Origin: Natronococcus sp. AD-5
Lineage (GTDB): Archaea > Halobacteriota > Halobacteria > Halobacteriales > Natrialbaceae
DNA: 64,000 bases
Reading direction: 5' to 3'
Assembly: GCF_030734285.1 (NCBI RefSeq)
Contig: NZ_CP132294.1
Coordinates: 3,038,001 to 3,102,000, forward strand
Shown here: positions 1 to 64,000 of the stretch, one piece after another
How positions within the stretch are numbered: the stretch's first letter is position 1
How the letters are laid out: each line of letters opens with the position of its first letter
Program-made: the position numbers and the translations under genes
Notes under the pieces: generated by a model
What the model was told of the DNA's origin: nothing
The model's input: only the letters and a program-made list of their open reading frames with translations
Database searches by the model: none

Positions 1-120
1 GAATAACGCGCACCGCTGTCCGTTCTTCGAACGCGGTCGAATCGACTCGGAGCAGCTTTTGCGCCGTTATTTCCATTTATACGTCCTGTATCGCCCGTTC
101 CCATGCTATTTGGCGGCGAG

Positions 121-130
121 ATCATATACT
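121..130 (+). promoter_or_regulatory. TATA-like box for the 152 gene
   Basis: The sequence catatact is centred about 26 bases before the ATG at 152. This is the spacing expected for a leaderless haloarchaeal transcript and supports that start over the longer in-frame extension. Confidence 0.4.
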
Positions 131-151
131 CGCGGGCGCCTACTTATATCA

Positions 152-865
152 ATGGAAGAACAGATTTCTGGATTCAAAGTAGTCGGCGACTGGGGCGAGG
201 TCGTCGAGCACGGCGAACGCATTACCGAAGCCCTCCGAGAGACCGGTGTACAGAGCGACGCCGAGTACCGCAACCGGTTCGCCGACGCGCTCGACGAGTG
301 GGACGAATGGCGGCCGAAGGCCCACGAGAGCTTCGAGCGGGACGTCAAGGAGAAGACCGCCGAGCAGGCGAGCGTGGACGAAGGCGGGGGCGAACGGGTC
401 GGAGCGGAGCCGGACGAGGATCTGCACGTTACTGGCGAGAAGCTCTCGGAGTCGTACACCGCACTCGAGGACCGCGACGTCGAAGAGGCGGTCGAGAACG
501 GAACGGAGGCCATAGACCACGCGGCTCGAGCGGTCGACTCCGTCAGCCGAAAGGCCGTACGAACCGTCGAGAAGAGCGTCTATCGGCACGTGATGACGCA
601 GATCGCACCGTGTTACTTCGACAACGAACTCGTCAGCGCGAACGTTCAGCGACCGATCGCCGACGACGGCGACCGGTTCAGTTTCGAGGTGAATATCAAC
701 GACGATCACCTCAAGGCGGACGTTTCGACCCTCCTCTCCCGATACGAGGACGAGATCGATCGCTGGCACGTCGACACCGAGAAGAATACTGCTCCCGTCG
801 AAACGATCGAGGGCGTCGAGGTGCCGCCGGAATTCGACGACGAGACGCGCCCGACGAAAACGTGA
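152..865 (+). CDS. Conserved haloarchaeal protein of unknown function (possibly DUF5828)
   Basis: This is a 237-residue, strongly acidic, soluble protein with no signal peptide or membrane segment. The first half is predicted to be helical and rich in Glu/Asp, with a low-complexity linker at about residues 70-95. The second half, after a YRHVMTQIAPCYF stretch, looks like a compact alpha/beta domain. I recognise it only as a family found in haloarchaea. The DUF5828 label is from memory and not certain. The ATG at 152 was chosen because the 31 residues upstream are Arg/Tyr-rich and non-acidic and a TATA-like box sits just ahead. No function can be assigned. Confidence 0.8.
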   Translation: MEEQISGFKVVGDWGEVVEHGERITEALRETGVQSDAEYRNRFADALDEWDEWRPKAHESFERDVKEKTAEQASVDEGGGERVGAEPDEDLHVTGEKLSESYTALEDRDVEEAVENGTEAIDHAARAVDSVSRKAVRTVEKSVYRHVMTQIAPCYFDNELVSANVQRPIADDGDRFSFEVNINDDHLKADVSTLLSRYEDEIDRWHVDTEKNTAPVETIEGVEVPPEFDDETRPTKT

Positions 866-965
866 ACCGTCGCCGTACCGCCGTCTCCCGGCGAACTGAC
901 TCGAACTCTCGTCTCGTTTTGCACTCCCGACGAGCGGCGCGTTCCGCTGATCGGCTCCGACGTTC

Positions 966-979
966 GCAGTATATTTACC
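966..979 (+). promoter_or_regulatory. TATA box of the geranylgeranyl-reductase-like gene
   Basis: The sequence agtatattta ends 23 bases before the ATG at 1002, placing the transcription start at or next to the start codon (leaderless). Confidence 0.55.
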
Positions 980-1001
980 GACCCGCGAAAACCTGTTCGA
1001 C

Positions 1002-2093
1002 ATGTACGACTTCGTCGTCGTCGGCGTCGGTCCCGCCGGCGCGCGGTTCTCCCGTCGGACCGCCGAGAACGGCTACGACGTGCTCGCACTCGAGCAGGGG
1101 ACGATCGGTACGCCGCTGGCCTGCTCGGGGCACGTGAGTACGGACATCTGGACCGTTACCGGCGACGGCGCCCGCGACGACCTCTTTCAGAACGAGATCT
1201 ACGGCGCGCGATTTCACGTCGGCGGGCCGCGCAGCGACGCCTACCCCTTCTACAAGCGGGAGGTCGCCTCGAACGTTATCGACCGCGTCGGGCTGGACCG
1301 CCACCTCGCCGACCTCGCCCGCGAGGCCGGCGCCGACGTTCGCGAGCGACACACCGTCACCGGCGTCACCGAACGCCGCGACCGAGTCGAAATCGTCGCC
1401 AGCGGTCCGGACGGCCCCGTCACCTACGAGGCGAAGATGGTCGCCGGTTGCGACGGCCCGCGCTCGCGGGTCCGCGACGAACTCGGGTTGCCGGACCCGG
1501 ACGAGTTCCTGCACGGCGTCCTCGCCTTCTCCGAGGAGGAGGATCACCAGAACTTCGTCGACGTCCACCTCACCGCGCCGACGTTCTTCGCGTGGCGTAT
1601 CCCCCGCGGCGACGCCGGCGTCGAGTACGGCCTCGCCGCCCCGCCGGGCGTCGCGGTGAGCAAGCACTTCGAGGAGTTGATCGACGGCTACGAGGTCGAC
1701 GTCTCCCTCCGCTGTTCGGGCGCGATCCCGATCGGACCGGCGGATCGCGTGACGAGCCGTCGCGGCTTCCTCATCGGCGACGCCGCCGCCCAGACCAAGC
1801 CCTTCACCGGCGGCGGCATCCTCTACGGGACGACCAGCGCCGACCACGCCGCGCGGGAGATCGATCCAGACCGACCGACCAGCCTCGCGGCGTACGAACG
1901 GGCCTGGCGCGACGACCTCGAGCGCGAACAGCGACTCGGCCGCTACCTTCGGCGGGCGTACTCCCTCCCCGAACCCGTTCAGCACGCCGGCCTCGGCGCG
2001 CTCTCCGGCGAGATCGGCGTCCACATGGACCGGCCGACCTCGCTGGTCTCGCCCGCACACCTCAGGGCGATGCTCTCGCGGTTTCGCCCGTGA
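1002..2093 (+). CDS. Geranylgeranyl reductase family FAD-dependent oxidoreductase
   Basis: This is a 363-residue flavoprotein. The N-terminal Rossmann motif GVGPAGARFS (residues 8-17) binds the FAD ADP moiety. A central segment containing AGCDGPRSRVR resembles the DG motif, and GFLIGDAAAQTKPFTGGGI is the second FAD motif typical of the geranylgeranyl reductase/p-hydroxybenzoate hydroxylase group. Family members saturate the isoprenoid chains of archaeal lipids or quinones. The true digeranylgeranylglycerophospholipid reductase usually has a longer, Cys-containing substrate cap, so this may act on another isoprenoid or be a paralog. It appears monocistronic with its own promoter. Confidence 0.85.
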   Translation: MYDFVVVGVGPAGARFSRRTAENGYDVLALEQGTIGTPLACSGHVSTDIWTVTGDGARDDLFQNEIYGARFHVGGPRSDAYPFYKREVASNVIDRVGLDRHLADLAREAGADVRERHTVTGVTERRDRVEIVASGPDGPVTYEAKMVAGCDGPRSRVRDELGLPDPDEFLHGVLAFSEEEDHQNFVDVHLTAPTFFAWRIPRGDAGVEYGLAAPPGVAVSKHFEELIDGYEVDVSLRCSGAIPIGPADRVTSRRGFLIGDAAAQTKPFTGGGILYGTTSADHAAREIDPDRPTSLAAYERAWRDDLEREQRLGRYLRRAYSLPEPVQHAGLGALSGEIGVHMDRPTSLVSPAHLRAMLSRFRP

Positions 2094-2180
2094 GTTCGAC
2101 CCCTCGATCCTCGAGCCACCGGAGGTGCCGGTTCTCGAGTGCGTCCCGGGACGAGACATATCTTAACCATTAATCACGCA

Positions 2181-2190
2181 TAGTTATATC
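2181..2190 (+). promoter_or_regulatory. TATA box of the BBE-like oxidoreductase gene
   Basis: tagttatatc lies 32-41 bases before the ATG at 2222. This would give a short leader that contains cgaggaacc as a weak ribosome binding site. Confidence 0.45.
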
Positions 2191-2221
2191 GCGAATCCCG
2201 ACCTACGTTTACCGAGGAACC

Positions 2222-3619
2222 ATGGCAGTAACTACCACTCCCACGGACGACGACGCGGTACGTGAACTCGAGGAACGGCTCCGTGGCGAGTTGCTTCGAC
2301 CCGACGACCCGGGATACGACGGGGCGCGATCGGTCTGGAACGGGATGATCGACCGGTCGCCGGCGCTCGTCGTTCGCTCGCGGGGCGTCTCGGACGCGAT
2401 CACCGCGGTGACCTTCGCCCGCGAACACGACCTGTTGCTCGCAGTGCAGGGTGGCGGGCACAACATCGCCGGAAACGGGGTCTGCGACGGTGGGCTCCTG
2501 CTCGACCTCTCGCCGATGCGATCGGTTCGAGTCGATCCGGAGCGGAAAATCGCCCGCGTCGAGTCGGGCGCGACGCTGGCCGACCTCGACCACGAAACCC
2601 AGTCGTTCGGACTCGCGACGCCGCTCGGCATCAACTCGACGACCGGCGTCGCGGGACTCACGCTCGGCGGCGGGTTCGGCTGGCTCACTCGCAAATACGG
2701 CATGACCGTGGACAACCTGCGTTCGGTCGACATCGTCACCGCCGACGGGGAACTTCGTCGCGCGAGTACCGACGAGAACGCGGATCTATTCTGGGGGATC
2801 CGCGGCGGTAGCGGTAACTTCGGCGTCGTCACGTCCTTCGAGTTCGACCTCCACGAGGTCGGTCCCGACGTGCTCGCGGGACCGATCGTGTATCCGGGCG
2901 AGGACGCGCCCGAGGTGCTCCGACACGTCCGCGACTTCAACGAGAACGCGCCGGACGAGTCGTCCGTCTGGGTCGTCCTCCGCAAGGCCCCGCCGCTCCC
3001 GTTCCTGCCCGAGAGCGTCCACGGCGTCGGCGTCGCCATCGTCGTCGCGTTCTACGCCGGCGAGATGGACGAGGGCGAGGAGGTTCTGGCCCCGATCCGG
3101 GAGTTCGGCGATCCCATCGCCGACGGCGTGGGCCCGCACCCGTACGCGGAGTTCCAGCAGGCGTTCGATCCCCTGCTCACCGAAGGCGCCCGGAACTACT
3201 GGAAGTCGCACAACTTCCGGGAGCTCCCGGACGAAGCCATCGACACCGCCGTCGAGTACGCGAAAACGCTCCCGTCACCGCTGTCGGAGATTTTCTTCGG
3301 ACAGGTCGGCGGCGCGATGGCGCGCGTGCCGGCGGACGCGACGGCGTACCCCCACCGCGACCCCGAATACGTGATGAACGTCCACACCCGGTGGGAAGAC
3401 CCCGAACTGGACGACCGGTGCATCTCCTGGGCCCGGGAGTTCTACGACGAGATGGGGCAGTACGCGACCGGCGACGTCTACGTGAACTTCATCAGCGAGC
3501 TCGAGGGGGAGGAAAACCTCGCCTACGGCGAGAACTACGAGCGTCTCGTCGAACTCAAGAACAAGTACGATCCGGAGAACCTGTTCCGGATGAACCAGAA
3601 CGTCGAGCCGACGGCGTAG
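2222..3619 (+). CDS. FAD-binding oxidoreductase of the berberine bridge (BBE) type
   Basis: The protein has 465 residues with an N-terminal FAD_binding_4 (PCMH-type) domain and a C-terminal BBE domain. The motif QGGGHN at residues 76-81 supplies His80, the usual 8-alpha-linked FAD histidine. The second position that is Cys in bicovalent members falls in TTGVAGLTLGGG, which has no Cys. Only a single covalent link is therefore expected, as in 6-hydroxynicotine oxidase. The C-terminal NKYDPENLFRMNQN is the conserved BBE ending. Substrate is unknown; relatives oxidise sugars, alkaloids or secondary alcohols. A T-run just after the stop could terminate transcription. Confidence 0.88.
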   Translation: MAVTTTPTDDDAVRELEERLRGELLRPDDPGYDGARSVWNGMIDRSPALVVRSRGVSDAITAVTFAREHDLLLAVQGGGHNIAGNGVCDGGLLLDLSPMRSVRVDPERKIARVESGATLADLDHETQSFGLATPLGINSTTGVAGLTLGGGFGWLTRKYGMTVDNLRSVDIVTADGELRRASTDENADLFWGIRGGSGNFGVVTSFEFDLHEVGPDVLAGPIVYPGEDAPEVLRHVRDFNENAPDESSVWVVLRKAPPLPFLPESVHGVGVAIVVAFYAGEMDEGEEVLAPIREFGDPIADGVGPHPYAEFQQAFDPLLTEGARNYWKSHNFRELPDEAIDTAVEYAKTLPSPLSEIFFGQVGGAMARVPADATAYPHRDPEYVMNVHTRWEDPELDDRCISWAREFYDEMGQYATGDVYVNFISELEGEENLAYGENYERLVELKNKYDPENLFRMNQNVEPTA

Positions 3620-3627
3620 CTCGCACC

Positions 3628-3635
3628 GGTTTTTC
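3628..3635 (+). terminator. Oligo-T terminator after the BBE-like gene
   Basis: ggtttttc begins nine bases after the stop codon. Archaeal RNA polymerase terminates at short T-runs like this one. Confidence 0.35.
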
Positions 3636-3694
3636 CGTCCGGCGCGGCGACTTCCCCGACTGACGAACGCCGGTTGCGAGGGCGCAGTAGACCG

Positions 3695-4087
3695 TCAGTG
3701 ATCGGTGCCGACGATCCCGCACGCGATCGACTCCGGTTCGACCAGTTCTTCGCCCTCGATCGCGTCCGGCTCGAGCAAGAGGATCGTGTCGTCGGGCATC
3801 GATCCCTCGATACGGACCGGGCGGCCGAGTTCGTCCTCGAGGTCGTCGACGTCCTCGAGGTCGTGGTCGCGCTCGAGGAGGAGATCGACGTTCGCCCGCG
3901 AGAGAACGAACTCGAGCTCGCCGGACTCCGCGTCGGTCTGTGCTGCCTCGAGTAACTCCGACAGCGAATCGATGCTGAGTTCTTGAAACGAACGAATCGT
4001 CACGCGGTCGGTGTCCGAGCCGGCGGCGTCTTTCGATTGCGTGCGAACGCGCGAAGCCAACTCCTCGAAGTCGGTACTCGTGTCCAT
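3695..4087 (-). CDS. Conserved haloarchaeal acidic protein of unknown function
   Basis: This is a soluble acidic protein of 130 residues from the chosen start (MDTSTDFEEL). An ORF beginning at 4141 would add 18 residues (MPELAGNSMKDAADGG...). I chose 4087 because a GGTG element lies upstream and the coding-like character begins there, but this is not certain. The C-terminal half (LGRPVRIEGSMPDDTILLLEP) suggests a small beta-rich domain. There is no signal peptide, membrane helix or recognisable catalytic motif. It faces the BBE-like gene convergently and lies 79 bases downstream of the YgfZ-like gene on the same strand. Function unknown. Confidence 0.65.
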   Translation of the reverse strand: MDTSTDFEELASRVRTQSKDAAGSDTDRVTIRSFQELSIDSLSELLEAAQTDAESGELEFVLSRANVDLLLERDHDLEDVDDLEDELGRPVRIEGSMPDDTILLLEPDAIEGEELVEPESIACGIVGTDH

Positions 4088-4165
4088 AGTGGAGCCACCA
4101 TCGGCGGCGTCCTTCATGCTGTTCCCAGCCAGTTCCGGCAACGGTAGCCGCCGACGGTCGCGTCG

Positions 4166-5257
4166 CTACTGGTACGTCGGCAGCCGATCGGATCGGTCCG
4201 ATCCCTCAACGAACGGCAGTTCGGTACGCGTCGCCGGCACCTCCGCGCCGTCGACCCGCACCGTCACCTCGTCGGCCTCGAGGCCGTAGTCGACGACCGC
4301 GAGCGCGATCACGTTCTCGAGCAGCGGGCTGGCGTCGGCGCGGGTCACCTCGCCGACGGACGAGTCGCCGTCGAAGACCGCGGCGCCCGACTCGGGGACG
4401 GATTCCCCCTCGGACGCGAGCCCGACGAGCCGCCGGCTGGGTTGGCCGCGGTTCTCGACGCGGGAGACGACCTCCTGGCCGACGTAACACCCCTTCTCGA
4501 AGTCGAGCGCGTTACGCAGGCCGAGCACGTTCGGGATCCGCCCCTCGAGTTCGGTCTCGAACAGCGGCGAGCCGGCCTCGAGACAGAGCGTGTCCCAGGT
4601 CCGGTAGCCGAAGGGAGCGGCGTTCAGCCCCTGGTTTAAGAGCACGTCGTAGACGTCTTCGGCGGCGTCGACGGCGCAGACCACCTCGTAGCTCTCCTCG
4701 CCGGTGAGCGCGTCGGTCCGGATGACGGTGACGCCCGCGTCGCCCATCGTGCCGCGGACGAACGAGTAACGCTCGTCGGGGGAGGCGGCGCCGTTGAGGA
4801 CGCTCGCGACCTTCTCCGTCGCCTTCGGGCCGTGAACGCCGAAGATGGCGTAGTCGTCGGTCGCAACCCGGATCTCGACGTCCTGAATGAACACCTTCTC
4901 GGACCACTCCTCGGCGAGCGAGTCGGCGCGCGCCGGCGGCGTAAAGAGCAGCAGTCGCTCGCCCGCGTTGTAGACGTAGAGTTCGACCTCGATTCCGCCC
5001 TGCGGGTCGAGCACCAGCGCGTAACAGCCCCGCCCGTCCTCGGCCGGGACGCGATTCGAGACGACGTTGTCGACGTACTCGAGGCGGTCCTCGCCCTCGA
5101 CGACGACCACCCCGTAGGCGGCCTCGAACAGACCGACGCCGTTGCGGACGGCGCGGTGGGCGCGCTCGGGTCGTCCGTAGTGTTCGGCGACCGTCCGGCC
5201 GGCACGCTCGCCGAACGTCGCTCCGAGATCCGCGTGGATGGCCTCGATGACGCTCAT
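4166..5257 (-). CDS. YgfZ/CAF17-type folate-binding protein (GcvT-like aminomethyltransferase fold)
   Basis: The protein has 363 residues from ATG at 5257 (MSVIEAIHADLG). It contains the signature KGCYVGQE (within FEKGCYVGQEVVSRVENRGQ), which marks the COG0354/YgfZ group. Those proteins bind tetrahydrofolate and help assemble or repair iron-sulfur enzymes. Automatic annotation would call it glycine cleavage T protein because of the shared GCV_T fold. The KGCY.GQE motif argues for the Fe-S role. The ORF could extend nine residues upstream, but the ATG at 5257 begins the family-like sequence. It probably forms a unit with the small gene 39 bases upstream. Confidence 0.85.
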   Translation of the reverse strand: MSVIEAIHADLGATFGERAGRTVAEHYGRPERAHRAVRNGVGLFEAAYGVVVVEGEDRLEYVDNVVSNRVPAEDGRGCYALVLDPQGGIEVELYVYNAGERLLLFTPPARADSLAEEWSEKVFIQDVEIRVATDDYAIFGVHGPKATEKVASVLNGAASPDERYSFVRGTMGDAGVTVIRTDALTGEESYEVVCAVDAAEDVYDVLLNQGLNAAPFGYRTWDTLCLEAGSPLFETELEGRIPNVLGLRNALDFEKGCYVGQEVVSRVENRGQPSRRLVGLASEGESVPESGAAVFDGDSSVGEVTRADASPLLENVIALAVVDYGLEADEVTVRVDGAEVPATRTELPFVEGSDRSDRLPTYQ

Positions 5258-5296
5258 GGCTACGCTCAGGAGCCAGACCCCCACAGGCGTTTCGAT

Positions 5297-5596
5297 TCAA
5301 AAGGGCATCCGCTCGCGAATCCAGTCGCCGATCGACTGCTCGCCCTCGTCGCCGACCGGGGCGTCGGGGACGACGCGCTCGTCGGGTTTGATAACCGCCC
5401 GGTCGCCGCCGCTCTCGACGACGATCAGGTCGTCCTCCTTGAGCGTCGAGAGCGCCTGCTCGAGGTCGTCGATATCGACCTCGACCGCGGCCCGGAGTTC
5501 GAAGACGGTCATCCCGTCGTCGGCCCGGTCGACGAGCGCGTCGAGTACCGCCACCTCCGTCTCCGCGCGGTCCCGGTACTCCCGCTTTGCTTTCAT
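5297..5596 (-). CDS. Small winged-helix-like haloarchaeal protein (DUF6432-like)
   Basis: This is a 99-residue acidic protein. Residues 10-70 (EVAVLDALVDRADDGMTVFELRAAV followed by DIDDLEQALSTLKEDDLIVVE) fit a winged helix: a helix, a helix-turn-helix and a beta wing. The C-terminus is a short amphipathic tail. I associate it with the haloarchaeal DUF6432 family, from memory. It reads into the YgfZ-like gene with a 39-base gap, so co-transcription is likely. It could be a transcription factor or a protein-interaction domain; no ligand is visible. Confidence 0.75.
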   Translation of the reverse strand: MKAKREYRDRAETEVAVLDALVDRADDGMTVFELRAAVEVDIDDLEQALSTLKEDDLIVVESGGDRAVIKPDERVVPDAPVGDEGEQSIGDWIRERMPF

Positions 5597-5735
5597 CTGC
5601 CTTCCTATTCGTCAACCCAGGATTTGACGTTTGTCGTTTGTCTATCGCCGGCCCGTTCGCGGGTGTACGCGAGGGCGTCCCCGGAGACGGACCGTTCACC
5701 CGGAGAGACGTCACGGCGCGGACACAACCAGGCAG

Positions 5736-5750
5736 TACGTTTTTTATGGC
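5736..5750 (+). promoter_or_regulatory. TATA box of the zinc-ribbon protein gene at 5772
   Basis: acgttttttatggc is centred about 29 bases before ATG 5772 and fits a leaderless transcript. Confidence 0.5.
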
Positions 5751-5771
5751 GTGACTTGATACGGTGAGACA

Positions 5772-6620
5772 ATGGTCCTGCGATGTTCGCTGCTCGGACA
5801 CGACTACGGTGACTCCGACGTCGAACGCGAGCGCGAAGAACGGGGCAGCGAGGTCGTCGTAACCGTCCGGGAGTACGAAGAGTGTACCCGCTGCGGCGAG
5901 AAACACGTCGTCAGCGAGAACACCGAAGTGCGGAGTCTCTCGACCGCGACGGACGTCGACTCGCGCCCCGACGAATCCGAACCGACCCCGGTAGGCGAAC
6001 CAGCATCCGGTCCGGACGGGACGGACGCCACGTTCGTCGACGCCGAGGAGACCGAACCGAGCGCGGCCGCGGGAGGACCGTCGTCGGACGCCGACGACAT
6101 CGAAATCCCGACCGACGAGAACGGCGATCCGGTCACCGACGACGGGGAGATCCTCGAGGACGACGGGACGACCGCGAGCGACCGCGACCGCGGCCACGGC
6201 GAGTGGCCCGACTCCGACGACGTCGGCCCGCCGGTCGACGCCGAGCGCGAACCCGCCGACTGGCCGGACGACGAGCCCGAACCGATCGAGGACGACGCCG
6301 TATTACTCGACACCGGGACCGACGGCGAGGCGAGTGCGATCGAGACCGAATCCACACCGGAGACGGCGGCCGGCGGACCGCCCGCGGCTCAGGGCGGGGA
6401 CCCCGATACCGATCCCGGGAGCGGTATCGAACGCGCCGACGCGGCGCCGACGCCCGGAAGCGAAGGCGGGACGCCGGAAGACGGCGGGCCGTCGGAGCTG
6501 TACTGTCCGCGCTGTGAGTTCGTCGCGGGAAGCGACCGCAACTCGCTTCGCACCGGCGACATCTGTCCGGACTGCCGGAAGGGGTATCTCGGCGAACGGG
6601 CGCACCGTCAGGTTCGATAG
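5772..6620 (+). CDS. Haloarchaeal protein with N- and C-terminal zinc-binding motifs (DUF7093-like)
   Basis: This 282-residue protein has two conserved ends joined by a long acidic, disordered middle of about 160 residues rich in D, E, G and P. The N-terminal end (MVLRCSLLGHDYG, then CTRCGEKH at residues 38-45) resembles a zinc finger. The C-terminal end has CPRC and CPDC about 22 residues apart, a zinc ribbon. I believe it belongs to haloarchaeal DUF7093 (from memory). The pattern of two zinc modules joined by a flexible acidic tether suggests nucleic acid or protein bridging, but this is inference. Confidence 0.8.
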   Translation: MVLRCSLLGHDYGDSDVEREREERGSEVVVTVREYEECTRCGEKHVVSENTEVRSLSTATDVDSRPDESEPTPVGEPASGPDGTDATFVDAEETEPSAAAGGPSSDADDIEIPTDENGDPVTDDGEILEDDGTTASDRDRGHGEWPDSDDVGPPVDAEREPADWPDDEPEPIEDDAVLLDTGTDGEASAIETESTPETAAGGPPAAQGGDPDTDPGSGIERADAAPTPGSEGGTPEDGGPSELYCPRCEFVAGSDRNSLRTGDICPDCRKGYLGERAHRQVR

Positions 6621-6790
6621 CGCCCTCCGCAGTTCCGTCTCTCCTCGAGCGTGTCGTGACACCGTCGTGAGACGAGTGATCGAACGCACGCCGATCCTTC
6701 TCGAGCGGTCGTCTCGTACGCGCGGCGTGCGGTTCTACCGACACGACAGCTATGAAAAGAGGTAAACACTCCCCCGTGTATCTCCAATTC

Positions 6791-7174
6791 ATGAAGGAGT
6801 ACAAGATGCGCCGCGGTGAGTATCTCGAGGAGCGAATCCCCGACATGGAGGCCACCGTCGAGGACTACTTCGGCCCCATCACGGGAACGCAGGAGTACAA
6901 GGGAAGCGACCTGTTCGTCATCGACGAACCCAGCAATCCCGTCTTCGAGAAAATCGTCGTCGGTACCATCGAGTACTCCGGCAAGAAGAACAAACTCGGC
7001 GTCGAGTTCCACGAACGCGACCCGACCGAACTCGGTCCCGACGAACTCGAGGCCGCCGGCGAGGCCGTCGACGCGAAGAACGACTTCCTGCTCGAGGCGA
7101 CCGGCCGCGACGCCAAGTCCCGCCGCGACTCGATGAAGCGACAGGTCGAGGACGACCCGGATCACGACTTCTAA
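6791..7174 (+). CDS. DUF5611 family haloarchaeal protein
   Basis: This is a 127-residue acidic protein starting MKEYKMRRGEYLEERIPDM, the usual start of this haloarchaeal family. An in-frame ATG at 6752 would add 13 residues (MKRGKHSPVYLQF), which is less family-like. The central part (DLFVIDEPSNPVFEKIVVGTI) looks like a beta-rich fold, and the C-terminus is Lys/Arg/Asp-rich. No catalytic motif, membrane segment or signal is seen. Function unknown. Confidence 0.8.
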   Translation: MKEYKMRRGEYLEERIPDMEATVEDYFGPITGTQEYKGSDLFVIDEPSNPVFEKIVVGTIEYSGKKNKLGVEFHERDPTELGPDELEAAGEAVDAKNDFLLEATGRDAKSRRDSMKRQVEDDPDHDF

Positions 7175-7250
7175 CGACCTTTTGCGCTGCGGGTGCGCCT
7201 CCGGGCACCCTCGGCAAAACGTTAATGAAAAGCGCTCCTCCTTCCCCTCC

Positions 7251-7269
7251 AGCCGCGCATAGCGCGGCT
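7251..7269. repeat. Inverted repeat (8-bp arms)
   Basis: agccgcgc and gcgcggct are separated by ata. The hairpin lies about 80 bases after the DUF5611 stop and may contribute to 3' end formation. Confidence 0.5.
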
Positions 7270-7350
7270 TTCGGGTCAGTCGTCGGCCCGCTCGCTCACT
7301 TCGTTCGCTCGCGGTGAGTGTTGCGCAACGACCTGCCCTTCCCCGGGTCG

Positions 7351-7381
7351 GGCGGCTCACCGCGAATCGCGGTGAGCCGCC
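7351..7381. repeat. Perfect 31-base palindrome
   Basis: The 15-base arm ggcggctcaccgcga is followed by a single a and then its exact reverse complement. It lies in the 300-base gap between the genes at 6791 and 7475. It could be an operator, a very stable RNA hairpin or a terminator. A gcgagcgaacgaagtgagcgag-type haloarchaeal intergenic motif (in reverse, cgctcacttcgttcgctcg) sits just before it. Confidence 0.8.
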
Positions 7382-7474
7382 TTCCCGGCCGCGGTGGGGT
7401 ACGGTGCTGTCGGTTCTCGAGCGAGTCCGAGCGGCCGGCGGCGAGGTTCGAAACGGCTATTGGAGTCACGTCAA

Positions 7475-7675
7475 ATGACACGGGTAATGGATCTCGCAGC
7501 GTTTCTGCTCGCGACGGCGGTCGCACACGTCTGCTTCGCGGTCTTCGTGACTGCACACGCCTTCCTGACCGACCGCGACGCCGGAAACTGGCCCCACCTC
7601 ACGCTCGCGCTGGGGCTCGCGGGAATCGCCGGCTACTTCTTCTACGACGAGACGGGCGACGGCGGATCGATCTAG
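7475..7675 (+). CDS. Small two-helix membrane protein
   Basis: This is a 66-residue protein with two hydrophobic segments: LAAFLLATAVAHVCFAVFV (about residues 6-24) and LTLALGLAGIAGYFFY (about 41-56). A short charged loop (TDRDAGNWPH) joins them. ATG 7475 is used because the upstream in-frame sequence is Arg/Ser-rich and not haloarchaeal-coding-like. The gene is convergent with the symporter gene, whose stop is only three bases away. It resembles small haloarchaeal inner-membrane proteins of unknown function. Confidence 0.6.
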   Translation: MTRVMDLAAFLLATAVAHVCFAVFVTAHAFLTDRDAGNWPHLTLALGLAGIAGYFFYDETGDGGSI

Positions 7676-7678
7676 CGG

Positions 7679-9007
7679 TCAATCGTCCGCGGTGATAGCC
7701 TCGTCGCCGCCCTCCGGAGCCGGCGCGTCGGTCCAGACACCCTCGGTGAAGTCGATCGCGTCGGTCCACTTGCCGACCACCGACGACACCGCGAGGTCGC
7801 CGGTAACGTTGTTCGTCGTCGCGATCCGGCCCAGGATCGGGTCGACGCCGGCGACGAAGCCGACGATCTCGAGGGGCAGGCCGAGCGCGCTCAGGATGAC
7901 CGTGAGCATGATCAGCCCGGCGCCGGGGACGCCGGCGGTGCCGATGCTGATCAGGATCACGGTGAAGAGGACGAGCATCTGCTCGCCGAGGCCCAGCGAG
8001 ATGCCGACCAAGTTAGCGGCAAATACTGCCGTCACCGCCTGCCGGATCGCCGCCCCGTCCATGTTGATCGTCGCGCCCAGCGGAAGTCCGAAGCCGTAGA
8101 CCGACTCGTCGATCTTGAGGTTCTCCTCGGCGTTCGCGACCGTCACCGGAAGGGTGCCGCTCGAGGAGCGGATCGTAAACGCCGTCAGCATGGCGTCTTT
8201 CGCGCCGTTCAGGAAGGCGATCGGCGACTGGCCGAGGATTCCGACCGTCATTACGCCGAGGTAGGTGACGGACATGTGGATCGCGATCCCGATCGCGATG
8301 ACGGCGACGAGCGAGCCCAACTGGACGATCGCCCCGAGCCCTTCGGTACCGATCGCGGCGGCCATCAGCGCGAAGACGCCGACGACGCCGTACTCCATCA
8401 CGCCCCAGACGATCTTGAACAGCGCCTCCGTGCCGGCGTCGACGAACGCGAAGAAGCCGTCGATCGCGTCCTCGATCGACTCCTCGCTCGTCGCCTCGCG
8501 GACCATCGTCAGCGCCAGTCCGAACGCGATCACGAAGAAGATCGTCGCGAGGATGTCGCCCTCGACCATCGCCGCCAGCGGGTTCTCGGGGACGATGCCC
8601 AGCAGGACCTCCGTGACCGTCGGCGGCTCCGCTTCCTGGGCCTCGCCGCCGGTAAACTCGACGGCGCTGCCGGGATCGAACAGGTTCGCGACCGCGAGCC
8701 CGATGACGGCCGCGATGGCCGTCGTCGCGACGTAGAGCCCGACCGTGAGCCCGCCGACCTTCCCCAGCCTCGAGGGGGTAAGCTTCCGCATCCCGCCGAG
8801 TAACGTGAAGACGATGATCGGGATGATCAGCATCTCGAGCAGCCGCAAGAAGAGGTCCCCGAGCGGGCTGAGGACTCCCGCTTGTTCGCCGGCCGTCGCC
8901 CCCAGCGCGGTCCCGAGAACGAACGCGACCGCGATACGATAGATGATCGGCACGGATCGATACCGGCTCCACGCGCGTCGAGGAGCCGACCTGTGTGTCT
9001 CGCTCAT
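7679..9007 (-). CDS. Dicarboxylate/amino acid:cation symporter (DAACS family)
   Basis: This is a 442-residue membrane protein with about eight hydrophobic helices and two re-entrant regions. The hallmark of the GltP/DctA family is visible: the serine-rich hairpin loop TIRSSSGTLPVT and, later, GATINMDGAA (TM7, NMDG motif). GTAGVPGAGLIML is the second hairpin. These residues bind the substrate carboxylates and Na+ or H+. The ATG at 9007 was chosen because the preceding in-frame residues are Arg-rich and antisense-like. It probably imports C4-dicarboxylates, glutamate or aspartate. Confidence 0.92.
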   Translation of the reverse strand: MSETHRSAPRRAWSRYRSVPIIYRIAVAFVLGTALGATAGEQAGVLSPLGDLFLRLLEMLIIPIIVFTLLGGMRKLTPSRLGKVGGLTVGLYVATTAIAAVIGLAVANLFDPGSAVEFTGGEAQEAEPPTVTEVLLGIVPENPLAAMVEGDILATIFFVIAFGLALTMVREATSEESIEDAIDGFFAFVDAGTEALFKIVWGVMEYGVVGVFALMAAAIGTEGLGAIVQLGSLVAVIAIGIAIHMSVTYLGVMTVGILGQSPIAFLNGAKDAMLTAFTIRSSSGTLPVTVANAEENLKIDESVYGFGLPLGATINMDGAAIRQAVTAVFAANLVGISLGLGEQMLVLFTVILISIGTAGVPGAGLIMLTVILSALGLPLEIVGFVAGVDPILGRIATTNNVTGDLAVSSVVGKWTDAIDFTEGVWTDAPAPEGGDEAITADD

Positions 9008-9087
9008 TGACGTATTCACCCTTCGTCGTTCGGCGAACCAATCCGTGTCGATATCGGTGAGACTGGCCGTCTCCTGCGACGGCCGTC

Positions 9088-10653
9088 TCAGGCGAGGAAC
9101 ACGTGTCGCGGCCGATCCTCGAGCACGTCGCGACCGAATTCGACGGCGTCGGCGAAGGCGTCGCTGCGGAAGAACGCCATGGCGTCCTCGCGGGAGTCCC
9201 ACCGGCTGGCGATGAACATGTCGTTTTCGTCTTCGCGGTTGACCAGCAGGTCGCTCTTGCGGTGGCCCTCCATGTCCGCGAGCAGGGACGCGGCGTCGTC
9301 GAAGGCGCCGACGAAGTCCTCGCGGCGGTCGGGCTTGACCGTGTAGAACATCCCCATCGTCCCCCAGGAATCATCGCTCGCGGGGCCGTCGCCACGCTCG
9401 CCATCGGCGCCAGCAGGCGCCCCGTCGTCATCATCACCCGCCTGGCGGACGATCTCGGGCAGGTCGGCGAGGAAGCCGGCCGCCGTGTTCGCGGCGCGCT
9501 CGGTCTCCCAGAGGCTGACGACTGCCGTCTCGCTCTCGGCGCCGTCCGCTCGAGGTTCGTACACCGCCGTCTTCACGTGCGTGTCGTAGTGGTCGAAGTT
9601 CGTCCGCAGTCCCTCGACCTCCTCGAAGAGGTCGTCCGAGTCAGCCGCGGAGTAGAGCACGACGGCGTGGACGTCCTCGCCGTGGGGCTGGCCCGCGTAG
9701 ACGCCCATCTCCTCGAGTTCGCTGCGAACGTCGTCCTCGTCCGCGCCGTTCCCGCCGCCGTGGTGACCGCCGGAGCCGCCGGTATCTCCGTGGTGGTGGC
9801 CGTTCGAGTCGCCGCCGTGGTGCCCGCCCGACTCGGCGTGCGGATGGTCGCCGTGAGCGTCGGCGGCCTGCGGAATCGGCTCGCCGGCGAGGAAGGCGCC
9901 GAGCTGCTCGGACGGGAACCGCCGCGCGGAGAGGAACCGGCCGAACTCCGCGAAACGGGAACTCGAGGGGTCGAAGCGCATCTCGTAGAGCAACTCCTTG
10001 ACGTCGGTCGGATCGTCGGCGAACAGCGTCACGCCCCACTCGAAGTCGTCGAGGCCGATACTGCCGGAGATGATCTGGGTGACGCGGCCGGCGTAGCCCC
10101 GGCCGATGTCGCCGTGACTCGAGAGGTGCTCGGCGCGCTCGTCGAACGGGAGGTCGTACCAGTTGTCCTCCGGGCCGCGCCGTTTGTCCATCGGATAGAA
10201 GCTGACGAACTCGCTGTCGGGGATCTCGGGTTCGAGCCGGGACTCGATGTAGCGTTTCATCCCGGTGTCTTCGACTTCCGAATCGTCGTCGAAGAACTCT
10301 TCGGACATGTAGCCCGAGACCTCCGTTACCGAGAGGTAGGAGTCGGCGCGCTCGGTGAACTCGGCGAGCGCGGTGTGCTCGAACCGGCGCTCGAGGGCGT
10401 CGATCTCGGCGAGCGTCGGCCGCAGGTGGAGGATCAGCAGGTCCGCCTTGTGGCCGAGCACCGCGAACGTCGCCGAGTCGCCCGCCTCGGCGTCGTCGAC
10501 GCGTTCGGCGGCGGACAGATACTCGATTCCCTCCTCGATCGCTCGCGAGCATCGTCGCTCGGGGGCGTCCCGCCAGGCGTCCCAGTCGATCGACCGGAAG
10601 TCGTGCAGGACGTACCAGCCCTCCTCGGTCTGTGGCGGTCTCCGTCGTTCCAT
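9088..10653 (-). CDS. Coproheme decarboxylase/chlorite dismutase-like protein fused to ABM domain (PitA-like)
   Basis: This is a 521-residue fusion. Residues 1 to about 250 form a Cld-family domain. It has FYPMDKRR, whose Tyr matches the catalytic Tyr of Gram-positive coproheme decarboxylase, and SSHGDIGR, whose His matches the proximal heme ligand, followed by the conserved GLDDFEWGVTLFADD. A His/Gly-rich linker follows at about 270-310, with repeated HH and HHH groups. The C-terminal part holds ferredoxin-like antibiotic-biosynthesis-monooxygenase (ABM) sequence. The same architecture is known as PitA in Haloferax. The retained Tyr and His favour heme synthesis (coproheme to heme b) over chlorite dismutation. 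The start is ATG 10653 (MERRRPPQTEEGW). Confidence 0.9.
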   Translation of the reverse strand: MERRRPPQTEEGWYVLHDFRSIDWDAWRDAPERRCSRAIEEGIEYLSAAERVDDAEAGDSATFAVLGHKADLLILHLRPTLAEIDALERRFEHTALAEFTERADSYLSVTEVSGYMSEEFFDDDSEVEDTGMKRYIESRLEPEIPDSEFVSFYPMDKRRGPEDNWYDLPFDERAEHLSSHGDIGRGYAGRVTQIISGSIGLDDFEWGVTLFADDPTDVKELLYEMRFDPSSSRFAEFGRFLSARRFPSEQLGAFLAGEPIPQAADAHGDHPHAESGGHHGGDSNGHHHGDTGGSGGHHGGGNGADEDDVRSELEEMGVYAGQPHGEDVHAVVLYSAADSDDLFEEVEGLRTNFDHYDTHVKTAVYEPRADGAESETAVVSLWETERAANTAAGFLADLPEIVRQAGDDDDGAPAGADGERGDGPASDDSWGTMGMFYTVKPDRREDFVGAFDDAASLLADMEGHRKSDLLVNREDENDMFIASRWDSREDAMAFFRSDAFADAVEFGRDVLEDRPRHVFLA

Positions 10654-10718
10654 GGGCGCGGGTTGGGCCGGCGGCGCCAAGAAGTACCGGGTTTCGCGAC
10701 GAACGGGCGGTCGATCGA

Positions 10719-10736
10719 CCGAAACCCTTTACGTAC
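10719..10736 (+). promoter_or_regulatory. BRE/TATA promoter of the PadR gene
   Basis: ccgaaaccctttacgtac has a BRE-like cgaaa followed by TTTACG, centred about 29 bases before ATG 10759. The intergenic gap to the divergent PitA-like gene is 105 bases, so the region can carry both promoters. Confidence 0.55.
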
Positions 10737-10758
10737 GTCCGTTTGAATTTCGGGCTAC

Positions 10759-11283
10759 ATGCGGAAGAGTGGACCGCCGAAGGGACTGATCGCCTATCTC
10801 GTTCTCGAGCTCCTCGAGGAGAAGCCCCGCTACGGCTACGAGATCTTAAAAGAGATCCGCGAGATCAGCGGCGGCCACTGGGAACCGTCCTACGGTTCGG
10901 TCTACCCGATCCTCTACAAGTTCGAGGAGAAGGGGTGGGCCGAGCGCATCGAGCGCGAGGACGAACCCGACCGGAAGTACTTCGAACTCACCGACGACGG
11001 CCGCGAGGAGCTCGCGGACCGCCGGGAGTCCGGCGCGGAGAAGGCGAACGACTTCGCCGACGTCATCCTCGGCTTCTTCCACGTCTACGCCGCGTTCTCG
11101 ACGGACGACCGCTTCGAGATTCCCGAACAGGACGGAGAGTGGCACTTCAACGAGGAGTTCAGCGCCTGGATCGTCGAACAGGTCGTTCGCCACCACGAGC
11201 ACTACTTCGACACCGACTTCGAGCGCATCGAGGAGACGCCCGAGGAGTTCTACGAGCGCCACGGAATCGACTACGAGGGTTAA
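10759..11283 (+). CDS. PadR family transcriptional regulator
   Basis: The protein has 174 residues. The N-terminal winged helix carries the PadR signature: LVLELLEEKPRYGYEILKEI (residues about 14-33), then WEPSYGSVYPILYKFEEKGW and a DRKYFELTDDGREEL wing. The C-terminal half (about 95-174) is a helical dimerisation or ligand domain of the Vir_act_alpha_C type, acidic and aromatic-rich. PadR proteins are ligand-responsive repressors. It is divergently transcribed from the heme-protein gene at 9088, which is its obvious candidate target besides itself. Confidence 0.88.
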   Translation: MRKSGPPKGLIAYLVLELLEEKPRYGYEILKEIREISGGHWEPSYGSVYPILYKFEEKGWAERIEREDEPDRKYFELTDDGREELADRRESGAEKANDFADVILGFFHVYAAFSTDDRFEIPEQDGEWHFNEEFSAWIVEQVVRHHEHYFDTDFERIEETPEEFYERHGIDYEG

Positions 11284-11713
11284 CGCGCGGGCGAATTGTT
11301 CTCGAGCGTACGTCGTCTCGAGTAACCGCATCCGGTCCGTAAACTCCGTCGACGATCGCTGCCGTCGTCGGTGAGACGTCTCCGGAAGCCGCGTTATGGA
11401 GGGGCAACCGCGCATCGTCTCGAGCTAACCGAGTCACATCGCGGTGGCGCACGCCGGGCGGCGGCGAGCGGAGCGAGGCGCGAGCCGTCGGACGATCTCG
11501 TGCGAGGGATGAGCGAGCGAATCGGCTGGAGAGGACGTGGAAATCCCCTGTTGCCAGCGCGGATCGCCGTTCGAACGACCCCGGGCACGACGATCGAAAC
11601 ACCGTTCCATTCGCGCTCTCTACGGAACCGCTGTTTCGAACGAAACTACGTCTGAGGATCCGGATTTCGACGACCCGGAATCGCTGACGCCCGAAAACTG
11701 GCCATTAGGGGGC
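11284..11713. other. Intergenic region without a supported gene
   Basis: This region has 430 bases between convergent genes. It contains a haloarchaeal intergenic-repeat-like stretch (gcggcgagcggagcgag ... gatgagcgagcgaatcggctgg, about 11455-11535). At 11630-11712 a start-less plus-strand reading frame has acidic haloarchaeal character (SEDPDFDDPESLTPENW). That may be a remnant of a lost gene. No tRNA or stable RNA was recognised. Confidence 0.5.
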
Positions 11714-13549
11714 TCAATTCAGCAGCTGCGGGCCGAACATCATGAGCAGGAAGCTGACGAGCATCGTCAGCCCGACCGAGGTCGTCACGAGCCGAACCAT
11801 GCCGCGGGTCGCGTTGATCGGCAGCCGCGAGACGATCGCCTCCGTACTCGTCCGGAGGATGTGTCCGCCGTCGAGCGGAAACGCCGGAATGCAGTTGAAG
11901 AAGCCGAGCTGGACGTTGATCCAGCCGGTCCAGAACAACAGGTTCGCGATCATGAAGACCGTCCCGTCGCCCAGCGCGGCGAGCGAGCCCTGCACCTCGT
12001 AAAAGTTCTCGATGCCGCCGGTGAAGCCCGCGAAGTTGAACGGCAGCGCGCCGATGATGCCGAACAGCGGCAAGAACAGGGCGAGTCCGATCTTGCCGAG
12101 GAACGAGTCGCTCATCGCCCCGAAGCTACCGTCACCGTCGCCGCCGAGGATCGTCAGGTACTCTTCCGCCGGATAGAGTTGGACGCCGAGGTCGTTGACG
12201 TCGATACCGGAGGTCCCCGGATTCCCTTCGATCCCGAGGAAGCCGCCGTCACCGCGAGGGTGTTCGCCGAGCGTGACCGTCACTTCCTCGCGATCGCCGT
12301 CGGCGTAACCCACGATCGACACTTCGTCGCCGGCTTCGGTGTCTTCGAGCAGCGACTCGAGGTCGTCGGCCGTGTACACACGCTCGCCGTCGAACGTGGT
12401 GATGACGAACGTCTCGCCGGCCAGTCCCGTCGACTCGTCGAGCGGTTCGTCCTCGATGACCTCGACGGTGGCGCCGATCGGGACTTCGCGCTCGATCGGA
12501 TCGCCGCCGTCGGCCGGCTGGACCGTCAGGGTGACGACCTCGTCGTCGCCGACGGCCTCGAGGAACTCGTCTTCGGTCGCGACCTGCTGGCCGTCGACGG
12601 CGAGAATCACGTCGCCGATTTCGAGCCCCGTCGGTCCGTCGTCGATGGCGGCGGTCACGAGGAGCGATCGGTCCACCGGAACCGTTCGCTCGCCGTTGAG
12701 TTCGACCTCGATCCGTTCGCCGTCGGCGGCCTCGAGGCGGTTTTCGAGGTCGTCGTTGTCCTCGACGTCGGCGCCGTCGATCGCGGTGATGCGGTCGTTC
12801 GGCTCGATACCGGCGTCGGCGGCCGGCGAGTCGGGGGCGACCCCGCCGACGGCTGCGCCGGGGGCGACGGCGATCGAGCCCGCGATCGGGCCGAACAGCA
12901 GCGCGAACGCGACGATCGTGATCGCGAAGTTGTTCGTGACGCCGGCGGCGAACATCCGCGTCTGGCTGCCGCGGGAGGCGTTCTTGCTGCTCTCCTGGTC
13001 GGGTTCGACGAACGCGCCGATCGGGAGGATCGCGAGCATCGCGACCCCCATCGACTCGATGTCGATGTCCTCGACGCGACAGAGCAGGCCGTGGCCGCCC
13101 TCGTGGACGACGAGACCGACGAGCAGTCCGGCGACGATCCCGGGCGTCGCAGAGAGCGGCAGGAAGTCGTTGACGCCCGGAATGACTAACACGTTGCGCG
13201 GCTGCTGGACGGAGGACGTCGGCTGTGGCGAGGAGAGGGCGGCGAGCGCCGCGAAGAGGAGAAAGACGAACATCGTTACCATCACGACGATAGCGATACC
13301 GATCCCGAGATTGGCCCACGCCCGCCAGAATCGCCTGGGGGTCGCGATCCAGTCGAGGAACTCTCGTCCGCGCTTCGTGTGGAACGTCAGGATCGGGCCC
13401 TGCGTCCCGATGTAGTCGGGAAGCAGGCCGGCGTTTCGAAGCGAGATGATCGCAAACCAGTAGACGACGAGCCCGATGAGGACCCACGTGAGCGTCGACG
13501 AACCGAAGAGCTCCGGAACCGAGACGAAAGCGGGAGAGCCGTAGTGCAT
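11714..13549 (-). CDS. Site-2 protease family intramembrane metalloprotease with PDZ domains
   Basis: This is a 611-residue M50 protease. Transmembrane segments are at about 20-37 and 78-105. The zinc motif HEGGH (about 147-151) lies in VVHEGGHGLLCRVEDI. The third ligand region NCIPAFPLDGGH (about 546-558) is near the C-terminus. About 300 residues between them hold two PDZ-like repeats (APDSPAADAGIEPNDRITAIDG and DGPTGLEIGDVILAVDGQQV) and a third similar stretch. Such proteases cleave membrane-bound regulators or signal-peptide remnants. It is the last gene of a probable minus-strand unit pyrH-lysS-this gene, with a 67-base gap to lysS. Confidence 0.9.
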   Translation of the reverse strand: MHYGSPAFVSVPELFGSSTLTWVLIGLVVYWFAIISLRNAGLLPDYIGTQGPILTFHTKRGREFLDWIATPRRFWRAWANLGIGIAIVVMVTMFVFLLFAALAALSSPQPTSSVQQPRNVLVIPGVNDFLPLSATPGIVAGLLVGLVVHEGGHGLLCRVEDIDIESMGVAMLAILPIGAFVEPDQESSKNASRGSQTRMFAAGVTNNFAITIVAFALLFGPIAGSIAVAPGAAVGGVAPDSPAADAGIEPNDRITAIDGADVEDNDDLENRLEAADGERIEVELNGERTVPVDRSLLVTAAIDDGPTGLEIGDVILAVDGQQVATEDEFLEAVGDDEVVTLTVQPADGGDPIEREVPIGATVEVIEDEPLDESTGLAGETFVITTFDGERVYTADDLESLLEDTEAGDEVSIVGYADGDREEVTVTLGEHPRGDGGFLGIEGNPGTSGIDVNDLGVQLYPAEEYLTILGGDGDGSFGAMSDSFLGKIGLALFLPLFGIIGALPFNFAGFTGGIENFYEVQGSLAALGDGTVFMIANLLFWTGWINVQLGFFNCIPAFPLDGGHILRTSTEAIVSRLPINATRGMVRLVTTSVGLTMLVSFLLMMFGPQLLN

Positions 13550-13616
13550 CTACAGTAACTGAGAGCGGGGCTCTCAAATGGTTTTTGTTGCCGGGAGCTG
13601 CCGGCGAACGAGCCGG

Positions 13617-15311
13617 TTAGCGTTCGCGACGAAGGCGCGCGACGACGAACTCGCGGTCGACTTTCCCGAGGAACGGACCGAGCTTCGGCCCCTGCTCCTC
13701 GTCGAAGAACAGCCGGTAACCGGCGCCGAAGAATTCTCCGACGTCGACGTCGTGGCGTTTCGCCGTCTCGTAGATCTCGCCCTGGATCTCGTCCGGTTCG
13801 TGTCCCTCCTCGACGAAGTCGGCCAGCTCCGCGAGCGCCTCCTCGGTCGCCTCGTCGAAGTCGTGTGCCGGAATCTCGCTGCGCTTCAGTTCGTAGTCGA
13901 ACTCGTTTTCGGTCCGGCGCGCCCAGTTGCGAGCCCGCTCGACGCGCTCGAGCGCCCCCTCGACGGCCCACTCGGGCGCGTCGTCCGGAACGTGCCCCTC
14001 GCGGCGGGCGATCTCCTCGCGCAGGTCGGGATCGTCGGTCATGCCGAGCACGGCGGCGAAGGTGTAGGGCAGCCGAATCCGTTCTTCCCGGGGCTCCTCT
14101 ACGACGAGCGGATACACCCGGTCGGCGAAGGCCTTCTCGTCCTCGCCGGCCTCGATCTCGCCGAAGTAGATCGCCTCGAAGCGGTCGAACTCGTCGACCA
14201 GCTGGTCGAGCCGCTCGATGCTGAAGTCCCGCGCCCGCGACGGGTCCTTCGCGAAGAAGTACCGCAGCACCTTCGGTTCCAGGAGTTCGAGCACGTCCGA
14301 GACGAGGATCACGTTCCCCTCGGAGGAGGAGAAGGGCTCGCCCTCGAGGGTGAACCACTCGTAGACCATCGGCACCGGCGGCTCGATCTCGAGGACGTTG
14401 CGCGCGACGTCCTGGCCGCTCGGCCACGAGCCCTCGGCGTGGTCCTTGCCGAACGGCTCGAAGTCGACGCCCAGGGCCTGCCACTGGCCGGGCCACTCGA
14501 ATCGCCAGGGCATCTTGCCCTCCCGGATCGTGACCGTTCCCTCGTGGCCGCAGCCCTCGATGGTGCGGTCGCCGGCGTCCATGTCGGTACAGCGGTAGTC
14601 GACGGTCAGCGTCTCGGCGTCGAGGTCGACGCCCGTCACGGTCTCGGTGATCTTCCCGCAGTTCTCGCAGATCGGGTTGAACGGGACGTAGTCCTCGTCG
14701 ACCTTGTCCTGGTACTGCGAGAGGACCTCGCGCGCGCGGGCCTGATGTTCGAGCACGTAACGGGTGACGTCGTCGAGCTCGCCCGACTCGTACAGGTCCG
14801 TCGTCGAGACCAGGTCGATCGGCGCGTCGACGGCGTCCGCGCTGTCCTGGATGATCGTCGAGAAGTGGTCGCCGTAGGAGTCACAGCAGCCGAACGGGTC
14901 CGGGACGTCCGTGTAGGGCGTGCCGAGATTCCGGCCGAGCGCGCCCGCGTCGACGTCCCCGAGGTCGACGAGGTTCCCCTCGAGGTCGCAGAGCGTCCGC
15001 GGCAGCTTGCGAAGCGGGTCGCGGTCGTCCGCCGTGAAGACCTGGCGGACCTCGTGGCCGCGCTCGCGGAGCACCTCGGCGACGTAGTAGCCGCGCATGA
15101 TCTCGTTGACGTTTCCCAGGTGCGGGACGCCCGAGGGCGAGATGCCGCCCTTGACGACGATGGGCTCGTCCGGCTCGCGATCTTCCACGCGGTCGGCGAC
15201 CGCATCGGCCCAGAAGACGTGGCGGGCCTCCCCGCTTTCCTCTCGCCGGAGGGTGTAGGGACTCTCGGTACCCCGTTCGCCCGCCCCGTTCTCGTCTCCG
15301 TCGGCACTCAT
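13617..15311 (-). CDS. lysS: Lysyl-tRNA synthetase, class I
   Basis: The protein has 564 residues and charges tRNA-Lys. It has the class I Rossmann signature HLGN at residues 64-67 (within ISPSGVPHLGN) and a KMSKS-like loop FSSSEGN at about 327, both typical of archaeal LysRS-I. A CENCGKITET segment gives one half of a zinc site. The C-terminal part is the alpha-helical anticodon-binding region. The first codons overlap the stop of pyrH by four bases (ATGA), so the two are translationally coupled. LysRS-I is the usual archaeal form and is unrelated to bacterial class II LysRS. Confidence 0.95.
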   Translation of the reverse strand: MSADGDENGAGERGTESPYTLRREESGEARHVFWADAVADRVEDREPDEPIVVKGGISPSGVPHLGNVNEIMRGYYVAEVLRERGHEVRQVFTADDRDPLRKLPRTLCDLEGNLVDLGDVDAGALGRNLGTPYTDVPDPFGCCDSYGDHFSTIIQDSADAVDAPIDLVSTTDLYESGELDDVTRYVLEHQARAREVLSQYQDKVDEDYVPFNPICENCGKITETVTGVDLDAETLTVDYRCTDMDAGDRTIEGCGHEGTVTIREGKMPWRFEWPGQWQALGVDFEPFGKDHAEGSWPSGQDVARNVLEIEPPVPMVYEWFTLEGEPFSSSEGNVILVSDVLELLEPKVLRYFFAKDPSRARDFSIERLDQLVDEFDRFEAIYFGEIEAGEDEKAFADRVYPLVVEEPREERIRLPYTFAAVLGMTDDPDLREEIARREGHVPDDAPEWAVEGALERVERARNWARRTENEFDYELKRSEIPAHDFDEATEEALAELADFVEEGHEPDEIQGEIYETAKRHDVDVGEFFGAGYRLFFDEEQGPKLGPFLGKVDREFVVARLRRER

Positions 15312-16033
15312 TGTTCGTCGCTCGCCCAGTAGGTCGGCTCCTCGCCGACGCCGTCGGGAACGATGTCGGTCCCTTCGTGGTCGCCGTGGCGGATCGCGCG
15401 GGAGATCCGTTCGGGATCGGTACCGTCGAGGACGATCGTTCGCATCCCCGATCGTTCGATGATCTTGGCCGCGAGCAGGTCGACCGGCGCCGACGCGCCG
15501 GCGTTCATCTCGAGACCGGCGATGACGTCGACGAGTTCGGCCGCGGTGAGTTCGTCGTACTTCGTCGCGTCGGCGTCCTCGTTCGGATCGTCGCTGTAGA
15601 CGCCGGGGACGCTCGTCGCGTAGACGAGCAGGTCCGCGTCGACGTACTCCGCGAAGGCGGCGCCGACGGCGTCGGTCGTCTGTGCCGGCGCGACGCCGCC
15701 CATGACGGAGACGTCGCCCCGCCGGAGCGCCTCGCTGGCATCCTCGTAATCCTTCGCCGGTGCGGTCACGGCGTCCTCGCCGAGCGCGGCGATGAGGAGT
15801 CGCGCGTTGAGCCGGGTGACGTCGATCCCCAGCTTGTCGAGTTCGATCTCGTTCGCCCCCAGGTTCCGAGCGGCGCCGATGTACTCGCGGGCGACGCCGC
15901 CGCCCCCGACGACGGCGCCGACCCGACAGCCGTCCGCGACGAGGTCTTCGACGACCGCGGCGTGTTCGGCAACCCGATCGGCTCCGGGCTCGGGGACGAG
16001 TACGCTCCCGCCGATAGAAACGACCACTTTCAT
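15308..16033 (-). CDS. pyrH: UMP kinase (archaeal type)
   Basis: This is a 241-residue amino-acid-kinase-fold enzyme that phosphorylates UMP to UDP in pyrimidine synthesis. The N-terminal MKVVVSIGGSVL and the following GGGGVAREYIGAAR are the nucleotide-binding glycine loops. DLLVYATSVPGVYSDDP is the conserved ATP and acceptor site region, and the C-terminal MNAGASAPVDLLAAKIIERS is typical of archaeal UMPK. ATG 16033 is preceded by a TATA box at the right distance. The 14-residue upstream extension is not conserved-looking. It is the first gene of the pyrH-lysS-protease unit. Confidence 0.93.
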   Translation of the reverse strand: MKVVVSIGGSVLVPEPGADRVAEHAAVVEDLVADGCRVGAVVGGGGVAREYIGAARNLGANEIELDKLGIDVTRLNARLLIAALGEDAVTAPAKDYEDASEALRRGDVSVMGGVAPAQTTDAVGAAFAEYVDADLLVYATSVPGVYSDDPNEDADATKYDELTAAELVDVIAGLEMNAGASAPVDLLAAKIIERSGMRTIVLDGTDPERISRAIRHGDHEGTDIVPDGVGEEPTYWASDEQ

Positions 16034-16057
16034 CCTAACCCGGTGTAACGGGGTTGC

Positions 16058-16070
16058 TATCTTAAGGATT
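16058..16070 (-). promoter_or_regulatory. TATA box of the pyrH-lysS unit
   Basis: On the minus strand, atccttaagata is centred about 30 bases before the pyrH ATG at 16033. Confidence 0.5.
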
Positions 16071-16123
16071 GTCAACTGCGGGGCGACTGTGACGGCGTAC
16101 CGCTCGTCTGTCGAACGATCGAT

Positions 16124-17119
16124 CTATTCTCCGAGCGATAGGACGAGCGAGTCACCCGCTCGCTCGAACTCGGTTCCGAACGCGGCCGACAGCTCTCGCA
16201 TACGGTCACGGGACCAGTCGGCCGCGTCGGGGCTCGCCTCGTGGACCGCACAGTTGTCGATCTCGGTCGGGTGGAGGCGAAGCTCGGTCGGCGTCCCGTC
16301 GTCGGGCACCGTGAGCACGAACAGGAAACTCCGATCGTTGCGCAACCGGCGGTCGACCGCGTAATCGTCGACGAAGTCGCCCGCGTCGTAGATGATCGGA
16401 CTCCCCTCGTGCACCTCGATTCCGTGGAAGACGTGGGCGCTGTGGCCGTGAACGACGTCGACGCCCTCCTCGACCAGCCAGCGACCGAACTCGCGGAGCG
16501 ACTCGGGCGGTTCCTCGATCATGTTCGGTCCCCAGTGCAGCGAGGCGACGAGCAGGTCGGGCTCCCGCTCGCGAGCGCGCTCGAGCGCGTCTCGAACCCG
16601 TCGCCTGGTCGTCTCGTTCTCGACGTCGACGGCTATCCAGGCGGTCCCCGGCGACTCTTCGTCGGCCGCGAACTCGCGCGTGTTATCGGTAAAGGAGACG
16701 ACCGCTACCTCGAGGCCGTCGACCGAGACGACCGCCGGCTCGAGCGCCTCGTCGAGCGTCTCGCCCGCGCCGGTCCGCGCGATCCCCGCCTCGTCCAGGT
16801 GGGCCAGGGTATCGCGCAGCGCCATTTCCCCGTAGTCGAGGACGTGATTGTTCGCCAGCGCGCAGACGTCGACCCCCGCGCGCTCGAGGGCGGGCACCGC
16901 CCAGTCGGGGTTCGCGCGGAAGTGAAACGGTCGGTGGGTCCGCCGCCACTGCCGGCCGCGCGTCGAGAGCACACACTCGAGGTTCATCACCAGTCCGTCC
17001 AGCCCGCGAAGTCGCTCGAGGACGGTACCCCACACCGCGTCGGCGGGACGGCGCCGCTGACGATCGTCGACGACCCGTCCGAGCATGACGTCGCCCGTGA
17101 AGCCGATTCGACGGGACAT
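16124..17119 (-). CDS. CapA family protein (PGA_cap metallophosphatase-like)
   Basis: This is a 331-residue protein of the CapA/PgsA family, a calcineurin-like fold. The motifs are TGDVMLGR (residues 8-15), NLECVLS, ALANNHVLDYG (metal-binding N-H-x-L-D) and VHGHSAHVFHG. Bacterial CapA takes part in poly-gamma-glutamate capsule synthesis. The archaeal homologs lack the CapB/CapC partners here, so the role is unclear and hydrolysis of a phosphoester is only a possibility. There is no signal peptide. ATG 17119 was chosen because the preceding in-frame sequence is Arg-rich. Confidence 0.88.
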   Translation of the reverse strand: MSRRIGFTGDVMLGRVVDDRQRRRPADAVWGTVLERLRGLDGLVMNLECVLSTRGRQWRRTHRPFHFRANPDWAVPALERAGVDVCALANNHVLDYGEMALRDTLAHLDEAGIARTGAGETLDEALEPAVVSVDGLEVAVVSFTDNTREFAADEESPGTAWIAVDVENETTRRRVRDALERAREREPDLLVASLHWGPNMIEEPPESLREFGRWLVEEGVDVVHGHSAHVFHGIEVHEGSPIIYDAGDFVDDYAVDRRLRNDRSFLFVLTVPDDGTPTELRLHPTEIDNCAVHEASPDAADWSRDRMRELSAAFGTEFERAGDSLVLSLGE

Positions 17120-17202
17120 ACGCGGTCGTTCGCGCCGCAGGAACAAAGACCGCACCCACCGACGCCGACAGCTACAAACCACGACCGAACCAATCGTCCG
17201 AC

Positions 17203-18024
17203 ATGTACGTACTCGGCTGTCTGAACGGCGACGCGAGCCGTAACGCGTTCGAGCGCGTCGTCGACCGCGCCGTCGACCGACTCTCCCGCGAGGGGCGCGT
17301 CGGCGTCGTCCGGTACGACGCGACGATCGCGGACGGAACGCACGAATCGCTCACGGTGGGCGGAGACGTCACCTACGGACTCGGCGCCGACGGCGACTGG
17401 ACCGCGTCGGGGACCGGAATGACCGTCGCGGACGCGCTGGACGCGCTGGCGACCGACTGCGACTACGCGGTCGTCGTCGGCGTCCCGGGACTGCGGTATC
17501 CGACGCTCGTCGTCGGCGACCCGGTCGACGAGCACGACGAGGTGATCGCGACCGTCTCGGGCCCCGGCGAGCTCGACGAGGAGGAACTCGTGGCGACCCT
17601 CGAGGCGTCGGAACCCTACGAGACCCTCGAGTCGCTGGTCGCGCGGGTCAAACGGTCGCCCGACGCCGACCGCGCGGGGGCGATCGCGACCTTCACCGGA
17701 CGAGTCCGCGCGAAGGACGACCCCGGCGACGCGCGCACGGAGTACCTCGAGTTCGAGAAGTACGAGGGCGTCGCCGACGAACGGATGACCGCGCTCGAGG
17801 CGGATCTCGAGGCGCGCGACGGCGTACTGGACGTCGAACTCTACCACCGCACGGGCGTCGTCGCGAACGGCGAGGACATTGTCTTCGTCGTCGTGCTCGC
17901 GGGACACCGCGAGGAAGCGTTCCGGACCGTCGAGGACGGGATCAACCGGCTGAAAGACGAAGTACCCCTGTTCAAGAAGGAGGTCACCGTCGAGGACGAA
18001 TTCTGGGTCCACGAACGGCCCTGA
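17203..18024 (+). CDS. moaE: Molybdopterin synthase catalytic subunit with N-terminal MobB-like extension
   Basis: The protein has 273 residues. The C-terminal half (about 145-273) is MoaE: AGAIATFTGRVRAKD, LEFEKYEGVADERM, VELYHRTGVVANGEDIVFVVVLAGHREEAF and VPLFKKEV, which holds the active-site lysines. MoaE transfers sulfur from MoaD thiocarboxylate to precursor Z. The N-terminal part (MYVLGCLNGDASRNAFERVV, then DYAVVVGVPGLRYPTLVVGD) resembles a degenerate MobB-like domain without a clear P-loop. Such fusions are known in haloarchaea. It is transcribed divergently from capA, with 83 bases between starts. Confidence 0.9.
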   Translation: MYVLGCLNGDASRNAFERVVDRAVDRLSREGRVGVVRYDATIADGTHESLTVGGDVTYGLGADGDWTASGTGMTVADALDALATDCDYAVVVGVPGLRYPTLVVGDPVDEHDEVIATVSGPGELDEEELVATLEASEPYETLESLVARVKRSPDADRAGAIATFTGRVRAKDDPGDARTEYLEFEKYEGVADERMTALEADLEARDGVLDVELYHRTGVVANGEDIVFVVVLAGHREEAFRTVEDGINRLKDEVPLFKKEVTVEDEFWVHERP

Positions 18025-18041
18025 CCGTTGCCCTTGCTATC

Positions 18042-18110
18042 GCAGGCAAATGTAGAACAGTCACGACCGGTGCGCTTCTACTGCAGGCGAGCGAGGAACA
18101 GTCGCGAATC
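18042..18110. repeat. Two degenerate direct repeats, 41-base period
   Basis: gcaggcaaatgtagaacagtc and gcaggcgagcgaggaacagtc start at 18042 and 18083 and match at most positions. They sit downstream of moaE and just before a strikingly AT-rich stretch at about 18118-18175. Function unknown; they could be binding sites or part of a small RNA. Confidence 0.45.
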
Positions 18111-18277
18111 GGGTACACTATATCTTTCTAATTGTATATATGAGAAATAATAAATTAGAGAGAGTTGTAAAACGTCTCGGACGATTTTAACCGCTTATGA
18201 AAAGCGGAGCAGTGGTCGATGAAAGGACGAGTATCCCGCGAGGCGGTGAACGCAATCGAAACGCCGCTAACCATCCT

Positions 18278-18290
18278 TTCTTTATAACAT
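18278..18290 (+). promoter_or_regulatory. TATA box of the DUF7123-like gene
   Basis: ttctttataacat is centred 27 bases before ATG 18311, supporting that start and a leaderless mRNA. Confidence 0.6.
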
Positions 18291-18310
18291 ATCCCCGCCG
18301 CAAGAGGCTG

Positions 18311-18556
18311 ATGTCGATGAGCACGACAGCACACCCCTCCACGGAAAGCAAAGAACACCGCCTGAAGAGCTACCTGCGCGAACGCGCAGAAGACGGAGAG
18401 CTGTACTTCAAAGGGAAGTTCATCGCAGACGACGTCGGCATGTCCCCGAAAGAGATCGGCGCGCTGATGGTCAAGCTCTCGGAGTCCGCGACCGACCTCG
18501 AGATCGAGAAGTGGTCGTACACGAGCGCGACCACCTGGCGCGTCGAGCCTGCGTAG
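18311..18556 (+). CDS. Small winged-helix haloarchaeal protein (DUF7123-like)
   Basis: This is an 81-residue protein (or 79, from ATG 18317). The sequence YLRERAEDGELYFKGKFIADDVGMSPKEIGALMVKL reads as a helix-turn-helix of the winged type, and the end WSYTSATTWRVEPA forms the wing. It is highly conserved in haloarchaea as I remember it, under the label DUF7123. A strong TATA box fixes the start region. Its compact size suggests a DNA-binding regulator; targets are unknown. Confidence 0.82.
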   Translation: MSMSTTAHPSTESKEHRLKSYLRERAEDGELYFKGKFIADDVGMSPKEIGALMVKLSESATDLEIEKWSYTSATTWRVEPA

Positions 18557-18881
18557 CTGTCGAACCATCGACGCGACTCGCGCACCACCGACCACCCCGG
18601 ATTGTACCCGATCCACCTGTCCGCGCCGGCACGTCTGCGACGCCATCCGGCGCAGCCCTAACCCCCCTGATCGAAGCATCGCGCGACCGACCACAGCCGA
18701 TTACGGTACCGCCGTCATCGCGGTACCGCCGTCACGCAGTTGTCTCGCGCGTGCCTGCGCCCCTTTCGGCACGCGATTCCCCATTCGTAGCGCGGAGTTC
18801 GATCGCGAGTGCGCGGTTTTCGATCGCGGCCGGCGACCGCCGAGAGGGAAGGCGATTTATACGAGCGGCTGATCAACACGG
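18557..18881. other. Intergenic region with a 14-base direct repeat
   Basis: Between 18557 and 18881 no gene is supported. cggtaccgccgtca occurs twice, at 18704-18717 and 18721-18734 (17-base period). The 3' end of the region carries the promoter of the next gene. Confidence 0.5.
18850..18863 (+). promoter_or_regulatory. TATA box of the 18882 protease gene
   Basis: aggcgatttatacg has TTTATA centred about 23 bases before ATG 18882. Confidence 0.5.
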
Positions 18882-20039
18882 ATGATGGACGACGTCGATT
18901 CGTCCGGATTCGGTGCGACCGACGACGACGCGTCGCTCGAGGACGGACCGCCGCTCGAGCGCATCGAGCCGGTGTTTGCCGTCTGCGAAACCCGAATCGA
19001 GGGCGAGCAGCTCCGGTACTACGGCGATCCGCTGGTCGCTCCCGAGTCGCTGATCCAGGAGCTGTGGCCGGCGTTTCGCGAGGCCGGCTACGATATCGAA
19101 CTGACGAGACGCCGCGGCGAGTACGTTCTGGTCGCCGAGCCGACCGCCGTCGGCATCGACGGAATCCCCTGGTCGAACATCGTCCTACTGTTCGCGACGG
19201 TGCTCTCGACGCTGTTCGCCGGTTCGATGTGGTACCACATCGATCCGTTCGCGAACCCGCTGGCGATGTGGAAGGCCTGGCCGTTTACGGTCGCCATCCT
19301 CGGCGTTCTCGGCGTGCACGAGATGGGCCACTACGTGCTGAGCCGGTACCACGGGGTCGACGCCTCGCTCCCCTACTTCATCCCCGTGCCGACGCTCATC
19401 GGGACGATGGGCGCGGTGATCAGGATGAAAGGGCGGATGCCCGACCGGAAGGCGCTGTTCGACATCGGCGTCGCCGGACCGCTCGCGGGGCTGGTCGCGA
19501 CGCTGGTCGTGACGATCGTCGGACTACACCTGGGCCCGGTCACCGCTCCGGACGACGTCGTCACCGACCCCAACGCGATCCAGATCGAACTCGGCTACCC
19601 GCTGTTGCTCGAACTGCTCGCCGCCGCGTTCGATCAGCCGCTGTACAGGGACGATCCGGCGACGGCGGTGAACCCGGTCGTCATTGGCGGCTGGGTCGGG
19701 ATGTTCGTCACCTTCCTCAACCTGATCCCCGTCGGACAGCTCGACGGCGGACACATCCTCCGGGCGATGGCCGGCGACCTCCAGGAGACGATCGCGGCGC
19801 TCGTCCCGGGCGCGCTCTTCGCGCTCGCCGCCTACCTCTACTACGTGAGCGGCTACAGCGGTAACTCGGTGTTCGTCTGGGTGTTCTGGGGGATCTTCAC
19901 CGCGGTACTCGCGTCGGTCGGTCCGGCGCGACCGATCCAAGACGAGCGACTCGGCAGGGGCCGGTTCCTGCTCGGCGTCGTCACGTTCGCCCTGGGCGCG
20001 CTCTGTTTCATGCCGGTGCCGATCGCCATCATCGAGTAA
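18882..20039 (+). CDS. Site-2 protease family membrane metalloprotease (M50)
   Basis: This is a 385-residue integral membrane protease. The N-terminal 95 residues are soluble and acidic and resemble the cytosolic domain of archaeal S2P-like proteins. Several transmembrane helices follow. The zinc motif is HEMGH beginning at residue 146, within LGVHEMGHYVLSRYHGV. The second motif is NLIPVGQLDGGH, which supplies the Asp ligand. Members cleave transmembrane anti-sigma-like or other regulators within the membrane. It has no PDZ domain, unlike the paralog at 11714. It appears to be transcribed alone from a leaderless promoter. Confidence 0.9.
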   Translation: MMDDVDSSGFGATDDDASLEDGPPLERIEPVFAVCETRIEGEQLRYYGDPLVAPESLIQELWPAFREAGYDIELTRRRGEYVLVAEPTAVGIDGIPWSNIVLLFATVLSTLFAGSMWYHIDPFANPLAMWKAWPFTVAILGVLGVHEMGHYVLSRYHGVDASLPYFIPVPTLIGTMGAVIRMKGRMPDRKALFDIGVAGPLAGLVATLVVTIVGLHLGPVTAPDDVVTDPNAIQIELGYPLLLELLAAAFDQPLYRDDPATAVNPVVIGGWVGMFVTFLNLIPVGQLDGGHILRAMAGDLQETIAALVPGALFALAAYLYYVSGYSGNSVFVWVFWGIFTAVLASVGPARPIQDERLGRGRFLLGVVTFALGALCFMPVPIAIIE

Positions 20040-20068
20040 CGGCCCGAGAAACTCCGTTCTCCGCACGT

Positions 20069-20974
20069 TCAGTCCCGTTCACCGTGCGTGTACCCGCGGT
20101 CCTCGAGCGGCTCTCCGTCGAGCGTAATTCCCTCGCTCGCGTCGACGACGGATCCGATCGCCGAGAGGGGGACGTCGATCGCGTCGCGAGCCGTCTCGAC
20201 CTCGCCTTCGGGGATCGCGACCACGAGTTCGAAGTCCTCGCCGAACGTGGTCGCGAGCTCGAGCGCCGCGTCGTCGGTATCGGTGACCGCACGAACCGCG
20301 TCGTCGATCGGGATCGGACCGGCGTCGATCGCGAACCCGCAGCCGCTCGCGTCGGCGAGCTGGTGCAGCGAGCGGGCGAGGCCGTCGCTCGAGTCCATCA
20401 TCGCGCTCGCGTTGCACGCGAGCGCGCGGCCGGCGGCCACCCGCGGCTCGAACTGAAAGAGCGCGTTCGCCCGCTCGAGCGCATCTCGGTCGCCGGCGGC
20501 GGCCCGTTCGAAGTACTCGAGCGCGGCCGCGCTGCGGCCTACCGTGCCCGTGACGCAGACGACGTCGCCGGGTCGCGCGCCGCTTCGCGGAACGGGCTCG
20601 TCGGTTCGTCCGATCGCGGTCGTCGCGACGGTGAACTCGCCGTGGCCGTCGAGGTCGCCGCCGACGTACTCGGCGCCGACGAGGTCGCAGACGTCCGTCG
20701 CGCCGCGAACGAACGCGAGCAGTTCTTCCTCGACGAACGCGGGTGCGGCGTAGGCGGCGACCGCCGCCGTCGCGTCGGCGCCCATGGCGGCCACGTCCGA
20801 CAGCGAGGCGCCGACGGAGCGCCACCCGGCGGTGTAGCGGGTCGTCCCCGCCGGAAAGTCCGTCCGCTCGTGGAGCATGTCGGTCGTCACGACGAGTCCG
20901 TCGACGGCGGCGGCGTCGTCGCCGACGGGCTCGAGCTCGGTTTCCAGTAGCGCCAGGGCGGCGCGTTCGTCCAT
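20069..20974 (-). CDS. thiL: Thiamine-monophosphate kinase
   Basis: This is a 301-residue PurM/AIRS-fold kinase that phosphorylates thiamine phosphate to thiamine pyrophosphate. Visible motifs are the N-terminal VGDDAAAVDG, VVTTDMLHERTDF, SDVAAMGA, GGDLDGHGEFTV and, in the C-terminal half, MDSSDGLARSL and FGEDFELVVAIP. These are the Mg-ATP and substrate-binding elements of ThiL. The N-terminus is slightly short compared with bacterial ThiL, as is usual in haloarchaea. It is convergent with the protease gene. Confidence 0.93.
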   Translation of the reverse strand: MDERAALALLETELEPVGDDAAAVDGLVVTTDMLHERTDFPAGTTRYTAGWRSVGASLSDVAAMGADATAAVAAYAAPAFVEEELLAFVRGATDVCDLVGAEYVGGDLDGHGEFTVATTAIGRTDEPVPRSGARPGDVVCVTGTVGRSAAALEYFERAAAGDRDALERANALFQFEPRVAAGRALACNASAMMDSSDGLARSLHQLADASGCGFAIDAGPIPIDDAVRAVTDTDDAALELATTFGEDFELVVAIPEGEVETARDAIDVPLSAIGSVVDASEGITLDGEPLEDRGYTHGERD

Positions 20975-21062
20975 ACCGGACGTTTCACACCCAGGACGAA
21001 AAACGACCCGAACCGCGACCGGCGGGAGACCGGTTCACGGGGACGAGCTCGGGGAACAACGA

Positions 21063-21072
21063 TGGTCTTAAA
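21063..21072 (+). promoter_or_regulatory. TATA box of rps19e
   Basis: ggtcttaaat lies about 28 bases before ATG 21098 and supports that start over the in-frame ATG at 21062. Confidence 0.5.
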
Positions 21073-21097
21073 TGCCGCGGAAGGAAACCCAACGCCA

Positions 21098-21553
21098 ATG
21101 GCTACGATGTACGACGTTCCGGCGGACGACCTCATCGAGGCGCTCGCCGAGGACCTCGAGGACCGACTCGACGAACCGGACTGGAGTCAGTTCACCAAGA
21201 CTGGCGTCGACCGCGAACTGCCGCCCGAGCAGGAGGACTTCTGGGCGACTCGCGCCGCGAGCCTCCTGCGCAAGGTCGCCGACCGCGGCCCCGTCGGCGT
21301 CGAACGACTCGCGACCGAGTACGGCGGCGCGAAGAGCGGCTCGAACCGCTACCGCGTCGCGCCCGACCGCCGTTCCGACGGCTCGCGAAACGTGATCCGC
21401 ACGATCCTCCAGCAGCTCGAGGAGGAGGACCTCGTCGAGACCGCCGAGGGCGAGGGTCGCCGCATCACCGCCGAGGGACAGAGCCTGCTCGACGACACCG
21501 CCGGCAACGTTCTCGAAGAGCTCGACCGTCCGGAACTCGAGCGCTACGCCTAA
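21098..21553 (+). CDS. rps19e: 30S ribosomal protein S19e
   Basis: This 151-residue protein of the archaeal/eukaryotic small subunit is required for late 30S/40S maturation. Typical sequences are [17 protein letters not shown] at the start, [37 protein letters not shown] and the helix-turn-helix-like [20 protein letters not shown] 21098 (MATMYDV) is chosen by family start and TATA spacing. It leads a row with the PDCD5-like and PP-loop genes, a common haloarchaeal order. Confidence 0.95.
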
Positions 21554-21656
21554 GTTAGCGACCGGGAGCTCGTTTTCGTACCGCAGCCCTGCCAGCGGTG
21601 GCGCTCCCGTCGTCCGTAATCATTTTCCGCTTTCCCAAGCAAGGTTGACTATAGCT

Positions 21657-22007
21657 ATGAGTGGCTCACCCGACGAGGAGAAACTCGAGGAGCTCCGACA
21701 GAAGAAGATGGAACAGCTCCAGGACCGCGCCGAATCCCAGGGGGACGAGGCCGCCCAGGAGGCCGCCCAGCAGCAGGCCGAAGCCCAGAAGAAAGCCCTG
21801 CTCCGACAGCACCTGACCGACGACGCGCGAAAGCGGCTCAACACCGTCAAGATGAGCAAGCCCGAGTTCGGCGAGCAGGTCGAACGGCAGGTCGTCTCGC
21901 TCGCCCGCAGCGGCCGCATCCAGGGCAAGATCGACGACCAGAAGATGAAACAGCTCCTCAAGGAGCTCAAGCCCGACTCGAAGAGTTTCGACATCAAGCG
22001 CCGGTGA
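21657..22007 (+). CDS. DNA-binding protein of the PDCD5/TFAR19 family
   Basis: This is a 116-residue, highly charged helical protein. The N-terminal half is a long Glu/Gln/Lys-rich helix ([16 protein letters not shown]). The C-terminal half has the conserved [25 protein letters not shown] and [11 protein letters not shown]. Archaeal members bind DNA or ribosomal components; the human homolog is linked to apoptosis. The ATG at 21657 follows ctatagct. Its stop overlaps the start of the next gene by one base (TGATG), indicating translational coupling. Confidence 0.93.
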
Positions 22008-22597
22008 TGGAGCTCGGATTGCTCTACAGCGGGGGGAAGGATTCGACGCTCGCGGCGCTCTTGCTCGAGGAGTTCTACGACGTCACGCTGGTAACGGTCC
22101 GGTTCGGCGTCAGCGACGACTGGAAACACGCCCGCGAGACCGCCGAGACCGCCGGGTTCGAGTTCGAATCCCTCGAGCTCGACCGGGACGTCGCCCGCGA
22201 GGCCGTCGAGATCATCCGTACGGACGGCTTCCCTCGAAACGGTATCCAGCACGTCCACGTGCAGGCGCTCGAGGAGCTCGCCGAGAAGGAGTTCGACGCG
22301 ATCGCCGACGGGACGCGGCGGGACGACCGCGTGCCGACCGTCTCGCGAGCGCAGGCCCAGAGCCTCGAGGACCGCCACGGCGTCGACTACATCGCGCCGC
22401 TGTCCGGCTTCGGGCGGACGGCGGTGGATCGGCTCGTCGAGTCCCACCTCGAGGTGACCGTCGGCCCGAGCGAAGCGATCGACCGGGCGGACTACGAGGC
22501 GGAGCTCCGAACGCTCATCGCCGAGGAAGACGGCCCGGAGGCCGTCGAGGGCCTGTTCCCGGATCACGAGCAGACGTACGTGACGGACGTCCGATAG
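22007..22597 (+). CDS. PP-loop ATPase family protein (COG2117-like, DUF7411)
   Basis: This is a 196-residue protein with the PP-loop pyrophosphatase motif YSGGKDST at residues 8-15, which binds ATP and adenylates a substrate. The family includes tRNA thiolation and modification enzymes. The later segment IADGTRRDDRVPT is the matching conserved loop. It has no Cys pair for an Fe-S cluster or sulfur transfer, unlike TtuA/MnmA. A thiolation role is therefore not supported, and amidotransfer or ligation is possible. It is coupled to the PDCD5-like gene. Confidence 0.85.
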   Translation: MELGLLYSGGKDSTLAALLLEEFYDVTLVTVRFGVSDDWKHARETAETAGFEFESLELDRDVAREAVEIIRTDGFPRNGIQHVHVQALEELAEKEFDAIADGTRRDDRVPTVSRAQAQSLEDRHGVDYIAPLSGFGRTAVDRLVESHLEVTVGPSEAIDRADYEAELRTLIAEEDGPEAVEGLFPDHEQTYVTDVR

Positions 22598-22704
22598 GCG
22601 AACCGTTCGAGAGCCGCTTCGGTACGAGTTCTCTCGGTCTTCGACGCGACGGCGGCGACGTCCAAACGAAAGGATAGAAGTCCGCCGTGGCCGAACGGTG
22701 TCGT

Positions 22705-24003
22705 ATGTACGACGGGATCAAGGGCTTTCGCGACTTCTACCCCGGCGAGATGGCCGCCAGGCGGGCGACCATCGACGTCCTGGAGGACACCGCCCGCCGG
22801 TACGGCTTCCGCGAGATCGGAACGCCGGCCCTCGAGCGAGCCGAGATGTGGACCGACAAGAGCGGCGACGAGATCGTCGAAGAGCTGTACGCCTTCGAGG
22901 ACCAGGGCGGCCGCCACGTCACGCTGACGCCGGAGCTCACGCCCACCGTCGCTCGGATGGTCGTGGCGAAACAGCAGGAGCTCTCGAAGCCGATCAAGTG
23001 GTTCTCGACGCGGCCGTTCTGGCGCTACGAACAGGTCCAGCAGGGCCGCCAGCGCGAGTTCTACCAGACCAACGTCGACATCTTCGGCTCCGCCGAACCC
23101 GAGGCCGACGCGGAGATCCTCGCGTGGGCCGCGGACGCGATGACGGGGCTCGGCCTGACCGGCGAGCACTTCGAGTTCCGGATCTCCCACCGGGACATCC
23201 TCGGCGGCGTTCTCGAGAGCTACGAGGCCGACGTCGACGTCGACGACGCCATCCGCGCGGTCGACAAGTCGGACAAGATCTCCACCGCGGAGTACCACGA
23301 CCTGCTCGTCGAGGCCGGGCTGACCTACGACCAGGCCGCCGAGTTCGGCGATCTCGTCGCCGGCGGCGACCTCGAGGAGGTCAAAGCGTTCGCCGACACC
23401 GAGCGCGTCACCGCGGCCGTGGAGAACCTGCAGAACGTGCTCGCGGCCGCCGAGGACTTCGGGGCCCGCGAGTACTGTACGGTCTCGCTCGAGACCGCCC
23501 GCGGACTCGACTACTACACGGGCGTCGTCTTCGAGTGCTTCGACTCCGCCGGCGAGGTCTCGCGGTCGATCTTCGGCGGCGGCCGCTACGACGATCTGAT
23601 CGAGAGCTTCGGCGGACAGCCGACCCCCGCCGTCGGCGTCGCACCCGGTCACGCGACGCTACCGCTTCTGATGCAGCGGGCGGGCGTCTGGCCCGAGGAG
23701 GAGGTGACGACCGACTACTACGTCCTCCAGGTGGGCGACACGCGATCGGAAGCCGCCCGAATCACGCGCGAACTGCGCGAACGCGGCCACGTCGTCGAGA
23801 CCGACGTCGCCGGCCGCTCCTTCGGCGGCCAACTCGACTACGCCGACTCGGTCAACGCCGAGACGGTCGTCATCGTCGGCGAGCAGGACCTCGAGAACGA
23901 CGACGTGACGATCAAGGACATGGAAACGGGCGACCAGACGCAGACGCCGGTCGGCGAGTTCCCCGGCGAACTCGAGCGGCCGACGTTCGAGGACTTCGCG
24001 TAA
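22705..24003 (+). CDS. hisS: Histidyl-tRNA synthetase
   Basis: This is a 432-residue class II synthetase. It starts MYDGIKGFRDFYPGEMAARR. Motif 2 is in FSTRPFWRYEQVQQGRQREFY, and the histidine-specific loop RGLDYYTGVVFECF is present. Motif 3 lies in TPAVGVAPGHATLPLL. The C-terminal anticodon-binding domain (DYYVLQVGDTRSEAARI onwards) covers the last 105 residues. It charges tRNA-His. The in-frame ATG at 22687 would add MAERCR, which is not family-like. Confidence 0.96.
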   Translation: MYDGIKGFRDFYPGEMAARRATIDVLEDTARRYGFREIGTPALERAEMWTDKSGDEIVEELYAFEDQGGRHVTLTPELTPTVARMVVAKQQELSKPIKWFSTRPFWRYEQVQQGRQREFYQTNVDIFGSAEPEADAEILAWAADAMTGLGLTGEHFEFRISHRDILGGVLESYEADVDVDDAIRAVDKSDKISTAEYHDLLVEAGLTYDQAAEFGDLVAGGDLEEVKAFADTERVTAAVENLQNVLAAAEDFGAREYCTVSLETARGLDYYTGVVFECFDSAGEVSRSIFGGGRYDDLIESFGGQPTPAVGVAPGHATLPLLMQRAGVWPEEEVTTDYYVLQVGDTRSEAARITRELRERGHVVETDVAGRSFGGQLDYADSVNAETVVIVGEQDLENDDVTIKDMETGDQTQTPVGEFPGELERPTFEDFA

Positions 24004-24397
24004 CGGCAGTTCGAAAGATCGCCCCTCTTTTCGGCACCGAGACGGCCGCCGAACGACCGCTCCGGTACGTTTCCGCGCGCCGACAGCAATCGCTGGTAGG
24101 TGTAGGTGACGGTTTCAATACCGAAACGGGAGGAATAGTCCCGTTTTCGTCCTCGCGATCGGTATCGGATACTCGTTCGTTCGCCGGTACCGGAACGGCG
24201 ACGAACGGCTCGACGGTGAACGGTTCAGTTGATCGCCCGTCTCTCGCGATACCTCCGGTATCCGCGTCGGGCACGATGTGGAGATAAGCCATCCGTTACG
24301 TGCGTACCCTGCGCACAACGCCCGAATCCGGATCACGAGGTTACGCTATCGGCCGAGAAGCGGTCCGTTCGAGCGGACGCGAGGGTGATCGAGCCGG
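24004..24397. other. Intergenic region after hisS, with a hairpin
   Basis: In these 394 bases no gene is supported; open frames lack haloarchaeal acidic composition. A hairpin at 24124-24146 (below) is the only clear structure. A gcgatcggtatcggatac-rich stretch follows it. Confidence 0.5.
24124..24146 (+). terminator. Hairpin with short T tail, possible hisS terminator
   Basis: aaacggga and tcccgttt pair exactly around the loop ggaatag and run into TTTT. It lies about 120 bases after the hisS stop. Confidence 0.35.
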
Positions 24398-24595
24398 TCA
24401 GGACTCGAGTTCGCAGTCCGGCCGTCGCTCGTCGCTCTCCGCTCGTTGTTCGACCGAGTGGCCGGTCTCGACGTGGTGGTCGATCATCGCCTGATCGAGT
24501 TCGGCGCTCGCTTCGTCGTCGGTCCGGTATTCCCAGTCGCACGCTTCACAGTACGCGATCGGCACGCGTGAGACGTCGAACAGGTGGCTCTTCAA
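24398..24595 (-). CDS. Small Cys/His zinc-finger-like haloarchaeal protein
   Basis: This 65-residue acidic protein has YCEACDWEY (Cys16, Cys19) and, about 20 residues later, DHHVETGH (His40, His41, His46). This spacing fits a single C2H2-type zinc finger. Many haloarchaea encode such one-finger proteins of unknown function. It is divergent from the sulfatase gene; the two starts are 87 bases apart. The acidic composition and the motif support it as real despite its length. Confidence 0.65.
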   Translation of the reverse strand: MKSHLFDVSRVPIAYCEACDWEYRTDDEASAELDQAMIDHHVETGHSVEQRAESDERRPDCELES

Positions 24596-24682
24596 CCATG
24601 TGGTTTTGCGTTCGCCCCGAAACGGGCGCGAAGGGGCCTCGAGAGGGCTACCGTTAACTGCGACCCCGTCCTACGTCGCCCG

Positions 24683-26140
24683 ATGGCAGACGCCGACGGT
24701 CGTCCGAACGTACTGCTCGTCCTCACGGATCAGGAACGCTACGACTACTCGGCACCCGACGGACCGCCGGTCGAGACGGAGACGGTGGACCGCCTCTCGA
24801 GCGAGGGGATGCGCTTCGAGCGGGCGTTCACGCCGATCAGCATCTGTACGAGCGCCCGCGCGTCCCTGCTGACCGGGCGATTCCCCCACGGCCACGGCAT
24901 GCTGAACAACAGCCACGAGGCCGACGCGATCCGACCGAACCTCCCGGAGGGGCTGCCGACGTTCTCCGAGGCGCTCGCGGAGGCCGGCTACGACCTCACG
25001 TACACGGGTAAGTGGCACGTCGGGCGCGATCAGCGGCCGGAGAACGTCGGCTTTTCCTACCTCGGCGGCAGCGACGAGCACCACGACCCCGACCTCGACG
25101 AGAAGTTCCGCGAGTACCGAGAAGAACTGGGCGTTTCGCCCGACGTCGATCTCGAGGACGAGATCTACACCCGCGGCGGCAAAGAAGCGGGAACCCTCGT
25201 CGCAGCGGAGACCCCCGTCGACGTCGAGGCGACTCGGAACTACTTCCTCGCCGAGCGGACGATCGACGCGATCGAGGCCCACGCGACCGGCGACCGGGAG
25301 GAGCCCTTCTTCCACCGGGCCGACTTCTACGGTCCGCACCACCCCTACGTCGTGCCGGAGCCCTACGCGTCGATGTACGACCCCGACGAGATCGAACGAC
25401 CCGAGAGCTACGCCGAGACCTACGACGGGAAACCGCGGGTCCACGAGAACTTCCTCCACTACCGCGGCGTCGCCGGCTTCGACTGGGACACCTGGGCCGA
25501 GGCCATCGCGAAGTACCGCGGGTTCGTGACGATGATCGACGATCAACTCGAGCGGATCCTCGAGGCCCTCGAGGAGCACGGGCTCGCGGACGAGACGGCC
25601 GTCGTTCACGCTTCGGATCACGGCGACTTCGTGGGCGGCCACCGCCAGTTCAACAAGGGGCCGCTGATGTACGACGACACCTACCGCATCCCGCTCCAGG
25701 TGCGCTGGCCGGGCGTCGTCGAACCGGGGTCGGTCTGCGAGGCGCCCGTCCACCTCCACGACCTGGCCGCGACGTTCCTCGAGATGGGCGACGTCGCGGT
25801 GCCGGAGTCGTTCGACTCGCGGAGCCTCGTCCCGCTGCTCGAGAACGCCGGCGACGCGCCCGCGTCGTGGCCCGGCTCCGTCTTCGCGCAGTACCACGGC
25901 GACGAGTTCGGCCTCTACACGCAGCGGATGGTCCGAACGGATCGCTACAAGTACGTCTACAACGGGCCGGACGTCGACGAGCTGTACGACCTCGAGGCCG
26001 ATCCGGCGGAGCTACGGAACCTGATCGACCACCCCGGCTACGAGGACGCGCGCCGGGAGATGCGAAACCGGCTGGTCGAGTGGATGGAGGAAACCGAGGA
26101 TCCGAACCGAAAGTGGGTGTCGGACGTCCTCGCCGACTGA
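24683..26140 (+). CDS. Sulfatase (type I, alkaline phosphatase superfamily)
   Basis: This is a 485-residue cytosolic-looking sulfatase with no signal peptide. Conserved elements are NVLLVLTDQERYD at the start (metal Asp), ICTSARASLLTG (about residues 53-64) carrying the formylglycine Cys and the Arg, YTGKWHVG, and HASDHGDFVGGH, with the metal Asp-His. The active-site motif reads C-T-S-A-R rather than the usual C-x-P/A-S-R. The C-terminus (ELYDLEADPAELRNL) is the typical sulfatase ending. Substrate is unknown: an aryl sulfate, a glycan sulfate or choline sulfate is possible. ATG 24683 (MADADGRPN) was chosen by family start. Confidence 0.9.
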   Translation: MADADGRPNVLLVLTDQERYDYSAPDGPPVETETVDRLSSEGMRFERAFTPISICTSARASLLTGRFPHGHGMLNNSHEADAIRPNLPEGLPTFSEALAEAGYDLTYTGKWHVGRDQRPENVGFSYLGGSDEHHDPDLDEKFREYREELGVSPDVDLEDEIYTRGGKEAGTLVAAETPVDVEATRNYFLAERTIDAIEAHATGDREEPFFHRADFYGPHHPYVVPEPYASMYDPDEIERPESYAETYDGKPRVHENFLHYRGVAGFDWDTWAEAIAKYRGFVTMIDDQLERILEALEEHGLADETAVVHASDHGDFVGGHRQFNKGPLMYDDTYRIPLQVRWPGVVEPGSVCEAPVHLHDLAATFLEMGDVAVPESFDSRSLVPLLENAGDAPASWPGSVFAQYHGDEFGLYTQRMVRTDRYKYVYNGPDVDELYDLEADPAELRNLIDHPGYEDARREMRNRLVEWMEETEDPNRKWVSDVLAD

Positions 26141-26163
26141 CGGACCGACGCCGACGCGGAAGC

Positions 26164-26174
26164 GTACGTTTACG
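26164..26174 (+). promoter_or_regulatory. TATA box upstream of the 26199 mini-ORF
   Basis: tacgtttacg is centred about 29 bases before ATG 26199, not before the main start at 26234. The transcript would therefore begin at the mini-ORF. Confidence 0.4.
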
Positions 26175-26198
26175 GTCCCGAGGCAGCTACCATCGACC

Positions 26199-26237
26199 AT
26201 GACTGTGGACACCGCCGAAACGGAGGGGAACCGATGA
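26199..26237 (+). CDS. Possible 12-codon upstream ORF overlapping the 26234 gene
   Basis: ATG 26199 opens MTVDTAETEGNR and stops at TGA 26235-26237, which overlaps the ATG of the following gene. The stretch ggagggg at 26222-26228 lies inside it and is well placed as a Shine-Dalgarno for the main ATG. It could be a leader peptide coupling translation, or only a 5' UTR. Confidence 0.3.
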   Translation: MTVDTAETEGNR

Positions 26238-26689
26238 TGGGGGCTGCGGGCAGCGATCCGGATCCGGAGGAGCTTCGCGAGACGGCGGCCGAGTACGAAG
26301 CGATCGCGGACGCGCTCGAGGACCTCGTCGTGGAACTGCGGGACGAACCGGTCAAGGATTCGCGACTCGAGGGGTTGTTCGACGAGGCGACGACGAGCAA
26401 CCCGCAGATCTGGAACATCGTGACGGCCTTCATCGACGTCGAGGACGGCGAGGCGGTCGTCACCGACGAGTCGAAGCTCGCGGAGGGCAAGTGGGCGCCC
26501 GAGATCGTCGAGGGCTGCGACGCGATGGTCACGATCGAGGTCCAGCGCGGGCTGATGCCCGACGATTTCAAGTACCTCGTCGGGCGGGAGCTCGAGGATA
26601 CGATCACTGAGTTCGGCGAGCGGGCGGCCGAGGCGAGACAGCGAGCCGCCGAACTCGAGGGAACGGAAGACTCGGTGGACGACGCGTAA
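26234..26689 (+). CDS. Conserved haloarchaeal acidic protein (possibly DUF5806)
   Basis: This is a 151-residue protein (ATG 26234, with a second ATG directly after). It has a helical N-terminus (RETAAEYEAIADALEDLVVEL), a central alpha/beta part (NPQIWNIVTAFIDVEDGEAV ... EGCDAMVTIEVQRGLMPDDFKYLVG) and an acidic helical tail. It is soluble, with no catalytic motif recognised. The DUF label is from memory and not firm. A good ribosome binding site, ggagggg, lies five bases upstream. Confidence 0.75.
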   Translation: MMGAAGSDPDPEELRETAAEYEAIADALEDLVVELRDEPVKDSRLEGLFDEATTSNPQIWNIVTAFIDVEDGEAVVTDESKLAEGKWAPEIVEGCDAMVTIEVQRGLMPDDFKYLVGRELEDTITEFGERAAEARQRAAELEGTEDSVDDA

Positions 26690-26813
26690 CGGGTCGACCG
26701 AAACGCACCTCCTCGGCGTCGATCAGATATTCTCACCGCACGGTACGTCAACGACCTGGATCGAGTGCGATCGACGGCTCGTCAGTAGATCACCGGTCCG
26801 TCGAGACCGAGGA

Positions 26814-27236
26814 TCACTCGAGCGCGATCTCCTCTCGTTCGAACCGCCCGTCGCCGCCGCCGGGCTCGCGCCAGCGCCAGGAGCCGACCTCGAACGGTTC
26901 GAGCGAGACGATCAGGTACGAGCGGTCGGGCCAGGTCGCGTTAGCCGCGTCGGTGTCGCTCGGCCGCGGCGGGCCGCGCGGGTGGGAGTGGTAGAAGCCG
27001 ACGATCTCCTCGCCGCGGTCCTCGAGCCGTTCGAAGACCTCGAGCTGTTCTTCGGGGTCGATTCGGTAGCGCGTCCGGGGCCCGTCGGCGACGTTCGCGG
27101 CGGGGTAGTGCGATCGAGCGTAACTCCGGCCGGTCTTCTCGTAGTCGCCGCCGAGGATCCCGCAGATCTCCCGCGGGCGACCCTCTCGAGCGCGGGTCAC
27201 GATCGCGTCCCGAACGTCGGCAGGGAGTACGAGCAC
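26814..27236 (-). CDS. JAMM/MPN+ metalloprotease (desampylase-like)
   Basis: The protein has 140 residues from GTG 27236. It carries the complete JAMM zinc motif: Glu23 (REICGILGG), His83-x-His85 in YHSHPRG, Ser93 and Asp96 in PRPSDTD. Haloarchaeal JAMM proteins remove ubiquitin-like SAMP modifiers from targets or release SAMPs for sulfur carrier roles. The GTG start lies two bases after the stop codon of the BtuF-like gene, and no ATG occurs before the conserved region. The pair is probably one transcript. Confidence 0.88.
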   Translation of the reverse strand: MLVLPADVRDAIVTRAREGRPREICGILGGDYEKTGRSYARSHYPAANVADGPRTRYRIDPEEQLEVFERLEDRGEEIVGFYHSHPRGPPRPSDTDAANATWPDRSYLIVSLEPFEVGSWRWREPGGGDGRFEREEIALE

Positions 27237-27238
27237 GG

Positions 27239-28198
27239 CTACGGCGTCGGGTCGGCTCGCGATCCGGCCGTCGACTCGAGGCGCTCGAGGTCGTCGAACG
27301 GCACCGCGACCGATTCCGGCGGCCCGTCGAACGGGTCGGGCTGGACGATCGGTGCGAGCGCCTCGAGCGTGTCCACGAGCCGCGGCCCGGGTCGGTTGAG
27401 GTAGTGGTGGCCGTCCATCGCCCAGACTCGGTCGTTCCGAACCGCCGCGAGGTCGTCCCACCCCTCGCGGTCGGTGAGGTCCGCGCGGTTCGCGGCGGTC
27501 TGCTCGAGGTCGAACCCGCAGGGGGCGACGATCACGAGTTCGGGATCGTACTCGCGGATATTCTCCCACTCACGCGGTCGCGAGCGGTCGCCGACGTCGG
27601 CCAGGCCGTACTCCCCGCCGGCCCAGTCGACGAGTTCGGCGGTCCAATGGCCCGCGATCATGACGGGGTCCGTCCAGTCGAAGATCGCGACGCGCGGCCG
27701 GTCGCGGTTGTCGACGTCGACCGTTCGCTCCTGAATGGCAGCGATACGATCCTCGAGATCGTCTCGGACCCCTCGAGCGCGGTCCTCTCGGCCGGTCGCG
27801 CAGCCCAGTCGCTCGAGGTCGTCGAGAACGTCATCGAGTGTGTGCGGATCGACGGTCAGTACGTCGGGATCCGCACCGATGCGCTCGAGCGCCTCGGCGA
27901 TCACAGCCTCGTCGACCGCGCAGACGTCGCACATGCCCTGCGTGACGATCAGGTCCGGCTCGAGGTCGTCCAGAAGATCGACGTCGACCTCGTAGACGCC
28001 GGCGTCGGTTTCGCCGATCTCGAGGACCTGCCGGTCGATCTCGCCGCTCGAGGCGGCGGCGTCGACGCGCGAGCGCGTGATCGAGGGGATCGACTCGACG
28101 CCGGGCGGGTAGTCGCACTCGTGGGAGACGCCGACCGGCTCGAGGCCGAGCGCGGCGACGAGTTCGGTCGCCGAGGGGAGCGTCGTAACGACTCGCAT
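27239..28198 (-). CDS. Cobalamin-binding protein, BtuF/FecB-like, without signal peptide
   Basis: This is a 319-residue periplasmic-binding-protein-like (COG0614) protein. It begins MRVVTTLPSATELVAALGLEPVGVSHECDYP and shows DLIVTQGMCDVCAVDE and WAMDGHHYLNRPGPRL, the usual cobalamin-binding-type signatures. There is no lipobox, Tat or Sec signal, so it should be cytosolic, unlike true ABC binding proteins. Such signal-less members occur widely and may bind corrinoid or another tetrapyrrole inside the cell. No permease or ATPase gene is nearby. Its stop is directly next to the JAMM protease start. Confidence 0.88.
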   Translation of the reverse strand: MRVVTTLPSATELVAALGLEPVGVSHECDYPPGVESIPSITRSRVDAAASSGEIDRQVLEIGETDAGVYEVDVDLLDDLEPDLIVTQGMCDVCAVDEAVIAEALERIGADPDVLTVDPHTLDDVLDDLERLGCATGREDRARGVRDDLEDRIAAIQERTVDVDNRDRPRVAIFDWTDPVMIAGHWTAELVDWAGGEYGLADVGDRSRPREWENIREYDPELVIVAPCGFDLEQTAANRADLTDREGWDDLAAVRNDRVWAMDGHHYLNRPGPRLVDTLEALAPIVQPDPFDGPPESVAVPFDDLERLESTAGSRADPTP

Positions 28199-28255
28199 AC
28201 CCGTCGTAGGAGCGGCAGGGTCAAAAACGGCGGCCTCCGGCGGGACCGTCGATCG

Positions 28256-28849
28256 TCAGGGCTCGTCCGGCTCGAAGTCGTCGGTGCCGTCGAATTCGTC
28301 GGAACCCGGCTCGTCGTCGACGTCGAACTCGTCGGCGTCCGGCTCCTTCACGTCCGGCGTCTCGTCGGCGGGCCCCTCTTCGATGTCGATCGTCGTCTCG
28401 GGACTCGACCCCTCGTCGAGGTCGAACTCGTCCGTCTCGAGTTCCGACCCGTCGACGCCGACGGCGCCCTCGGTGATCTCGATGGTGACGCCCTCGTGCG
28501 CGCGCTCCCTGCCGACGAGTTTCCCGGTCGCGGACTCGACCTGCTGGTTGACCGCCCAGACGAACTGCAGCACCGACTCGAGTTCGGCGCCGGCCCGCCG
28601 GACGTTCCGCTCGGCCGGGAGTTCGGCCAGGCTCTGTGCCCCCTCCGGGTGGAGGTACTGGATCGGGTGGTCGTTCGGCACTTCGCGCAGGTCGACGTCG
28701 AACGACCAGAGGTACGGAAGCAACTGTACGGCGTACCCTTGCGGTTTCGGCGCTCGGCGGCCGGCCGCGGTCAGGGCGACCGTCACGGCGGGCGACTCCG
28801 CGTTGGTGTCGTAGTAGAGGCCCCTGAGGCCGGGAATCGAGATTCGCAT
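28256..28849 (-). CDS. Conserved haloarchaeal protein with acidic C-terminal tail
   Basis: This is a 197-residue soluble protein. The N-terminal 110 residues look folded (MRISIPGLRGLYYDTNAESPAVTV, QLLPYLWSFDVDLREVPNDHPIQYLHPEG). The last 75 residues are almost entirely Asp, Glu, Pro and Ser and are probably disordered. No family is recognised. It lies 57 bases upstream of the BtuF-like gene on the same strand, so it may share its transcript. Confidence 0.7.
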   Translation of the reverse strand: MRISIPGLRGLYYDTNAESPAVTVALTAAGRRAPKPQGYAVQLLPYLWSFDVDLREVPNDHPIQYLHPEGAQSLAELPAERNVRRAGAELESVLQFVWAVNQQVESATGKLVGRERAHEGVTIEITEGAVGVDGSELETDEFDLDEGSSPETTIDIEEGPADETPDVKEPDADEFDVDDEPGSDEFDGTDDFEPDEP

Positions 28850-28916
28850 ACTCGAGCGGTAGCGCGCGCCGGGGGTGAGTCTGCACCCGGCACATCCACC
28901 CTCCTTTTATCGAGGG

Positions 28917-29657
28917 TCAGAAACTGTCGGCGAACTTGTCCCGGCGGTTGATGTCGAGTTCGCTCACGCTCGAGTGGTCCTGGCACGCGGCGAACCGAAC
29001 CGCCGCGGCGACCTCCTCGGGCTCGCTGGCCTCGTTCGCGTCGAACGCCTCGGCGAACGTCCGGCCGTCGGTCGTCTCGAACTCCGAGCGAACCTCGGCG
29101 GGGTTGACGACCGTGACGCCGACGCCGGCGTCGCCGACCTGGGCCGCGACGCTCTTGGCGAAGCCGCGCACCCACCACTTCGTGGCGGCGTAGATCGGGT
29201 TGAACGACCGCGGATACTGTCCGGCGAAGCTTCCGACGAAGATCAGGTGTCCACCTCGCTCGCGAACGTGCGGGATCGCCGCTCGAGTCGCGTAGAAGAC
29301 GCCGTCGACGTTGGTCTCCTGCATCGTCTCGTACTCGTCGGTCGTCATCTCGGCGATCTCGCTACCGCGGGAGAGCCCCGCGTTGTTCACCAGGATATCG
29401 AGTCCGCCGAACCGGTCGACGGTTTCCTCGACGAGGGCGTCGACGTCGTCCTCCTCGCGAACGTTCGTCGGCACGACCAGCGTCTCGACGCCGTGGTTCG
29501 TCTCGAGTTCGTCCGCGAGCGCCTCGAGGTCGTCCTCGCTACGGGCCGCGAGGGCGACGTTCGCGCCCGCGGCCGCGAACGCCCGGCAGGTCGCCGCGCC
29601 GATACCGGAACTCGCGCCGGTCACGATCGCCGTCTGCTGCTCGAGTGAATCGATCAT
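28917..29657 (-). CDS. Short-chain dehydrogenase/reductase (SDR)
   Basis: This is a 246-residue classical SDR. It has cofactor loop TGASSGIG (residues 13-20), NNAG at 91-94, and the catalytic Ser143, Tyr156 and Lys160 (GSF ... YAATK). The start ATG 29657 (MIDSLEQQTAIVTG) matches the family; the longer frame upstream is not coding-like. Arg39 after the second beta strand (ALAARS) hints at NADP(H). The C-terminus, PEEVAAAVRFAACQDHSSVSELDI, is common in haloarchaeal members. Substrate unknown. Confidence 0.92.
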   Translation of the reverse strand: MIDSLEQQTAIVTGASSGIGAATCRAFAAAGANVALAARSEDDLEALADELETNHGVETLVVPTNVREEDDVDALVEETVDRFGGLDILVNNAGLSRGSEIAEMTTDEYETMQETNVDGVFYATRAAIPHVRERGGHLIFVGSFAGQYPRSFNPIYAATKWWVRGFAKSVAAQVGDAGVGVTVVNPAEVRSEFETTDGRTFAEAFDANEASEPEEVAAAVRFAACQDHSSVSELDINRRDKFADSF

Positions 29658-29728
29658 CGTGATGGACAGACGCGCGCTCGGTCCTAAGCGTTTCTGCAAG
29701 TGGCGACCGAGCGCGACGTCGATCGGTC

Positions 29729-31264
29729 TCAGTACCCCTCGAGGTCGTACAGCTCGCCGTACTTCGATTCGACGTACTCGATGAAGTAGTCGGCGGTGAG
29801 CGGTTCGCCCGTCGCGACCTCGATCAGTTCCTCCGTCGGATAGCGCCGTCCGTGGCGGTGGACGTGCTCGGTCATCCACTCCCAGAGGGGCTCGAACTCG
29901 CCCTCGCGGATCAGCCCGTCGACGTCCAGATCCTTTCGGATCGCGGCGTCGAGCTGTGCGGCCAGCACGCTGCCGACGGTGTAGCCCTGGAAGGCCGCGA
30001 AATTATACGACCAGTGAGTGTCTTGGAGACAGCCATCGGCGTCGCTCCCGGGGGTGACGCCCAGGTAGTCGTCCATCTTCTCGTTCCAGACGCGGGGGAC
30101 CTCGGAGACGGACAGGTCGCCCTCGACGAACGCCCGGTCGATCTCGCACCGGAGGACGATGTGGAGGTGGTAGGTGAGCTCGTCCGCCTCGACGCGGATC
30201 AGGTTCTCCGGGTAGATCCGGTTCACCGCGGCGTAGGCCTCCTCGACGGTGACGTCCTCGAGGTGGGGGAAGTGCTCTTTCATCGTCGGAAGGAACAGCC
30301 CCCAGAAGGCCTTCGTACGGCCGACGTGGTTCTCCCAGAACCGCGACTGGGACTCGTGGACGCCCGAGGAGAGCGACGCGCCGAGAGGGGTTCCGTACTC
30401 TTCTTTCGGCAGTCCGAGCTGGTAGCTCGCGTGGCCGAACTCGTGGATCGTCGCCATCAGCGCGTCGATCGGATCGTGCTCTCTGAACCGGGTGGTGATC
30501 CGGGCGTCGAACTGATTACCGGACATGAACGGGTGCGGGGCGGTGTCGAGGCGGCCGTGCTCTCGGGGATAGCCGAGCAGGTCGACGACCTCCCGGGAGA
30601 GAGCCATCTGGTCGTTCTCGTCGTAGGTGTAGTCCGGATCCCGGAACGCCGACGGAAGCTCCCGTCCCTCGGTCTCGATCGCTTCGATCAGCGGGACGAG
30701 CCCGTCGCGAAGCTCGTCGAAGATGTCCTCGACGGTCTCGAGCGGGAGGTACGGCAGGCCGTCCTCGTAGAGCACCCGATAGGGGTTCGCGTCGGGATCG
30801 ATGGCGGCCGCCCGCTCGCGGTGGAGGTCGATTAGTTCTTCCAGGGCGGGCGCGAACTGCTCGAAGTTGTCCTCGGCTTTCGCCTCCTGCCAGACCTGCT
30901 GGGTTTTCGCCTGGTGGGCCGCCACTCGCTCGACCAAGTCCGAAGGAACCTCGGCGGAGCGATCGTACTCCCGGCGGAGCTCCCGGACGACGGCCGCCTG
31001 TTCGTCGGTCAGATCAGCCGATTCCGAATCACCCAGCCACTCTCCGACCTCCTCGTCGACGAGGAGGTCGTGACCCAGCCCGGAGAGCGTCGAGAGCTGT
31101 CCGGCCCGGGCGGGCGTCCCGGCTTCGGGCATCATCACGCGCTGGTCCCAGCCCAGCGCCATCGAGGCCATCCGTACGTCCGTGAGTTTCTCCGATCGCT
31201 CGAGGAGGGCCCGATACGCGTCGGGAGCATCCCCCGTGTCGTGAGACTCGTCAGCAGTCGCCAT
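29729..31264 (-). CDS. Carboxypeptidase M32 (first of two tandem copies)
   Basis: This is a 511-residue metallocarboxypeptidase of the TaqCP/PfuCP group, cytosolic and mostly helical. The zinc motif HEFGHASYQLG (His about 270 and 274) is present, with Glu further on in ESQSRFWENHVGR and the conserved NLIRVEADELTYHLHI. DPDYTYDENDQ and RLDTAPHPFMSG are family segments. It removes C-terminal residues from peptides. It is followed, 148 bases upstream on the same strand, by a close paralog (31413-32942). Confidence 0.95.
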   Translation of the reverse strand: MATADESHDTGDAPDAYRALLERSEKLTDVRMASMALGWDQRVMMPEAGTPARAGQLSTLSGLGHDLLVDEEVGEWLGDSESADLTDEQAAVVRELRREYDRSAEVPSDLVERVAAHQAKTQQVWQEAKAEDNFEQFAPALEELIDLHRERAAAIDPDANPYRVLYEDGLPYLPLETVEDIFDELRDGLVPLIEAIETEGRELPSAFRDPDYTYDENDQMALSREVVDLLGYPREHGRLDTAPHPFMSGNQFDARITTRFREHDPIDALMATIHEFGHASYQLGLPKEEYGTPLGASLSSGVHESQSRFWENHVGRTKAFWGLFLPTMKEHFPHLEDVTVEEAYAAVNRIYPENLIRVEADELTYHLHIVLRCEIDRAFVEGDLSVSEVPRVWNEKMDDYLGVTPGSDADGCLQDTHWSYNFAAFQGYTVGSVLAAQLDAAIRKDLDVDGLIREGEFEPLWEWMTEHVHRHGRRYPTEELIEVATGEPLTADYFIEYVESKYGELYDLEGY

Positions 31265-31412
31265 ATTTCGGTTCGAAAGTCCCGGCAGGCGCTACTAAAT
31301 CCTCGGGTAGAGGTGATCGAAGCGACGACCCGGTGCGAGACCGAGTCAGAAGGGAGAGACGCGGGTACGGTCCGACGGACCGTCGACGGCACCGTCGCGA
31401 AAGGATCGGCCG

Positions 31413-32942
31413 TCAGTAGCCCTCGAGCTCGTACAGGTCGCCGTACTTTTCGGAGACGTAGTCGAGGAAGTAGTCCGCCGTGAACTCCTCGCCCGTCGCC
31501 CGTTCGATCAGTTCGGGCGTGGTGTAGCGCTTGCCGTGTCGGTGGACGTTCTCGCGGAGCCAGCCGTTGAGGTCGTCGAAGTCGCCCGCCCGAATGTCGT
31601 CGTCGAGATTTCCGAGGTCGTCCTCCGCGGCGGCGTACAGCTGCGCGGCGAGGACGGAACCGAGCGAGTACGTCGGGAAGTAGCCGAACGAGCCGTGCGA
31701 CCAGTGGATGTCCTGCAGGCAGCCCTCGGCGTCGGTCTCGGGGCGCACGCCGAGGTACTCCTCGTACTTGTCGTTCCAGACCTCCGGGACGTCATCGACC
31801 TCGAGGTCGCCCGAGAGCAGGTCGCGTTCGATCTCGAAGCGGATCACGATGTGGAGGTGGTAGGTGAGCTCGTCCGCCTCGACCCGGATGAGGTTGTCGT
31901 CGTAGACCTGGTTCGCGGCCTCGTAGGCGTCCTCGGGCGTCGCGCCCTCGAGTTCCGAAACGCGGTCGCGGACGGTGGGCAGGAACTGCTCCCAGAACGG
32001 CCGCGAGCGGCCGACGTGGTTCTCCCAGAGTCGTGATTGGGACTCGTGGACCGTGAGATCCCGGGAGTCGCCGAGCGGCGTGCCGTAGCCCTCGTCGGAG
32101 AGGCCGAGCGTGTAGTTGGCGTGGCCGAACTCATGGATCGTCGAGGTGAGCGAGCCGAGCAGGTCGTCCTCCTCGAACCGGGTCGTCACGCGGGCGTCGA
32201 ACTGCGTCCCCGAGGAGAACGGGTGCGGCGCCGTATCGAGGCGACCGCGGCCCCAGTCGTAGCCCAGCGCGTCGAGGACGTCGCGAGCCAGCGCCTCCTG
32301 ATCGTCGTCGTCGAATTCCCCGGCGAAGGTGTCTGTCGCCAGGTCGACGTCGCTGTTCTGAACCGCGTCGATCAGCGGAACGAGTTCGTCGCGCAGCCGC
32401 TCGAGCACCCGCTCGGCCGTCTCGAGGTCGAGGTACGGCTCGTAGTCGGCGAAGAGCACGGCGTACGGATCCGCGTCGGGGTCGATGTGATTCGCGTACT
32501 CGCGCTTGAGTTCGATCAGTTTCTCGAGCGTGGGCGCGAAGTGCTCGAAGTCGTCCTCCTCCTTCGCCTGCTTCCAGGTCGGGTGAGCGTTGGCGGTCGT
32601 CTCGGAGATCTCCTCGATGAGTTCCCGCGGAACGCTGGTCTCGCGGTCGTACTGCCGGCGGACTTCGCGGACGACGGCCTGCCGTTCCTCGGGGAGGGTT
32701 TCGGATTCGAGTTCCTCGAGCAACTCGCCCGTCTCGTCGGCGGTCAGGAGTTCGTGGCTGATCGACGATAGCGCCGAGAGCTGCTGTGCGCGGGCCGGCG
32801 TCCCCTCTTCGGGCATGACGACTTCCTGATCCCACCGGAGGATGCCCGCGGCGTGCCCGACGTTCGTGATCCGCGTGATTCGATCTTCGAGCCGTTCGTA
32901 CGGGTCGGAGCGCTGCTCGCTTTCCGCTTGATCGGTCGCCAT
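31413..32942 (-). CDS. Carboxypeptidase M32 (second of two tandem copies)
   Basis: This is a 509-residue paralog of the neighbouring enzyme, with the same layout. It has HEFGHANYTLG at about 266-276, ESQSRLWENHVGRSR, and NLIRVEADELTYHLHIVIRFE. The two are alike along their whole length, including the C-terminal EKYGDLYELEGY, so they arose by tandem duplication. Differences cluster in the middle helices, which line the substrate cleft, so the copies may prefer different peptides. The start is ATG 32942. Confidence 0.95.
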   Translation of the reverse strand: MATDQAESEQRSDPYERLEDRITRITNVGHAAGILRWDQEVVMPEEGTPARAQQLSALSSISHELLTADETGELLEELESETLPEERQAVVREVRRQYDRETSVPRELIEEISETTANAHPTWKQAKEEDDFEHFAPTLEKLIELKREYANHIDPDADPYAVLFADYEPYLDLETAERVLERLRDELVPLIDAVQNSDVDLATDTFAGEFDDDDQEALARDVLDALGYDWGRGRLDTAPHPFSSGTQFDARVTTRFEEDDLLGSLTSTIHEFGHANYTLGLSDEGYGTPLGDSRDLTVHESQSRLWENHVGRSRPFWEQFLPTVRDRVSELEGATPEDAYEAANQVYDDNLIRVEADELTYHLHIVIRFEIERDLLSGDLEVDDVPEVWNDKYEEYLGVRPETDAEGCLQDIHWSHGSFGYFPTYSLGSVLAAQLYAAAEDDLGNLDDDIRAGDFDDLNGWLRENVHRHGKRYTTPELIERATGEEFTADYFLDYVSEKYGDLYELEGY

Positions 32943-33144
32943 TGGCTGGCAATACTTAGGGAACCGTCATCAACGTCGTGGTTTCGGTACGTCGCGTAGC
33001 CGACCAGTCAGATCGGCGAACGGAGCATCTTCCGGCTGCGCACGCACTGCGCGTCGAACGGCGCCGGAAGAGCGGGCCGGTGATAGGGATGTGGAACGTG
33101 CAAGCGATGAACTGTTCGCTCGCAGTGGCGAGCGTTGGAACGCA

Positions 33145-33501
33145 ATGGTCCTCGCATCAATCGTCGTGTTCCTCGTCAGCCTGCTGATCGGTGCGCTCGG
33201 CATCTACGTCGGCGCGCGCATCATCGTCGGCGCCAGAGACTACGACCACGCCATCGTCACGGCGTTGATCGGCGCGATCGTGTGGGCCGTCGTCGGCTTT
33301 TTGGTCGGCTGGATCCCGCTCCTGGGGCCCTTGCTGGCCCTGCTCGCGTACGTCGCGGTGATCAACTTCCGGTACCCCGGCGAGTGGACGGCCGCCGCGA
33401 TGATCGGTCTCGTCGCGTGGGTGACCGTGCTGATCGTGCTGTACGTCCTCGCGGCGATCGGTATTACCGGATTCGAGGCCGTCGGCGTCCCCGGCGTCTA
33501 A
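33145..33501 (+). CDS. Small integral membrane protein
   Basis: The protein has 118 residues with three to four transmembrane helices (MVLASIVVFLVSLLIGALGIYVGARIIV, IVTALIGAIVWAVVGFLVG, LLGPLLALLAYVAVI, AAMIGLVAWVTVLIVLYVLAAIG). It resembles haloarchaeal membrane proteins of unknown function. ATG 33145 was chosen because the upstream in-frame residues (ERASDELFARSGERWNA) are not hydrophobic. No conserved catalytic residue is visible. Confidence 0.7.
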   Translation: MVLASIVVFLVSLLIGALGIYVGARIIVGARDYDHAIVTALIGAIVWAVVGFLVGWIPLLGPLLALLAYVAVINFRYPGEWTAAAMIGLVAWVTVLIVLYVLAAIGITGFEAVGVPGV

Positions 33502-33680
33502 CGATCGGCAAGCGGGCGCTCAGCGATCGGTCGCGCGCCGGCACTTCGGCGCACGTCGAGCGAGCCGCCGGCTCTTTCGGGGAGAGACGCCGCTCGGCGT
33601 CGACAGGAGGGAATTGACCGATCGTGATCCCCTCAGAGGCTGGTGAAGAGTTATCCGATTCGGCCGTCAAGGTGTGACAA

Positions 33681-33971
33681 ATGGGCTTCTTCGAGAACCT
33701 CGGCCGGAAAGTCGGGAAATTCACCCACGAGGCGAAGGAGGCGGCCGCCGACGAGGCGAACTACGCTTGTGAGGACTGCGGAGAGCGATTCTACACGGGC
33801 CACGACGAGTGTCCGGAGTGCGGCAGCGGGAACGTCCGCGAGCTCGAGACGTCGGCGAAAACGAAAGGCGACGGGACGGATTCCGGCGAGACGGCCGAAT
33901 CACCGACCGCCGGCGAAACGGCCGAACCGACCGACGCGTCCGACGTCAACGACGGAACGAACCGCGAGTGA
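33681..33971 (+). CDS. Small zinc-ribbon protein with disordered acidic tail
   Basis: This is a 96-residue protein. An amphipathic Lys-rich N-terminal helix (MGFFENLGRKVGKFTHEAKE) precedes a zinc ribbon CEDC ... CPEC (residues 30-47). A Thr/Glu/Ala tail of about 40 residues follows and is probably disordered. The architecture suggests a small nucleic-acid- or protein-binding factor. It is convergent with the M20 peptidase gene, 7 bases away. Confidence 0.75.
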   Translation: MGFFENLGRKVGKFTHEAKEAAADEANYACEDCGERFYTGHDECPECGSGNVRELETSAKTKGDGTDSGETAESPTAGETAEPTDASDVNDGTNRE

Positions 33972-33978
33972 AGACCGA

Positions 33979-35058
33979 TCACTTCGGCCAGCGCTCGGCC
34001 GCCCGCCGGTAGAGTTCCGCACAGCGCTCGAGCACCGCGACCGACACGCTCTCGTCGTCCGTGTGGGCCTCGCCGGGCTCTGCGGCGCCGCAGACCACGC
34101 ACTCCGTCCCGGCCGCCGCGAGCCAGCCGGCGTCGGTCGCGTGCGGCTTCGTCACGAGCGCCGGCGACTCGGGCTGGGCGGCGTCGGCCGCCTCGAGCAC
34201 GGCGCGGGCGAAGACCTCGTCGTCGCACTGCATCGGCGGCAGGTCCTGGTCGATCGTCCACTCGACCCCTTCTACGTCCTCGACGGCCGCGAGGTCGGCG
34301 CGCTCGCCGGGAACCGTTCGCTCGTCGACCGTGATCTCACAGCGGTCGGGAACGACGTTCATCGCCGTCCCGCCCTCGATCTCCGTGGCGACGACGCTCC
34401 CCTCGAGCGTTTCGCCGGCGACCTCGACCGCGGGTGGCTCGAGATCGCGGACGACGTCGACGGCGTCCGTCGCGCGGTAGATGGCGTTCTCGCCGGCCTC
34501 CCGCTCGCTCGCGTGGGCGCGCTCGCCGCGAGCGACGATCGTGCTTCCGCGGCGGCCCTTGTGGGCGACGGCGACGTCGGTGACGCCGAGCGCCGAGTAT
34601 CCGGTCGAGCCTTCGCCGACGACGGCGTAGTCGGGCGCGAACCCCTGATCGATGGCGTGACGCGCGCCGACGCCGCCGACTTCCTCGCCGACGAAACTCG
34701 CGAAGACGAGTTCGCCCGCCGGTTCCGCGTCGCGAAACGCGATCGCCGCCGCGGCGACCGCGCCCTTCATGTCCGCCGTGCCGCGTCCGTAGAGACGGCC
34801 GTCGCGCTCCTCGACGGTGTATGCGTCTCCGTCGGCGGCGACCTGCGGCGCGGCCGGTTCGACGACGTCGTGGTGACCGACGAGCGCGAGCGTTTCGGCT
34901 CCCTCGCCCTTCGTCGCGATCACGTTTCCCGCGCCGTCCCGGGTCACCGTCGCCGCGGTCTCGCGGCGAAGCCACTCCTCGAGCGCGTCGCCCGCGGCCG
35001 TCTCGTCCTCGTGGCTCGGAATCGCCACGAGTTCGCGCGTCAGATCGACGATCGACAT
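33979..35058 (-). CDS. M20 family metallopeptidase (ArgE/DapE-like)
   Basis: This is a 359-residue di-zinc amidohydrolase. It has GHHDVVEP (first zinc His), GRGTADMKGAVA (bridging Asp), FVGEEVGG (catalytic Glu pair) and CGAAEPGEAHTDDESVS near the C-terminus (last His). The dimerisation domain sits at about 165-265. Family members deacylate N-acetylornithine, succinyl-diaminopimelate or LysW-amino acids. No arginine or lysine synthesis genes lie next to it, so the substrate is undetermined. The start is ATG 35058 (MSIVDLTREL). Confidence 0.9.
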   Translation of the reverse strand: MSIVDLTRELVAIPSHEDETAAGDALEEWLRRETAATVTRDGAGNVIATKGEGAETLALVGHHDVVEPAAPQVAADGDAYTVEERDGRLYGRGTADMKGAVAAAAIAFRDAEPAGELVFASFVGEEVGGVGARHAIDQGFAPDYAVVGEGSTGYSALGVTDVAVAHKGRRGSTIVARGERAHASEREAGENAIYRATDAVDVVRDLEPPAVEVAGETLEGSVVATEIEGGTAMNVVPDRCEITVDERTVPGERADLAAVEDVEGVEWTIDQDLPPMQCDDEVFARAVLEAADAAQPESPALVTKPHATDAGWLAAAGTECVVCGAAEPGEAHTDDESVSVAVLERCAELYRRAAERWPK

Positions 35059-35147
35059 GTCGAAACGATCGGGCGCCGGGGAGTTGATTGCACCGCAATC
35101 GGCGAATCGGGCGAACCGGCCGGCGTCGGCCCTTCATATGCTTGAAC

Positions 35148-35157
35148 ATCCTTATTG
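35148..35157 (+). promoter_or_regulatory. TATA-like box of the PIN-ATPase gene
   Basis: atccttattg lies about 28 bases before ATG 35181. Confidence 0.4.
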
Positions 35158-35180
35158 CCGTCCGGGGACGAGTATCGGGT

Positions 35181-37064
35181 ATGAACGTCGTGCCGGATAC
35201 GAGCGTGGTTATCGACGGCCGCGTCTCAGCGACGATCGACGATGGGCAGTTCGAGGGAGCGACGGTCTCGGTGCCGGAAGCCGTCGTCGCGGAACTCGAG
35301 GCGCAGGCAAACGACGGGCTCGATAGCGGCTGGGACGGCCTCTCCGAGCTCCAGCGACTCGCCGAACTCGCCGACGAGGGGACCATCTCCCTCGAGTACG
35401 TCGGCGAACGGCCGAGCGCGATCGAGCGCGGGCACGCCTCGGAGGGCGAGATCGACGCCCTGATTCGCGACCTCGCGGAGGAGCTCGACGCCACCTTCGT
35501 CACGAGCGACATCGTCCAGGCCGAGGTCGCCCAGGCGAAGGGGCTCGAGGTCGAGTACGTCTCGCCCGAGGTCCGCGAGGTCGGGACGCTCAAAGTCGAG
35601 GAGTTCTTCGACGACCAGACGATGAGCGTCCACCTCAAGACGGACGCGGTGCCGATGGCCAAGCGCGGCGAGCTCGGCGACATGCGCTACGAGGAGATCG
35701 CCGACGAGCCCGTAGACGAGGAGACGATGGACGAGTACGCCCGCGAGGTCGTCGACGGGGCCAAGGAGTCGCCGGGCGGCTTCATCGAACTCTCCGAGCC
35801 CGGGATGAAGATCGTCCAGTTCCGCGACTACCGGATCGCCATCGGCCGGCCGCCGTTCTCGGACGGTATCGAGATCACGGCCGTTCGGCCGATCGCTCAG
35901 ACCGACATCGAGGACTACGAGCACGCGGACGAGCTGAAGGAACGACTGCTCGAGCGCCAGCGCGGCGTCCTGATCTCGGGATCGCCGGGGGCCGGGAAGT
36001 CGACGCTCGCCCAGGCGGTCGCCCGCTACCTCAACGACAACGAGTACGCGGTCAAGACGATGGAGAAACCGCGCGACCTGCAGGTCGGCCCGGAGATCAC
36101 CCAGTACACCGAACTGGGCGGCCAGATGGAGAAGACGGCCGACGCCCTGCTGATGGTCCGGCCCGACTACACCATCTACGACGAGGTCCGCAAGACCAAC
36201 GACTTCGAGGTGTTCGCGGACATGCGCCTGGCCGGGGTCGGCATGATCGGCGTCGTCCACGCCACCCGCCCGATCGACGCGCTCCAGCGGCTCATCGGCC
36301 GCGTCGAACTGGGGATGATCCCGCAGGTCGTCGACACGGTCGTCTACGTCGAGGCCGGGGAGATCTCGAAGGTGTACGACGTCAAGACCGAGGTCAAGGT
36401 CCCGGCAGGGCTCACCGAGGAGGACCTCGCCCGCCCGGTCATCCTCGTCACCGACTTCCAGACCGGCGAGCCCGAGTACGAGATCTACACCTTCAACCGC
36501 CAGGTCGTCACCGTTCCCCTCAAAGACGAGGAAGGCGGCCCCGCCAGCGAGTCCGGCGTCGACCGCATCGCCAAACAGGAGATCGAACGCGAGATCCGCT
36601 CGATCGCGCGCGGCTACGTCGACGTCCAGCTCAAGAGCCAGGACAAAGCCGTCGTCTACGTCGAGGACGACGACATCTCGAGCGTGATCGGCAAGGGCGG
36701 CGGACGCATCACCGACGTCGAGAACCGGCTGGGGATCGACATCGACGTCCGGACTCACGACGAGAACCCCAGCTACGGGGCGAGCGCCGGTGGCGGCGGT
36801 GGCGGCACCGGTGGCGGTACCGGCGGGAGCGGCGGTTCCCAGCCCGGCCAGATGGTCCAACCGGAGATCACCTCGAGACACATCGTCATCCCCGTCGACG
36901 GCAACCACGGCGAGACCGTCGAGGTCCAGGCCGGCGGCGACTACCTCTTCACCGCGACGGTGAGCCGCGGGGGCGAGATCCAGGTCTCGCGAGGCAGTGC
37001 GATCGCGGACGACCTCGAGCGCGCGATCGATCGGAAGGATCCGATCACGGTCGTTCCCTCGTAG
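35181..37064 (+). CDS. PIN domain-ATPase-KH domain protein (COG1855)
   Basis: This is a 627-residue protein. The N-terminal PIN domain (NVVPDTSVVIDGR, Asp6; then EGEIDALIRDL and ATFVTSD) has the acidic residues of an RNase site. The P-loop GSPGAGKST (about 267-275) belongs to a secretion-ATPase-like (GspE-type) domain with YTIYDEVRKTNDFEVF as Walker B region. SSVIGKGGGRITDVE (about 499-513) is a KH RNA-binding motif. A Gly-rich linker and a small beta domain end it. The family is archaeal and conserved. An RNA-processing or ribosome-linked role is likely but undetermined. Confidence 0.92.
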   Translation: MNVVPDTSVVIDGRVSATIDDGQFEGATVSVPEAVVAELEAQANDGLDSGWDGLSELQRLAELADEGTISLEYVGERPSAIERGHASEGEIDALIRDLAEELDATFVTSDIVQAEVAQAKGLEVEYVSPEVREVGTLKVEEFFDDQTMSVHLKTDAVPMAKRGELGDMRYEEIADEPVDEETMDEYAREVVDGAKESPGGFIELSEPGMKIVQFRDYRIAIGRPPFSDGIEITAVRPIAQTDIEDYEHADELKERLLERQRGVLISGSPGAGKSTLAQAVARYLNDNEYAVKTMEKPRDLQVGPEITQYTELGGQMEKTADALLMVRPDYTIYDEVRKTNDFEVFADMRLAGVGMIGVVHATRPIDALQRLIGRVELGMIPQVVDTVVYVEAGEISKVYDVKTEVKVPAGLTEEDLARPVILVTDFQTGEPEYEIYTFNRQVVTVPLKDEEGGPASESGVDRIAKQEIEREIRSIARGYVDVQLKSQDKAVVYVEDDDISSVIGKGGGRITDVENRLGIDIDVRTHDENPSYGASAGGGGGGTGGGTGGSGGSQPGQMVQPEITSRHIVIPVDGNHGETVEVQAGGDYLFTATVSRGGEIQVSRGSAIADDLERAIDRKDPITVVPS

Positions 37065-37072
37065 GCAGTCCT

Positions 37073-37190
37073 ACCGCGAGCGAACGACGTGAGCGAGCGG
37101 ATTTTTGGTGGAGATTTTTCGAGGAGTGGTCGCGAACGGAGTGAGCGAGCCCGACGAGAAAAAGGTCCGCGAGCGAGCGGCTCGTTTTGT
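37073..37190. repeat. Dispersed haloarchaeal intergenic repeat-like element
   Basis: gcgagcgaacgacgtgagcgagc is followed by ggatttttggtggagatttttcgaggag and then by a diverged second copy tcgcgaacggagtgagcgagc. Similar phrases recur between genes in many haloarchaeal genomes, as I recall. A shortened relative (reverse orientation) occurs near 7305. Confidence 0.5.
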
Positions 37191-37489
37191 CGTATCTAGA
37201 GCGCCCGGGTTTCCGAACCGCGAGACGGCGGGCGCGGCGACTCCGACGGGTGTAGCGAACCACCAAGAGGCCAAAAGGAAGTCACGCTCAGAATCACGCC
37301 TCGAGAGGCAAGCGCGGTCGGAGACGACTTCGAGCACACGAGAGAAACGCCTCTGCGGTGGCCAGAGCTGCGTCTACTACCGCGATGAATCCGTTCGACC
37401 GGTCGGATGGGTGCTCGAGCTCGGTACTGCTACCCACACCGAGACTACTAGTTGTTTTATCAGAAGGCACTTATCTGAGACGGATGTCT

Positions 37490-37498
37490 CGATATAGG
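37490..37498 (+). promoter_or_regulatory. TATA box of nadE
   Basis: cgatatagg is centred about 30 bases before ATG 37524. Confidence 0.5.
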
Positions 37499-37523
37499 TG
37501 GAAAATATCGTGGAGAAAAAGAT

Positions 37524-38420
37524 ATGATCGGAGAAAACGAGACGTTTGTGTATACCGATCCCGGCCGGGAGAACGATCCGTTCATCACGGACCGGAGTGG
37601 AGTCGAGACGATCCGCGATCGAATCGTCGCAGCGATACGGCGGCTCGTCGCCGACGCGGATGCGGACGGCGTCGTCGTCGCGATGAGCGGCGGTATCGAT
37701 TCGACGGTGACGGCAGCACTGGCGGTCGAAGCGCTGGGCAGCGATCGCGTGCTCGGACTCGGGCTGCCCTGTCACAAGGCCGACCGTCCGCACGTCACCG
37801 AGGCCCGAACGATCGCCGAGGGGCTCGGTATCTCGTTCCGCGAGATTCAGCTACGGCCGTTGCTCACCGCGTTCGAGGAGACGGTCGCGGCCGAGCTCGA
37901 GCCGGAGTCGACCGAGCGCTCGACCGAGCGAAACCGGACGATCGGCAACGTGATCGCGCGACTGCGGATGTGCTGTGCGTACTACGCGGCGAACCGCCAG
38001 TCTCGGCTCGTACTCGGCACCGCGAACCGTTCGGAGTTACTGCTCGGATATTTTACGAAGCACGGGGACGGCGCGGCCGACGCCTATCCGATCGGAGACC
38101 TGTACAAGACCGAAGTCCGCGCGCTCGCGAAGCGGCTCGGCGTTCCACGACGGATCGTCACCAAGGAGCCGACGGCAGGGTTCTGGGCGGACCAGACGGA
38201 CGCCGGTGAACTCGGCGCCCCCTACGACGTGATCGATCCGCTGCTACGGCGACTCGTCGACGAACGCGAGTCGATCGCGGAGGCCACCGCGGCGCTCGAG
38301 ATCGATTCGCGAACCGCCCGCGCGATCGCGTCGATGTACGTCGAGACGGCTCACAAACGGACGACCCCTCGAACCCCCGGAATCGCGGGTCGTGAGAACT
38401 GCACAGGGATGGACCGCTGA
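37524..38420 (+). CDS. nadE: NAD synthetase
   Basis: This is a 298-residue ammonia-dependent-type enzyme that amidates nicotinate adenine dinucleotide. The PP-loop SGGIDS is at residues 55-60. NRSELLLGYFTKHGDGAADAYPIGDLYKTEV is the conserved NaAD and ATP site. KEPTAGFWADQTDAGELG closes the core. No glutaminase (nitrilase) domain is fused, so free ammonia is used. The C-terminal tail (RTTPRTPGIAGRENCTGMDR) is extended compared with bacterial NadE. A TATA box sets the start. Confidence 0.93.
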   Translation: MIGENETFVYTDPGRENDPFITDRSGVETIRDRIVAAIRRLVADADADGVVVAMSGGIDSTVTAALAVEALGSDRVLGLGLPCHKADRPHVTEARTIAEGLGISFREIQLRPLLTAFEETVAAELEPESTERSTERNRTIGNVIARLRMCCAYYAANRQSRLVLGTANRSELLLGYFTKHGDGAADAYPIGDLYKTEVRALAKRLGVPRRIVTKEPTAGFWADQTDAGELGAPYDVIDPLLRRLVDERESIAEATAALEIDSRTARAIASMYVETAHKRTTPRTPGIAGRENCTGMDR

Positions 38421-38435
38421 CCGTCGACCGGTGTT

Positions 38436-38843
38436 TCAGTCGCGATCGCGGTACACGTTCGGATTGCGCCACCAGAACAGCCCCCACGAGAGCACGAAGC
38501 CGACGGCCATCGCGATGATGTCACGCAGCATCGGCCAGAGGCCCGTATCGACTGCCGCAACCAGCGCGATCGCCGAACCCAGCGCCGCGCCGGCGATAAT
38601 GAAAGCTACGTCACCGACGATCTGCTCCCGCGACTGTTCCCAGTAGTGCTGGCGATCCTCGTCGTACCAGACGCCGACGTAGATCAACACCGGCGACATG
38701 AGCGTGATAACCGTAATCGCCTGGTACTCCGTCGGCAGCCCCATCGGATAGAGAACGAGTTGATTGACGAGCTGTGCGACGAGCGACATCGCGAACAACC
38801 CCGCTAGCAACCATCCCCACCGCGGTAATCGCTCTTTGTCCAT
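38436..38843 (-). CDS. Integral membrane protein, four predicted helices
   Basis: The protein has 135 residues with hydrophobic segments WLLAGLFAMSLVAQLVNQLVLY, ITLMSPVLIYVGVW, VAFIIAGAALGSAIALVAAV and IIAMAVGFVLSWGLFWW. A loop with YDEDRQHYWEQSREQ lies between helices 2 and 3. It is conserved among haloarchaea as far as I can judge, with no known function. It is convergent with nadE (15-base gap). Confidence 0.75.
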   Translation of the reverse strand: MDKERLPRWGWLLAGLFAMSLVAQLVNQLVLYPMGLPTEYQAITVITLMSPVLIYVGVWYDEDRQHYWEQSREQIVGDVAFIIAGAALGSAIALVAAVDTGLWPMLRDIIAMAVGFVLSWGLFWWRNPNVYRDRD

Positions 38844-38889
38844 GTAGGAGGGCGGTCACCACTGGAAAATAATGCTACCGCTTCTCCGA

Positions 38890-39183
38890 CTACTCGGCGC
38901 AGCAGGCGTCTTTCTTCGGAGATTCCTCGACGCCGTTTCCGTCGGCCGCGACGGGCTCCTCGAGCCGGTAGAGACTCTGGCGAGCGTCCGCAAAGTAGAT
39001 GTCCTCGTCGACGATACCGATCTCCTCGAGCCGTTCGAGGGCGTAGCGAACGGTCCGAGCCGAGAGCATCGACTCCTCGACGATCTGTTTCTGCGTCAGC
39101 GGGCCGTCGTATTCGAGGACCTTGAAAACGAGTTTCGCGCTCGGTGGCAAGTCTTCGATGTCCTCCCCGTCAGTCGCTTCCAT
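38890..39183 (-). CDS. Winged-helix transcriptional regulator (MarR/TrmB-like HTH)
   Basis: This is a 97-residue protein consisting of little more than a winged helix: PPSAKLVFKVLEYDGPLTQKQIVEESMLSARTVRYALERLEEIGIV, then the wing DARQSLYRL. The tail ends KKDACCAE, a Cys pair that might sense redox or metal. ATG 39183 is fixed by a strong TATA box. Similar small regulators occur in many haloarchaea. Confidence 0.82.
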   Translation of the reverse strand: MEATDGEDIEDLPPSAKLVFKVLEYDGPLTQKQIVEESMLSARTVRYALERLEEIGIVDEDIYFADARQSLYRLEEPVAADGNGVEESPKKDACCAE

Positions 39184-39206
39184 ACTACGATTCGAAAGCA
39201 CCCAGC

Positions 39207-39218
39207 AGTATAAAAGTT
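39207..39218 (-). promoter_or_regulatory. TATA box of the 38890 HTH gene
   Basis: On the minus strand aacttttatact is centred about 29 bases before ATG 39183. Confidence 0.6.
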
Positions 39219-39446
39219 GAGCCTTACTGGGTCGGCACTCGATGAATATTTCACTTATATATGTTTGTAAAATGGCCATAAAGCCGCCAGAAATACGATC
39301 CTGGTGGATTTTGACCGGTCAGTCAGTTTGAGGCGAGCGAGAGAAGAAAGCCAGTTAGCGACCGCCGTATTATACTCGACTTACCGCGAGTAGCCGTCGG
39401 CTATCCCGGTCGTGCTTCCGGGCCGCGAAACGGCTCGCGTAACGGA

Positions 39447-40583
39447 TTAGATCTGCTTCCACGCATCGTCGTCGTCCGGATCCGGAAGGTCGTCGAGGTC
39501 ATCCCGGAGCGTAGAGGCCGCTGGAGAGTCGTCGAATCCGTCGCCGGGGGACGACCCCTCCCCGAGTTCGAGTTCCGGCCAGGCGGTCTTCTCCCACTGG
39601 CCGCGTTCGGCGTAGTAGTAGACGACCTCGCCGTTGACGACCGCGAACAGCCCGCGCTGTTCGTCGTGGACGACGCGCTCGTTCGTATCGATCGCGACGT
39701 CGACGACGTCCTCGAGCGTATCGAGCGCGACGTGGTAGTCGCCGACCCACATCGGGATCGACCCCCGCGAGATCCACTCCGCGTACCGGTGTTCGTGTAT
39801 CGACCGGCGGACCGTCTCGACGTCGATCGGACCGCGCGCCACGACGATCGCGGCACCGGCGAGCGCGAGCGCCGCGACCAGCGAGAACCCGGCGATCACC
39901 GCGACGTTCGGTGATTCCTGGACCTCGATCCGGGCCGTCTGGCTGTGCTCCTTCGAATCGGCCAGCGAGCCCTCGAGCCAGTAGGCCTCCTCGGTTACCT
40001 GGAGGGGAGTCGTCAGCACCTGCTCGTCGCTGTAGGTCCCCGTATCGTACTCGACGACGATCTCGAGAACGGTCGCGATCGTCCCGACGCCGTCGAACTC
40101 CGCCTCGAGTTCCGTCTGCCGGTCGCGGACGGCTTCGACGTCGATCGTCGTCTCGGAGCTGGCGACGCCGTCCTCGACGGCCGGCGACGTTCGCGACTGC
40201 TGTTCGGTTTCCTCCCAGAAGACCGAACCGTCGCGTTCCGCTTCGTAGCGGATGCGCACGTCGTGCGTGACCGTCGTCTCGTCCGTCGGTACGGACGTCT
40301 CGGAGGTGAGCGTCAACCCGGGCGTCGCGGACAGGACGTAGACCGGGTTATCCTCGAGTTCCGTCCCCTCGTCCCAGGGTCCGTCCTCGACGACGATGGC
40401 GCTCGTCGTCGTCTCGGTCGCGACCGATTCCCGGTCGACCTCCTCGGTCGTCGTCGACGTCGGCGGCGTGGCGGCGACCCACCCGGTCGCGACGACCGCG
40501 AGTACCCCGATCACGACGAGCACGACGGTGAGCGTCCGTCCGTGTTCCGCGATCAGCAGATCCAGCCGCGGATGCTCAATCAC
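39447..40583 (-). CDS. DUF5305-type membrane-anchored extracellular protein
   Basis: This is a 378-residue protein. A transmembrane helix near the N-terminus (TLTVVLVVIGVLAVVATGWVAA, about 17-38) is followed by an extracellular beta-rich domain of about 180 residues (YVLSATPGLTLTSETSVPTDE, YEAERDGSVFWEETEQ). A second helix is at about 228-248 (VAVIAGFSLVAALALAGAAIVVA). The cytosolic C-terminal part holds WVGDYHVALDTLEDVVDVAIDTNERVV and an Asp-rich tail. The pattern matches DUF5305, which I know to occur beside archaeal signal peptidases and DUF1102 proteins. It may sense or anchor the secreted fibre components encoded upstream. Confidence 0.85.
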   Translation of the reverse strand: MIEHPRLDLLIAEHGRTLTVVLVVIGVLAVVATGWVAATPPTSTTTEEVDRESVATETTTSAIVVEDGPWDEGTELEDNPVYVLSATPGLTLTSETSVPTDETTVTHDVRIRYEAERDGSVFWEETEQQSRTSPAVEDGVASSETTIDVEAVRDRQTELEAEFDGVGTIATVLEIVVEYDTGTYSDEQVLTTPLQVTEEAYWLEGSLADSKEHSQTARIEVQESPNVAVIAGFSLVAALALAGAAIVVARGPIDVETVRRSIHEHRYAEWISRGSIPMWVGDYHVALDTLEDVVDVAIDTNERVVHDEQRGLFAVVNGEVVYYYAERGQWEKTAWPELELGEGSSPGDGFDDSPAASTLRDDLDDLPDPDDDDAWKQI

Positions 40584-40749
40584 GCGTCTCTCCCCCCGGC
40601 GTCCAATACCGTGCGCTCGAATACCCCCGCCCTCGAGCCGTCTCCGAACGAACAGTTCGGATGGCGGGACAGTTCATACAGACATTCATTATATCGAATG
40701 CTATAACGGTAGTGGTTCCACCCACCCGTTTCGCCGTTGCACGCCCGCT

Positions 40750-41919
40750 TCAGCGCCATCGCTGAAGCTTTCGTCGGATTCGCGTCGAGGAAGAAACGTG
40801 ATCGCCGGCGTGTCGGATCCGAAAGTCTCCCCGTCCGAACAGGAGCAGGATCGTCCCGACGACGGCGCCGACGACGACCGCGTCGACGGCGGCGAGCGCG
40901 ACGAGCGGGTGGACGCCGTGCAGCTGGACGAGCGCCGTCGGCGGAAGTACGGCGAGGTATCGGTACTCACCGACGTGACGCGCGTACTCGCCGGTCGACT
41001 CCGGCGCGGACAGCGACAGCGTCGTCTCCCCGCCGTCGCGAGGGCCGACCGTCTGCCAGCCCGGATCGGCCTCGACGCCGCCGCTCTCGGCCTCGTGGAC
41101 GACGACGATCGGAAGGTAACCCGCGTTGTCGACGGCTCGAGTCAGTTCGGACGCCTCGCCCGGCGCGAGGACCTGCGGATCGTCGGTCGGCGAGTCCGTG
41201 CTCACGACCGCGTACTCGTAGGTTCCCGCGGGGACCACCATCGCCGCCGTCGCGAACCCCACGAGCACGAACAGCACCAGCGCGACCGTCCCCCAGAAGG
41301 CGTAGACGTTCTCCCGAGACGTCGACCGCCTCGTGTCGCGTCTGTGCGGTCCCGCGCAATCGAGGAGAAAACCGGCCCCGAACAGCGCGACGCCCAGCGC
41401 GACCAGCATCGCACCGAGGTTGTCGGCCTCGAGCGCCGTCGTGATGCCGAGGACCGAGGCGAACAGCCCGTACCCCGACTCCATCGCGCCGTGGACGGCC
41501 ACGATTGCGGTTCCGAGGTGCGGAATCGTCACGACGTCGCCGTTCACCTGCCAGGCGGCGGCGACGATCTGGCCCTCCGTCACCGGCGGCTCGCCGCCGT
41601 CCTGGTCGGTGAACGGATTCGCGTCCCCTTTCGTGACGTACCCCGCGTCCGTCTCGCCGACGACCCGGTGGGTCGTGAGCCCGCCGTCGTGAAGCTCTCG
41701 AGCGTCGAACACCACGACGTCTCCCTCGCTCGGCGCGCCGGTTACGGCGCTCGGAATCGCGACGAACCCGTCGCCGGCGTCCATCGTCGGCTCCATGCTC
41801 CCCGTCGCGACGTAGCCGAGCAGGATCGGCTGTCCGAGTACCTGACCGAGAACGAGCAGGAGGACGGCGACCACGACGGCGACGGCTACCCCTCGTTCGA
41901 CGAGCCCCGTCGTAGTCAT
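40750..41919 (-). CDS. Signal peptidase I, archaeal SipW-like type (S26B)
   Basis: This is a 389-residue membrane protease. An N-terminal helix (VAVAVVVAVLLLVLG) precedes the Ser41 box ATGSMEPTM. THRVVG supplies catalytic His84, replacing the bacterial Lys, and KGDANPFTDQD contains the conserved Asp. C-terminal to the protease domain come about four more hydrophobic segments and a beta domain (about 225-325), which is longer than in a housekeeping archaeal SPase. Its place between DUF5305, CARDB and DUF1102-type genes suggests it is dedicated to these exported proteins, as SipW is to TasA. Confidence 0.9.
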   Translation of the reverse strand: MTTTGLVERGVAVAVVVAVLLLVLGQVLGQPILLGYVATGSMEPTMDAGDGFVAIPSAVTGAPSEGDVVVFDARELHDGGLTTHRVVGETDAGYVTKGDANPFTDQDGGEPPVTEGQIVAAAWQVNGDVVTIPHLGTAIVAVHGAMESGYGLFASVLGITTALEADNLGAMLVALGVALFGAGFLLDCAGPHRRDTRRSTSRENVYAFWGTVALVLFVLVGFATAAMVVPAGTYEYAVVSTDSPTDDPQVLAPGEASELTRAVDNAGYLPIVVVHEAESGGVEADPGWQTVGPRDGGETTLSLSAPESTGEYARHVGEYRYLAVLPPTALVQLHGVHPLVALAAVDAVVVGAVVGTILLLFGRGDFRIRHAGDHVSSSTRIRRKLQRWR

Positions 41920-41982
41920 GTGGTATCTCGAGAGAGTATCATGATCAACTACTGGTACGAGTTTCGAAATGAATTCGAACCA

Positions 41983-43116
41983 TTATAAATTCCGCCACCT
42001 GACGGTTCCCGCGGCGAACAGGAGTCCGACCAGTGCGGGTGGTCCGACGACGGCGACCACGGCGGGGTCGAGCTCCCTGTTCAGCACCTCGTATCCGTCG
42101 GATTCGCTGACGCTGACGGTGCCCGCCTCGAGTCCGCTGACGGCGACCGCGTACGTTCCGGGCCCGTCGAACTGCCGCTCGAAGCGTACCGTCCTCGATT
42201 CGTTCGGCTCGAGTTCGACGTACCGATCCTCGACGACGATTCCGCCGACGGCGAGTTCGGCGAGGAACTCGCCGGACGCGTTGCCGGCGTTCTCGATCTC
42301 GGCTGTGACGCGCGTCGATTCGCCCTGGGTGATGGTGTCGTCCTCGAGATCAGCGTCGGTCACGTTGAACTCCGGCGCGGGTTCGCCGGGTGACCGGACG
42401 GCGATCGTCGTCGGGTTGCGGTCGTCGACGCCGACTTCGAACGTGCCGGTCCGCTGCATCGTGCGTTCGAAGGTGACCGTCTCGGTCTCGCCGGCCCCGA
42501 CGGAGACGACCCGATCGTCCACGACGACGCCGTCGACGGTCAGTTGCGCGACCGTCGTTCCGCTCGCGTCGCCGCGATTCTCGTAGGTCGCCCGCACCGT
42601 TAGCGTCTCGCCGGCGTCGACGGTCCGGTCGACGGCCTTCATCTCGACGAGTTCGATGTTAGCGGTCTCGTCATCGTCTTCGTATTCGACGTGAATAGAG
42701 AACGTCTCGCTCGAAGGCGTCTCGGCGTGGGTGTCGATCTTGACTCCGACGCTGGCCGTCTCGCCGACCTCGAGTTCGATCGGGTTCGACGCGTCGACCG
42801 CGCGGTTCGGATAGTCGGCGTAAAAGCTCACGCCTTCGAGGTCCTCTTCGATCCAGACAGAACCCGCCTCGTCGGCGGTGATCGTGAACACGTCGTCGAA
42901 CTCTGAGGCCGCCCGATCGTTTAGGCGGTCAAAGTGCAACTCGAGTTTGCCGTTCGAGACGGTAGCGTACTCGCCGTTCGGGCCATCGTGGGGCTGAAGA
43001 ACGAATTGATCGGACGGTTCGTCAACGGTCGCTGCACCCGTTGGAACTACAATTCCGGTAGTAATCACTCCTGCTGTAAGGGCGAACACAACGATCGGGA
43101 GGAGCGACCGGGGCAT
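41983..43116 (-). CDS. Secreted/anchored protein: DUF1102-like head, two CARDB-like repeats, C-terminal anchor
   Basis: This is a 377-residue exported protein. The signal peptide is PRSLLPIVVFALTAGVITTGIVV. Residues about 35-150 resemble the DUF1102 core (FVLQPHDGPNGEYA, FDDVFTITADEAGSV). Two immunoglobulin-like CARDB-type repeats follow: DAGETLTVRATYENRGDASG and QGESTRVTAEIENAGNASG, each ending with an ETVTFER or RTVRFER strand. A transmembrane segment, VVAVVGPPALVGLLFAAG, lies at the end. It probably displays adhesive or structural repeats at the surface. It lies 63 bases before the signal peptidase gene. Confidence 0.82.
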   Translation of the reverse strand: MPRSLLPIVVFALTAGVITTGIVVPTGAATVDEPSDQFVLQPHDGPNGEYATVSNGKLELHFDRLNDRAASEFDDVFTITADEAGSVWIEEDLEGVSFYADYPNRAVDASNPIELEVGETASVGVKIDTHAETPSSETFSIHVEYEDDDETANIELVEMKAVDRTVDAGETLTVRATYENRGDASGTTVAQLTVDGVVVDDRVVSVGAGETETVTFERTMQRTGTFEVGVDDRNPTTIAVRSPGEPAPEFNVTDADLEDDTITQGESTRVTAEIENAGNASGEFLAELAVGGIVVEDRYVELEPNESRTVRFERQFDGPGTYAVAVSGLEAGTVSVSESDGYEVLNRELDPAVVAVVGPPALVGLLFAAGTVRWRNL

Positions 43117-43147
43117 GGATAAATGCCTACGTATTCGGTGAGAGACG

Positions 43148-43158
43148 TTTTATTTAGA
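43148..43158 (-). promoter_or_regulatory. TATA box of the CARDB-like gene
   Basis: On the minus strand tctaaataaaa lies about 37 bases before ATG 43116, giving a short leader. Confidence 0.45.
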
Positions 43159-43219
43159 CTGTGCGGCCGAGGATATCAAACAATTACTATATATACGATT
43201 GCGGTAGTTACGGCCGGAA

Positions 43220-43765
43220 TTATGGATTTAGGTCATCTTCAGCATATATCGTGATCTCAGTTATATTCTCTAAATCCGTTCCATTTTTAGCATCATTTGT
43301 GAGGTCAATAATTACATTTATATTTTCTGAATCAGCTCCACCATCAGCTTCTAACTGAAGAATCTCAGGAGCATCAGAAGTAGGATTGTTTGTAGTAATT
43401 GATTGACCATTACTGTCTTCGAATTCTAAAATCCCATCGGTTCCGACATCAATAGGTGAATCGTCTATATAGACTCCCACAGAATTATCTCCGTTGTTAG
43501 TAATGGTGAATCCGGGTTGGAATTCGGTCCTTGCGTTCTCATTAACCGAGTGTTGGTCGAATTCAAGCGTATCACCGGTCTGTGATGCAACATTTTGTGT
43601 GCCTGCAGGGTCTAACTGGAGCAAGGCACTACTATCACCAGACGTCTGTAAATTCACTGTACGATCCGCTTCCACACTACTAAACGCGCCCGTGCCAAGT
43701 GCTGCTCCGCCACTCGCGACAATCGTACCCAGTCCAACTAACACGTTGCGTCGATTCATTTTCAT
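43220..43765 (-). CDS. DUF1102/TasA-like secreted protein with SipW-class signal peptide
   Basis: This is a 181-residue protein. The signal (NRRNVLVGLGTIVASGGAALGTGAFSSVEADRTV, shown here only to locate residues 4-37) has the twin-Arg start, hydrophobic core and GAFSS-type end seen in SipW-dependent substrates. The mature part is beta-rich (GFTITNNGDNSVGVYID). ATG 43765 is preceded by ggtgatc, a seven-base match to the 16S anti-SD, at six bases. Another ATG lies at 43801. Codon and base composition are much more AT-rich than neighbours. It is a likely main subunit of a surface fibre; this is inference. Confidence 0.8.
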   Translation of the reverse strand: MKMNRRNVLVGLGTIVASGGAALGTGAFSSVEADRTVNLQTSGDSSALLQLDPAGTQNVASQTGDTLEFDQHSVNENARTEFQPGFTITNNGDNSVGVYIDDSPIDVGTDGILEFEDSNGQSITTNNPTSDAPEILQLEADGGADSENINVIIDLTNDAKNGTDLENITEITIYAEDDLNP

Positions 43766-43820
43766 CGTTGAGATCACCGTATTGGTCCGCGCGACGACCA
43801 TCTTCTGCGGGCCGCCGGGC

Positions 43821-43836
43821 GACTCTTATCGCTACC
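43821..43836 (-). promoter_or_regulatory. TATA-like box of the DUF1102 gene
   Basis: On the minus strand gtagcgataagagtc would place transcription start near 43800. This leaves a leader of about 35 bases that includes the ggtgatc ribosome binding site at 43772-43778. Confidence 0.4.
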
Positions 43837-43887
43837 CTACCACTCTACACACTTTGTATTAGGTTGCCAGAATACTTTCACGACTAA

Positions 43888-43916
43888 CAATACTACCGTT
43901 CAAAACAGTATTGAAC
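43888..43916. repeat. Overlapping inverted repeats (alternative hairpins)
   Basis: caatact (43888-43894) pairs with agtattg (43907-43913). In addition gttcaa (43899-43904) pairs with ttgaac (43911-43916). The two hairpins exclude one another. Confidence 0.4.
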
Positions 43917-44114
43917 AAACGAAACACCCCCTCCCGTGAAGGAGGAGAAGACTGGAAAGAAAGCAATTCGCCGTCAAACCCAATCCTGGAAAGCCTTGAG
44001 AAAGCATAATAAAATTAGCACATGAATTTCAGTAGCGTCCAGACTAGCCAGTAGGCGTTTCAGTCGGTATCGTTCGTCGATCGTTAGACGACTCTCAAAC
44101 CAAGGTTCCGGATG

Positions 44115-44327
44115 TTAGTTGAAGAATCGTAGCAACCGTTCTGATTGACGAAGGTGGCGAATCAGCCAATGTAGGTAGTTTGGATAGTATTCAGATGGCG
44201 GATAAGCACCCTGGATGCGAGGGGTATCGATGTCGATTTCTACAACGTCGTACTGCGAGATAGAACTAGTTCGGGAAACCGTCGTGAGTCCAAAATCAGG
44301 CGACTTAGTACCACGCCGCGGCGGCAA
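44115..44327 (-). pseudogene. Possible gene remnant (70 codons)
   Basis: The frame ends QGAYPPSEYYPNYLHWLIR followed by HLRQSERLLRFFN. The aromatic/Arg-rich tail does not resemble antisense noise and could be the C-terminus of a lost gene. The start region has no promoter or ribosome site and I recognise no family. Confidence 0.2.
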
Positions 44328-44330
44328 GGA

Positions 44331-44340
44331 CTATATATCA
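44331..44340 (+). promoter_or_regulatory. TATA box of the DUF7344 regulator unit
   Basis: actatatatc lies 35-44 bases before ATG 44375. The resulting short leader contains aaggag at 44363-44368 as a Shine-Dalgarno. Confidence 0.6.
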
Positions 44341-44374
44341 GTAATGCATATTTTCATTCTAGCAAGGAGTTTTG

Positions 44375-44911
44375 ATGACGACACAGATAGGGGATGAGCT
44401 AGATCAGGGAGAGATTTTCGATCTTCTGAGCAATCATCGCCGTCGGTACGCGATTCACTACTGTAAGCGCGAAAACGAGCCCGTCGAACTCGGGGACCTG
44501 GCAGAACACGTCGCCGCCTGGGAACTCGACAAAGAAATACAGGAACTCACCTCGGCAGAGCGAAAGCGGGTCTACACCTCACTACAGCAGACACACCTGC
44601 CGACGCTCGAGAAGGCAGATATGGTCAGGTTCGACAACCGGACGATCGAACTCACTGATCAAGCGACCGACCTCGAGGTTTACCTCGACGTAGTTCCCAG
44701 CGACTCGATCCCGTGGGGAACGTACTACCTCGGCCTCGCCGCCGTTGCGACGGTCGTAATGGCGGGACTCTGGCTTGAGTGGGTCCCGACGGAAACAGTT
44801 TCCGAACTTGGGTGGGCAACGCTCGTGGTCGCCCTGTTCGCAGTCTCCGCGGTCGTTCACGTCGCGCAAAACCAGCAACTACGACTCGGCGAGATGGAAC
44901 GACCCCCGTAA
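44375..44911 (+). CDS. Membrane-anchored winged-helix regulator (DUF7344-like)
   Basis: This is a 178-residue protein. Residues about 12-95 form a winged helix: EIFDLLSNHRRRYAIHYCK, then LGDLAEHVAAWE and VYTSLQQTHLPTLEKADMV. The C-terminal part has two transmembrane helices (TYYLGLAAVATVVMAGLWLEW and LGWATLVVALFAVSAVVHV). A DNA-binding domain tied to the membrane next to a fibre locus suggests it senses export state and controls the locus; that is inference. The next gene starts three bases after its stop, so they share a transcript. Confidence 0.82.
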   Translation: MTTQIGDELDQGEIFDLLSNHRRRYAIHYCKRENEPVELGDLAEHVAAWELDKEIQELTSAERKRVYTSLQQTHLPTLEKADMVRFDNRTIELTDQATDLEVYLDVVPSDSIPWGTYYLGLAAVATVVMAGLWLEWVPTETVSELGWATLVVALFAVSAVVHVAQNQQLRLGEMERPP

Positions 44912-44914
44912 TAT

Positions 44915-45919
44915 ATGAACACATTGAGCAAGATTGCGATTCTGATCATCGTTTCAGGAGCGGTACTGCTTGCGGTACCTGCGTTCGGATTCACTTCATT
45001 GGTCGCCGATCGCGGAGTGAGTGTTGCTACTGCGGATAACGCGAACGCGCTTCTCGAGATCGAAGAGACGGGTGAGACGCCCGATAACCAGAACGATGTC
45101 GACGTAATCGAGATCACGAACAGCGCCGAACAAGACTTTGAAACGTTGGCCACCAACGTAACTCTCGACGATTCGGATGGCGCCTTAGCGATAAGTAACG
45201 ATTTCGCAACGAGCCTCAACGATACCGAGACGACGGGACTAGAATTGACGTGTGAAGGAGGCGGTAGCGGAACTGCAACGGTGACAATTGAGGCTGAAGC
45301 CATCGGGCCAACTATCCAAATTCAAAACGCTAACACCAGTTACACGTTTGATTACAGTTGCACTGGCGGCGGTAGCGGCCCGACGGCAGACGCTGGTGGA
45401 CCATACGAGGTTTACGAAGATAACGAAGTCGAATTGGACGGGACCGAATCTACAACTAGTACAGGTAATATTGACAGCTATAACTGGCAGATTACAAGCG
45501 GCGATGGTCAGTTGACGGGCGCGACCACTGCAACGCCGACGTACATCGCACCAAACAACGTTTCTGAGACTACTGATATGGAAGTAGAACTGACGGTATC
45601 CGACAACAGCGGTAACTCCGATAGCGATACTGCGACGATCACGGTGCGAACGGTAGACAACAACGAAAATAACCCGCCGATAGCTGATTTCAGTTACGAT
45701 TACAATGAGAATTCGGAGAAGGCAGATCTAGACGCCTCTTCATCGAGCGATCCAGACGGAGCGATTTCGGTCTATGAGTGGGACATCGGTAATAATGGAA
45801 CGATCGACGAAAAGGGTCAAGAAGTAAACGGCGTGATTGTAAGCCCTGGAACAGAGGTCAAACTCATTGTCACTGATGATGATGGGGCGACTGACAGTAT
45901 AACCAAAATAATTGATTGA
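44915..45919 (+). CDS. Exported DUF1102-like protein with C-terminal PKD-type domain(s)
   Basis: This is a 334-residue protein. Its N-terminal hydrophobic segment (IAILIIVSGAVLLAVPAFGF) is followed directly by FTSLVADRGVSVATADNANALLEIE. That stretch aligns by eye with FSSVEADRTVNL ... ALLQLDP of the 43220 protein. The DUF1102-like part ends near residue 150. Beta-sandwich PKD-like domains follow: GPTADAGGPYEVYEDNEVELDGTES and PPIADFSYDYNENSEKADLDAS ... DDDGATDSI. There is no C-terminal anchor. It is probably a minor fibre or adhesin subunit. Its codon use is AT-richer than flanking genes. Confidence 0.8.
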   Translation: MNTLSKIAILIIVSGAVLLAVPAFGFTSLVADRGVSVATADNANALLEIEETGETPDNQNDVDVIEITNSAEQDFETLATNVTLDDSDGALAISNDFATSLNDTETTGLELTCEGGGSGTATVTIEAEAIGPTIQIQNANTSYTFDYSCTGGGSGPTADAGGPYEVYEDNEVELDGTESTTSTGNIDSYNWQITSGDGQLTGATTATPTYIAPNNVSETTDMEVELTVSDNSGNSDSDTATITVRTVDNNENNPPIADFSYDYNENSEKADLDASSSSDPDGAISVYEWDIGNNGTIDEKGQEVNGVIVSPGTEVKLIVTDDDGATDSITKIID

Positions 45920-46096
45920 AGAAACGTTACCGACGGTTCTCAGTATCCGAACGACGATTCAAACGATCGCCGTCTGGATCAACTGCATGCATCAACAACT
46001 AAGAGCTCGAAATTTCGGTCAGCTCTACGGGTTCATCCCGAATCAGATCTCGAGCAATGCGAACCCCTTTTCACCACCGAAAACAGAACTCAACCC

Positions 46097-46420
46097 ATGT
46101 CGACCGAATCGATTAGCGACCGACGCGAGCACGTCCGCTCGGTCAGCGTGACGGCGCTGTCAGCGCTGCTCGGCGTCGGCGCGGCGTTTGCCTCCGCGGT
46201 GATCACCGGCGATATGGCGCCGGCCGAGGCGGCGGGCGATACGCGGGCGCTGTTCCTCGTGCTGGGTGCGATCCTCGTCCAGTTCGTCCTCTACGACTTC
46301 ACGGGCATCTACGGCGAGGACGAGTTCGGCGTGAAACACCACCTGTTCATCACGTTCATGACCTTCTCGCTGTGGTTCGTGACGTGGGGTATCCTGCTCA
46401 CGACGGAGGCAATGGCGTAA
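46097..46420 (+). CDS. EMC6-like membrane protein
   Basis: This is a 107-residue protein with three hydrophobic helices (VSVTALSALLGVGAAFASAVI, ALFLVLGAILVQFVLYDFTGIY, HLFITFMTFSLWFVTWGILLT). This matches the small EMC6-like family of haloarchaea, related to a eukaryotic ER membrane complex subunit that helps insert membrane proteins. It ends two bases before the Rli1 gene, so the two are almost certainly co-transcribed. Confidence 0.85.
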   Translation: MSTESISDRREHVRSVSVTALSALLGVGAAFASAVITGDMAPAEAAGDTRALFLVLGAILVQFVLYDFTGIYGEDEFGVKHHLFITFMTFSLWFVTWGILLTTEAMA

Positions 46421-46421
46421 G

Positions 46422-48236
46422 ATGGCGGACGACAGCATCGCCGTCGTAGACCTGGACCGGTGCCAGCCGGATCGGTGTAGCTACGAGTGCAAGAACTACT
46501 GTCCGCCGAACCGCACCGGCAAGGAGTGTATCACCCTGCGAGGCGACGAGACGCCGCAGGGGCAGCCGGATCAGGTTCACATCTCCGAGGAGATCTGTCT
46601 CGGCGAGAGCTGCGGTATCTGCGTCGAGAAGTGTCCCTTCGACGCGATCGAGATCATCAACCTCCCGCAGGAGTTGCAGGACGATCCCGCCCACCGCTAC
46701 GGCGAGAACGCGTTCTCACTGTACGGGCTCCCGGCACCCCAGGAGGGGCAGGTCACCGGTATCCTCGGACCGAACGGAATTGGAAAGACGACCGCCGTCC
46801 GCATCCTCGCGGGCGAACTCGAGCCCAACCTCGGTCGCTACGAGGAGGAGGTCGGCTGGGACGAGGTCCTCGAGGCCTACCGCGGAACCGAGCTTCAGGA
46901 CTACATCGCCGACGTCCGCGACGGCGAGGTGACCGTCGCCCGGAAGCCCCAGTACGTCGACCAGATTCCAAACACGTTCGACGGCAACACGCGCGAACTG
47001 CTCGAGCGCACGGACGAACGCGGCGCGCTCGACTCGCTGGTCGAGCGGCTCTCGATCGGCCCCGTCATGGAGCAGTCGATCGACGACCTCTCCGGCGGGG
47101 AGCTCCAGCGCGTGGCGATCGCCGCCACCCTGGCTCGAGATACGGACTTCTACTTCCTGGACGAGGTGACGCCGTACCTCGACATCGGCCAGCGGGTGAC
47201 CGCGGCGCGGTTGATCCGCGAACTCGCCGAGGAGGAGAACAAGTCGATGCTCGTCGTCGAGCACGACCTCGCGATCCTGGACCTGCTCGCCGACACGCTC
47301 CACGTCGCCTACGGTGAGCCCGGCGCCTACGGCGTCATCACCTCGCCCAAATCGGTCCGCAACGGGATCAACGAGTACCTCGCGGGCTACCTCGACAACG
47401 AGAACATGCGGATCCGTCCGGATCCCATCGAGTTCGAGGAGCACGCTCCGCGGACCGCGACCCGCGGGGACGTACTCGTCGATTACCCCGACCTCACGAA
47501 GAGCTACGGCGAGGGCGAGTTCTCCCTCGAGGTCGAGGGCGGCGAGATCCGCGAGAACGAGGTGCTCGGCATCGTCGGCCCCAACGGGATCGGGAAGTCG
47601 ACGTTCGCGAAGCTGCTGACGGGCGACCTCGAGTCCGACGAAGGCGACGCCGACCTCGATCTTGACATCTCGTACAAGCCGCAGTACGTCACCATCGACC
47701 AGCACATGCGGGTCGACGCCTTCCTCTCCTCGATCACGGACCAGTTCGGCTCCTCGTACTGGAACACCGAGATCGCCCAGCCGCTCCAGTTAGAGCGGAT
47801 CATGGAGCAGAACCTCTCGGACCTCTCCGGCGGCGAGCGCCAGCGAGTCGCCATCGCGGCCTGCCTGTCGGACTCGGCGGATCTCTACCTGCTCGACGAA
47901 CCTTCCGCCCACCTGGACGTCGAACAGCGGGTGCAGGCCACGAGCGCGATACGGCGCTACGCCGAACAGCAGGACGCGACCGTCATGGTCATCGACCACG
48001 ACATCTACATGATCGACCTGCTCGCCGACCGGCTGATGGTCTTCGACGGCGAGCCGGCGGTTCACGGCCGCGCCGGTCAGCCGCAGCCGATGCGCGACGG
48101 CATGAACGAGTTCCTCGCGAACCTCGAGGTCACGTTCCGCCGTGACGAGCGCACGTCGCGTCCGCGGATCAACAAGCCGGACTCGCAGCTCGATCGCGAG
48201 CAAAAACGAGAAGGCGAGTACTACTACGCGCCGTAA
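46422..48236 (+). CDS. Ribosome recycling ATPase Rli1/ABCE1
   Basis: This is a 604-residue ABC protein that splits archaeal 70S ribosomes after termination. The N-terminus carries two [4Fe-4S] clusters (CQPDRCSYECKNYCPP; later CLGESCGICVEKCPF). Two nucleotide-binding domains follow with Walker A GPNGIGKTTA (about residue 116) and GPNGIGKST (about 385). The signature motifs are LSGGELQRVAIAATLA and LSGGERQRVAIAACLS, with Walker B FYFLDEVTPYLD and LYLLDEPSAHLD. A hinge at 340-360 and a C-terminal region complete it. Confidence 0.97.
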   Translation: MADDSIAVVDLDRCQPDRCSYECKNYCPPNRTGKECITLRGDETPQGQPDQVHISEEICLGESCGICVEKCPFDAIEIINLPQELQDDPAHRYGENAFSLYGLPAPQEGQVTGILGPNGIGKTTAVRILAGELEPNLGRYEEEVGWDEVLEAYRGTELQDYIADVRDGEVTVARKPQYVDQIPNTFDGNTRELLERTDERGALDSLVERLSIGPVMEQSIDDLSGGELQRVAIAATLARDTDFYFLDEVTPYLDIGQRVTAARLIRELAEEENKSMLVVEHDLAILDLLADTLHVAYGEPGAYGVITSPKSVRNGINEYLAGYLDNENMRIRPDPIEFEEHAPRTATRGDVLVDYPDLTKSYGEGEFSLEVEGGEIRENEVLGIVGPNGIGKSTFAKLLTGDLESDEGDADLDLDISYKPQYVTIDQHMRVDAFLSSITDQFGSSYWNTEIAQPLQLERIMEQNLSDLSGGERQRVAIAACLSDSADLYLLDEPSAHLDVEQRVQATSAIRRYAEQQDATVMVIDHDIYMIDLLADRLMVFDGEPAVHGRAGQPQPMRDGMNEFLANLEVTFRRDERTSRPRINKPDSQLDREQKREGEYYYAP

Positions 48237-48262
48237 GTCGGGCGACGAGCCCGCGAACGTGG

Positions 48263-48535
48263 TTACTCGCGAATCGAGGGGCTGTCGCCGAACCGCTCCG
48301 CTTTCCGTTCTCGCAGTCTGTCGACCCCCTCTTCTTTCCGTTCTCGAAGCGCGTCGATCCGCGACTGCGCGGTGAGCCGGCTCTCGCCGACGACTGCGCC
48401 GACGAGGGCCCCGACGGCGGCGCCGGAACTCGCAGCGCTTCTGCTGAACAGTCCGCCGAGGCCGCCACCGACGGCGGCACCGATGGCCGCGTACCGTGCG
48501 CGACTGAGCGCCAGTTCGAGTTGACGTTTTACCAT
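48263..48535 (-). CDS. Glycine-zipper small protein
   Basis: This 90-residue protein has a Gly/Ala-rich helical stretch (YAAIGAAVGGGLGGLFSRSAASSGAAVGALVGAVVG, referenced by position 15-50). It is typical of glycine-zipper proteins that insert in or line membranes. The C-terminal 40 residues are basic and acidic (RIDALRERKEEGVDRLRERK). ATG 48535 was chosen because a TATA box lies 28 bases upstream and the earlier in-frame residues are Arg-rich. Function unknown. Confidence 0.7.
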   Translation of the reverse strand: MVKRQLELALSRARYAAIGAAVGGGLGGLFSRSAASSGAAVGALVGAVVGESRLTAQSRIDALRERKEEGVDRLRERKAERFGDSPSIRE

Positions 48536-48842
48536 ACCTGACGATGTGGCTGGGAGAGAAATAAACGTATTCCCGGAATAGTAGTACTCCTGTTCGTACA
48601 GCGGACAGGAACGCCGGTCGGAAACGAGAGCAACCGAGCAGGATCGAGTACGCCGTCGGCGACGGGCGGCGATTCGGCGATACCGCGGGCGAGGTCGACG
48701 CCGCATTCGTTGGCTATTTCGAGCGGATTCAGTCGTCGTACCCCGTGATGGGATTTTCGAACGAACAGATTGTCGTGGCCCGTCGAGAAGCGCGCCGAGT
48801 GAGAAATTCGGGGACTAACTGACGTGAACTGGACCGGGATAG
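48536..48842. other. Intergenic region with a start-less open frame
   Basis: The promoter of the 48263 gene occupies the left end. On the plus strand an open frame without ATG runs to TGA 48820-48822 and contains an acidic stretch (EYAVGDGRRFGDTAGEVDA). It could be a gene remnant. Confidence 0.4.
48557..48568 (-). promoter_or_regulatory. TATA box of the glycine-zipper gene
   Basis: On the minus strand acgtttatttct is centred about 28 bases before ATG 48535. Confidence 0.5.
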
Positions 48843-49364
48843 CTAGTGGATAAGCCGCTGACAGCTCCCGCAGAGGTTCTCCTCTTTGATGTCGACTTCC
48901 CGGACCGTCGGCGAGAAGTTCATGACGCAGCGATTGTTGTCGCAGTGTTCGAGTCCGTACGTGTGGCCGATCTCGTGGACGATCTCCTTCCGGACGCGGT
49001 TCTCGAAGATCTCGCTCGCGCTCTTGTTCGAGAAGCCGCCGTCGCTCGAGGTCTGGAGCCGATACGTCGAGACGACGCTACCGCTGCCGTCGAGGTAGGC
49101 GAGCCCGAAGACGTAGTTTCGCCGCCGGTAGAAGAGGTCGTGCGGCGTGATGGCGATGTTCTTCTCGCCGCGACCGACGCGTTCGGCGAGTTGAATGAAC
49201 GTCTCCGCGCAGTACTGGTTCCGTCCGGAGTCGTACGCGCCGGTCGGAACCGACTGCGAGTCGTTGACCGTGACGTCGCAGTCGTAGACCGATCGCAGCG
49301 CGGTGGAGGCCGCCCGCTTGACCTTCGCGGGCACGCTGCCGACCGGCACGATATCGACGAGCAT
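48843..49364 (-). CDS. amzA: Archaemetzincin family metallopeptidase
   Basis: This is a 173-residue zinc protease. The motif HEIGHTYGLEH sits at residues 130-140 (His130, Glu131, His134, His140), followed by Cys141, Cys146 (CVMNF, the Met-turn) and C165-x2-C168. This is the full archaemetzincin zinc-plus-cysteine signature. It has no signal peptide, so it acts in the cytosol. ATG 49364 (MLVDIVPVG) was chosen by family start. It is divergent from the UPF0146 gene, and only 39 bases separate the two starts. Confidence 0.93.
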   Translation of the reverse strand: MLVDIVPVGSVPAKVKRAASTALRSVYDCDVTVNDSQSVPTGAYDSGRNQYCAETFIQLAERVGRGEKNIAITPHDLFYRRRNYVFGLAYLDGSGSVVSTYRLQTSSDGGFSNKSASEIFENRVRKEIVHEIGHTYGLEHCDNNRCVMNFSPTVREVDIKEENLCGSCQRLIH

Positions 49365-49403
49365 AGCAACCGCTATGATCGCGGGTGGCATAAACGTCCC
49401 GCC

Positions 49404-49808
49404 GTGGCGACTCCCTCCCGCGATCCCGAGACGATCGAAGCACAGCTTGCGGCCTACGACCGGGTCGTCGAGGTCGGCATCGGACGCCGAACCGACCTGG
49501 CGGCGGCGCTCGTCGAGGCGGGAGTAGCCGTGACGGCGACGGACGTCTACGAGCGCGACGTCCCCGACGGCGTCCGGTTCGTCCGCGACGACGTCGTCGA
49601 TCCCGATCCGCGGGTCTACGCGGACGCCGACGCGGTTTACGCGCGAAATCTGCCGCCGGAACTCCACCGACCGACGCTCGAGGTCGCTAGAGGCGCGGAC
49701 GCGGACTTCCTGTTCACGACGCTGGGCGGCGACCAGCCGACGATTCCGGTCGAACGTCGGACGGTCCAGGAAGGGACGCTGTACGTCGCTCGCGCGGCGC
49801 CGCGGTGA
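49404..49808 (+). CDS. UPF0146 family protein
   Basis: This is a 134-residue protein from GTG 49404 (VATPSRDPETIEAQ). RVVEVGIGRRTDLAAALVEAG looks like a glycine-rich Rossmann-type start of a methyltransferase-like fold. TATDVYERDVPDGVRFVRDDVVDP and VYARNLPPELHRPTLEVAR are conserved stretches of UPF0146. No methyltransferase activity is established for the family. No ATG lies in frame nearby, so GTG is the best start. Confidence 0.85.
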   Translation: MATPSRDPETIEAQLAAYDRVVEVGIGRRTDLAAALVEAGVAVTATDVYERDVPDGVRFVRDDVVDPDPRVYADADAVYARNLPPELHRPTLEVARGADADFLFTTLGGDQPTIPVERRTVQEGTLYVARAAPR

Positions 49809-49816
49809 GACACGAA

Positions 49817-49826
49817 GGTATTACTA
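49817..49826 (+). promoter_or_regulatory. TATA box of the M50-like membrane protein gene
   Basis: ggtattacta is centred about 28 bases before ATG 49850, inside the sequence just after the UPF0146 stop. Confidence 0.45.
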
Positions 49827-49849
49827 GGGGCACGATAGTGTCTCGAGCA

Positions 49850-50479
49850 ATGAACAGCGAGTACGTGATCTACGCCGTCGCCGCGGTGGTTCTCGTTGCA
49901 GTGCTCGCGCTCGCGGTGAGGGGGGTCCAGTATCTCCTCAGGTTCGCGCTCCACCTCTTTACGTTCCCCGGCGTCGTCATCCACGAATTCGCTCACGCGA
50001 CCGCCTGCAGGGCCGTCGGCGTGCCGGTGCTCGAGGTCGTCTACTTCCGGTTCGGCGATCCGCCGGGATACGTCCGTCACGTCAACCCGGCGCGCTATCG
50101 CCAGTCCGTCGTCATCAGCGTCGCCCCGTTTCTCGTCAACACGATCGTTTCGTTCGGCGCGTTCCTGGGACTGGGAGTCATCGTCTCGACGACCGAGAGC
50201 ATCGGTGCGGCCCAGCCCGAGACGATCATCGCGGGCGTCGTGCTCGCCTGGATCGGACTCTCCGTCGGGATGCACGCGTTCCCGAGCACCACCGACGCGA
50301 AGACGCTGTGGGATCGGTCGCGACAGGAGTGGCGACGCTCGCCGATCGTCCTGCTCGGAATTCCGGTCGTCGCCCTGATCTACGTCGTCAACCTGCTCTC
50401 CTGGCTGTGGGCGCACGTCTTCTACGCGATCGGACTGCTCGTCACCGCTCTCTATCTCGTCTGGGCGCTCCTGTTCTGA
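49850..50479 (+). CDS. M50-like integral membrane metalloprotease candidate
   Basis: This is a 209-residue protein with five or so transmembrane helices. [22 protein letters not shown] contains a zinc-type HExxH (His45, Glu46, His49), as in small M50/DUF3267-like proteins. A second Asp ligand may be D103 or later ([14 protein letters not shown]), but the NPDG motif of site-2 proteases is not obvious. Activity is therefore not certain. The start ATG 49850 is supported by TATA spacing. Confidence 0.8.
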
Positions 50480-50519
50480 ATCCGACCGCCTTTATCCCCG
50501 GGAGTTCCTTCCAACCGGT

Positions 50520-51398
50520 ATGAACGCAGATGCCGTCGTCCTCGACATCGACGGGGTGCTCGTCGACGTCGCCGACTCCTACCGTCGGGCCATCGTCGAG
50601 TCCGTCGAACGCGTCTACGACCGGACGATCCGCAAGGAAGACATCCAGCAGTTCAAGAACGCGGGCGGGTTCAACAACGACTGGGAACTGACCTACGCCG
50701 CCGCGCTCTACGTGCTGGCGACCGAAGAGGGGTATCGTCGGTCGATCGACGGCTTCACCGACGCGATCGCCGCCGAGGGTGGCGGCCTCGAGGCCGCAGA
50801 AGCCGTCGTCCGCGAGGCGATCGGTGCCCGGGCCGCGCAGCGAGTGAAGGGGCGATGGGACCGCGAAGGGCTCCGTGACGTCTTCCAGCAGCTGTACCTC
50901 GGCGCCGACCTCTACCGAGGCCTCGAGGGCGGCGAGCCCGACATCGAGAGTCGCGGGTTCATCCACGACGAGCCGGTGATCCTCGAGGGAGACGCCAGGG
51001 ACGCCCTCCTGGAGCGCTACGACGTCGGCGTCCTGACCGGCCGCCCCGCCGCAGAAGCCGAGATCGCCCTCGAGCGCGTCGGACTCGAGGAGGCGATCCC
51101 CCTCGAGCACCGGTTCACGATGGACGACTGGGAGGAGGGCAAGCCCCACCCGCGGGCGCTGACCGCGCTCGCAGACCGGTTCGACGCCGAGCGCGTGGTC
51201 TTCGTCGGCGACACGCTGGACGACGTGCGGACGGCGAACAACGCCGGCGAGGAGGATCCACGGCGAGAGTACGACGGAATCGGCGTCCTGACCGGCGGAC
51301 TCACCGGCGAGGAGGGTCGCCGGGCCTACGAGGCGGAAGACGCCGCGACGGTGCTCGAGTCGGTCAACGAACTCCCCGCGCTGCTCAGTGACCGATAG
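50520..51398 (+). CDS. HAD superfamily hydrolase (TIGR01548-type)
   Basis: This is a 292-residue HAD phosphatase. Motif [16 protein letters not shown] (residues 9-23) carries the nucleophile Asp and the acid Asp. Motif II is [10 protein letters not shown], the motif III lysine is in [10 protein letters not shown], and motif IV is [17 protein letters not shown] large alpha-helical cap lies at about 25-150. TIGR01548 is a haloarchaea-rich HAD group of unknown substrate. The start is ATG 50520. Confidence 0.9.
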
Positions 51399-51500
51399 TC
51401 GGACGACGAGCACCTCGAAGCGCGGGACGCATTCGCTCCGGAGCCTGCATCTTCCCCCCACCCGTTTTTGCCCGCCTTCGGTGTAGTACGGTCCCGTTCT

Positions 51501-53042
51501 ATGGCCGAGTTCACCCGCGGCGGCGACCTCCCCGGCGAACCGACCTCCGTCTGGCTCGCGAGCACGCGCGACGACGACCCCGACCCGGAACCGCTCGAGA
51601 CCGACCGCACCGTCGACGTCGCCGTCATCGGGGCGGGTATCGCCGGGCTCTCGACGGCGATCAACCTGCGCGAGCGGGGACAGACGGTCGCGGTGCTCGA
51701 GCGCGACCGCGTCGCGACGGGCGTGACGGGGAAGACGACGGCGAAGCTGACCAGCCAGCACGGGACGATCTACGACCACCTGCGCCGGGAGTTCGGCCGC
51801 CGGAAGGCGAGCCAGTACGCCTCGGTCCAGGAGGCGTCGATCGACGAGGTCGAGCGCCGGATCGACGACCTCGGAATCGACTGCGGGTTCGAGCGCCAGC
51901 CGTCGTACCTCTACGGCGACGAGTCGGACAAGATCGAACGCGAGACCGACGCCGCCCGCGCCGCGGGACTCGAGGCGAGTTACGTCACGTCGGTGCCGCC
52001 GTTCGAGCGCGCGGCGGCCGCCGTCCGCTTCGACGACCAGGCGTGGTTCCACCCGCGGAAGTACCTGCTCGCGATCGCGGACGAACTCCGGGGGGACGAC
52101 GGGGCCGACCTCTACGAGGGAACGCGCGTCACCGATCTCGAGCCCGGAACGCCCTGTCGCGTCCGGACGGAGACGGCGACGGTGACGGCGAATCGGGTCG
52201 TGCTCGCGACCGGGTTCCCGATCCTCGATCGGGCGGGCTACTTCGCCCGGATGCACCCGAAGCGCTCGTACGTTCTCGGCATCCGCCTCGACGGCGCGCC
52301 GCCGGAGGGGATGTACTACCGAACCGGCGACAACTACCGCTCCGTCCGGACCCACCGCGACGAAGAGGGGGAACTCCTGCTGGTCGGCGGCGAGAATCAC
52401 AAGACGGGACAGGGCGGATCGACCGCGGATCGATACCGTCGACTCGCTCGCTGGGCCCGCGAGCGGTTCCCCGTCGACGAAATCGCGTACCGGTGGTCGA
52501 CGCAAGACTACAGGCCGGTCGACAAGGTCCCCTTCATCGGGCGGGCCGGCACCGGAACCGAAAACGTCTACGTCGCCACCGGTTTCCGCGGCTGGGGGAT
52601 GACCAACGGCACCGCCGCGGGTCGCCTCCTCGCTGCAGAAATCGACGGCGAGCGCCCCGCCGCGCTCGACCTCTTCGATCCGCTCCGGCTGACGCCGAAG
52701 GCGTCGTTCGGCAAGACCGTCACCGAGAACGCCGACGCCGCGAGCGAGTTCACCACGGACTGGGCCCGGGCACTGCTCACCCCCGACCGCTCGAGCCTCG
52801 AACCCGGCGAGGGGAAGATCGTCCGCGAGGGCGGGAAGCCGATCGCCTGCGCCCGCGACGCGGACGGCGCCGTCCACGCCGTCTCGGCCGTCTGCACCCA
52901 CATGTACTGTCTCGTCGAGTGGAACGACGCCGAGGAGAGCTGGGACTGTCCCTGCCACGGCTCCCGGTTCGGCCCCGACGGCGAGGTGCTCGAGGGGCCG
53001 GCCAACGAGAACCTGCCGGCTCGAGAGTCTCGAGAGCGGTGA
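51501..53042 (+). CDS. FAD-dependent oxidoreductase with C-terminal Rieske domain
   Basis: This is a 513-residue fusion. DAO-type FAD binding GAGIAGLSTAINLRERG (about residues 43-59) starts the first 400 residues, with VYVATGFRGWGMTNGTAAG near the end of that domain. The last 95 residues are a Rieske [2Fe-2S] domain: AVCTHMYC and DCPCHGSRFGPDG give the C-x-H and C-x2-H ligands. Such fusions oxidise or demethylate small substrates or transfer electrons from FAD to the cluster. The natural substrate is unknown. ATG 51501 (MAEFTRGGDLPG) was chosen. Confidence 0.9.
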   Translation: MAEFTRGGDLPGEPTSVWLASTRDDDPDPEPLETDRTVDVAVIGAGIAGLSTAINLRERGQTVAVLERDRVATGVTGKTTAKLTSQHGTIYDHLRREFGRRKASQYASVQEASIDEVERRIDDLGIDCGFERQPSYLYGDESDKIERETDAARAAGLEASYVTSVPPFERAAAAVRFDDQAWFHPRKYLLAIADELRGDDGADLYEGTRVTDLEPGTPCRVRTETATVTANRVVLATGFPILDRAGYFARMHPKRSYVLGIRLDGAPPEGMYYRTGDNYRSVRTHRDEEGELLLVGGENHKTGQGGSTADRYRRLARWARERFPVDEIAYRWSTQDYRPVDKVPFIGRAGTGTENVYVATGFRGWGMTNGTAAGRLLAAEIDGERPAALDLFDPLRLTPKASFGKTVTENADAASEFTTDWARALLTPDRSSLEPGEGKIVREGGKPIACARDADGAVHAVSAVCTHMYCLVEWNDAEESWDCPCHGSRFGPDGEVLEGPANENLPARESRER

Positions 53043-53043
53043 C

Positions 53044-53877
53044 TCACCGACCGGCCGCGCTCGTCGCGACTCCCGGATAGTCCGCGATGATCCCGTCGAC
53101 GCCCGCCGCGGCGAGTTGGTCGAACTGGGTCCAGGTGTCGATCGTCCAGACGTTGACGGTCCGACCCTCGTCGTGGGCTACCTCGACGACGTCGAGAGCC
53201 GGTTCGTCCGCCGGGAGGCCGTAGTACGGCTCCGTCTCGAGCGGCGTGCCGGCGATCGCGTTTCGCGGCGGGTGGATCGCCTCGCAGTCGTACCGGCGGC
53301 CGATCTCGAGACCCGCCTCGAGGTCGTCCCAGACGAGCGCGCCGGCGGCGTAGTCGGGCGCGACGTCGCGGGCGGCGGCGAGCGCGCCCTCGCAGAACGA
53401 CGAGAAGAGGATCTCGCCGTCGAACGCGTCGCAGCCGTCGACGACGCGCTCGACGAACGGGTCCCACACCTCGCGGCGCGACTCCCGCGCTCTCGCCGGC
53501 AGGGACTCGGCGAACCGCAGGTTCGTCGTCCCCGGATTCTTCAGTTCGACGTTGACGCCGACCGTCTCGGGGACCGCCTCGAGCAGCGTTTCGAGCGTCG
53601 GGATCGACTCCTCGGTGCCGAGCACGCGCGTCGACTCGAGGTCCTCGAGCGGGGTCTCCCAGATTAGTCCCTCGGAATCGGTGATCGGTCGGCCGTCGCG
53701 GGTACCTTCGAGTCGCTCGTCGTGAAAGACGACCGGCGCGCCGCAGGCCGCGGGCTGGACGTCGATCTCGAGCATCGCGGTTCCGTCGCGGTCGGCCGCG
53801 GCGACGGCAGCAGCGACGGTGTTCTCGGGAGCGACGCCGGCGTAGCCGCGGTGTGCGATGACGGCGGGGCTGACCAT
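53044..53877 (-). CDS. Glycerophosphodiester phosphodiesterase
   Basis: This is a 277-residue TIM-barrel enzyme that splits glycerophosphodiesters into glycerol phosphate and alcohol. The catalytic parts are AHRGYAGVAPENT (His-Arg and Glu-Asn at the first strand), MLEIDVQPA and VFHDERLEGTRDG (metal and His), with VNVELKN downstream. There is no signal peptide, so it acts in the cytosol. The ATG at 53877 is the only good start. It is convergent with the FAD/Rieske gene by one base. Confidence 0.92.
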   Translation of the reverse strand: MVSPAVIAHRGYAGVAPENTVAAAVAAADRDGTAMLEIDVQPAACGAPVVFHDERLEGTRDGRPITDSEGLIWETPLEDLESTRVLGTEESIPTLETLLEAVPETVGVNVELKNPGTTNLRFAESLPARARESRREVWDPFVERVVDGCDAFDGEILFSSFCEGALAAARDVAPDYAAGALVWDDLEAGLEIGRRYDCEAIHPPRNAIAGTPLETEPYYGLPADEPALDVVEVAHDEGRTVNVWTIDTWTQFDQLAAAGVDGIIADYPGVATSAAGR

Positions 53878-54277
53878 GGCGGACGAACGCGGGCGGCGAT
53901 AATGGGCGCTGCGCTCGAGGTTCCAGCTTTCCGTCGGGACCCGACCGATCGGGGCGATCGGCGATCGCCGCAGGCCGTTTCGGCTCCTCGACCAGTACGA
54001 CTACTGGTCGCTCGTTTTACCGGGACGAACGGGGTGAGATCCGATAAATTACGATCACCGCGCCGGTGACGTCGTCCTGCGAAGGATCCCGAAACTGCGG
54101 CCGGATTGCTCGAACCAGTACAGGGCGGCGCGTTTCTCGCGGCCCGAAACGAGTCGCCGTCTATTTTGCGATCCGCTCTGACCGGAAGACCGTAGTATCG
54201 CTCCGAGAAAGATATCAACACTTCGGAGATGGCAGTGAGACAGGAAACTTATCCAATTGGAACCGCTTTATCGGCTA
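53878..54277. other. 400-base divergent spacer before the histidine kinase
   Basis: No gene is supported here. An exact inverted repeat lies at 53989-54010 and an A/T-richer stretch around 54030-54070. The kinase promoter is probably in gaaacttatcc (about 54244-54251). Confidence 0.5.
53989..54010. repeat. Perfect inverted repeat with 9-base arms
   Basis: cgaccagta and tactggtcg pair around the four-base loop cgac. A T-run (gttttacc) follows. It may be an operator or terminator between glpQ-like and kinase genes. Confidence 0.5.
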
Positions 54278-56290
54278 ATGAGTGAACGGGCCGCGGCCTC
54301 CGGGATGGCGTTCTGGGGAGACGCGGACGACATAGAGGCCCGCGAACGCTATCAAACGCTCGTGAACGCGATCGACGACGGGATCTGCCAACTCGACGAC
54401 GAGGGACGCTTCGTCGCGGTCAATGACGTCATCGTCGAGATGACGGGGTACGCGGGCGAGGAACTACTCGGCGAACGCATCTCCGCGTTTCTCGACGGCG
54501 GGGGTTCGACCCTCGAACGCGAAATCGAACGACTTCGCGCCGAGCCCGACGAGCGAAGCGAACTGCTCGAACTCGCCCTGCGGACTGCCGATGGGGAGCG
54601 GACCCCCTGCGAAGTGCGGGTGAGCCAGCTCGAATCGGACGACACCGTCCGGGGAGCCGTCGGAATCGTTCGCGATATCACCGAGCGCAAGCGGCGGGAG
54701 CGACGGACGCGCTTCCTCGATCGACTGGGCCGGACGTTACAGCCGCTGACGGATCCGGACGAGGTCGTAGCGACCACCGATCGGCTGCTGGGCGAGCAAC
54801 TCGGCGTCGACCGGTGCGTCTACGCCGAGGTAGCGGACGACGAGGATCGCGCCCGCATCGCCGACTGCGCCCCGGATGACGCCGAGAGCATCGTGGACCG
54901 GCGTGTCATCTCCGATTTCGGCGACGAGGTGCTCGAGCTGATGCGCGAAAACCGGGCCTACGTCGTCGACGACGTCGATACGGACGAGCGCATCACCGAG
55001 GCCGACCGCGAAGCCTACGACCGGGCAGGAATCCGGAGCCTCATCTGCGTGCCGCTGCACGAGGACGGGGCGTTCACGGCCGTCGTGATCGTTCATCAGG
55101 AGACGCCCCGGGACTGGCGGTCCCGCGAGGTCGACCTGGTGAAGGCCGCGACCGAGCGCTGTCGGGAAGCACTCCAGCGAGCGCGGACGATGCGCGAGCT
55201 GCGCGAGCGCCAGCAGCATCTGAACGCGCTCGTCGAAACCACGCCCGAATGCATCAAGACCGTCGCCGCCGACGGCACCCTCCTCCAGATGAACCCCGCC
55301 GGACTGGACATGGTGGAAGCCGGCTCGGCTTCGAGCGTGATCGGCGAATCCGTTTACGGCCTGATCGCCCCCGAGCACCGCGAGAAGTTCCGCGCGTTCA
55401 ACGAGCGGATCTGTCAGGGTGAACGCGATACGTTGGAGTTCGACATCATCGGTCTGGAGGGCACGCGCCGGCACATGGAAACGCACGCGGCTCCGCTACA
55501 CAGCCCCGACGGAACGATCTCCCAGGTGGCGCTGACGCGCGACGTCACCGAACAGGTCGAGCGGGAACAGCAGCTCGAGGAGACGGTACGGAAACTCGAG
55601 GAGTCCAACGAGCGCCTGGAACAGTTCGCGTACGCCGCCTCACACGACCTCCAGGAACCGCTCCGGATGGTCTCGAGCTACCTCAGACTGATCGAGCGAC
55701 GGTACGCGGACGAACTCGACGAGGAGGGTCAGGAGTTCATCGACTTCGCGGTCGACGGCGCCGACCGCATGCGAAATATGATCGACGCGCTGCTCGAGTA
55801 CTCTCGAGTGGAGACGCGGGGAGACCCGCTCGAGCCGCTCGAGCTGGACGCCGTTCTCGCGGACGTCCGCGACGATCTCCAGGTTCGAATCGAGGAGACC
55901 GGCGCCGAGATCACCGCCGACTCGCTGCCCCGCGTGGAAGGCGACGAGGAGCAGCTGCGCCGAGTGTTCCAGAACCTGCTGGACAACGCGATCGAGTACA
56001 GCGGCGACGAACCGCCCCGGATGGACGTCTCGGCCGAGCGAGACGGCGCCGAGTGGATCGTCTCGGTCAGCGACGATGGGATCGGGATCGACCCGGACGA
56101 CGCCGATCGCGTCTTCGAGGTCTTCCAGAGCCTGCACACCTCCGACGAGCACGCGGGAACGGGGATCGGGCTCGCGCTCTGCGAGCGCATCGTCGAGCGC
56201 CACGACGGCGAGATCTGGGTCGGCGCCGAACCCGGAGACGGCGCGACGTTCTCGTTTACGCTGCCTGCAGCGAGCGATCGCGAGCGGTGA
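54278..56290 (+). CDS. PAS-GAF-PAS sensor histidine kinase
   Basis: This is a 670-residue soluble kinase. PAS1 (QTLVNAIDDGICQLDDEGRF, PCEVRVSQL), a GAF domain (EQLGVDRCVYAEV, IRSLICVPLHEDG), PAS2 (LNALVETTPECIKTVAADG) and a HisKA dimerisation helix with phospho-acceptor His456 (AASHDLQEPLRM) come in order. Then follow the N box NLLDNAIEYSG, the G1 box DDGIGID and GTGIGLAL. No transmembrane segment is seen. ATG 54278 is chosen because the in-frame TTG at 54257 adds only MEPLYRL. A stand-alone receiver (57487) lies close and may be its partner. Confidence 0.93.
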   Translation: MSERAAASGMAFWGDADDIEARERYQTLVNAIDDGICQLDDEGRFVAVNDVIVEMTGYAGEELLGERISAFLDGGGSTLEREIERLRAEPDERSELLELALRTADGERTPCEVRVSQLESDDTVRGAVGIVRDITERKRRERRTRFLDRLGRTLQPLTDPDEVVATTDRLLGEQLGVDRCVYAEVADDEDRARIADCAPDDAESIVDRRVISDFGDEVLELMRENRAYVVDDVDTDERITEADREAYDRAGIRSLICVPLHEDGAFTAVVIVHQETPRDWRSREVDLVKAATERCREALQRARTMRELRERQQHLNALVETTPECIKTVAADGTLLQMNPAGLDMVEAGSASSVIGESVYGLIAPEHREKFRAFNERICQGERDTLEFDIIGLEGTRRHMETHAAPLHSPDGTISQVALTRDVTEQVEREQQLEETVRKLEESNERLEQFAYAASHDLQEPLRMVSSYLRLIERRYADELDEEGQEFIDFAVDGADRMRNMIDALLEYSRVETRGDPLEPLELDAVLADVRDDLQVRIEETGAEITADSLPRVEGDEEQLRRVFQNLLDNAIEYSGDEPPRMDVSAERDGAEWIVSVSDDGIGIDPDDADRVFEVFQSLHTSDEHAGTGIGLALCERIVERHDGEIWVGAEPGDGATFSFTLPAASDRER

Positions 56291-56414
56291 CCGCCGCCGG
56301 ACGAGTTCCCGAACCCGACCGGATACCGCGGAGAACGCAGGATCCGCGCGTTGTACCGTCTCGCTTTGTGTTTCAAACGCGACGGATCGCTCCCGCGCGT
56401 GGCGAGTACTGGGG

Positions 56415-56428
56415 CGATTTTCAATATC
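56415..56428 (+). promoter_or_regulatory. TATA box of the GTG-start gene at 56450
   Basis: gattttcaatatcc is centred about 28 bases before GTG 56450, supporting a leaderless transcript. Confidence 0.45.
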
Positions 56429-56449
56429 CCACTCGTCGAACCGGTTCCC

Positions 56450-56707
56450 GTGACCGACACGACCCTCGACGACATCGAACGGAACCTGAATCGCGCGGTC
56501 GACCTCGAGACCGACGAAGCGATCTCGGTACTGCAGACGGCCAAGCAGGACCTCGAGGCGCTCGGCACCGACGCCGACGTCGACGAGGCGCGCCGCCGGG
56601 CGCTCGAGGACCGACTCGACCAGCGGATGCGGGAAGTGAAAGAGCGCGACGCCTACGACAGCGGCCTGGGTGCGGCGATGAATCCGGAGGAAGACGACGC
56701 GCCCTGA
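56450..56707 (+). CDS. Small helical haloarchaeal protein
   Basis: This is an 85-residue, acidic, all-helical protein starting at GTG 56450 (VTDTTLDDIERNLNRAV). DEAISVLQTAKQDLEALG and LEDRLDQRMREVKERD look like a pair of helices in a small bundle. No ATG is in frame near the TATA box. A longer reading from 56351 would add Cys/Arg-rich residues that do not match the composition. Function unknown. Confidence 0.6.
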   Translation: MTDTTLDDIERNLNRAVDLETDEAISVLQTAKQDLEALGTDADVDEARRRALEDRLDQRMREVKERDAYDSGLGAAMNPEEDDAP

Positions 56708-56767
56708 CGCGGCGGGCGCCGACCGCCGAACCCCGAACCCGGAACCCGGCGAGATCGGCCGACCTCC

Positions 56768-56780
56768 CACCATTTTATTC
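56768..56780 (+). promoter_or_regulatory. TATA box of the F420 reductase gene
   Basis: ccaccattttatt lies about 28 bases before ATG 56804. Confidence 0.5.
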
Positions 56781-56803
56781 GGGTGCCGTTCCGAAAGAGG
56801 GGT

Positions 56804-57472
56804 ATGCGAATCGCACTACTCGGCGGAACCGGAGATATCGGACAGGGACTCGCGCTGCGCTTCGCGCGCGACACGGACCACGAGATCCTCATCGGCTCTC
56901 GAGACCCCGAGAAGGCCCGCGACGCGGTCGAGCGGTACGAGGCGGAACTCGAGGAGCGCGGCGCAGACGCGAACGTCAAGGGCTTCGTCAACGAGATGGC
57001 GGCCGACCGCGCCGACGTGGTGGTCCTCTCCGTCCCGCCGTACTACGCGGGTGACACGGTCGAAGCGGTCGACGACGTCCTCGACGAGGAGACGATCCTC
57101 GTCACCCCCGCCGTCGGGATGCAGGGCGACGAGGACGGCCTGCACTACCACCCGCCGAGCGCCGGCAGCGTCACCCAGCTGGTCGCCCAGCGCGCGCCTG
57201 ACGAGGTTCCGGTCGTCGGCGCCTTCCACAACCTCGCCGCGGACGCCCTGTCGGATCTGGATACCGAACTCGAGCTGGACACGCTCGTCGTCGGCGACGA
57301 CGGGGACGCCAAGCGGACGGTACTGAACCTCGCGAACGAAATCGAGGGGCTTCGCGCGCTCGACGTCGGACCGCTCGCCAACGCCGCCGAGGTCGAGAGC
57401 GTGACGCCGCTGGTCATCAACATCGCCCGATACAACGAGGACTTGCACGACGTCGGCGTACAGTTCCGCTGA
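56804..57472 (+). CDS. npdG: NADPH-dependent F420 reductase
   Basis: This is a 222-residue Rossmann enzyme exchanging hydride between reduced F420 and NADP+. Residues 6-14 (GGTGDIGQG) form the NADP-binding loop. EILIGSRDPEKA supplies Ser/Arg for the NADP phosphate. ADVVVLSVPPYYAGDTVEAV, VTPAVGMQGDEDGLHYHPPSAGSV and AFHNLAADAL are the F420 contacts of the family. The start ATG 56804 fits. In haloarchaea it links F420 to NADPH. Confidence 0.92.
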   Translation: MRIALLGGTGDIGQGLALRFARDTDHEILIGSRDPEKARDAVERYEAELEERGADANVKGFVNEMAADRADVVVLSVPPYYAGDTVEAVDDVLDEETILVTPAVGMQGDEDGLHYHPPSAGSVTQLVAQRAPDEVPVVGAFHNLAADALSDLDTELELDTLVVGDDGDAKRTVLNLANEIEGLRALDVGPLANAAEVESVTPLVINIARYNEDLHDVGVQFR

Positions 57473-57486
57473 GTCTCGAGGACCGG

Positions 57487-57909
57487 TCAGAGCTGTTCGA
57501 ACGAACGAACCGTCTCGAGAAACTCCTCGGAGTCGACCGGCTTCGTGAGCGCAGCGTCGACCGGAAGCTCGTCGATCCCGAGGACGTCGTCCTGTGCGGG
57601 GTGGCCGGTCAGCACGACGAGGGGGATCTTCCGGAGCTCTTTCGTGCCGTCGATCTCGGCCGCGACTTCGTCCCCGTTCAGCCGCGGCAGTTTGAAATCG
57701 AGGAGGATGATGTCCGGACGGGGCGCGTCGGCGTACTCGTCTCGGCGGTGGAGAAAGTCGAGCGCTTCGGCGCCGTCGGTGACGACGTGGAAATCGTGTT
57801 CGATCGAAGTGGTTCGCAGCGCCTCCTTCGTCAGCCGTACGTCCCCGGGGTTATCTTCGACGAGCAGGATCTCTAACGCTGCGGGATACTCACCGGCACC
57901 ATCCGACAT
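57487..57909 (-). CDS. Stand-alone response regulator receiver protein
   Basis: This is a 140-residue single REC domain. Acidic pocket Glu18/Asp19 (LLVEDNPGD), phospho-acceptor Asp71 (IILLDFKLP), Thr101 (VLTGHP) and Lys123 (LTKPVD) are all present. There is no output domain, and the sequence type (LVEDNPGDVRLTKEAL) is close to Rcp1-like receivers that partner phytochrome-type kinases. It lies beside the PAS-GAF-PAS kinase. The start is ATG 57909. It is co-directional with the Bat-like HTH gene, 61 bases downstream of its stop. Confidence 0.9.
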   Translation of the reverse strand: MSDGAGEYPAALEILLVEDNPGDVRLTKEALRTTSIEHDFHVVTDGAEALDFLHRRDEYADAPRPDIILLDFKLPRLNGDEVAAEIDGTKELRKIPLVVLTGHPAQDDVLGIDELPVDAALTKPVDSEEFLETVRSFEQL

Positions 57910-57970
57910 ACTGCCACGTGGGCGTCTCGAACGGATCCCGTCGCTGCCTGAATCTGAAGGCATTGAAGAG

Positions 57971-58612
57971 CTATTCGTCGAGTAACGTCGTCTCGACGAG
58001 AGTCTTCGTCCCCCGTCGAAGGCGTTCCGAGACCGACTGCGACGCGATATCCAGCTGCGCGGCGACGTCGGGCTGTGAGGCGCCCCGCGGAACGTCGAAG
58101 TACCCCGACTCGTAGGCCGTGATCAGCGCCTCGCGCTGGTTCGGCGTCAGCGATGCGGTCGTCCCGTTCGCGTGTCCCGTCTCCCGGTACAGCGACTGGA
58201 GGTGGAACTTGAGGCCGCGATTCCGTAACGCGGCTCGGTACTGCGCGAGGGCCTCGCGATTGGGAAACCGAAGTCGGCCCGTCCACCCCTCGACCGTGGC
58301 CGTGATGTCGACCGGGATGATGTCGAGATCGAACCACTCCCGGTACGTCGTGCTCGCCTCACCCTCGTCGGAGGTCGTGATCCGGTACATGGTGCGCGAC
58401 GGCGCCTCCGCGAGCCGTTTCAGATCGGCGACCGTCGGATCCGCCTCGAGTGCCGTCCGAAACTGCTCGCCGCTCGCCCCCGCCGCCCAGAGCAGCATGC
58501 GGATGCCCTCGGGAGCGACGTAGTGTTCCTCGACGGAGATCGTCACCCCGGGCGTTCGCTCGAGGGCCGCCCGGAAGAGCGGCGAGTTGATCCGGAACTC
58601 CGCAATTAACAT
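57971..58612 (-). CDS. Bat-like transcriptional regulator (HTH_10)
   Basis: This is a 213-residue protein of the bacterio-opsin activator group. The N-terminal 140 residues form a sensor-like domain (MLIAEFRINSPLFRAAL, YRITTSDEGEAS). The C-terminal HTH_10 is LTPNQREALITAYESGYFDVPRGASQPDVAAQLDIASQSVSERLRRG (about residues 155-200). There is no GAF or PAS module as in full-length Bat. No rhodopsin gene lies in this window. It precedes the receiver gene (57487) on the same strand. Confidence 0.88.
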   Translation of the reverse strand: MLIAEFRINSPLFRAALERTPGVTISVEEHYVAPEGIRMLLWAAGASGEQFRTALEADPTVADLKRLAEAPSRTMYRITTSDEGEASTTYREWFDLDIIPVDITATVEGWTGRLRFPNREALAQYRAALRNRGLKFHLQSLYRETGHANGTTASLTPNQREALITAYESGYFDVPRGASQPDVAAQLDIASQSVSERLRRGTKTLVETTLLDE

Positions 58613-58741
58613 ATCCTGTGACAGACGACCCGATAGCAAAAACTGTCCGGTATCCGGGTGACGGCGCGGTCGCGTGCGGACGCGATACTCGCCGGTACCG
58701 GCGCGTCAACGCGTCGATAACGGCGGTCGATCGGCGACCGG

Positions 58742-59011
58742 TTACGCTCCCGCGTCCTCGAGGGCCTCTTCGAGGTCCTCGCGCTGGGTGACGCCGACGA
58801 AGCGCTCGACGACGCCGTCGTCGTTTTCGATGATGAGGGTCGGCAGCGAGCGGACCTGGTACTCGTTCGCGACGTTCTGTTGTTCGTCGACGTTTACCTT
58901 CTCGACTTCGAAGCGGCCCTCCCAGTCCTCCTCGAGTTCCTCGAGGATCGGGTCCTGGGTCTTACAGGGGCCACACCAATCTGCGTAGAAGTCCTTGAGC
59001 GTGACGGACAT
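58742..59011 (-). CDS. Thioredoxin
   Basis: This is an 89-residue thioredoxin-fold protein with the redox motif Cys13-Gly-Pro-Cys16 (DWCGPCKTQ) and the cis-Pro VRSLPTL. It is somewhat short but complete. ATG 59011 (MSVTLKDFYADW) was chosen by a TATA box 30 bases upstream; the in-frame extension to 59056 is not coding-like. It probably reduces protein disulfides. Confidence 0.92.
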   Translation of the reverse strand: MSVTLKDFYADWCGPCKTQDPILEELEEDWEGRFEVEKVNVDEQQNVANEYQVRSLPTLIIENDDGVVERFVGVTQREDLEEALEDAGA

Positions 59012-59039
59012 GTGATCACGAATAGTTGCCACGCGCCGC

Positions 59040-59052
59040 GCATAAGGGTTTC
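59040..59052 (-). promoter_or_regulatory. TATA box of the thioredoxin gene
   Basis: On the minus strand gaaacccttatgc is centred about 31 bases before ATG 59011. Confidence 0.5.
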
Positions 59053-59300
59053 CCACTCGTGTTCATCCTGCGTCACGACGGTCGCACACCGGCGATGTCG
59101 TCGACGAAATCCGTCTCGATCGCGCCCTCGAGAGACGATCAGAACGACTGAATGCGAGCGCTACCGTCACGATCGAAACGAGTCTCGCACCGATCGCAGC
59201 CGTCGTACGATCGGGTGTGCGCGGACGGTGAGCGGCTGCGGGACGCTACATCTCACCCGCGGTGACGATCGCGCTCGCGGAGACGAGCGCGCGTCGAAAG
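59053..59300. other. Divergent spacer between thioredoxin and Sec61-beta
   Basis: The two starts are 319 bases apart. I see no open frame with coding character, no tRNA and no stable RNA here; only the two flanking promoters. Confidence 0.4.
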
Positions 59301-59309
59301 CTTTAGTTC
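59301..59309 (+). promoter_or_regulatory. TATA box of the Sec61-beta gene
   Basis: ctttagttc is centred about 26 bases before ATG 59331. Confidence 0.45.
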
Positions 59310-59330
59310 CGGTCGTCCGTATGGACGTGT

Positions 59331-59492
59331 ATGGACAAAGGACAGAACACTGGCGGGCTGATGTCCAGTGCCGGGCTCATCCGGTACTTCGACTCGGAGG
59401 ATTCGAACGCGATCAGAATCGACCCGAAGACGGTCATCGCGACGGGCGTCATGCTGGGCGTGCTCGTCCAACTGCTGACGTTCGTCTCGTAA
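59331..59492 (+). CDS. Preprotein translocase subunit Sec61-beta (SecG)
   Basis: This is a 53-residue protein. A cytosolic N-terminus [25 protein letters not shown] is followed by [28 protein letters not shown], whose last part is a single transmembrane helix. That is the classic archaeal Sec61-beta pattern ([12 protein letters not shown], then the IDP segment and the helix). It joins SecY and SecE in the translocon. It is too short for most gene callers' length cut-offs but is clear by motif. Confidence 0.92.
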
Positions 59493-59604
59493 CGCGTTAC
59501 ATCGTCCCCTTCTCCTGACCCAGCCGTCCGCGAGCGGCTGCACCCTCGCGCCCCGACGCGATCCGTGACGTGGCACTTTTGCCGACCCTCTCCGTAGGGC
59601 GGGT

Positions 59605-60222
59605 ATGACGCTCGTCGCCGGCGTCGTCGCCGTTCAGGGCGACGTCGAAGAACACGTAGATGCCATCGAACGGGCAGCACACAGACACGGGCGGGAGGTT
59701 ACCGTCCGCGAGATTCGCGAATCGGGGATCGTCCCCGACTGCGATCTGTTGGCGATGCCGGGCGGGGAATCGACGACCATCTCGCGGCTGGTTCACGGGC
59801 AGGGGATCGCCGACGAAATCCGTGACCACGTCGCCGCCGGGAAGCCCCTGCTCGCCACCTGCGCCGGGCTGATCGTCGCCTCGAGCGACGCGAACGACGA
59901 CCGGGTCGACGAACTCGGCCTCGTCGACGCGAGCATCGAGCGCAACGCCTTCGGCCGCCAGAAGGACAGCTTCGAGGCCCCGCTCGAGGTCGCGGGCCTC
60001 GAGGAGCCGTTCCCGGCGGTGTTCATCCGCGCGCCGGCCATCGACGACGTCGGCGAGGCCGACGTCCTCGCGGGCTGGGACGGACGCCCCGTCGCGGTTC
60101 GGGACGGACCGGTCGTCGCCACCGCTTTCCACCCCGAGCTGACGCCCGACAGCCGCATCCACGGGTTGGCCTTCTTCGAAAACGACGAGTCGATCGGTCC
60201 GGCCCTCGAAGAGACGACGTAG
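59605..60222 (+). CDS. pdxT: Pyridoxal 5'-phosphate synthase glutaminase subunit
   Basis: This is a 205-residue class I glutamine amidotransferase that feeds ammonia to PdxS for PLP synthesis. GVVAVQGDVEEHVDAI at the start, MPGGESTTISRL, the nucleophile Cys in LLATCAGLIV, and FHPELTPD with the catalytic His-x-Glu are all present. No pdxS is in the window. ATG 59605 is the first codon. Confidence 0.95.
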   Translation: MTLVAGVVAVQGDVEEHVDAIERAAHRHGREVTVREIRESGIVPDCDLLAMPGGESTTISRLVHGQGIADEIRDHVAAGKPLLATCAGLIVASSDANDDRVDELGLVDASIERNAFGRQKDSFEAPLEVAGLEEPFPAVFIRAPAIDDVGEADVLAGWDGRPVAVRDGPVVATAFHPELTPDSRIHGLAFFENDESIGPALEETT

Positions 60223-60321
60223 CGATCGCTCGAGTGCGCCGTACGCGGCTCCGAAACGCGCCAGCCATGCAGGCATTTGCGGCCGAACACGTTTTTCTCC
60301 CTCGCCCGCATCGGTTGGGAT

Positions 60322-60789
60322 ATGAATGCATCTATCGACGCGGTCCGCGTCGCGGGGACCCCGCAAGGTCCGGTTCCGGTGGTCATTCTCGCCGTCGAGG
60401 AGGAGGAGGACGTCGTTCCCATCTTCATCGGGTTCAACGAGGCGACCAGCATCGCGCGGGGGCTCGAGGCCGAGGACATCGGTCGACCGCTGACCCACGA
60501 CCTGCTGCTCGACGTGATGGAGGAACTCGGCAGCCGGATCGACCGCATCGTCGTCAACGAGATCGAACAGGGGGCGGACGGCCGGGGCGGCACCTACATC
60601 GCCGACCTCCACCTCCAGACGCCCCGCGGCGAGACGGTCATCGACGCGCGACCGAGCGACTCGCTCGCGCTCGCCGCCCGCACGAACGCCTCGATCGAGG
60701 TCACCGAAGACGTCTTCGAGGACGGCCGAGACGACAGCGAAAAGTTCGAGCACCTCGAATCCATCCGCAACGTCGCCGGTGAGTTGTAG
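60322..60789 (+). CDS. Bifunctional nuclease (BFN/DUF151) family protein
   Basis: This is a 155-residue protein of the DUF151 fold. It has VVPIFIGFNEATSIARGLEAEDIGRPLTHDLLLDVMEELGSRI, the family core, then RIVVNEIEQGADGRGGTYIADLHL and RPSDSLALAARTNASIEV. Homologs are reported to have nuclease activity in plants and bacteria; the archaeal role is unproven. ATG 60322 (MNASIDAVRVAG) was chosen. The stop is directly next to the hisE start, so the genes are coupled. Confidence 0.9.
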   Translation: MNASIDAVRVAGTPQGPVPVVILAVEEEEDVVPIFIGFNEATSIARGLEAEDIGRPLTHDLLLDVMEELGSRIDRIVVNEIEQGADGRGGTYIADLHLQTPRGETVIDARPSDSLALAARTNASIEVTEDVFEDGRDDSEKFEHLESIRNVAGEL

Positions 60790-61074
60790 ATGGAAGACAC
60801 GCTCGAAGACCTGTTCGCCGTCATCGAAGATCGCAAGGAAACGCTACCCGAGGACTCCTACACCGCGTCGCTGTTCACCCACGAGAAGGGGGAGAACGCG
60901 GTGCTCGAGAAACTCGGCGAGGAGACGACCGAACTCGTGCTCGCGGCGAAAGACGACGACCGCGACGAGATCGCCTACGAGGCCGCCGATATCGTCTACC
61001 ACCTGCTGGTCCTGCTCTCGATGAAGGACGTAGACCTCGAGGAGCTGGAGGCCGAACTCGAAGCGCGGCGCTAG
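60790..61074 (+). CDS. hisE: Phosphoribosyl-ATP pyrophosphatase
   Basis: This is a 94-residue all-alpha NTP pyrophosphohydrolase that converts PR-ATP to PR-AMP in histidine synthesis. KGENAVLEKLGEETTELVLAAKDDDRDEIAYEAADIVYHLLVLL contains the EExxE and ExxD Mg-binding residues of the MazG/HisE fold. It starts directly after the BFN-like stop. The remaining his genes are not in the window, as is common in archaea. Confidence 0.94.
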   Translation: MEDTLEDLFAVIEDRKETLPEDSYTASLFTHEKGENAVLEKLGEETTELVLAAKDDDRDEIAYEAADIVYHLLVLLSMKDVDLEELEAELEARR

Positions 61075-61167
61075 GACGGCGGTTCGCGGGCCGTTCTCGA
61101 CTCCTGCGTCGGATCCTTGCAGTCGCTCAGACCAATTTGATGGACGTGACCGGTGATAGTCGACAAC

Positions 61168-61515
61168 ATGGCACTCGAGCAACTCGAACACGCTGACGAG
61201 CACATGCAGGAGTGTATCGACAACTGCCTCGAAGCCGCGCAGGTCTGCGAGTGGTGTGCGGACGCCTGCGCCGACGAGGGCGAGGGGATGGCCCGCTGTA
61301 TCCGACTCTGTCGGGACGTGGCGGACGTCGCCTCGCTGCACGCGCGGTTCATGGCTCGCAACTCGGGGTACCACGAGGAACTGGGCGAACTCTGCGCGGA
61401 CCTCTGCGAGGAGTGCGCCGAGGAGTGCGAACAGCACGACCACGACCACTGCCAGGCCTGCGCGGAGATCCTTCCGGAGTGCGCCGAGAGCTGTCGCGAG
61501 ATGGCGTCCGGCTGA
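61168..61515 (+). CDS. Cysteine-rich four-helix-bundle copper-binding protein (Csp-like, DUF326)
   Basis: This is a 115-residue protein with 15 Cys and several His. Repeated C-x3-C and C-x2-C pairs occur along helices (ECIDNC, VCEWCADAC, CIRLC, LCADLCEECAEEC, CQACAEILPECAESC), with a HDHDH stretch in between. Copper storage proteins of this family bind many Cu(I) ions inside a four-helix bundle. It has no signal peptide, so it is the cytosolic kind. ATG 61168 was chosen because the earlier ATG would only add five residues. Confidence 0.9.
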   Translation: MALEQLEHADEHMQECIDNCLEAAQVCEWCADACADEGEGMARCIRLCRDVADVASLHARFMARNSGYHEELGELCADLCEECAEECEQHDHDHCQACAEILPECAESCREMASG

Positions 61516-61735
61516 CGCGTCCACCGATACGGCGGGTGACGGCCCGCCAGCGAAACTTGTGAGATAGTCGCAGTGTCACGACGACCGTCGTTCTTTTACG
61601 TCCCGCTGTCCACCATCTGGTAAGGATTCAACGCGGAGGCAGAGTTATCAGATATCAGATCACGCCGTCGTTAGCGCGATCGATCGCCGCCGGACGATCA
61701 GAAACGACGGTCTCCAATCCATCATTCGAGATCCT

Positions 61736-64000
61736 ATGAGCGAAATGAGAGAAACCGCCGACGACGACGTATCGGCGCTCGAGCGGGGGTTCGAGGCCCC
61801 GAGCGGACACTCCGACTTCCACGAATTCCGGGGGCCCGCCACGCAGATCGAGGGCTACGAGTACGGAACGGCCGACCACTTCGGACTCGTCTACGAAACG
61901 CGAGAGGAACAGTTCACGGCGGTCGTGCCGTACATCGAGCAGGGAATCGAGCGCAACGAGCGGTGTATGTACATCGCCTCCGATAACACGCGAGCGGAGG
62001 TACTCGAGGCGTTGCGCGCCGGCGGTATCGACGTCGACGCCGCGCTCGAGACGGGCCAGCTCTCGATCCACACCGTCGAGGAGACCTACCTCGAGGGCGG
62101 CGAATTCGAGGTCGACGAGGGGCGGACGCTCCTCGGGAGCGCCATGGAGGACGCGCTCGCGGCGTACGACGGGTTCCGCGTGACCGCCGAGGAGACGTGG
62201 CTCATCGGCGACGGAGGGAGACACGAGGCGTTCATGGCGTGCGAATCGCACGTGAACGATCTCCTCGACGGCGAGAACGCGATGGCGCTCTGCCAGTACA
62301 ACCGCGACGAACTCTCCCCGGAGATCATCGCGGACGCCATCCGGACTCACCCCTACCTCATCTACGACGGCACGGTCTGTCAGAACGTGTTCTACACCCC
62401 GACGGAGGAGTACTTCGGCCCGACCGTCTGTCCCGCGATAACGAGCGCAAGCTGCAGACGCTGATCGATCGAACCGACGCCCGAACGAGCCTCGAGGCGG
62501 ACGAGTGGGCGCAACGGCAGCTGTACGCGATCGTCGCGAACCCGCACTACTCGTTCGATAAGAAGGTGCAGAACCTCCTCGCGTTCGGCCGCACGGTGTT
62601 CGACCTCGAGGTCGGAGGGATCGCTCGCGTCGATCCGGCCACCGACCTGTACCGGATCGAAGCGATCAACGGCGATCGCGCCGACCTCGAGCCGGGGACG
62701 GAGCTGGCGCTGTCGGACACCTACTGTCGCACGGTCGTCGATAACGCGTCGGGCGACACCGTCCCGAAACCGACCGAGATTTCGCCCGCTGCCGGCGGGC
62801 TTCCGGAGCATCCGAGCGCCGACGATCACGACGTCCGAACCTATCTCGGCACCTGTATCCCGATCGAGGGCGATCTCGATCGCGTCTTCTTCTTCACCTC
62901 CTCCGATCCGTCGGCGGGCTCGTTCTCCGAGCGGGAGCGGACATTCCTGCGATTGATGGGCCAGTGGCTGAAGGACGAACTCGAACGCCGCCGTCACGGA
63001 CGGCTCCTGCGCGACCTCTACGAGACGACCGGCGATCCGCAGGCGTCGTTCAGCGCCAAGGTCGAGCGCCTGCTCGAGCTCGGCTGCGAGCGGTTCGGCC
63101 TCGACATGGCCGGGCTGAACCACCTGCCGGCGTGGGACGGCGCGTTCAAGCTGGAGACGGGCATCGGCCTCGGCGTCGACCCCGGCGAGGAGCTGTGGAC
63201 CGATCCGAGCGAGGGCTGTTTCTGTCGGCAGACGATCACGGCCGACGCGCCGGTCGAGATGACCGACGCGAGCGAGAGCGGGTGGGCGGACGATCGGATT
63301 CACCAGCAACTCGGGCTGACGAGCTACCTCGGCACGAAGGTTCGAGCGGCCCGACGCCGTACGGAACGCTCTGGTTCGGTAGCACGGAGCCGCGCGAGCG
63401 TCCGTTCTCGGAGGCCGAGCGCACGTTCATCGAACTGATGGGCCAGTGGGTCAGCTACGAGATCGAGCGGCGAGAGCACAGGCAGGCACAGGAGGAGCTG
63501 TACGAGATCACGGCCGACAGCGACCTCTCGTTCGACGAGAAGACCGAGCGATTGCTCGATCTGGCTCGCGAGCGGTTCAGCCTCGATATGGGGTTCTTCC
63601 TGGAGAAGGAGGGCGACCAGTTCCGAGTCGTCAAGAGCCGCGGGGTCGACCTGGAGGACGGCGTCGCGACGCTCTCGGCGTGTCCCAACCAGTACTGCAA
63701 GCAGACGATCACGCTCGACGCGCCCCTCGGCGTCGAAGACACCGCAGCCGCCGGCTGGGACGACGATCCGCTCTACCGGGAGCACGGCCTCGGCTGCTAT
63801 ATCGGCACGAAGATCACCGACGGGGACGGCGTCTACGGATCGGTGTGTTTCGCCGACAGCACCTCGAGAGAGCGGGAGTTCACCGACGCCGAGTACGCGT
63901 TCCTCGAGCTGATCGGGCAGTGGCTCAGCTACGAACTCGAGCGCTCCAACGAGCGCCTCGAGGAGTCGAACGAGCGCTTAGAGCAGTTCGCGTACGCGGC
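61736..64000 (+). pseudogene. MEDS-GAF-GAF-GAF sensor histidine kinase, two frameshifts, truncated by window end
   Basis: One long gene seems to be read in three frames. Frame A (61736 to about 62420) encodes a MEDS (DcmR-type) sensory domain (HFGLVYETREEQFTAVVPYIEQG to FYTPTEEYFG). Frame B (about 62421-63350) continues with DRLSRDNERKLQTLIDRT and two GAF domains. Frame C (about 63353 to the end) gives TPYGTLWFGSTEPRER, a third GAF domain, and then LEESNERLEQFAYAA, the start of a HisKA helix. Each switch is repaired by adding one C in ggcccgac (62419-62421 and 63350-63352). It may be a true double frameshift or a sequence error. Confidence 0.75.

Follow-up and report, generated by a model that had tools for sequence, protein, structure and literature searches.

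Does the six-gene cluster at positions 39447-45919 of the 64,000-nucleotide stretch of Natronococcus sp. AD-5 that we analysed (hereafter, the window) encode a surface filament, and if so, of which kind? A sequence-only reading had seen in it a SipW/TasA-like export and fibre locus, with a SipW-like signal peptidase set among three exported proteins. We confirmed the six open reading frames at the coordinates listed below and refer to the proteins by the first of these. Very probably, the locus specifies tafi pili (Tat-fimbriae) of the type known from Natrinema J7-2. Tafi are thin surface filaments of haloarchaea, and their name is from Galeva et al. 2025 (iScience 28:111793, as cited in PMC12687288). 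The features of the locus are:

39447-40583, minus strand: DUF5305 membrane protein (PF17231, E 4e-48)
40750-41919, minus strand: ER/SipW-type signal peptidase I (TIGR02228, 54.8 bits, over the cut-off)
41983-43116, minus strand: CARDB-bearing minor subunit with a Sec signal (CARDB E 1e-14, two CARDB stretches)
43220-43765, minus strand: main pilin, TafE/TafA-like, with a Tat signal peptide (TafE 132.9 bits, TafA 48.7)
43646-43684, minus strand: predicted donor-strand arm within the main pilin (mature residues 1-13, FSSVEADRTVNLQ)
44372-44911, plus strand: DUF7344 winged-helix membrane regulator (PF24035, E 3e-29)
44915-45919, plus strand: TafC-like PKD protein, putative minor or tip subunit (TafC 39.7 bits, residues 8-136)

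The sequence-only reading had proposed comparing predicted structures with known fibre folds, and the AF2 model of the main pilin, 43220, does match a solved pilus. Its best fold match, ranked first by both Foldseek and VIA, is the Tafi pilus of Natrinema sp. J7-2, PDB 9P0A (Z 9.4, 2.9 Å over 128 residues, where the next rows have Z 7.3; Foldseek E 1.9e-4). Identity in the Foldseek alignment is 27%, and the sequence profile of 43220 also matches 9P0A (E 1.9e-17). A locus in another genome (L071) encodes a pilin identical to 9P0A over 186 of 186 matched residues, and its six genes match those of the window in kind and in layout. The resemblance to the Natrinema pilus covers a homologous pilin, the same fold, and the same six genes in order, whereas the pilin sequence has diverged and a low GC3 (0.335, against 0.80-0.88 in its operon neighbours) is peculiar to the window pilin.

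The main pilin bears a twin-arginine signal, MKMNRRNVLVGLG (RRNVLVGLG), a point that had been missed earlier. Of the 97 members of its family, 90 have an arginine pair ahead of the mature start. Translation likely starts at M13 (position 43765, giving 181 amino acids) because the relatives begin MRMNRR. Judged by its signal, the main subunit is thus a predicted Tat substrate. The NCBIfam scores of this protein (TafE 132.9 for a cut-off of 155, TafA 48.7 for 190) and of 44915 (TafC 39.7 for 410) are all below the equivalog cut-offs; by NCBI's rule, therefore, neither 43220 nor the PKD-bearing subunit is an equivalog of the Haloarcula proteins. The exact 9P0A pilin is also under the cut-offs (TafE 74.2, TafA 53), and these therefore mark a Haloarcula-type subgroup and do not define tafi in general.

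Conservation of the neighbourhood had been suggested as a further check, and the gene set recurs widely. TafE, TafC, the peptidase, DUF5305 and the regulator are found together in 48 of 59 sampled neighbourhoods, a DUF7344 homologue is present in 56 of 62, and the named taf loci of Haloarcula and Haloferax hold the same peptidase, DUF5305 and DUF7344 genes. At the level of genomes, 239 of 292 Halobacteria are positive for DUF5305 and 233 of 292 have TafE-like genes; among the TafE-negative genomes listed, 16 of 20 lack DUF5305 as well. The window locus shares with the Tat-fimbriae of Haloarcula and Haloferax a TafE/TafA-like Tat pilin, a TafC-like N-domain, the SipW-type peptidase, DUF5305 and DUF7344. 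It differs from them by having no separate TafA gene in the window, an extra CARDB subunit, and PKD domains on a TafC-like protein that scores far under the model cut-off. Tafi are a kind of pilus that is already described, and the locus very probably adds a Natronococcus copy of it, rather than a new kind or a direct TasA locus.

How do the other exported proteins relate to the pilin? Across the 5.17 Mb genome, one profile of 43220 homologues (E≤1e-4) matches at three sites and no others: 43220 itself, the N-terminal part of 44915, and a stretch inside 41983 (window 42679-42972). The three exported proteins had been said to share one DUF1102-like core, and this profile finds only them. The N-domain of 41983 is homologous to the pilin (hhalign 98.2-98.6%, E 4e-14 to 1e-15), so that the link drawn between FDDVFTIT in 41983 and GFTITN in 43220 reflects true homology; the comparison of TafE with TafC gives 95.3% (E 2e-8). 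Both minor proteins have Sec-type signals, unlike the Tat-type 43220. In 41983, the TafE/DUF1102-like N-domain is followed by two CARDB domains and a C-terminal membrane helix (hydrophobic segments at residues 1-31 and 348-373, the latter being the helix). The fold list of its model is filled by CARDB/Ig folds, with CARDB crystal structures at the top of the VIA list. The 44915 gene begins 3 bp downstream of the DUF7344 regulator gene and encodes a Sec signal, a pilin-type N-terminus and two PKD domains, so the CARDB-like and PKD-type modules noticed earlier are both present. Neither the canonical Haloarcula loci nor two loci of the same genus have the CARDB protein, which is therefore not essential to the machine. 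This protein is likely to be a base anchor, and the PKD protein a tip subunit.

The sequence-only reading had also described a motif shared by two of these proteins, FSS/FTS-xx-ADR-x-V...ALLxL. It is genuine and conserved between them (FSSVEADRTV...ALLQL in 43220, FTSLVADRGV...ALLEI in 44915). Mature residues F1, A6, R8 and D17 are invariant in 50 homologues of 43220, and no other stretch of 13 residues in the family is as conserved as residues 1-13 (the top residue has a mean frequency of 0.70 there, versus 0.36 elsewhere). This N-terminal arm has low pLDDT in the AF2 monomer model. An arm that is the most conserved yet disordered is the pattern expected of a donor strand, and by analogy with TasA, which polymerises by an N-terminal donor strand (PMC9674648), we predict that residues 1-13 play this role.

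The SipW-like peptidase placed among the exported proteins by the sequence-only reading was recovered by TIGR02228, with its Ser, His and Asp residues present; with the SipW model it scores 32 bits, which is under that model's cut-off. Among 57 locus peptidases, the catalytic residues S41, H84 and D99/D105 are kept in 93% or more, and the gene of this Ser/His peptidase adjoins those of its predicted substrates. Hydrophobic segments (1-39, 162-191, 203-234, 333-366) reveal a C-terminal extension in which a segment of ~100 amino acids lies between additional membrane segments. We found no homology to pilins by hhalign in this C-terminal segment or in the DUF5305 ectodomain, and their kinship with pilins was discarded. 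The DUF5305 assignment was as predicted, with hydrophobic segments at 7-42 and 223-255 around a predicted extracytoplasmic domain, then a C-terminal tail. So was that of the membrane-anchored winged-helix protein, where two C-terminal hydrophobic segments (117-140 and 142-167) accompany the DUF7344 match. We also dropped the idea that the 570-bp gap at 43802-44371 hides what is left of a pilin, because Pfam and plasmid searches returned nothing usable.

The gene content, the homology of the three subunits, the Tat motif, the catalytic residues, the synteny and the fold match to the solved tafi pilus are observed at the locus, and a mechanism can be proposed on this background. The main pilin would fold in the cytoplasm and leave through the Tat pore. 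The SipW-type peptidase of the same operon would then cut it at GTGA/FSS, before the Phe or one residue before it, and the freed FSSVEADRxV arm would insert as a donor strand into the incomplete beta-sandwich of the next subunit, allowing the filament to grow without an ATPase. The CARDB protein, with its pilin-like N-domain and C-terminal membrane helix, may cap or anchor the base, and the PKD protein, with its own pilin-like N-domain, may be the tip or adhesive subunit. DUF5305 is a candidate membrane assembly or anchoring factor, and the DUF7344 protein would regulate the divergent operons. Taken jointly, we regard the donor-strand and the base and tip assignments as probable.

Could the locus instead be, in the strict sense, an archaeal tapA-sipW-tasA or AbpA-type locus, directly homologous to TasA and the archaeal bundling pili and producing bundled fibres of a biofilm? 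As in Bacillus tapA-sipW-tasA and the Pyrobaculum AbpA pili, a SipW-type peptidase adjoins its predicted substrates, the subunits are beta-sandwiches, and an N-terminal donor strand is probable. The predicted cut site of 43220 also has an aromatic residue at +1/+2, as in TasA (PMC10269814), and AbpA (7UEG) is the second Foldseek match of the model (Z 6.8 over 116 residues). However, this Z ties with those of unrelated Ig/PapD/MSP-like folds (6.0-7.3), which leaves kinship with AbpA suggestive only. TasA is absent from both the Foldseek and the VIA lists, and neither protein is among the sequence-profile PDB matches at E≤10, a search that can miss remote kin. The main subunit is Tat- and not Sec-dependent by its signal, the window locus has CARDB, DUF5305 and DUF7344 genes that set it apart, and the tafi match is far stronger. 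A direct TasA or AbpA identity is thus doubtful: from the earlier framing we retain a SipW-type peptidase beside its predicted substrates, within a tafi locus.

Two other readings concern the subunits. In one, a cassette matures secreted proteins and makes no filament: the peptidase would process three surface or adhesive proteins, each of which works alone on the S-layer. CARDB and PKD are indeed generic adhesive domains, carried here by proteins with Sec signals, one of them membrane-anchored, but the nearest solved relative of 43220 is a pilus subunit, and the six-gene L071 locus encodes exactly that pilin, making this reading very improbable. In the other, 41983 and 44915 are alternative fibre subunits, each polymerising alone, instead of the base and tip of one pilus. 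We deem this unlikely: both have a pilin-like N-domain, but 41983 keeps its C-terminal membrane helix, 44915 carries bulky PKD domains, and the CARDB gene is not multiplied in the loci, whereas TafE often is. The results favour an export-and-filament locus with one main subunit, two related minor ones and a dedicated SipW-type peptidase, as had been suggested, and we identify it with tafi.

The core of these proteins had been called DUF1102-like. A direct match fails: no protein of the window matches PF06510 (DUF1102) at E≤1, and the genome has no match either, whereas 13 other Halobacteria do. Kinship through intermediates holds: DUF1102 proteins of another archaeal family, with genomes of 1.4-2.2 Mb, match PF06510 at E 1e-41 to 1e-51 and reach E 3.5e-15 with the profile of 43220. 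Their loci, in the order pilin, minor pilin, peptidase, ..., DUF5305, have homologous pilins and a SipW-type peptidase with the same C-terminal extension, as well as DUF7344 in four of six loci and DUF5305-like genes in two. They differ from the window in having Sec-type pilins, several in tandem and mostly without CARDB repeats; only one of the 21 pilin-like proteins has RR close to its N-terminus, and it starts MRRLICG without a proper twin-arginine motif. This recurrence with Tat-less DUF1102 pilins supports the DUF1102-like call and suggests that haloarchaea modified an older pilus of Sec type by moving it to Tat export. We lean towards a scenario in which an older archaeal pilus system (DUF1102/TafE pilins, extended SipW peptidase, DUF5305 and DUF7344, with Sec export elsewhere) has tafi as its haloarchaeal branch, adapted to Tat. 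In this scenario the ancestor of the CARDB protein would be a minor DUF1102 pilin, which acquired CARDB repeats and a membrane helix and so turned into a base anchor.

These results tie three domains of unknown function, DUF1102, DUF5305 and DUF7344, to one conserved pilus locus, and add to the parts list of tafi a likely anchor, the CARDB protein, and a likely tip, the PKD protein. That a distant archaeal family has the same gene set, with pilins of Sec type, suggests a greater age and range for the system than the name Tat-fimbriae conveys. Whether, and why, haloarchaea moved an existing pilus from the Sec to the Tat route thereby becomes a testable question.

The locus holds six genes in two divergent operons, and all six reading frames claimed in the sequence-only reading were found as described:

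43220-43765, minus strand, first in transcription order: main pilin, exported, 181 aa from the likely start M13
41983-43116, minus strand, second: CARDB protein (domain assignment)
40750-41919, minus strand, third: signal peptidase
39447-40583, minus strand, fourth: DUF5305 protein
44372-44911, plus strand, divergent from the minus-strand genes: DUF7344 winged-helix membrane protein
44915-45919, plus strand, 3 bp after the DUF7344 gene: protein with two PKD domains

The flanking genes are all ordinary (NAD synthase, a small HTH protein, an EMC6-like protein, and an ABC ATPase-like protein). The 570-bp gap between the operons (43802-44371) contains several short open frames and gave no usable match in Pfam or plasmid searches. 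In the other loci compared, the corresponding gap is often occupied by additional pilin-like genes or by long CARDB proteins.

The identification of these six genes as a tafi locus, a further member of a kind of pilus already described, is well supported. Tat-fimbriae (‘tafi’) are described as filaments with Tat-exported components (Galeva et al. 2025, iScience 28:111793, as cited in PMC12687288). NCBIfam has the models TafE, TafA, and TafC for fimbrial proteins: the main pilin scores 132.9 bits with TafE and 48.7 with TafA, and the PKD protein, at its N-terminus, 39.7 bits with TafC, all under the curated cut-offs. Among PDB entries, the AlphaFold2 model of the mature pilin (mean pLDDT 77.9) matches best 9P0A (‘Structure of Natrinema sp. 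J7-2 Tafi pilus’), with a Foldseek E of 1.9e-4 and a VIA Z of 9.4 (2.9 A over 128 residues), and the sequence profile of its family matches the same chain (E 1.9e-17). In genome G092, the pilin of locus L071 is identical to 9P0A across the whole matched region (186 residues). That locus is arranged as here: four genes (DUF5305, peptidase, CARDB, pilin) share a strand, and the regulator and a TafC-like gene lie on the opposite one. The maximum-likelihood tree of locus peptidases, some inner forks of which are under the strict threshold, places the window with same-family CARDB-type loci, including L071, and apart from the Haloarcula taf loci.

A SipW/TasA-like fibre had been proposed instead. 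AbpA (7UEG) is indeed the second Foldseek match of the pilin model (E 0.019), but its VIA Z of 6.8 lies in the range of unrelated PapD- and MSP-like folds (6-7.3), and TasA is in neither list of fold matches. Membership of the TasA/AbpA family is unproven; as an analogy of mechanism, the comparison is a good one.

The three exported proteins had been said to share a core. We searched the whole 5.17 Mb genome (E<=1e-4) with a profile, A1, built on 50 homologues of the mature pilin, and obtained exactly three matches: the pilin itself (E 3e-36), the CARDB protein in its N-domain (E 1.4e-8), and the PKD protein at its N-terminus (E 1.7e-5). Profile-profile comparison agrees, for TafE-like with CARDB-N (98.6%, E 1e-15) and with TafC-like proteins (95.3%, E 2e-8), and the likeness of the motifs is therefore due to homology rather than chance. 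Pfam DUF1102 has no direct match among the three, although DUF1102 proteins elsewhere match A1; the label ‘DUF1102-like’ was a good guess from sequence.

The neighbourhood proved to be conserved in Halobacteria. The comparison covered 62 loci, 60 of them in other genomes and most of ~20 kb, which were picked by pilin matches and are not a random genome sample. Of these, 57 have a peptidase homologue, 56 have DUF5305, and 56 have the regulator; all five families (TafE, TafC, peptidase, DUF5305, regulator) are present in 48 of the 59 that exceed 17 kb. A genome-wide survey, separate from the choice of loci, found TafE-like genes in 233 and DUF5305 in 239 of 292 Halobacteria; among those listed, 16 of 20 TafE-negative genomes also lack DUF5305. 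Named relatives of the canonical TafA are in Haloarcula, Haloferax, Halorubrum, and Natrinema. Neither the canonical Haloarcula loci nor L050 and L073, both same-genus loci, have CARDB, which is thus an optional part.

Exposed subunits differ in composition. In the window, GC3 is 0.335 for the pilin, 0.534 for the PKD subunit, and 0.80-0.88 for CARDB, peptidase, and DUF5305; over ~60 loci, means are 0.62-0.64 for TafE and TafC genes against 0.80 for the other three, which suggests exchange or fast turnover. Another locus, L070, has seven TafE-like genes in one run (5628-12539), which suggests that pilins are switched or that filaments are mixed. The genome of the window itself has a second cassette, more diverged than the first (L009, C1:3,894,000-3,912,000, at 6977-10781), and its owner may produce two filament types:

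6977-8125: peptidase
8242-8871: TafE-like protein with Tat signal
9016-9540: TafC-like protein, 174 aa
9537-10781: DUF5305

The pilin has a twin-arginine signal, as do nearly all of its relatives (RR upstream in 90 of 97). It is rare in TafC-like proteins (3 of 59 with the F-motif), and no CARDB protein of the aligned set has a convincing Tat signal. The peptidase retains the Ser/His/Asp of ER/archaeal/SipW-type enzymes. Locus peptidases are extended at the C-terminus by additional membrane segments and a segment of ~100 residues (~232-332 in 40750-41919), unrelated to pilins and to DUF5305 by hhalign; this extension is possibly an assembly platform. In 9P0A, 188 residues of chain C are ordered and the match extends to residue 215, which would put the start of its model near residue 28, the Phe of GTGA/FSS; TasA has a Phe at +2 of the cut (PMC10269814) and assembles via an N-terminal donor strand (PMC9674648). 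Conservation in the window pilin family is highest over the 13 residues that follow the cut (0.70 vs 0.36), yet these are poorly placed in the monomer model, as expected of a donor strand, a role the pilin's N-terminal arm would play. The CARDB protein, with its C-terminal membrane helix, would be an anchor and the PKD protein a tip subunit; DUF5305 would serve in assembly or anchoring and DUF7344 in regulation.

In a distant archaeal family (f15, genomes of 1.4-2.2 Mb), A1 also matches proteins 170-186 aa long, which belong to Pfam DUF1102. A homologous peptidase of 343-354 aa is encoded in their loci (E 1e-41 to 3e-51). A DUF7344 regulator (E 1e-20 to 8e-23) and a DUF5305-like protein (E 3e-7 and 2e-4) each accompany it in some of these loci. 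These peptidases are similar in length to the extended ones. In L139 and L141, two of these loci, the position just upstream of the peptidase, held by CARDB in the window, is taken by a minor DUF1102-type protein that matches the CARDB profile. Some halobacterial relatives pass the DUF1102 cut-off in 13 genomes, so TafE-like and DUF1102 families form one superfamily. Of the 21 f15 pilin-like proteins, 20 lack the arginine pair, and the other begins MRRLICG, with no proper Tat motif. Most simply, haloarchaea would have adapted an older Sec-type pilus to Tat export; we did not meet this idea in the literature searched, and claim no priority. These results tie three DUFs to one pilus locus, and the evidence from the distant family points to a wider Sec-type archaeal pilus family.
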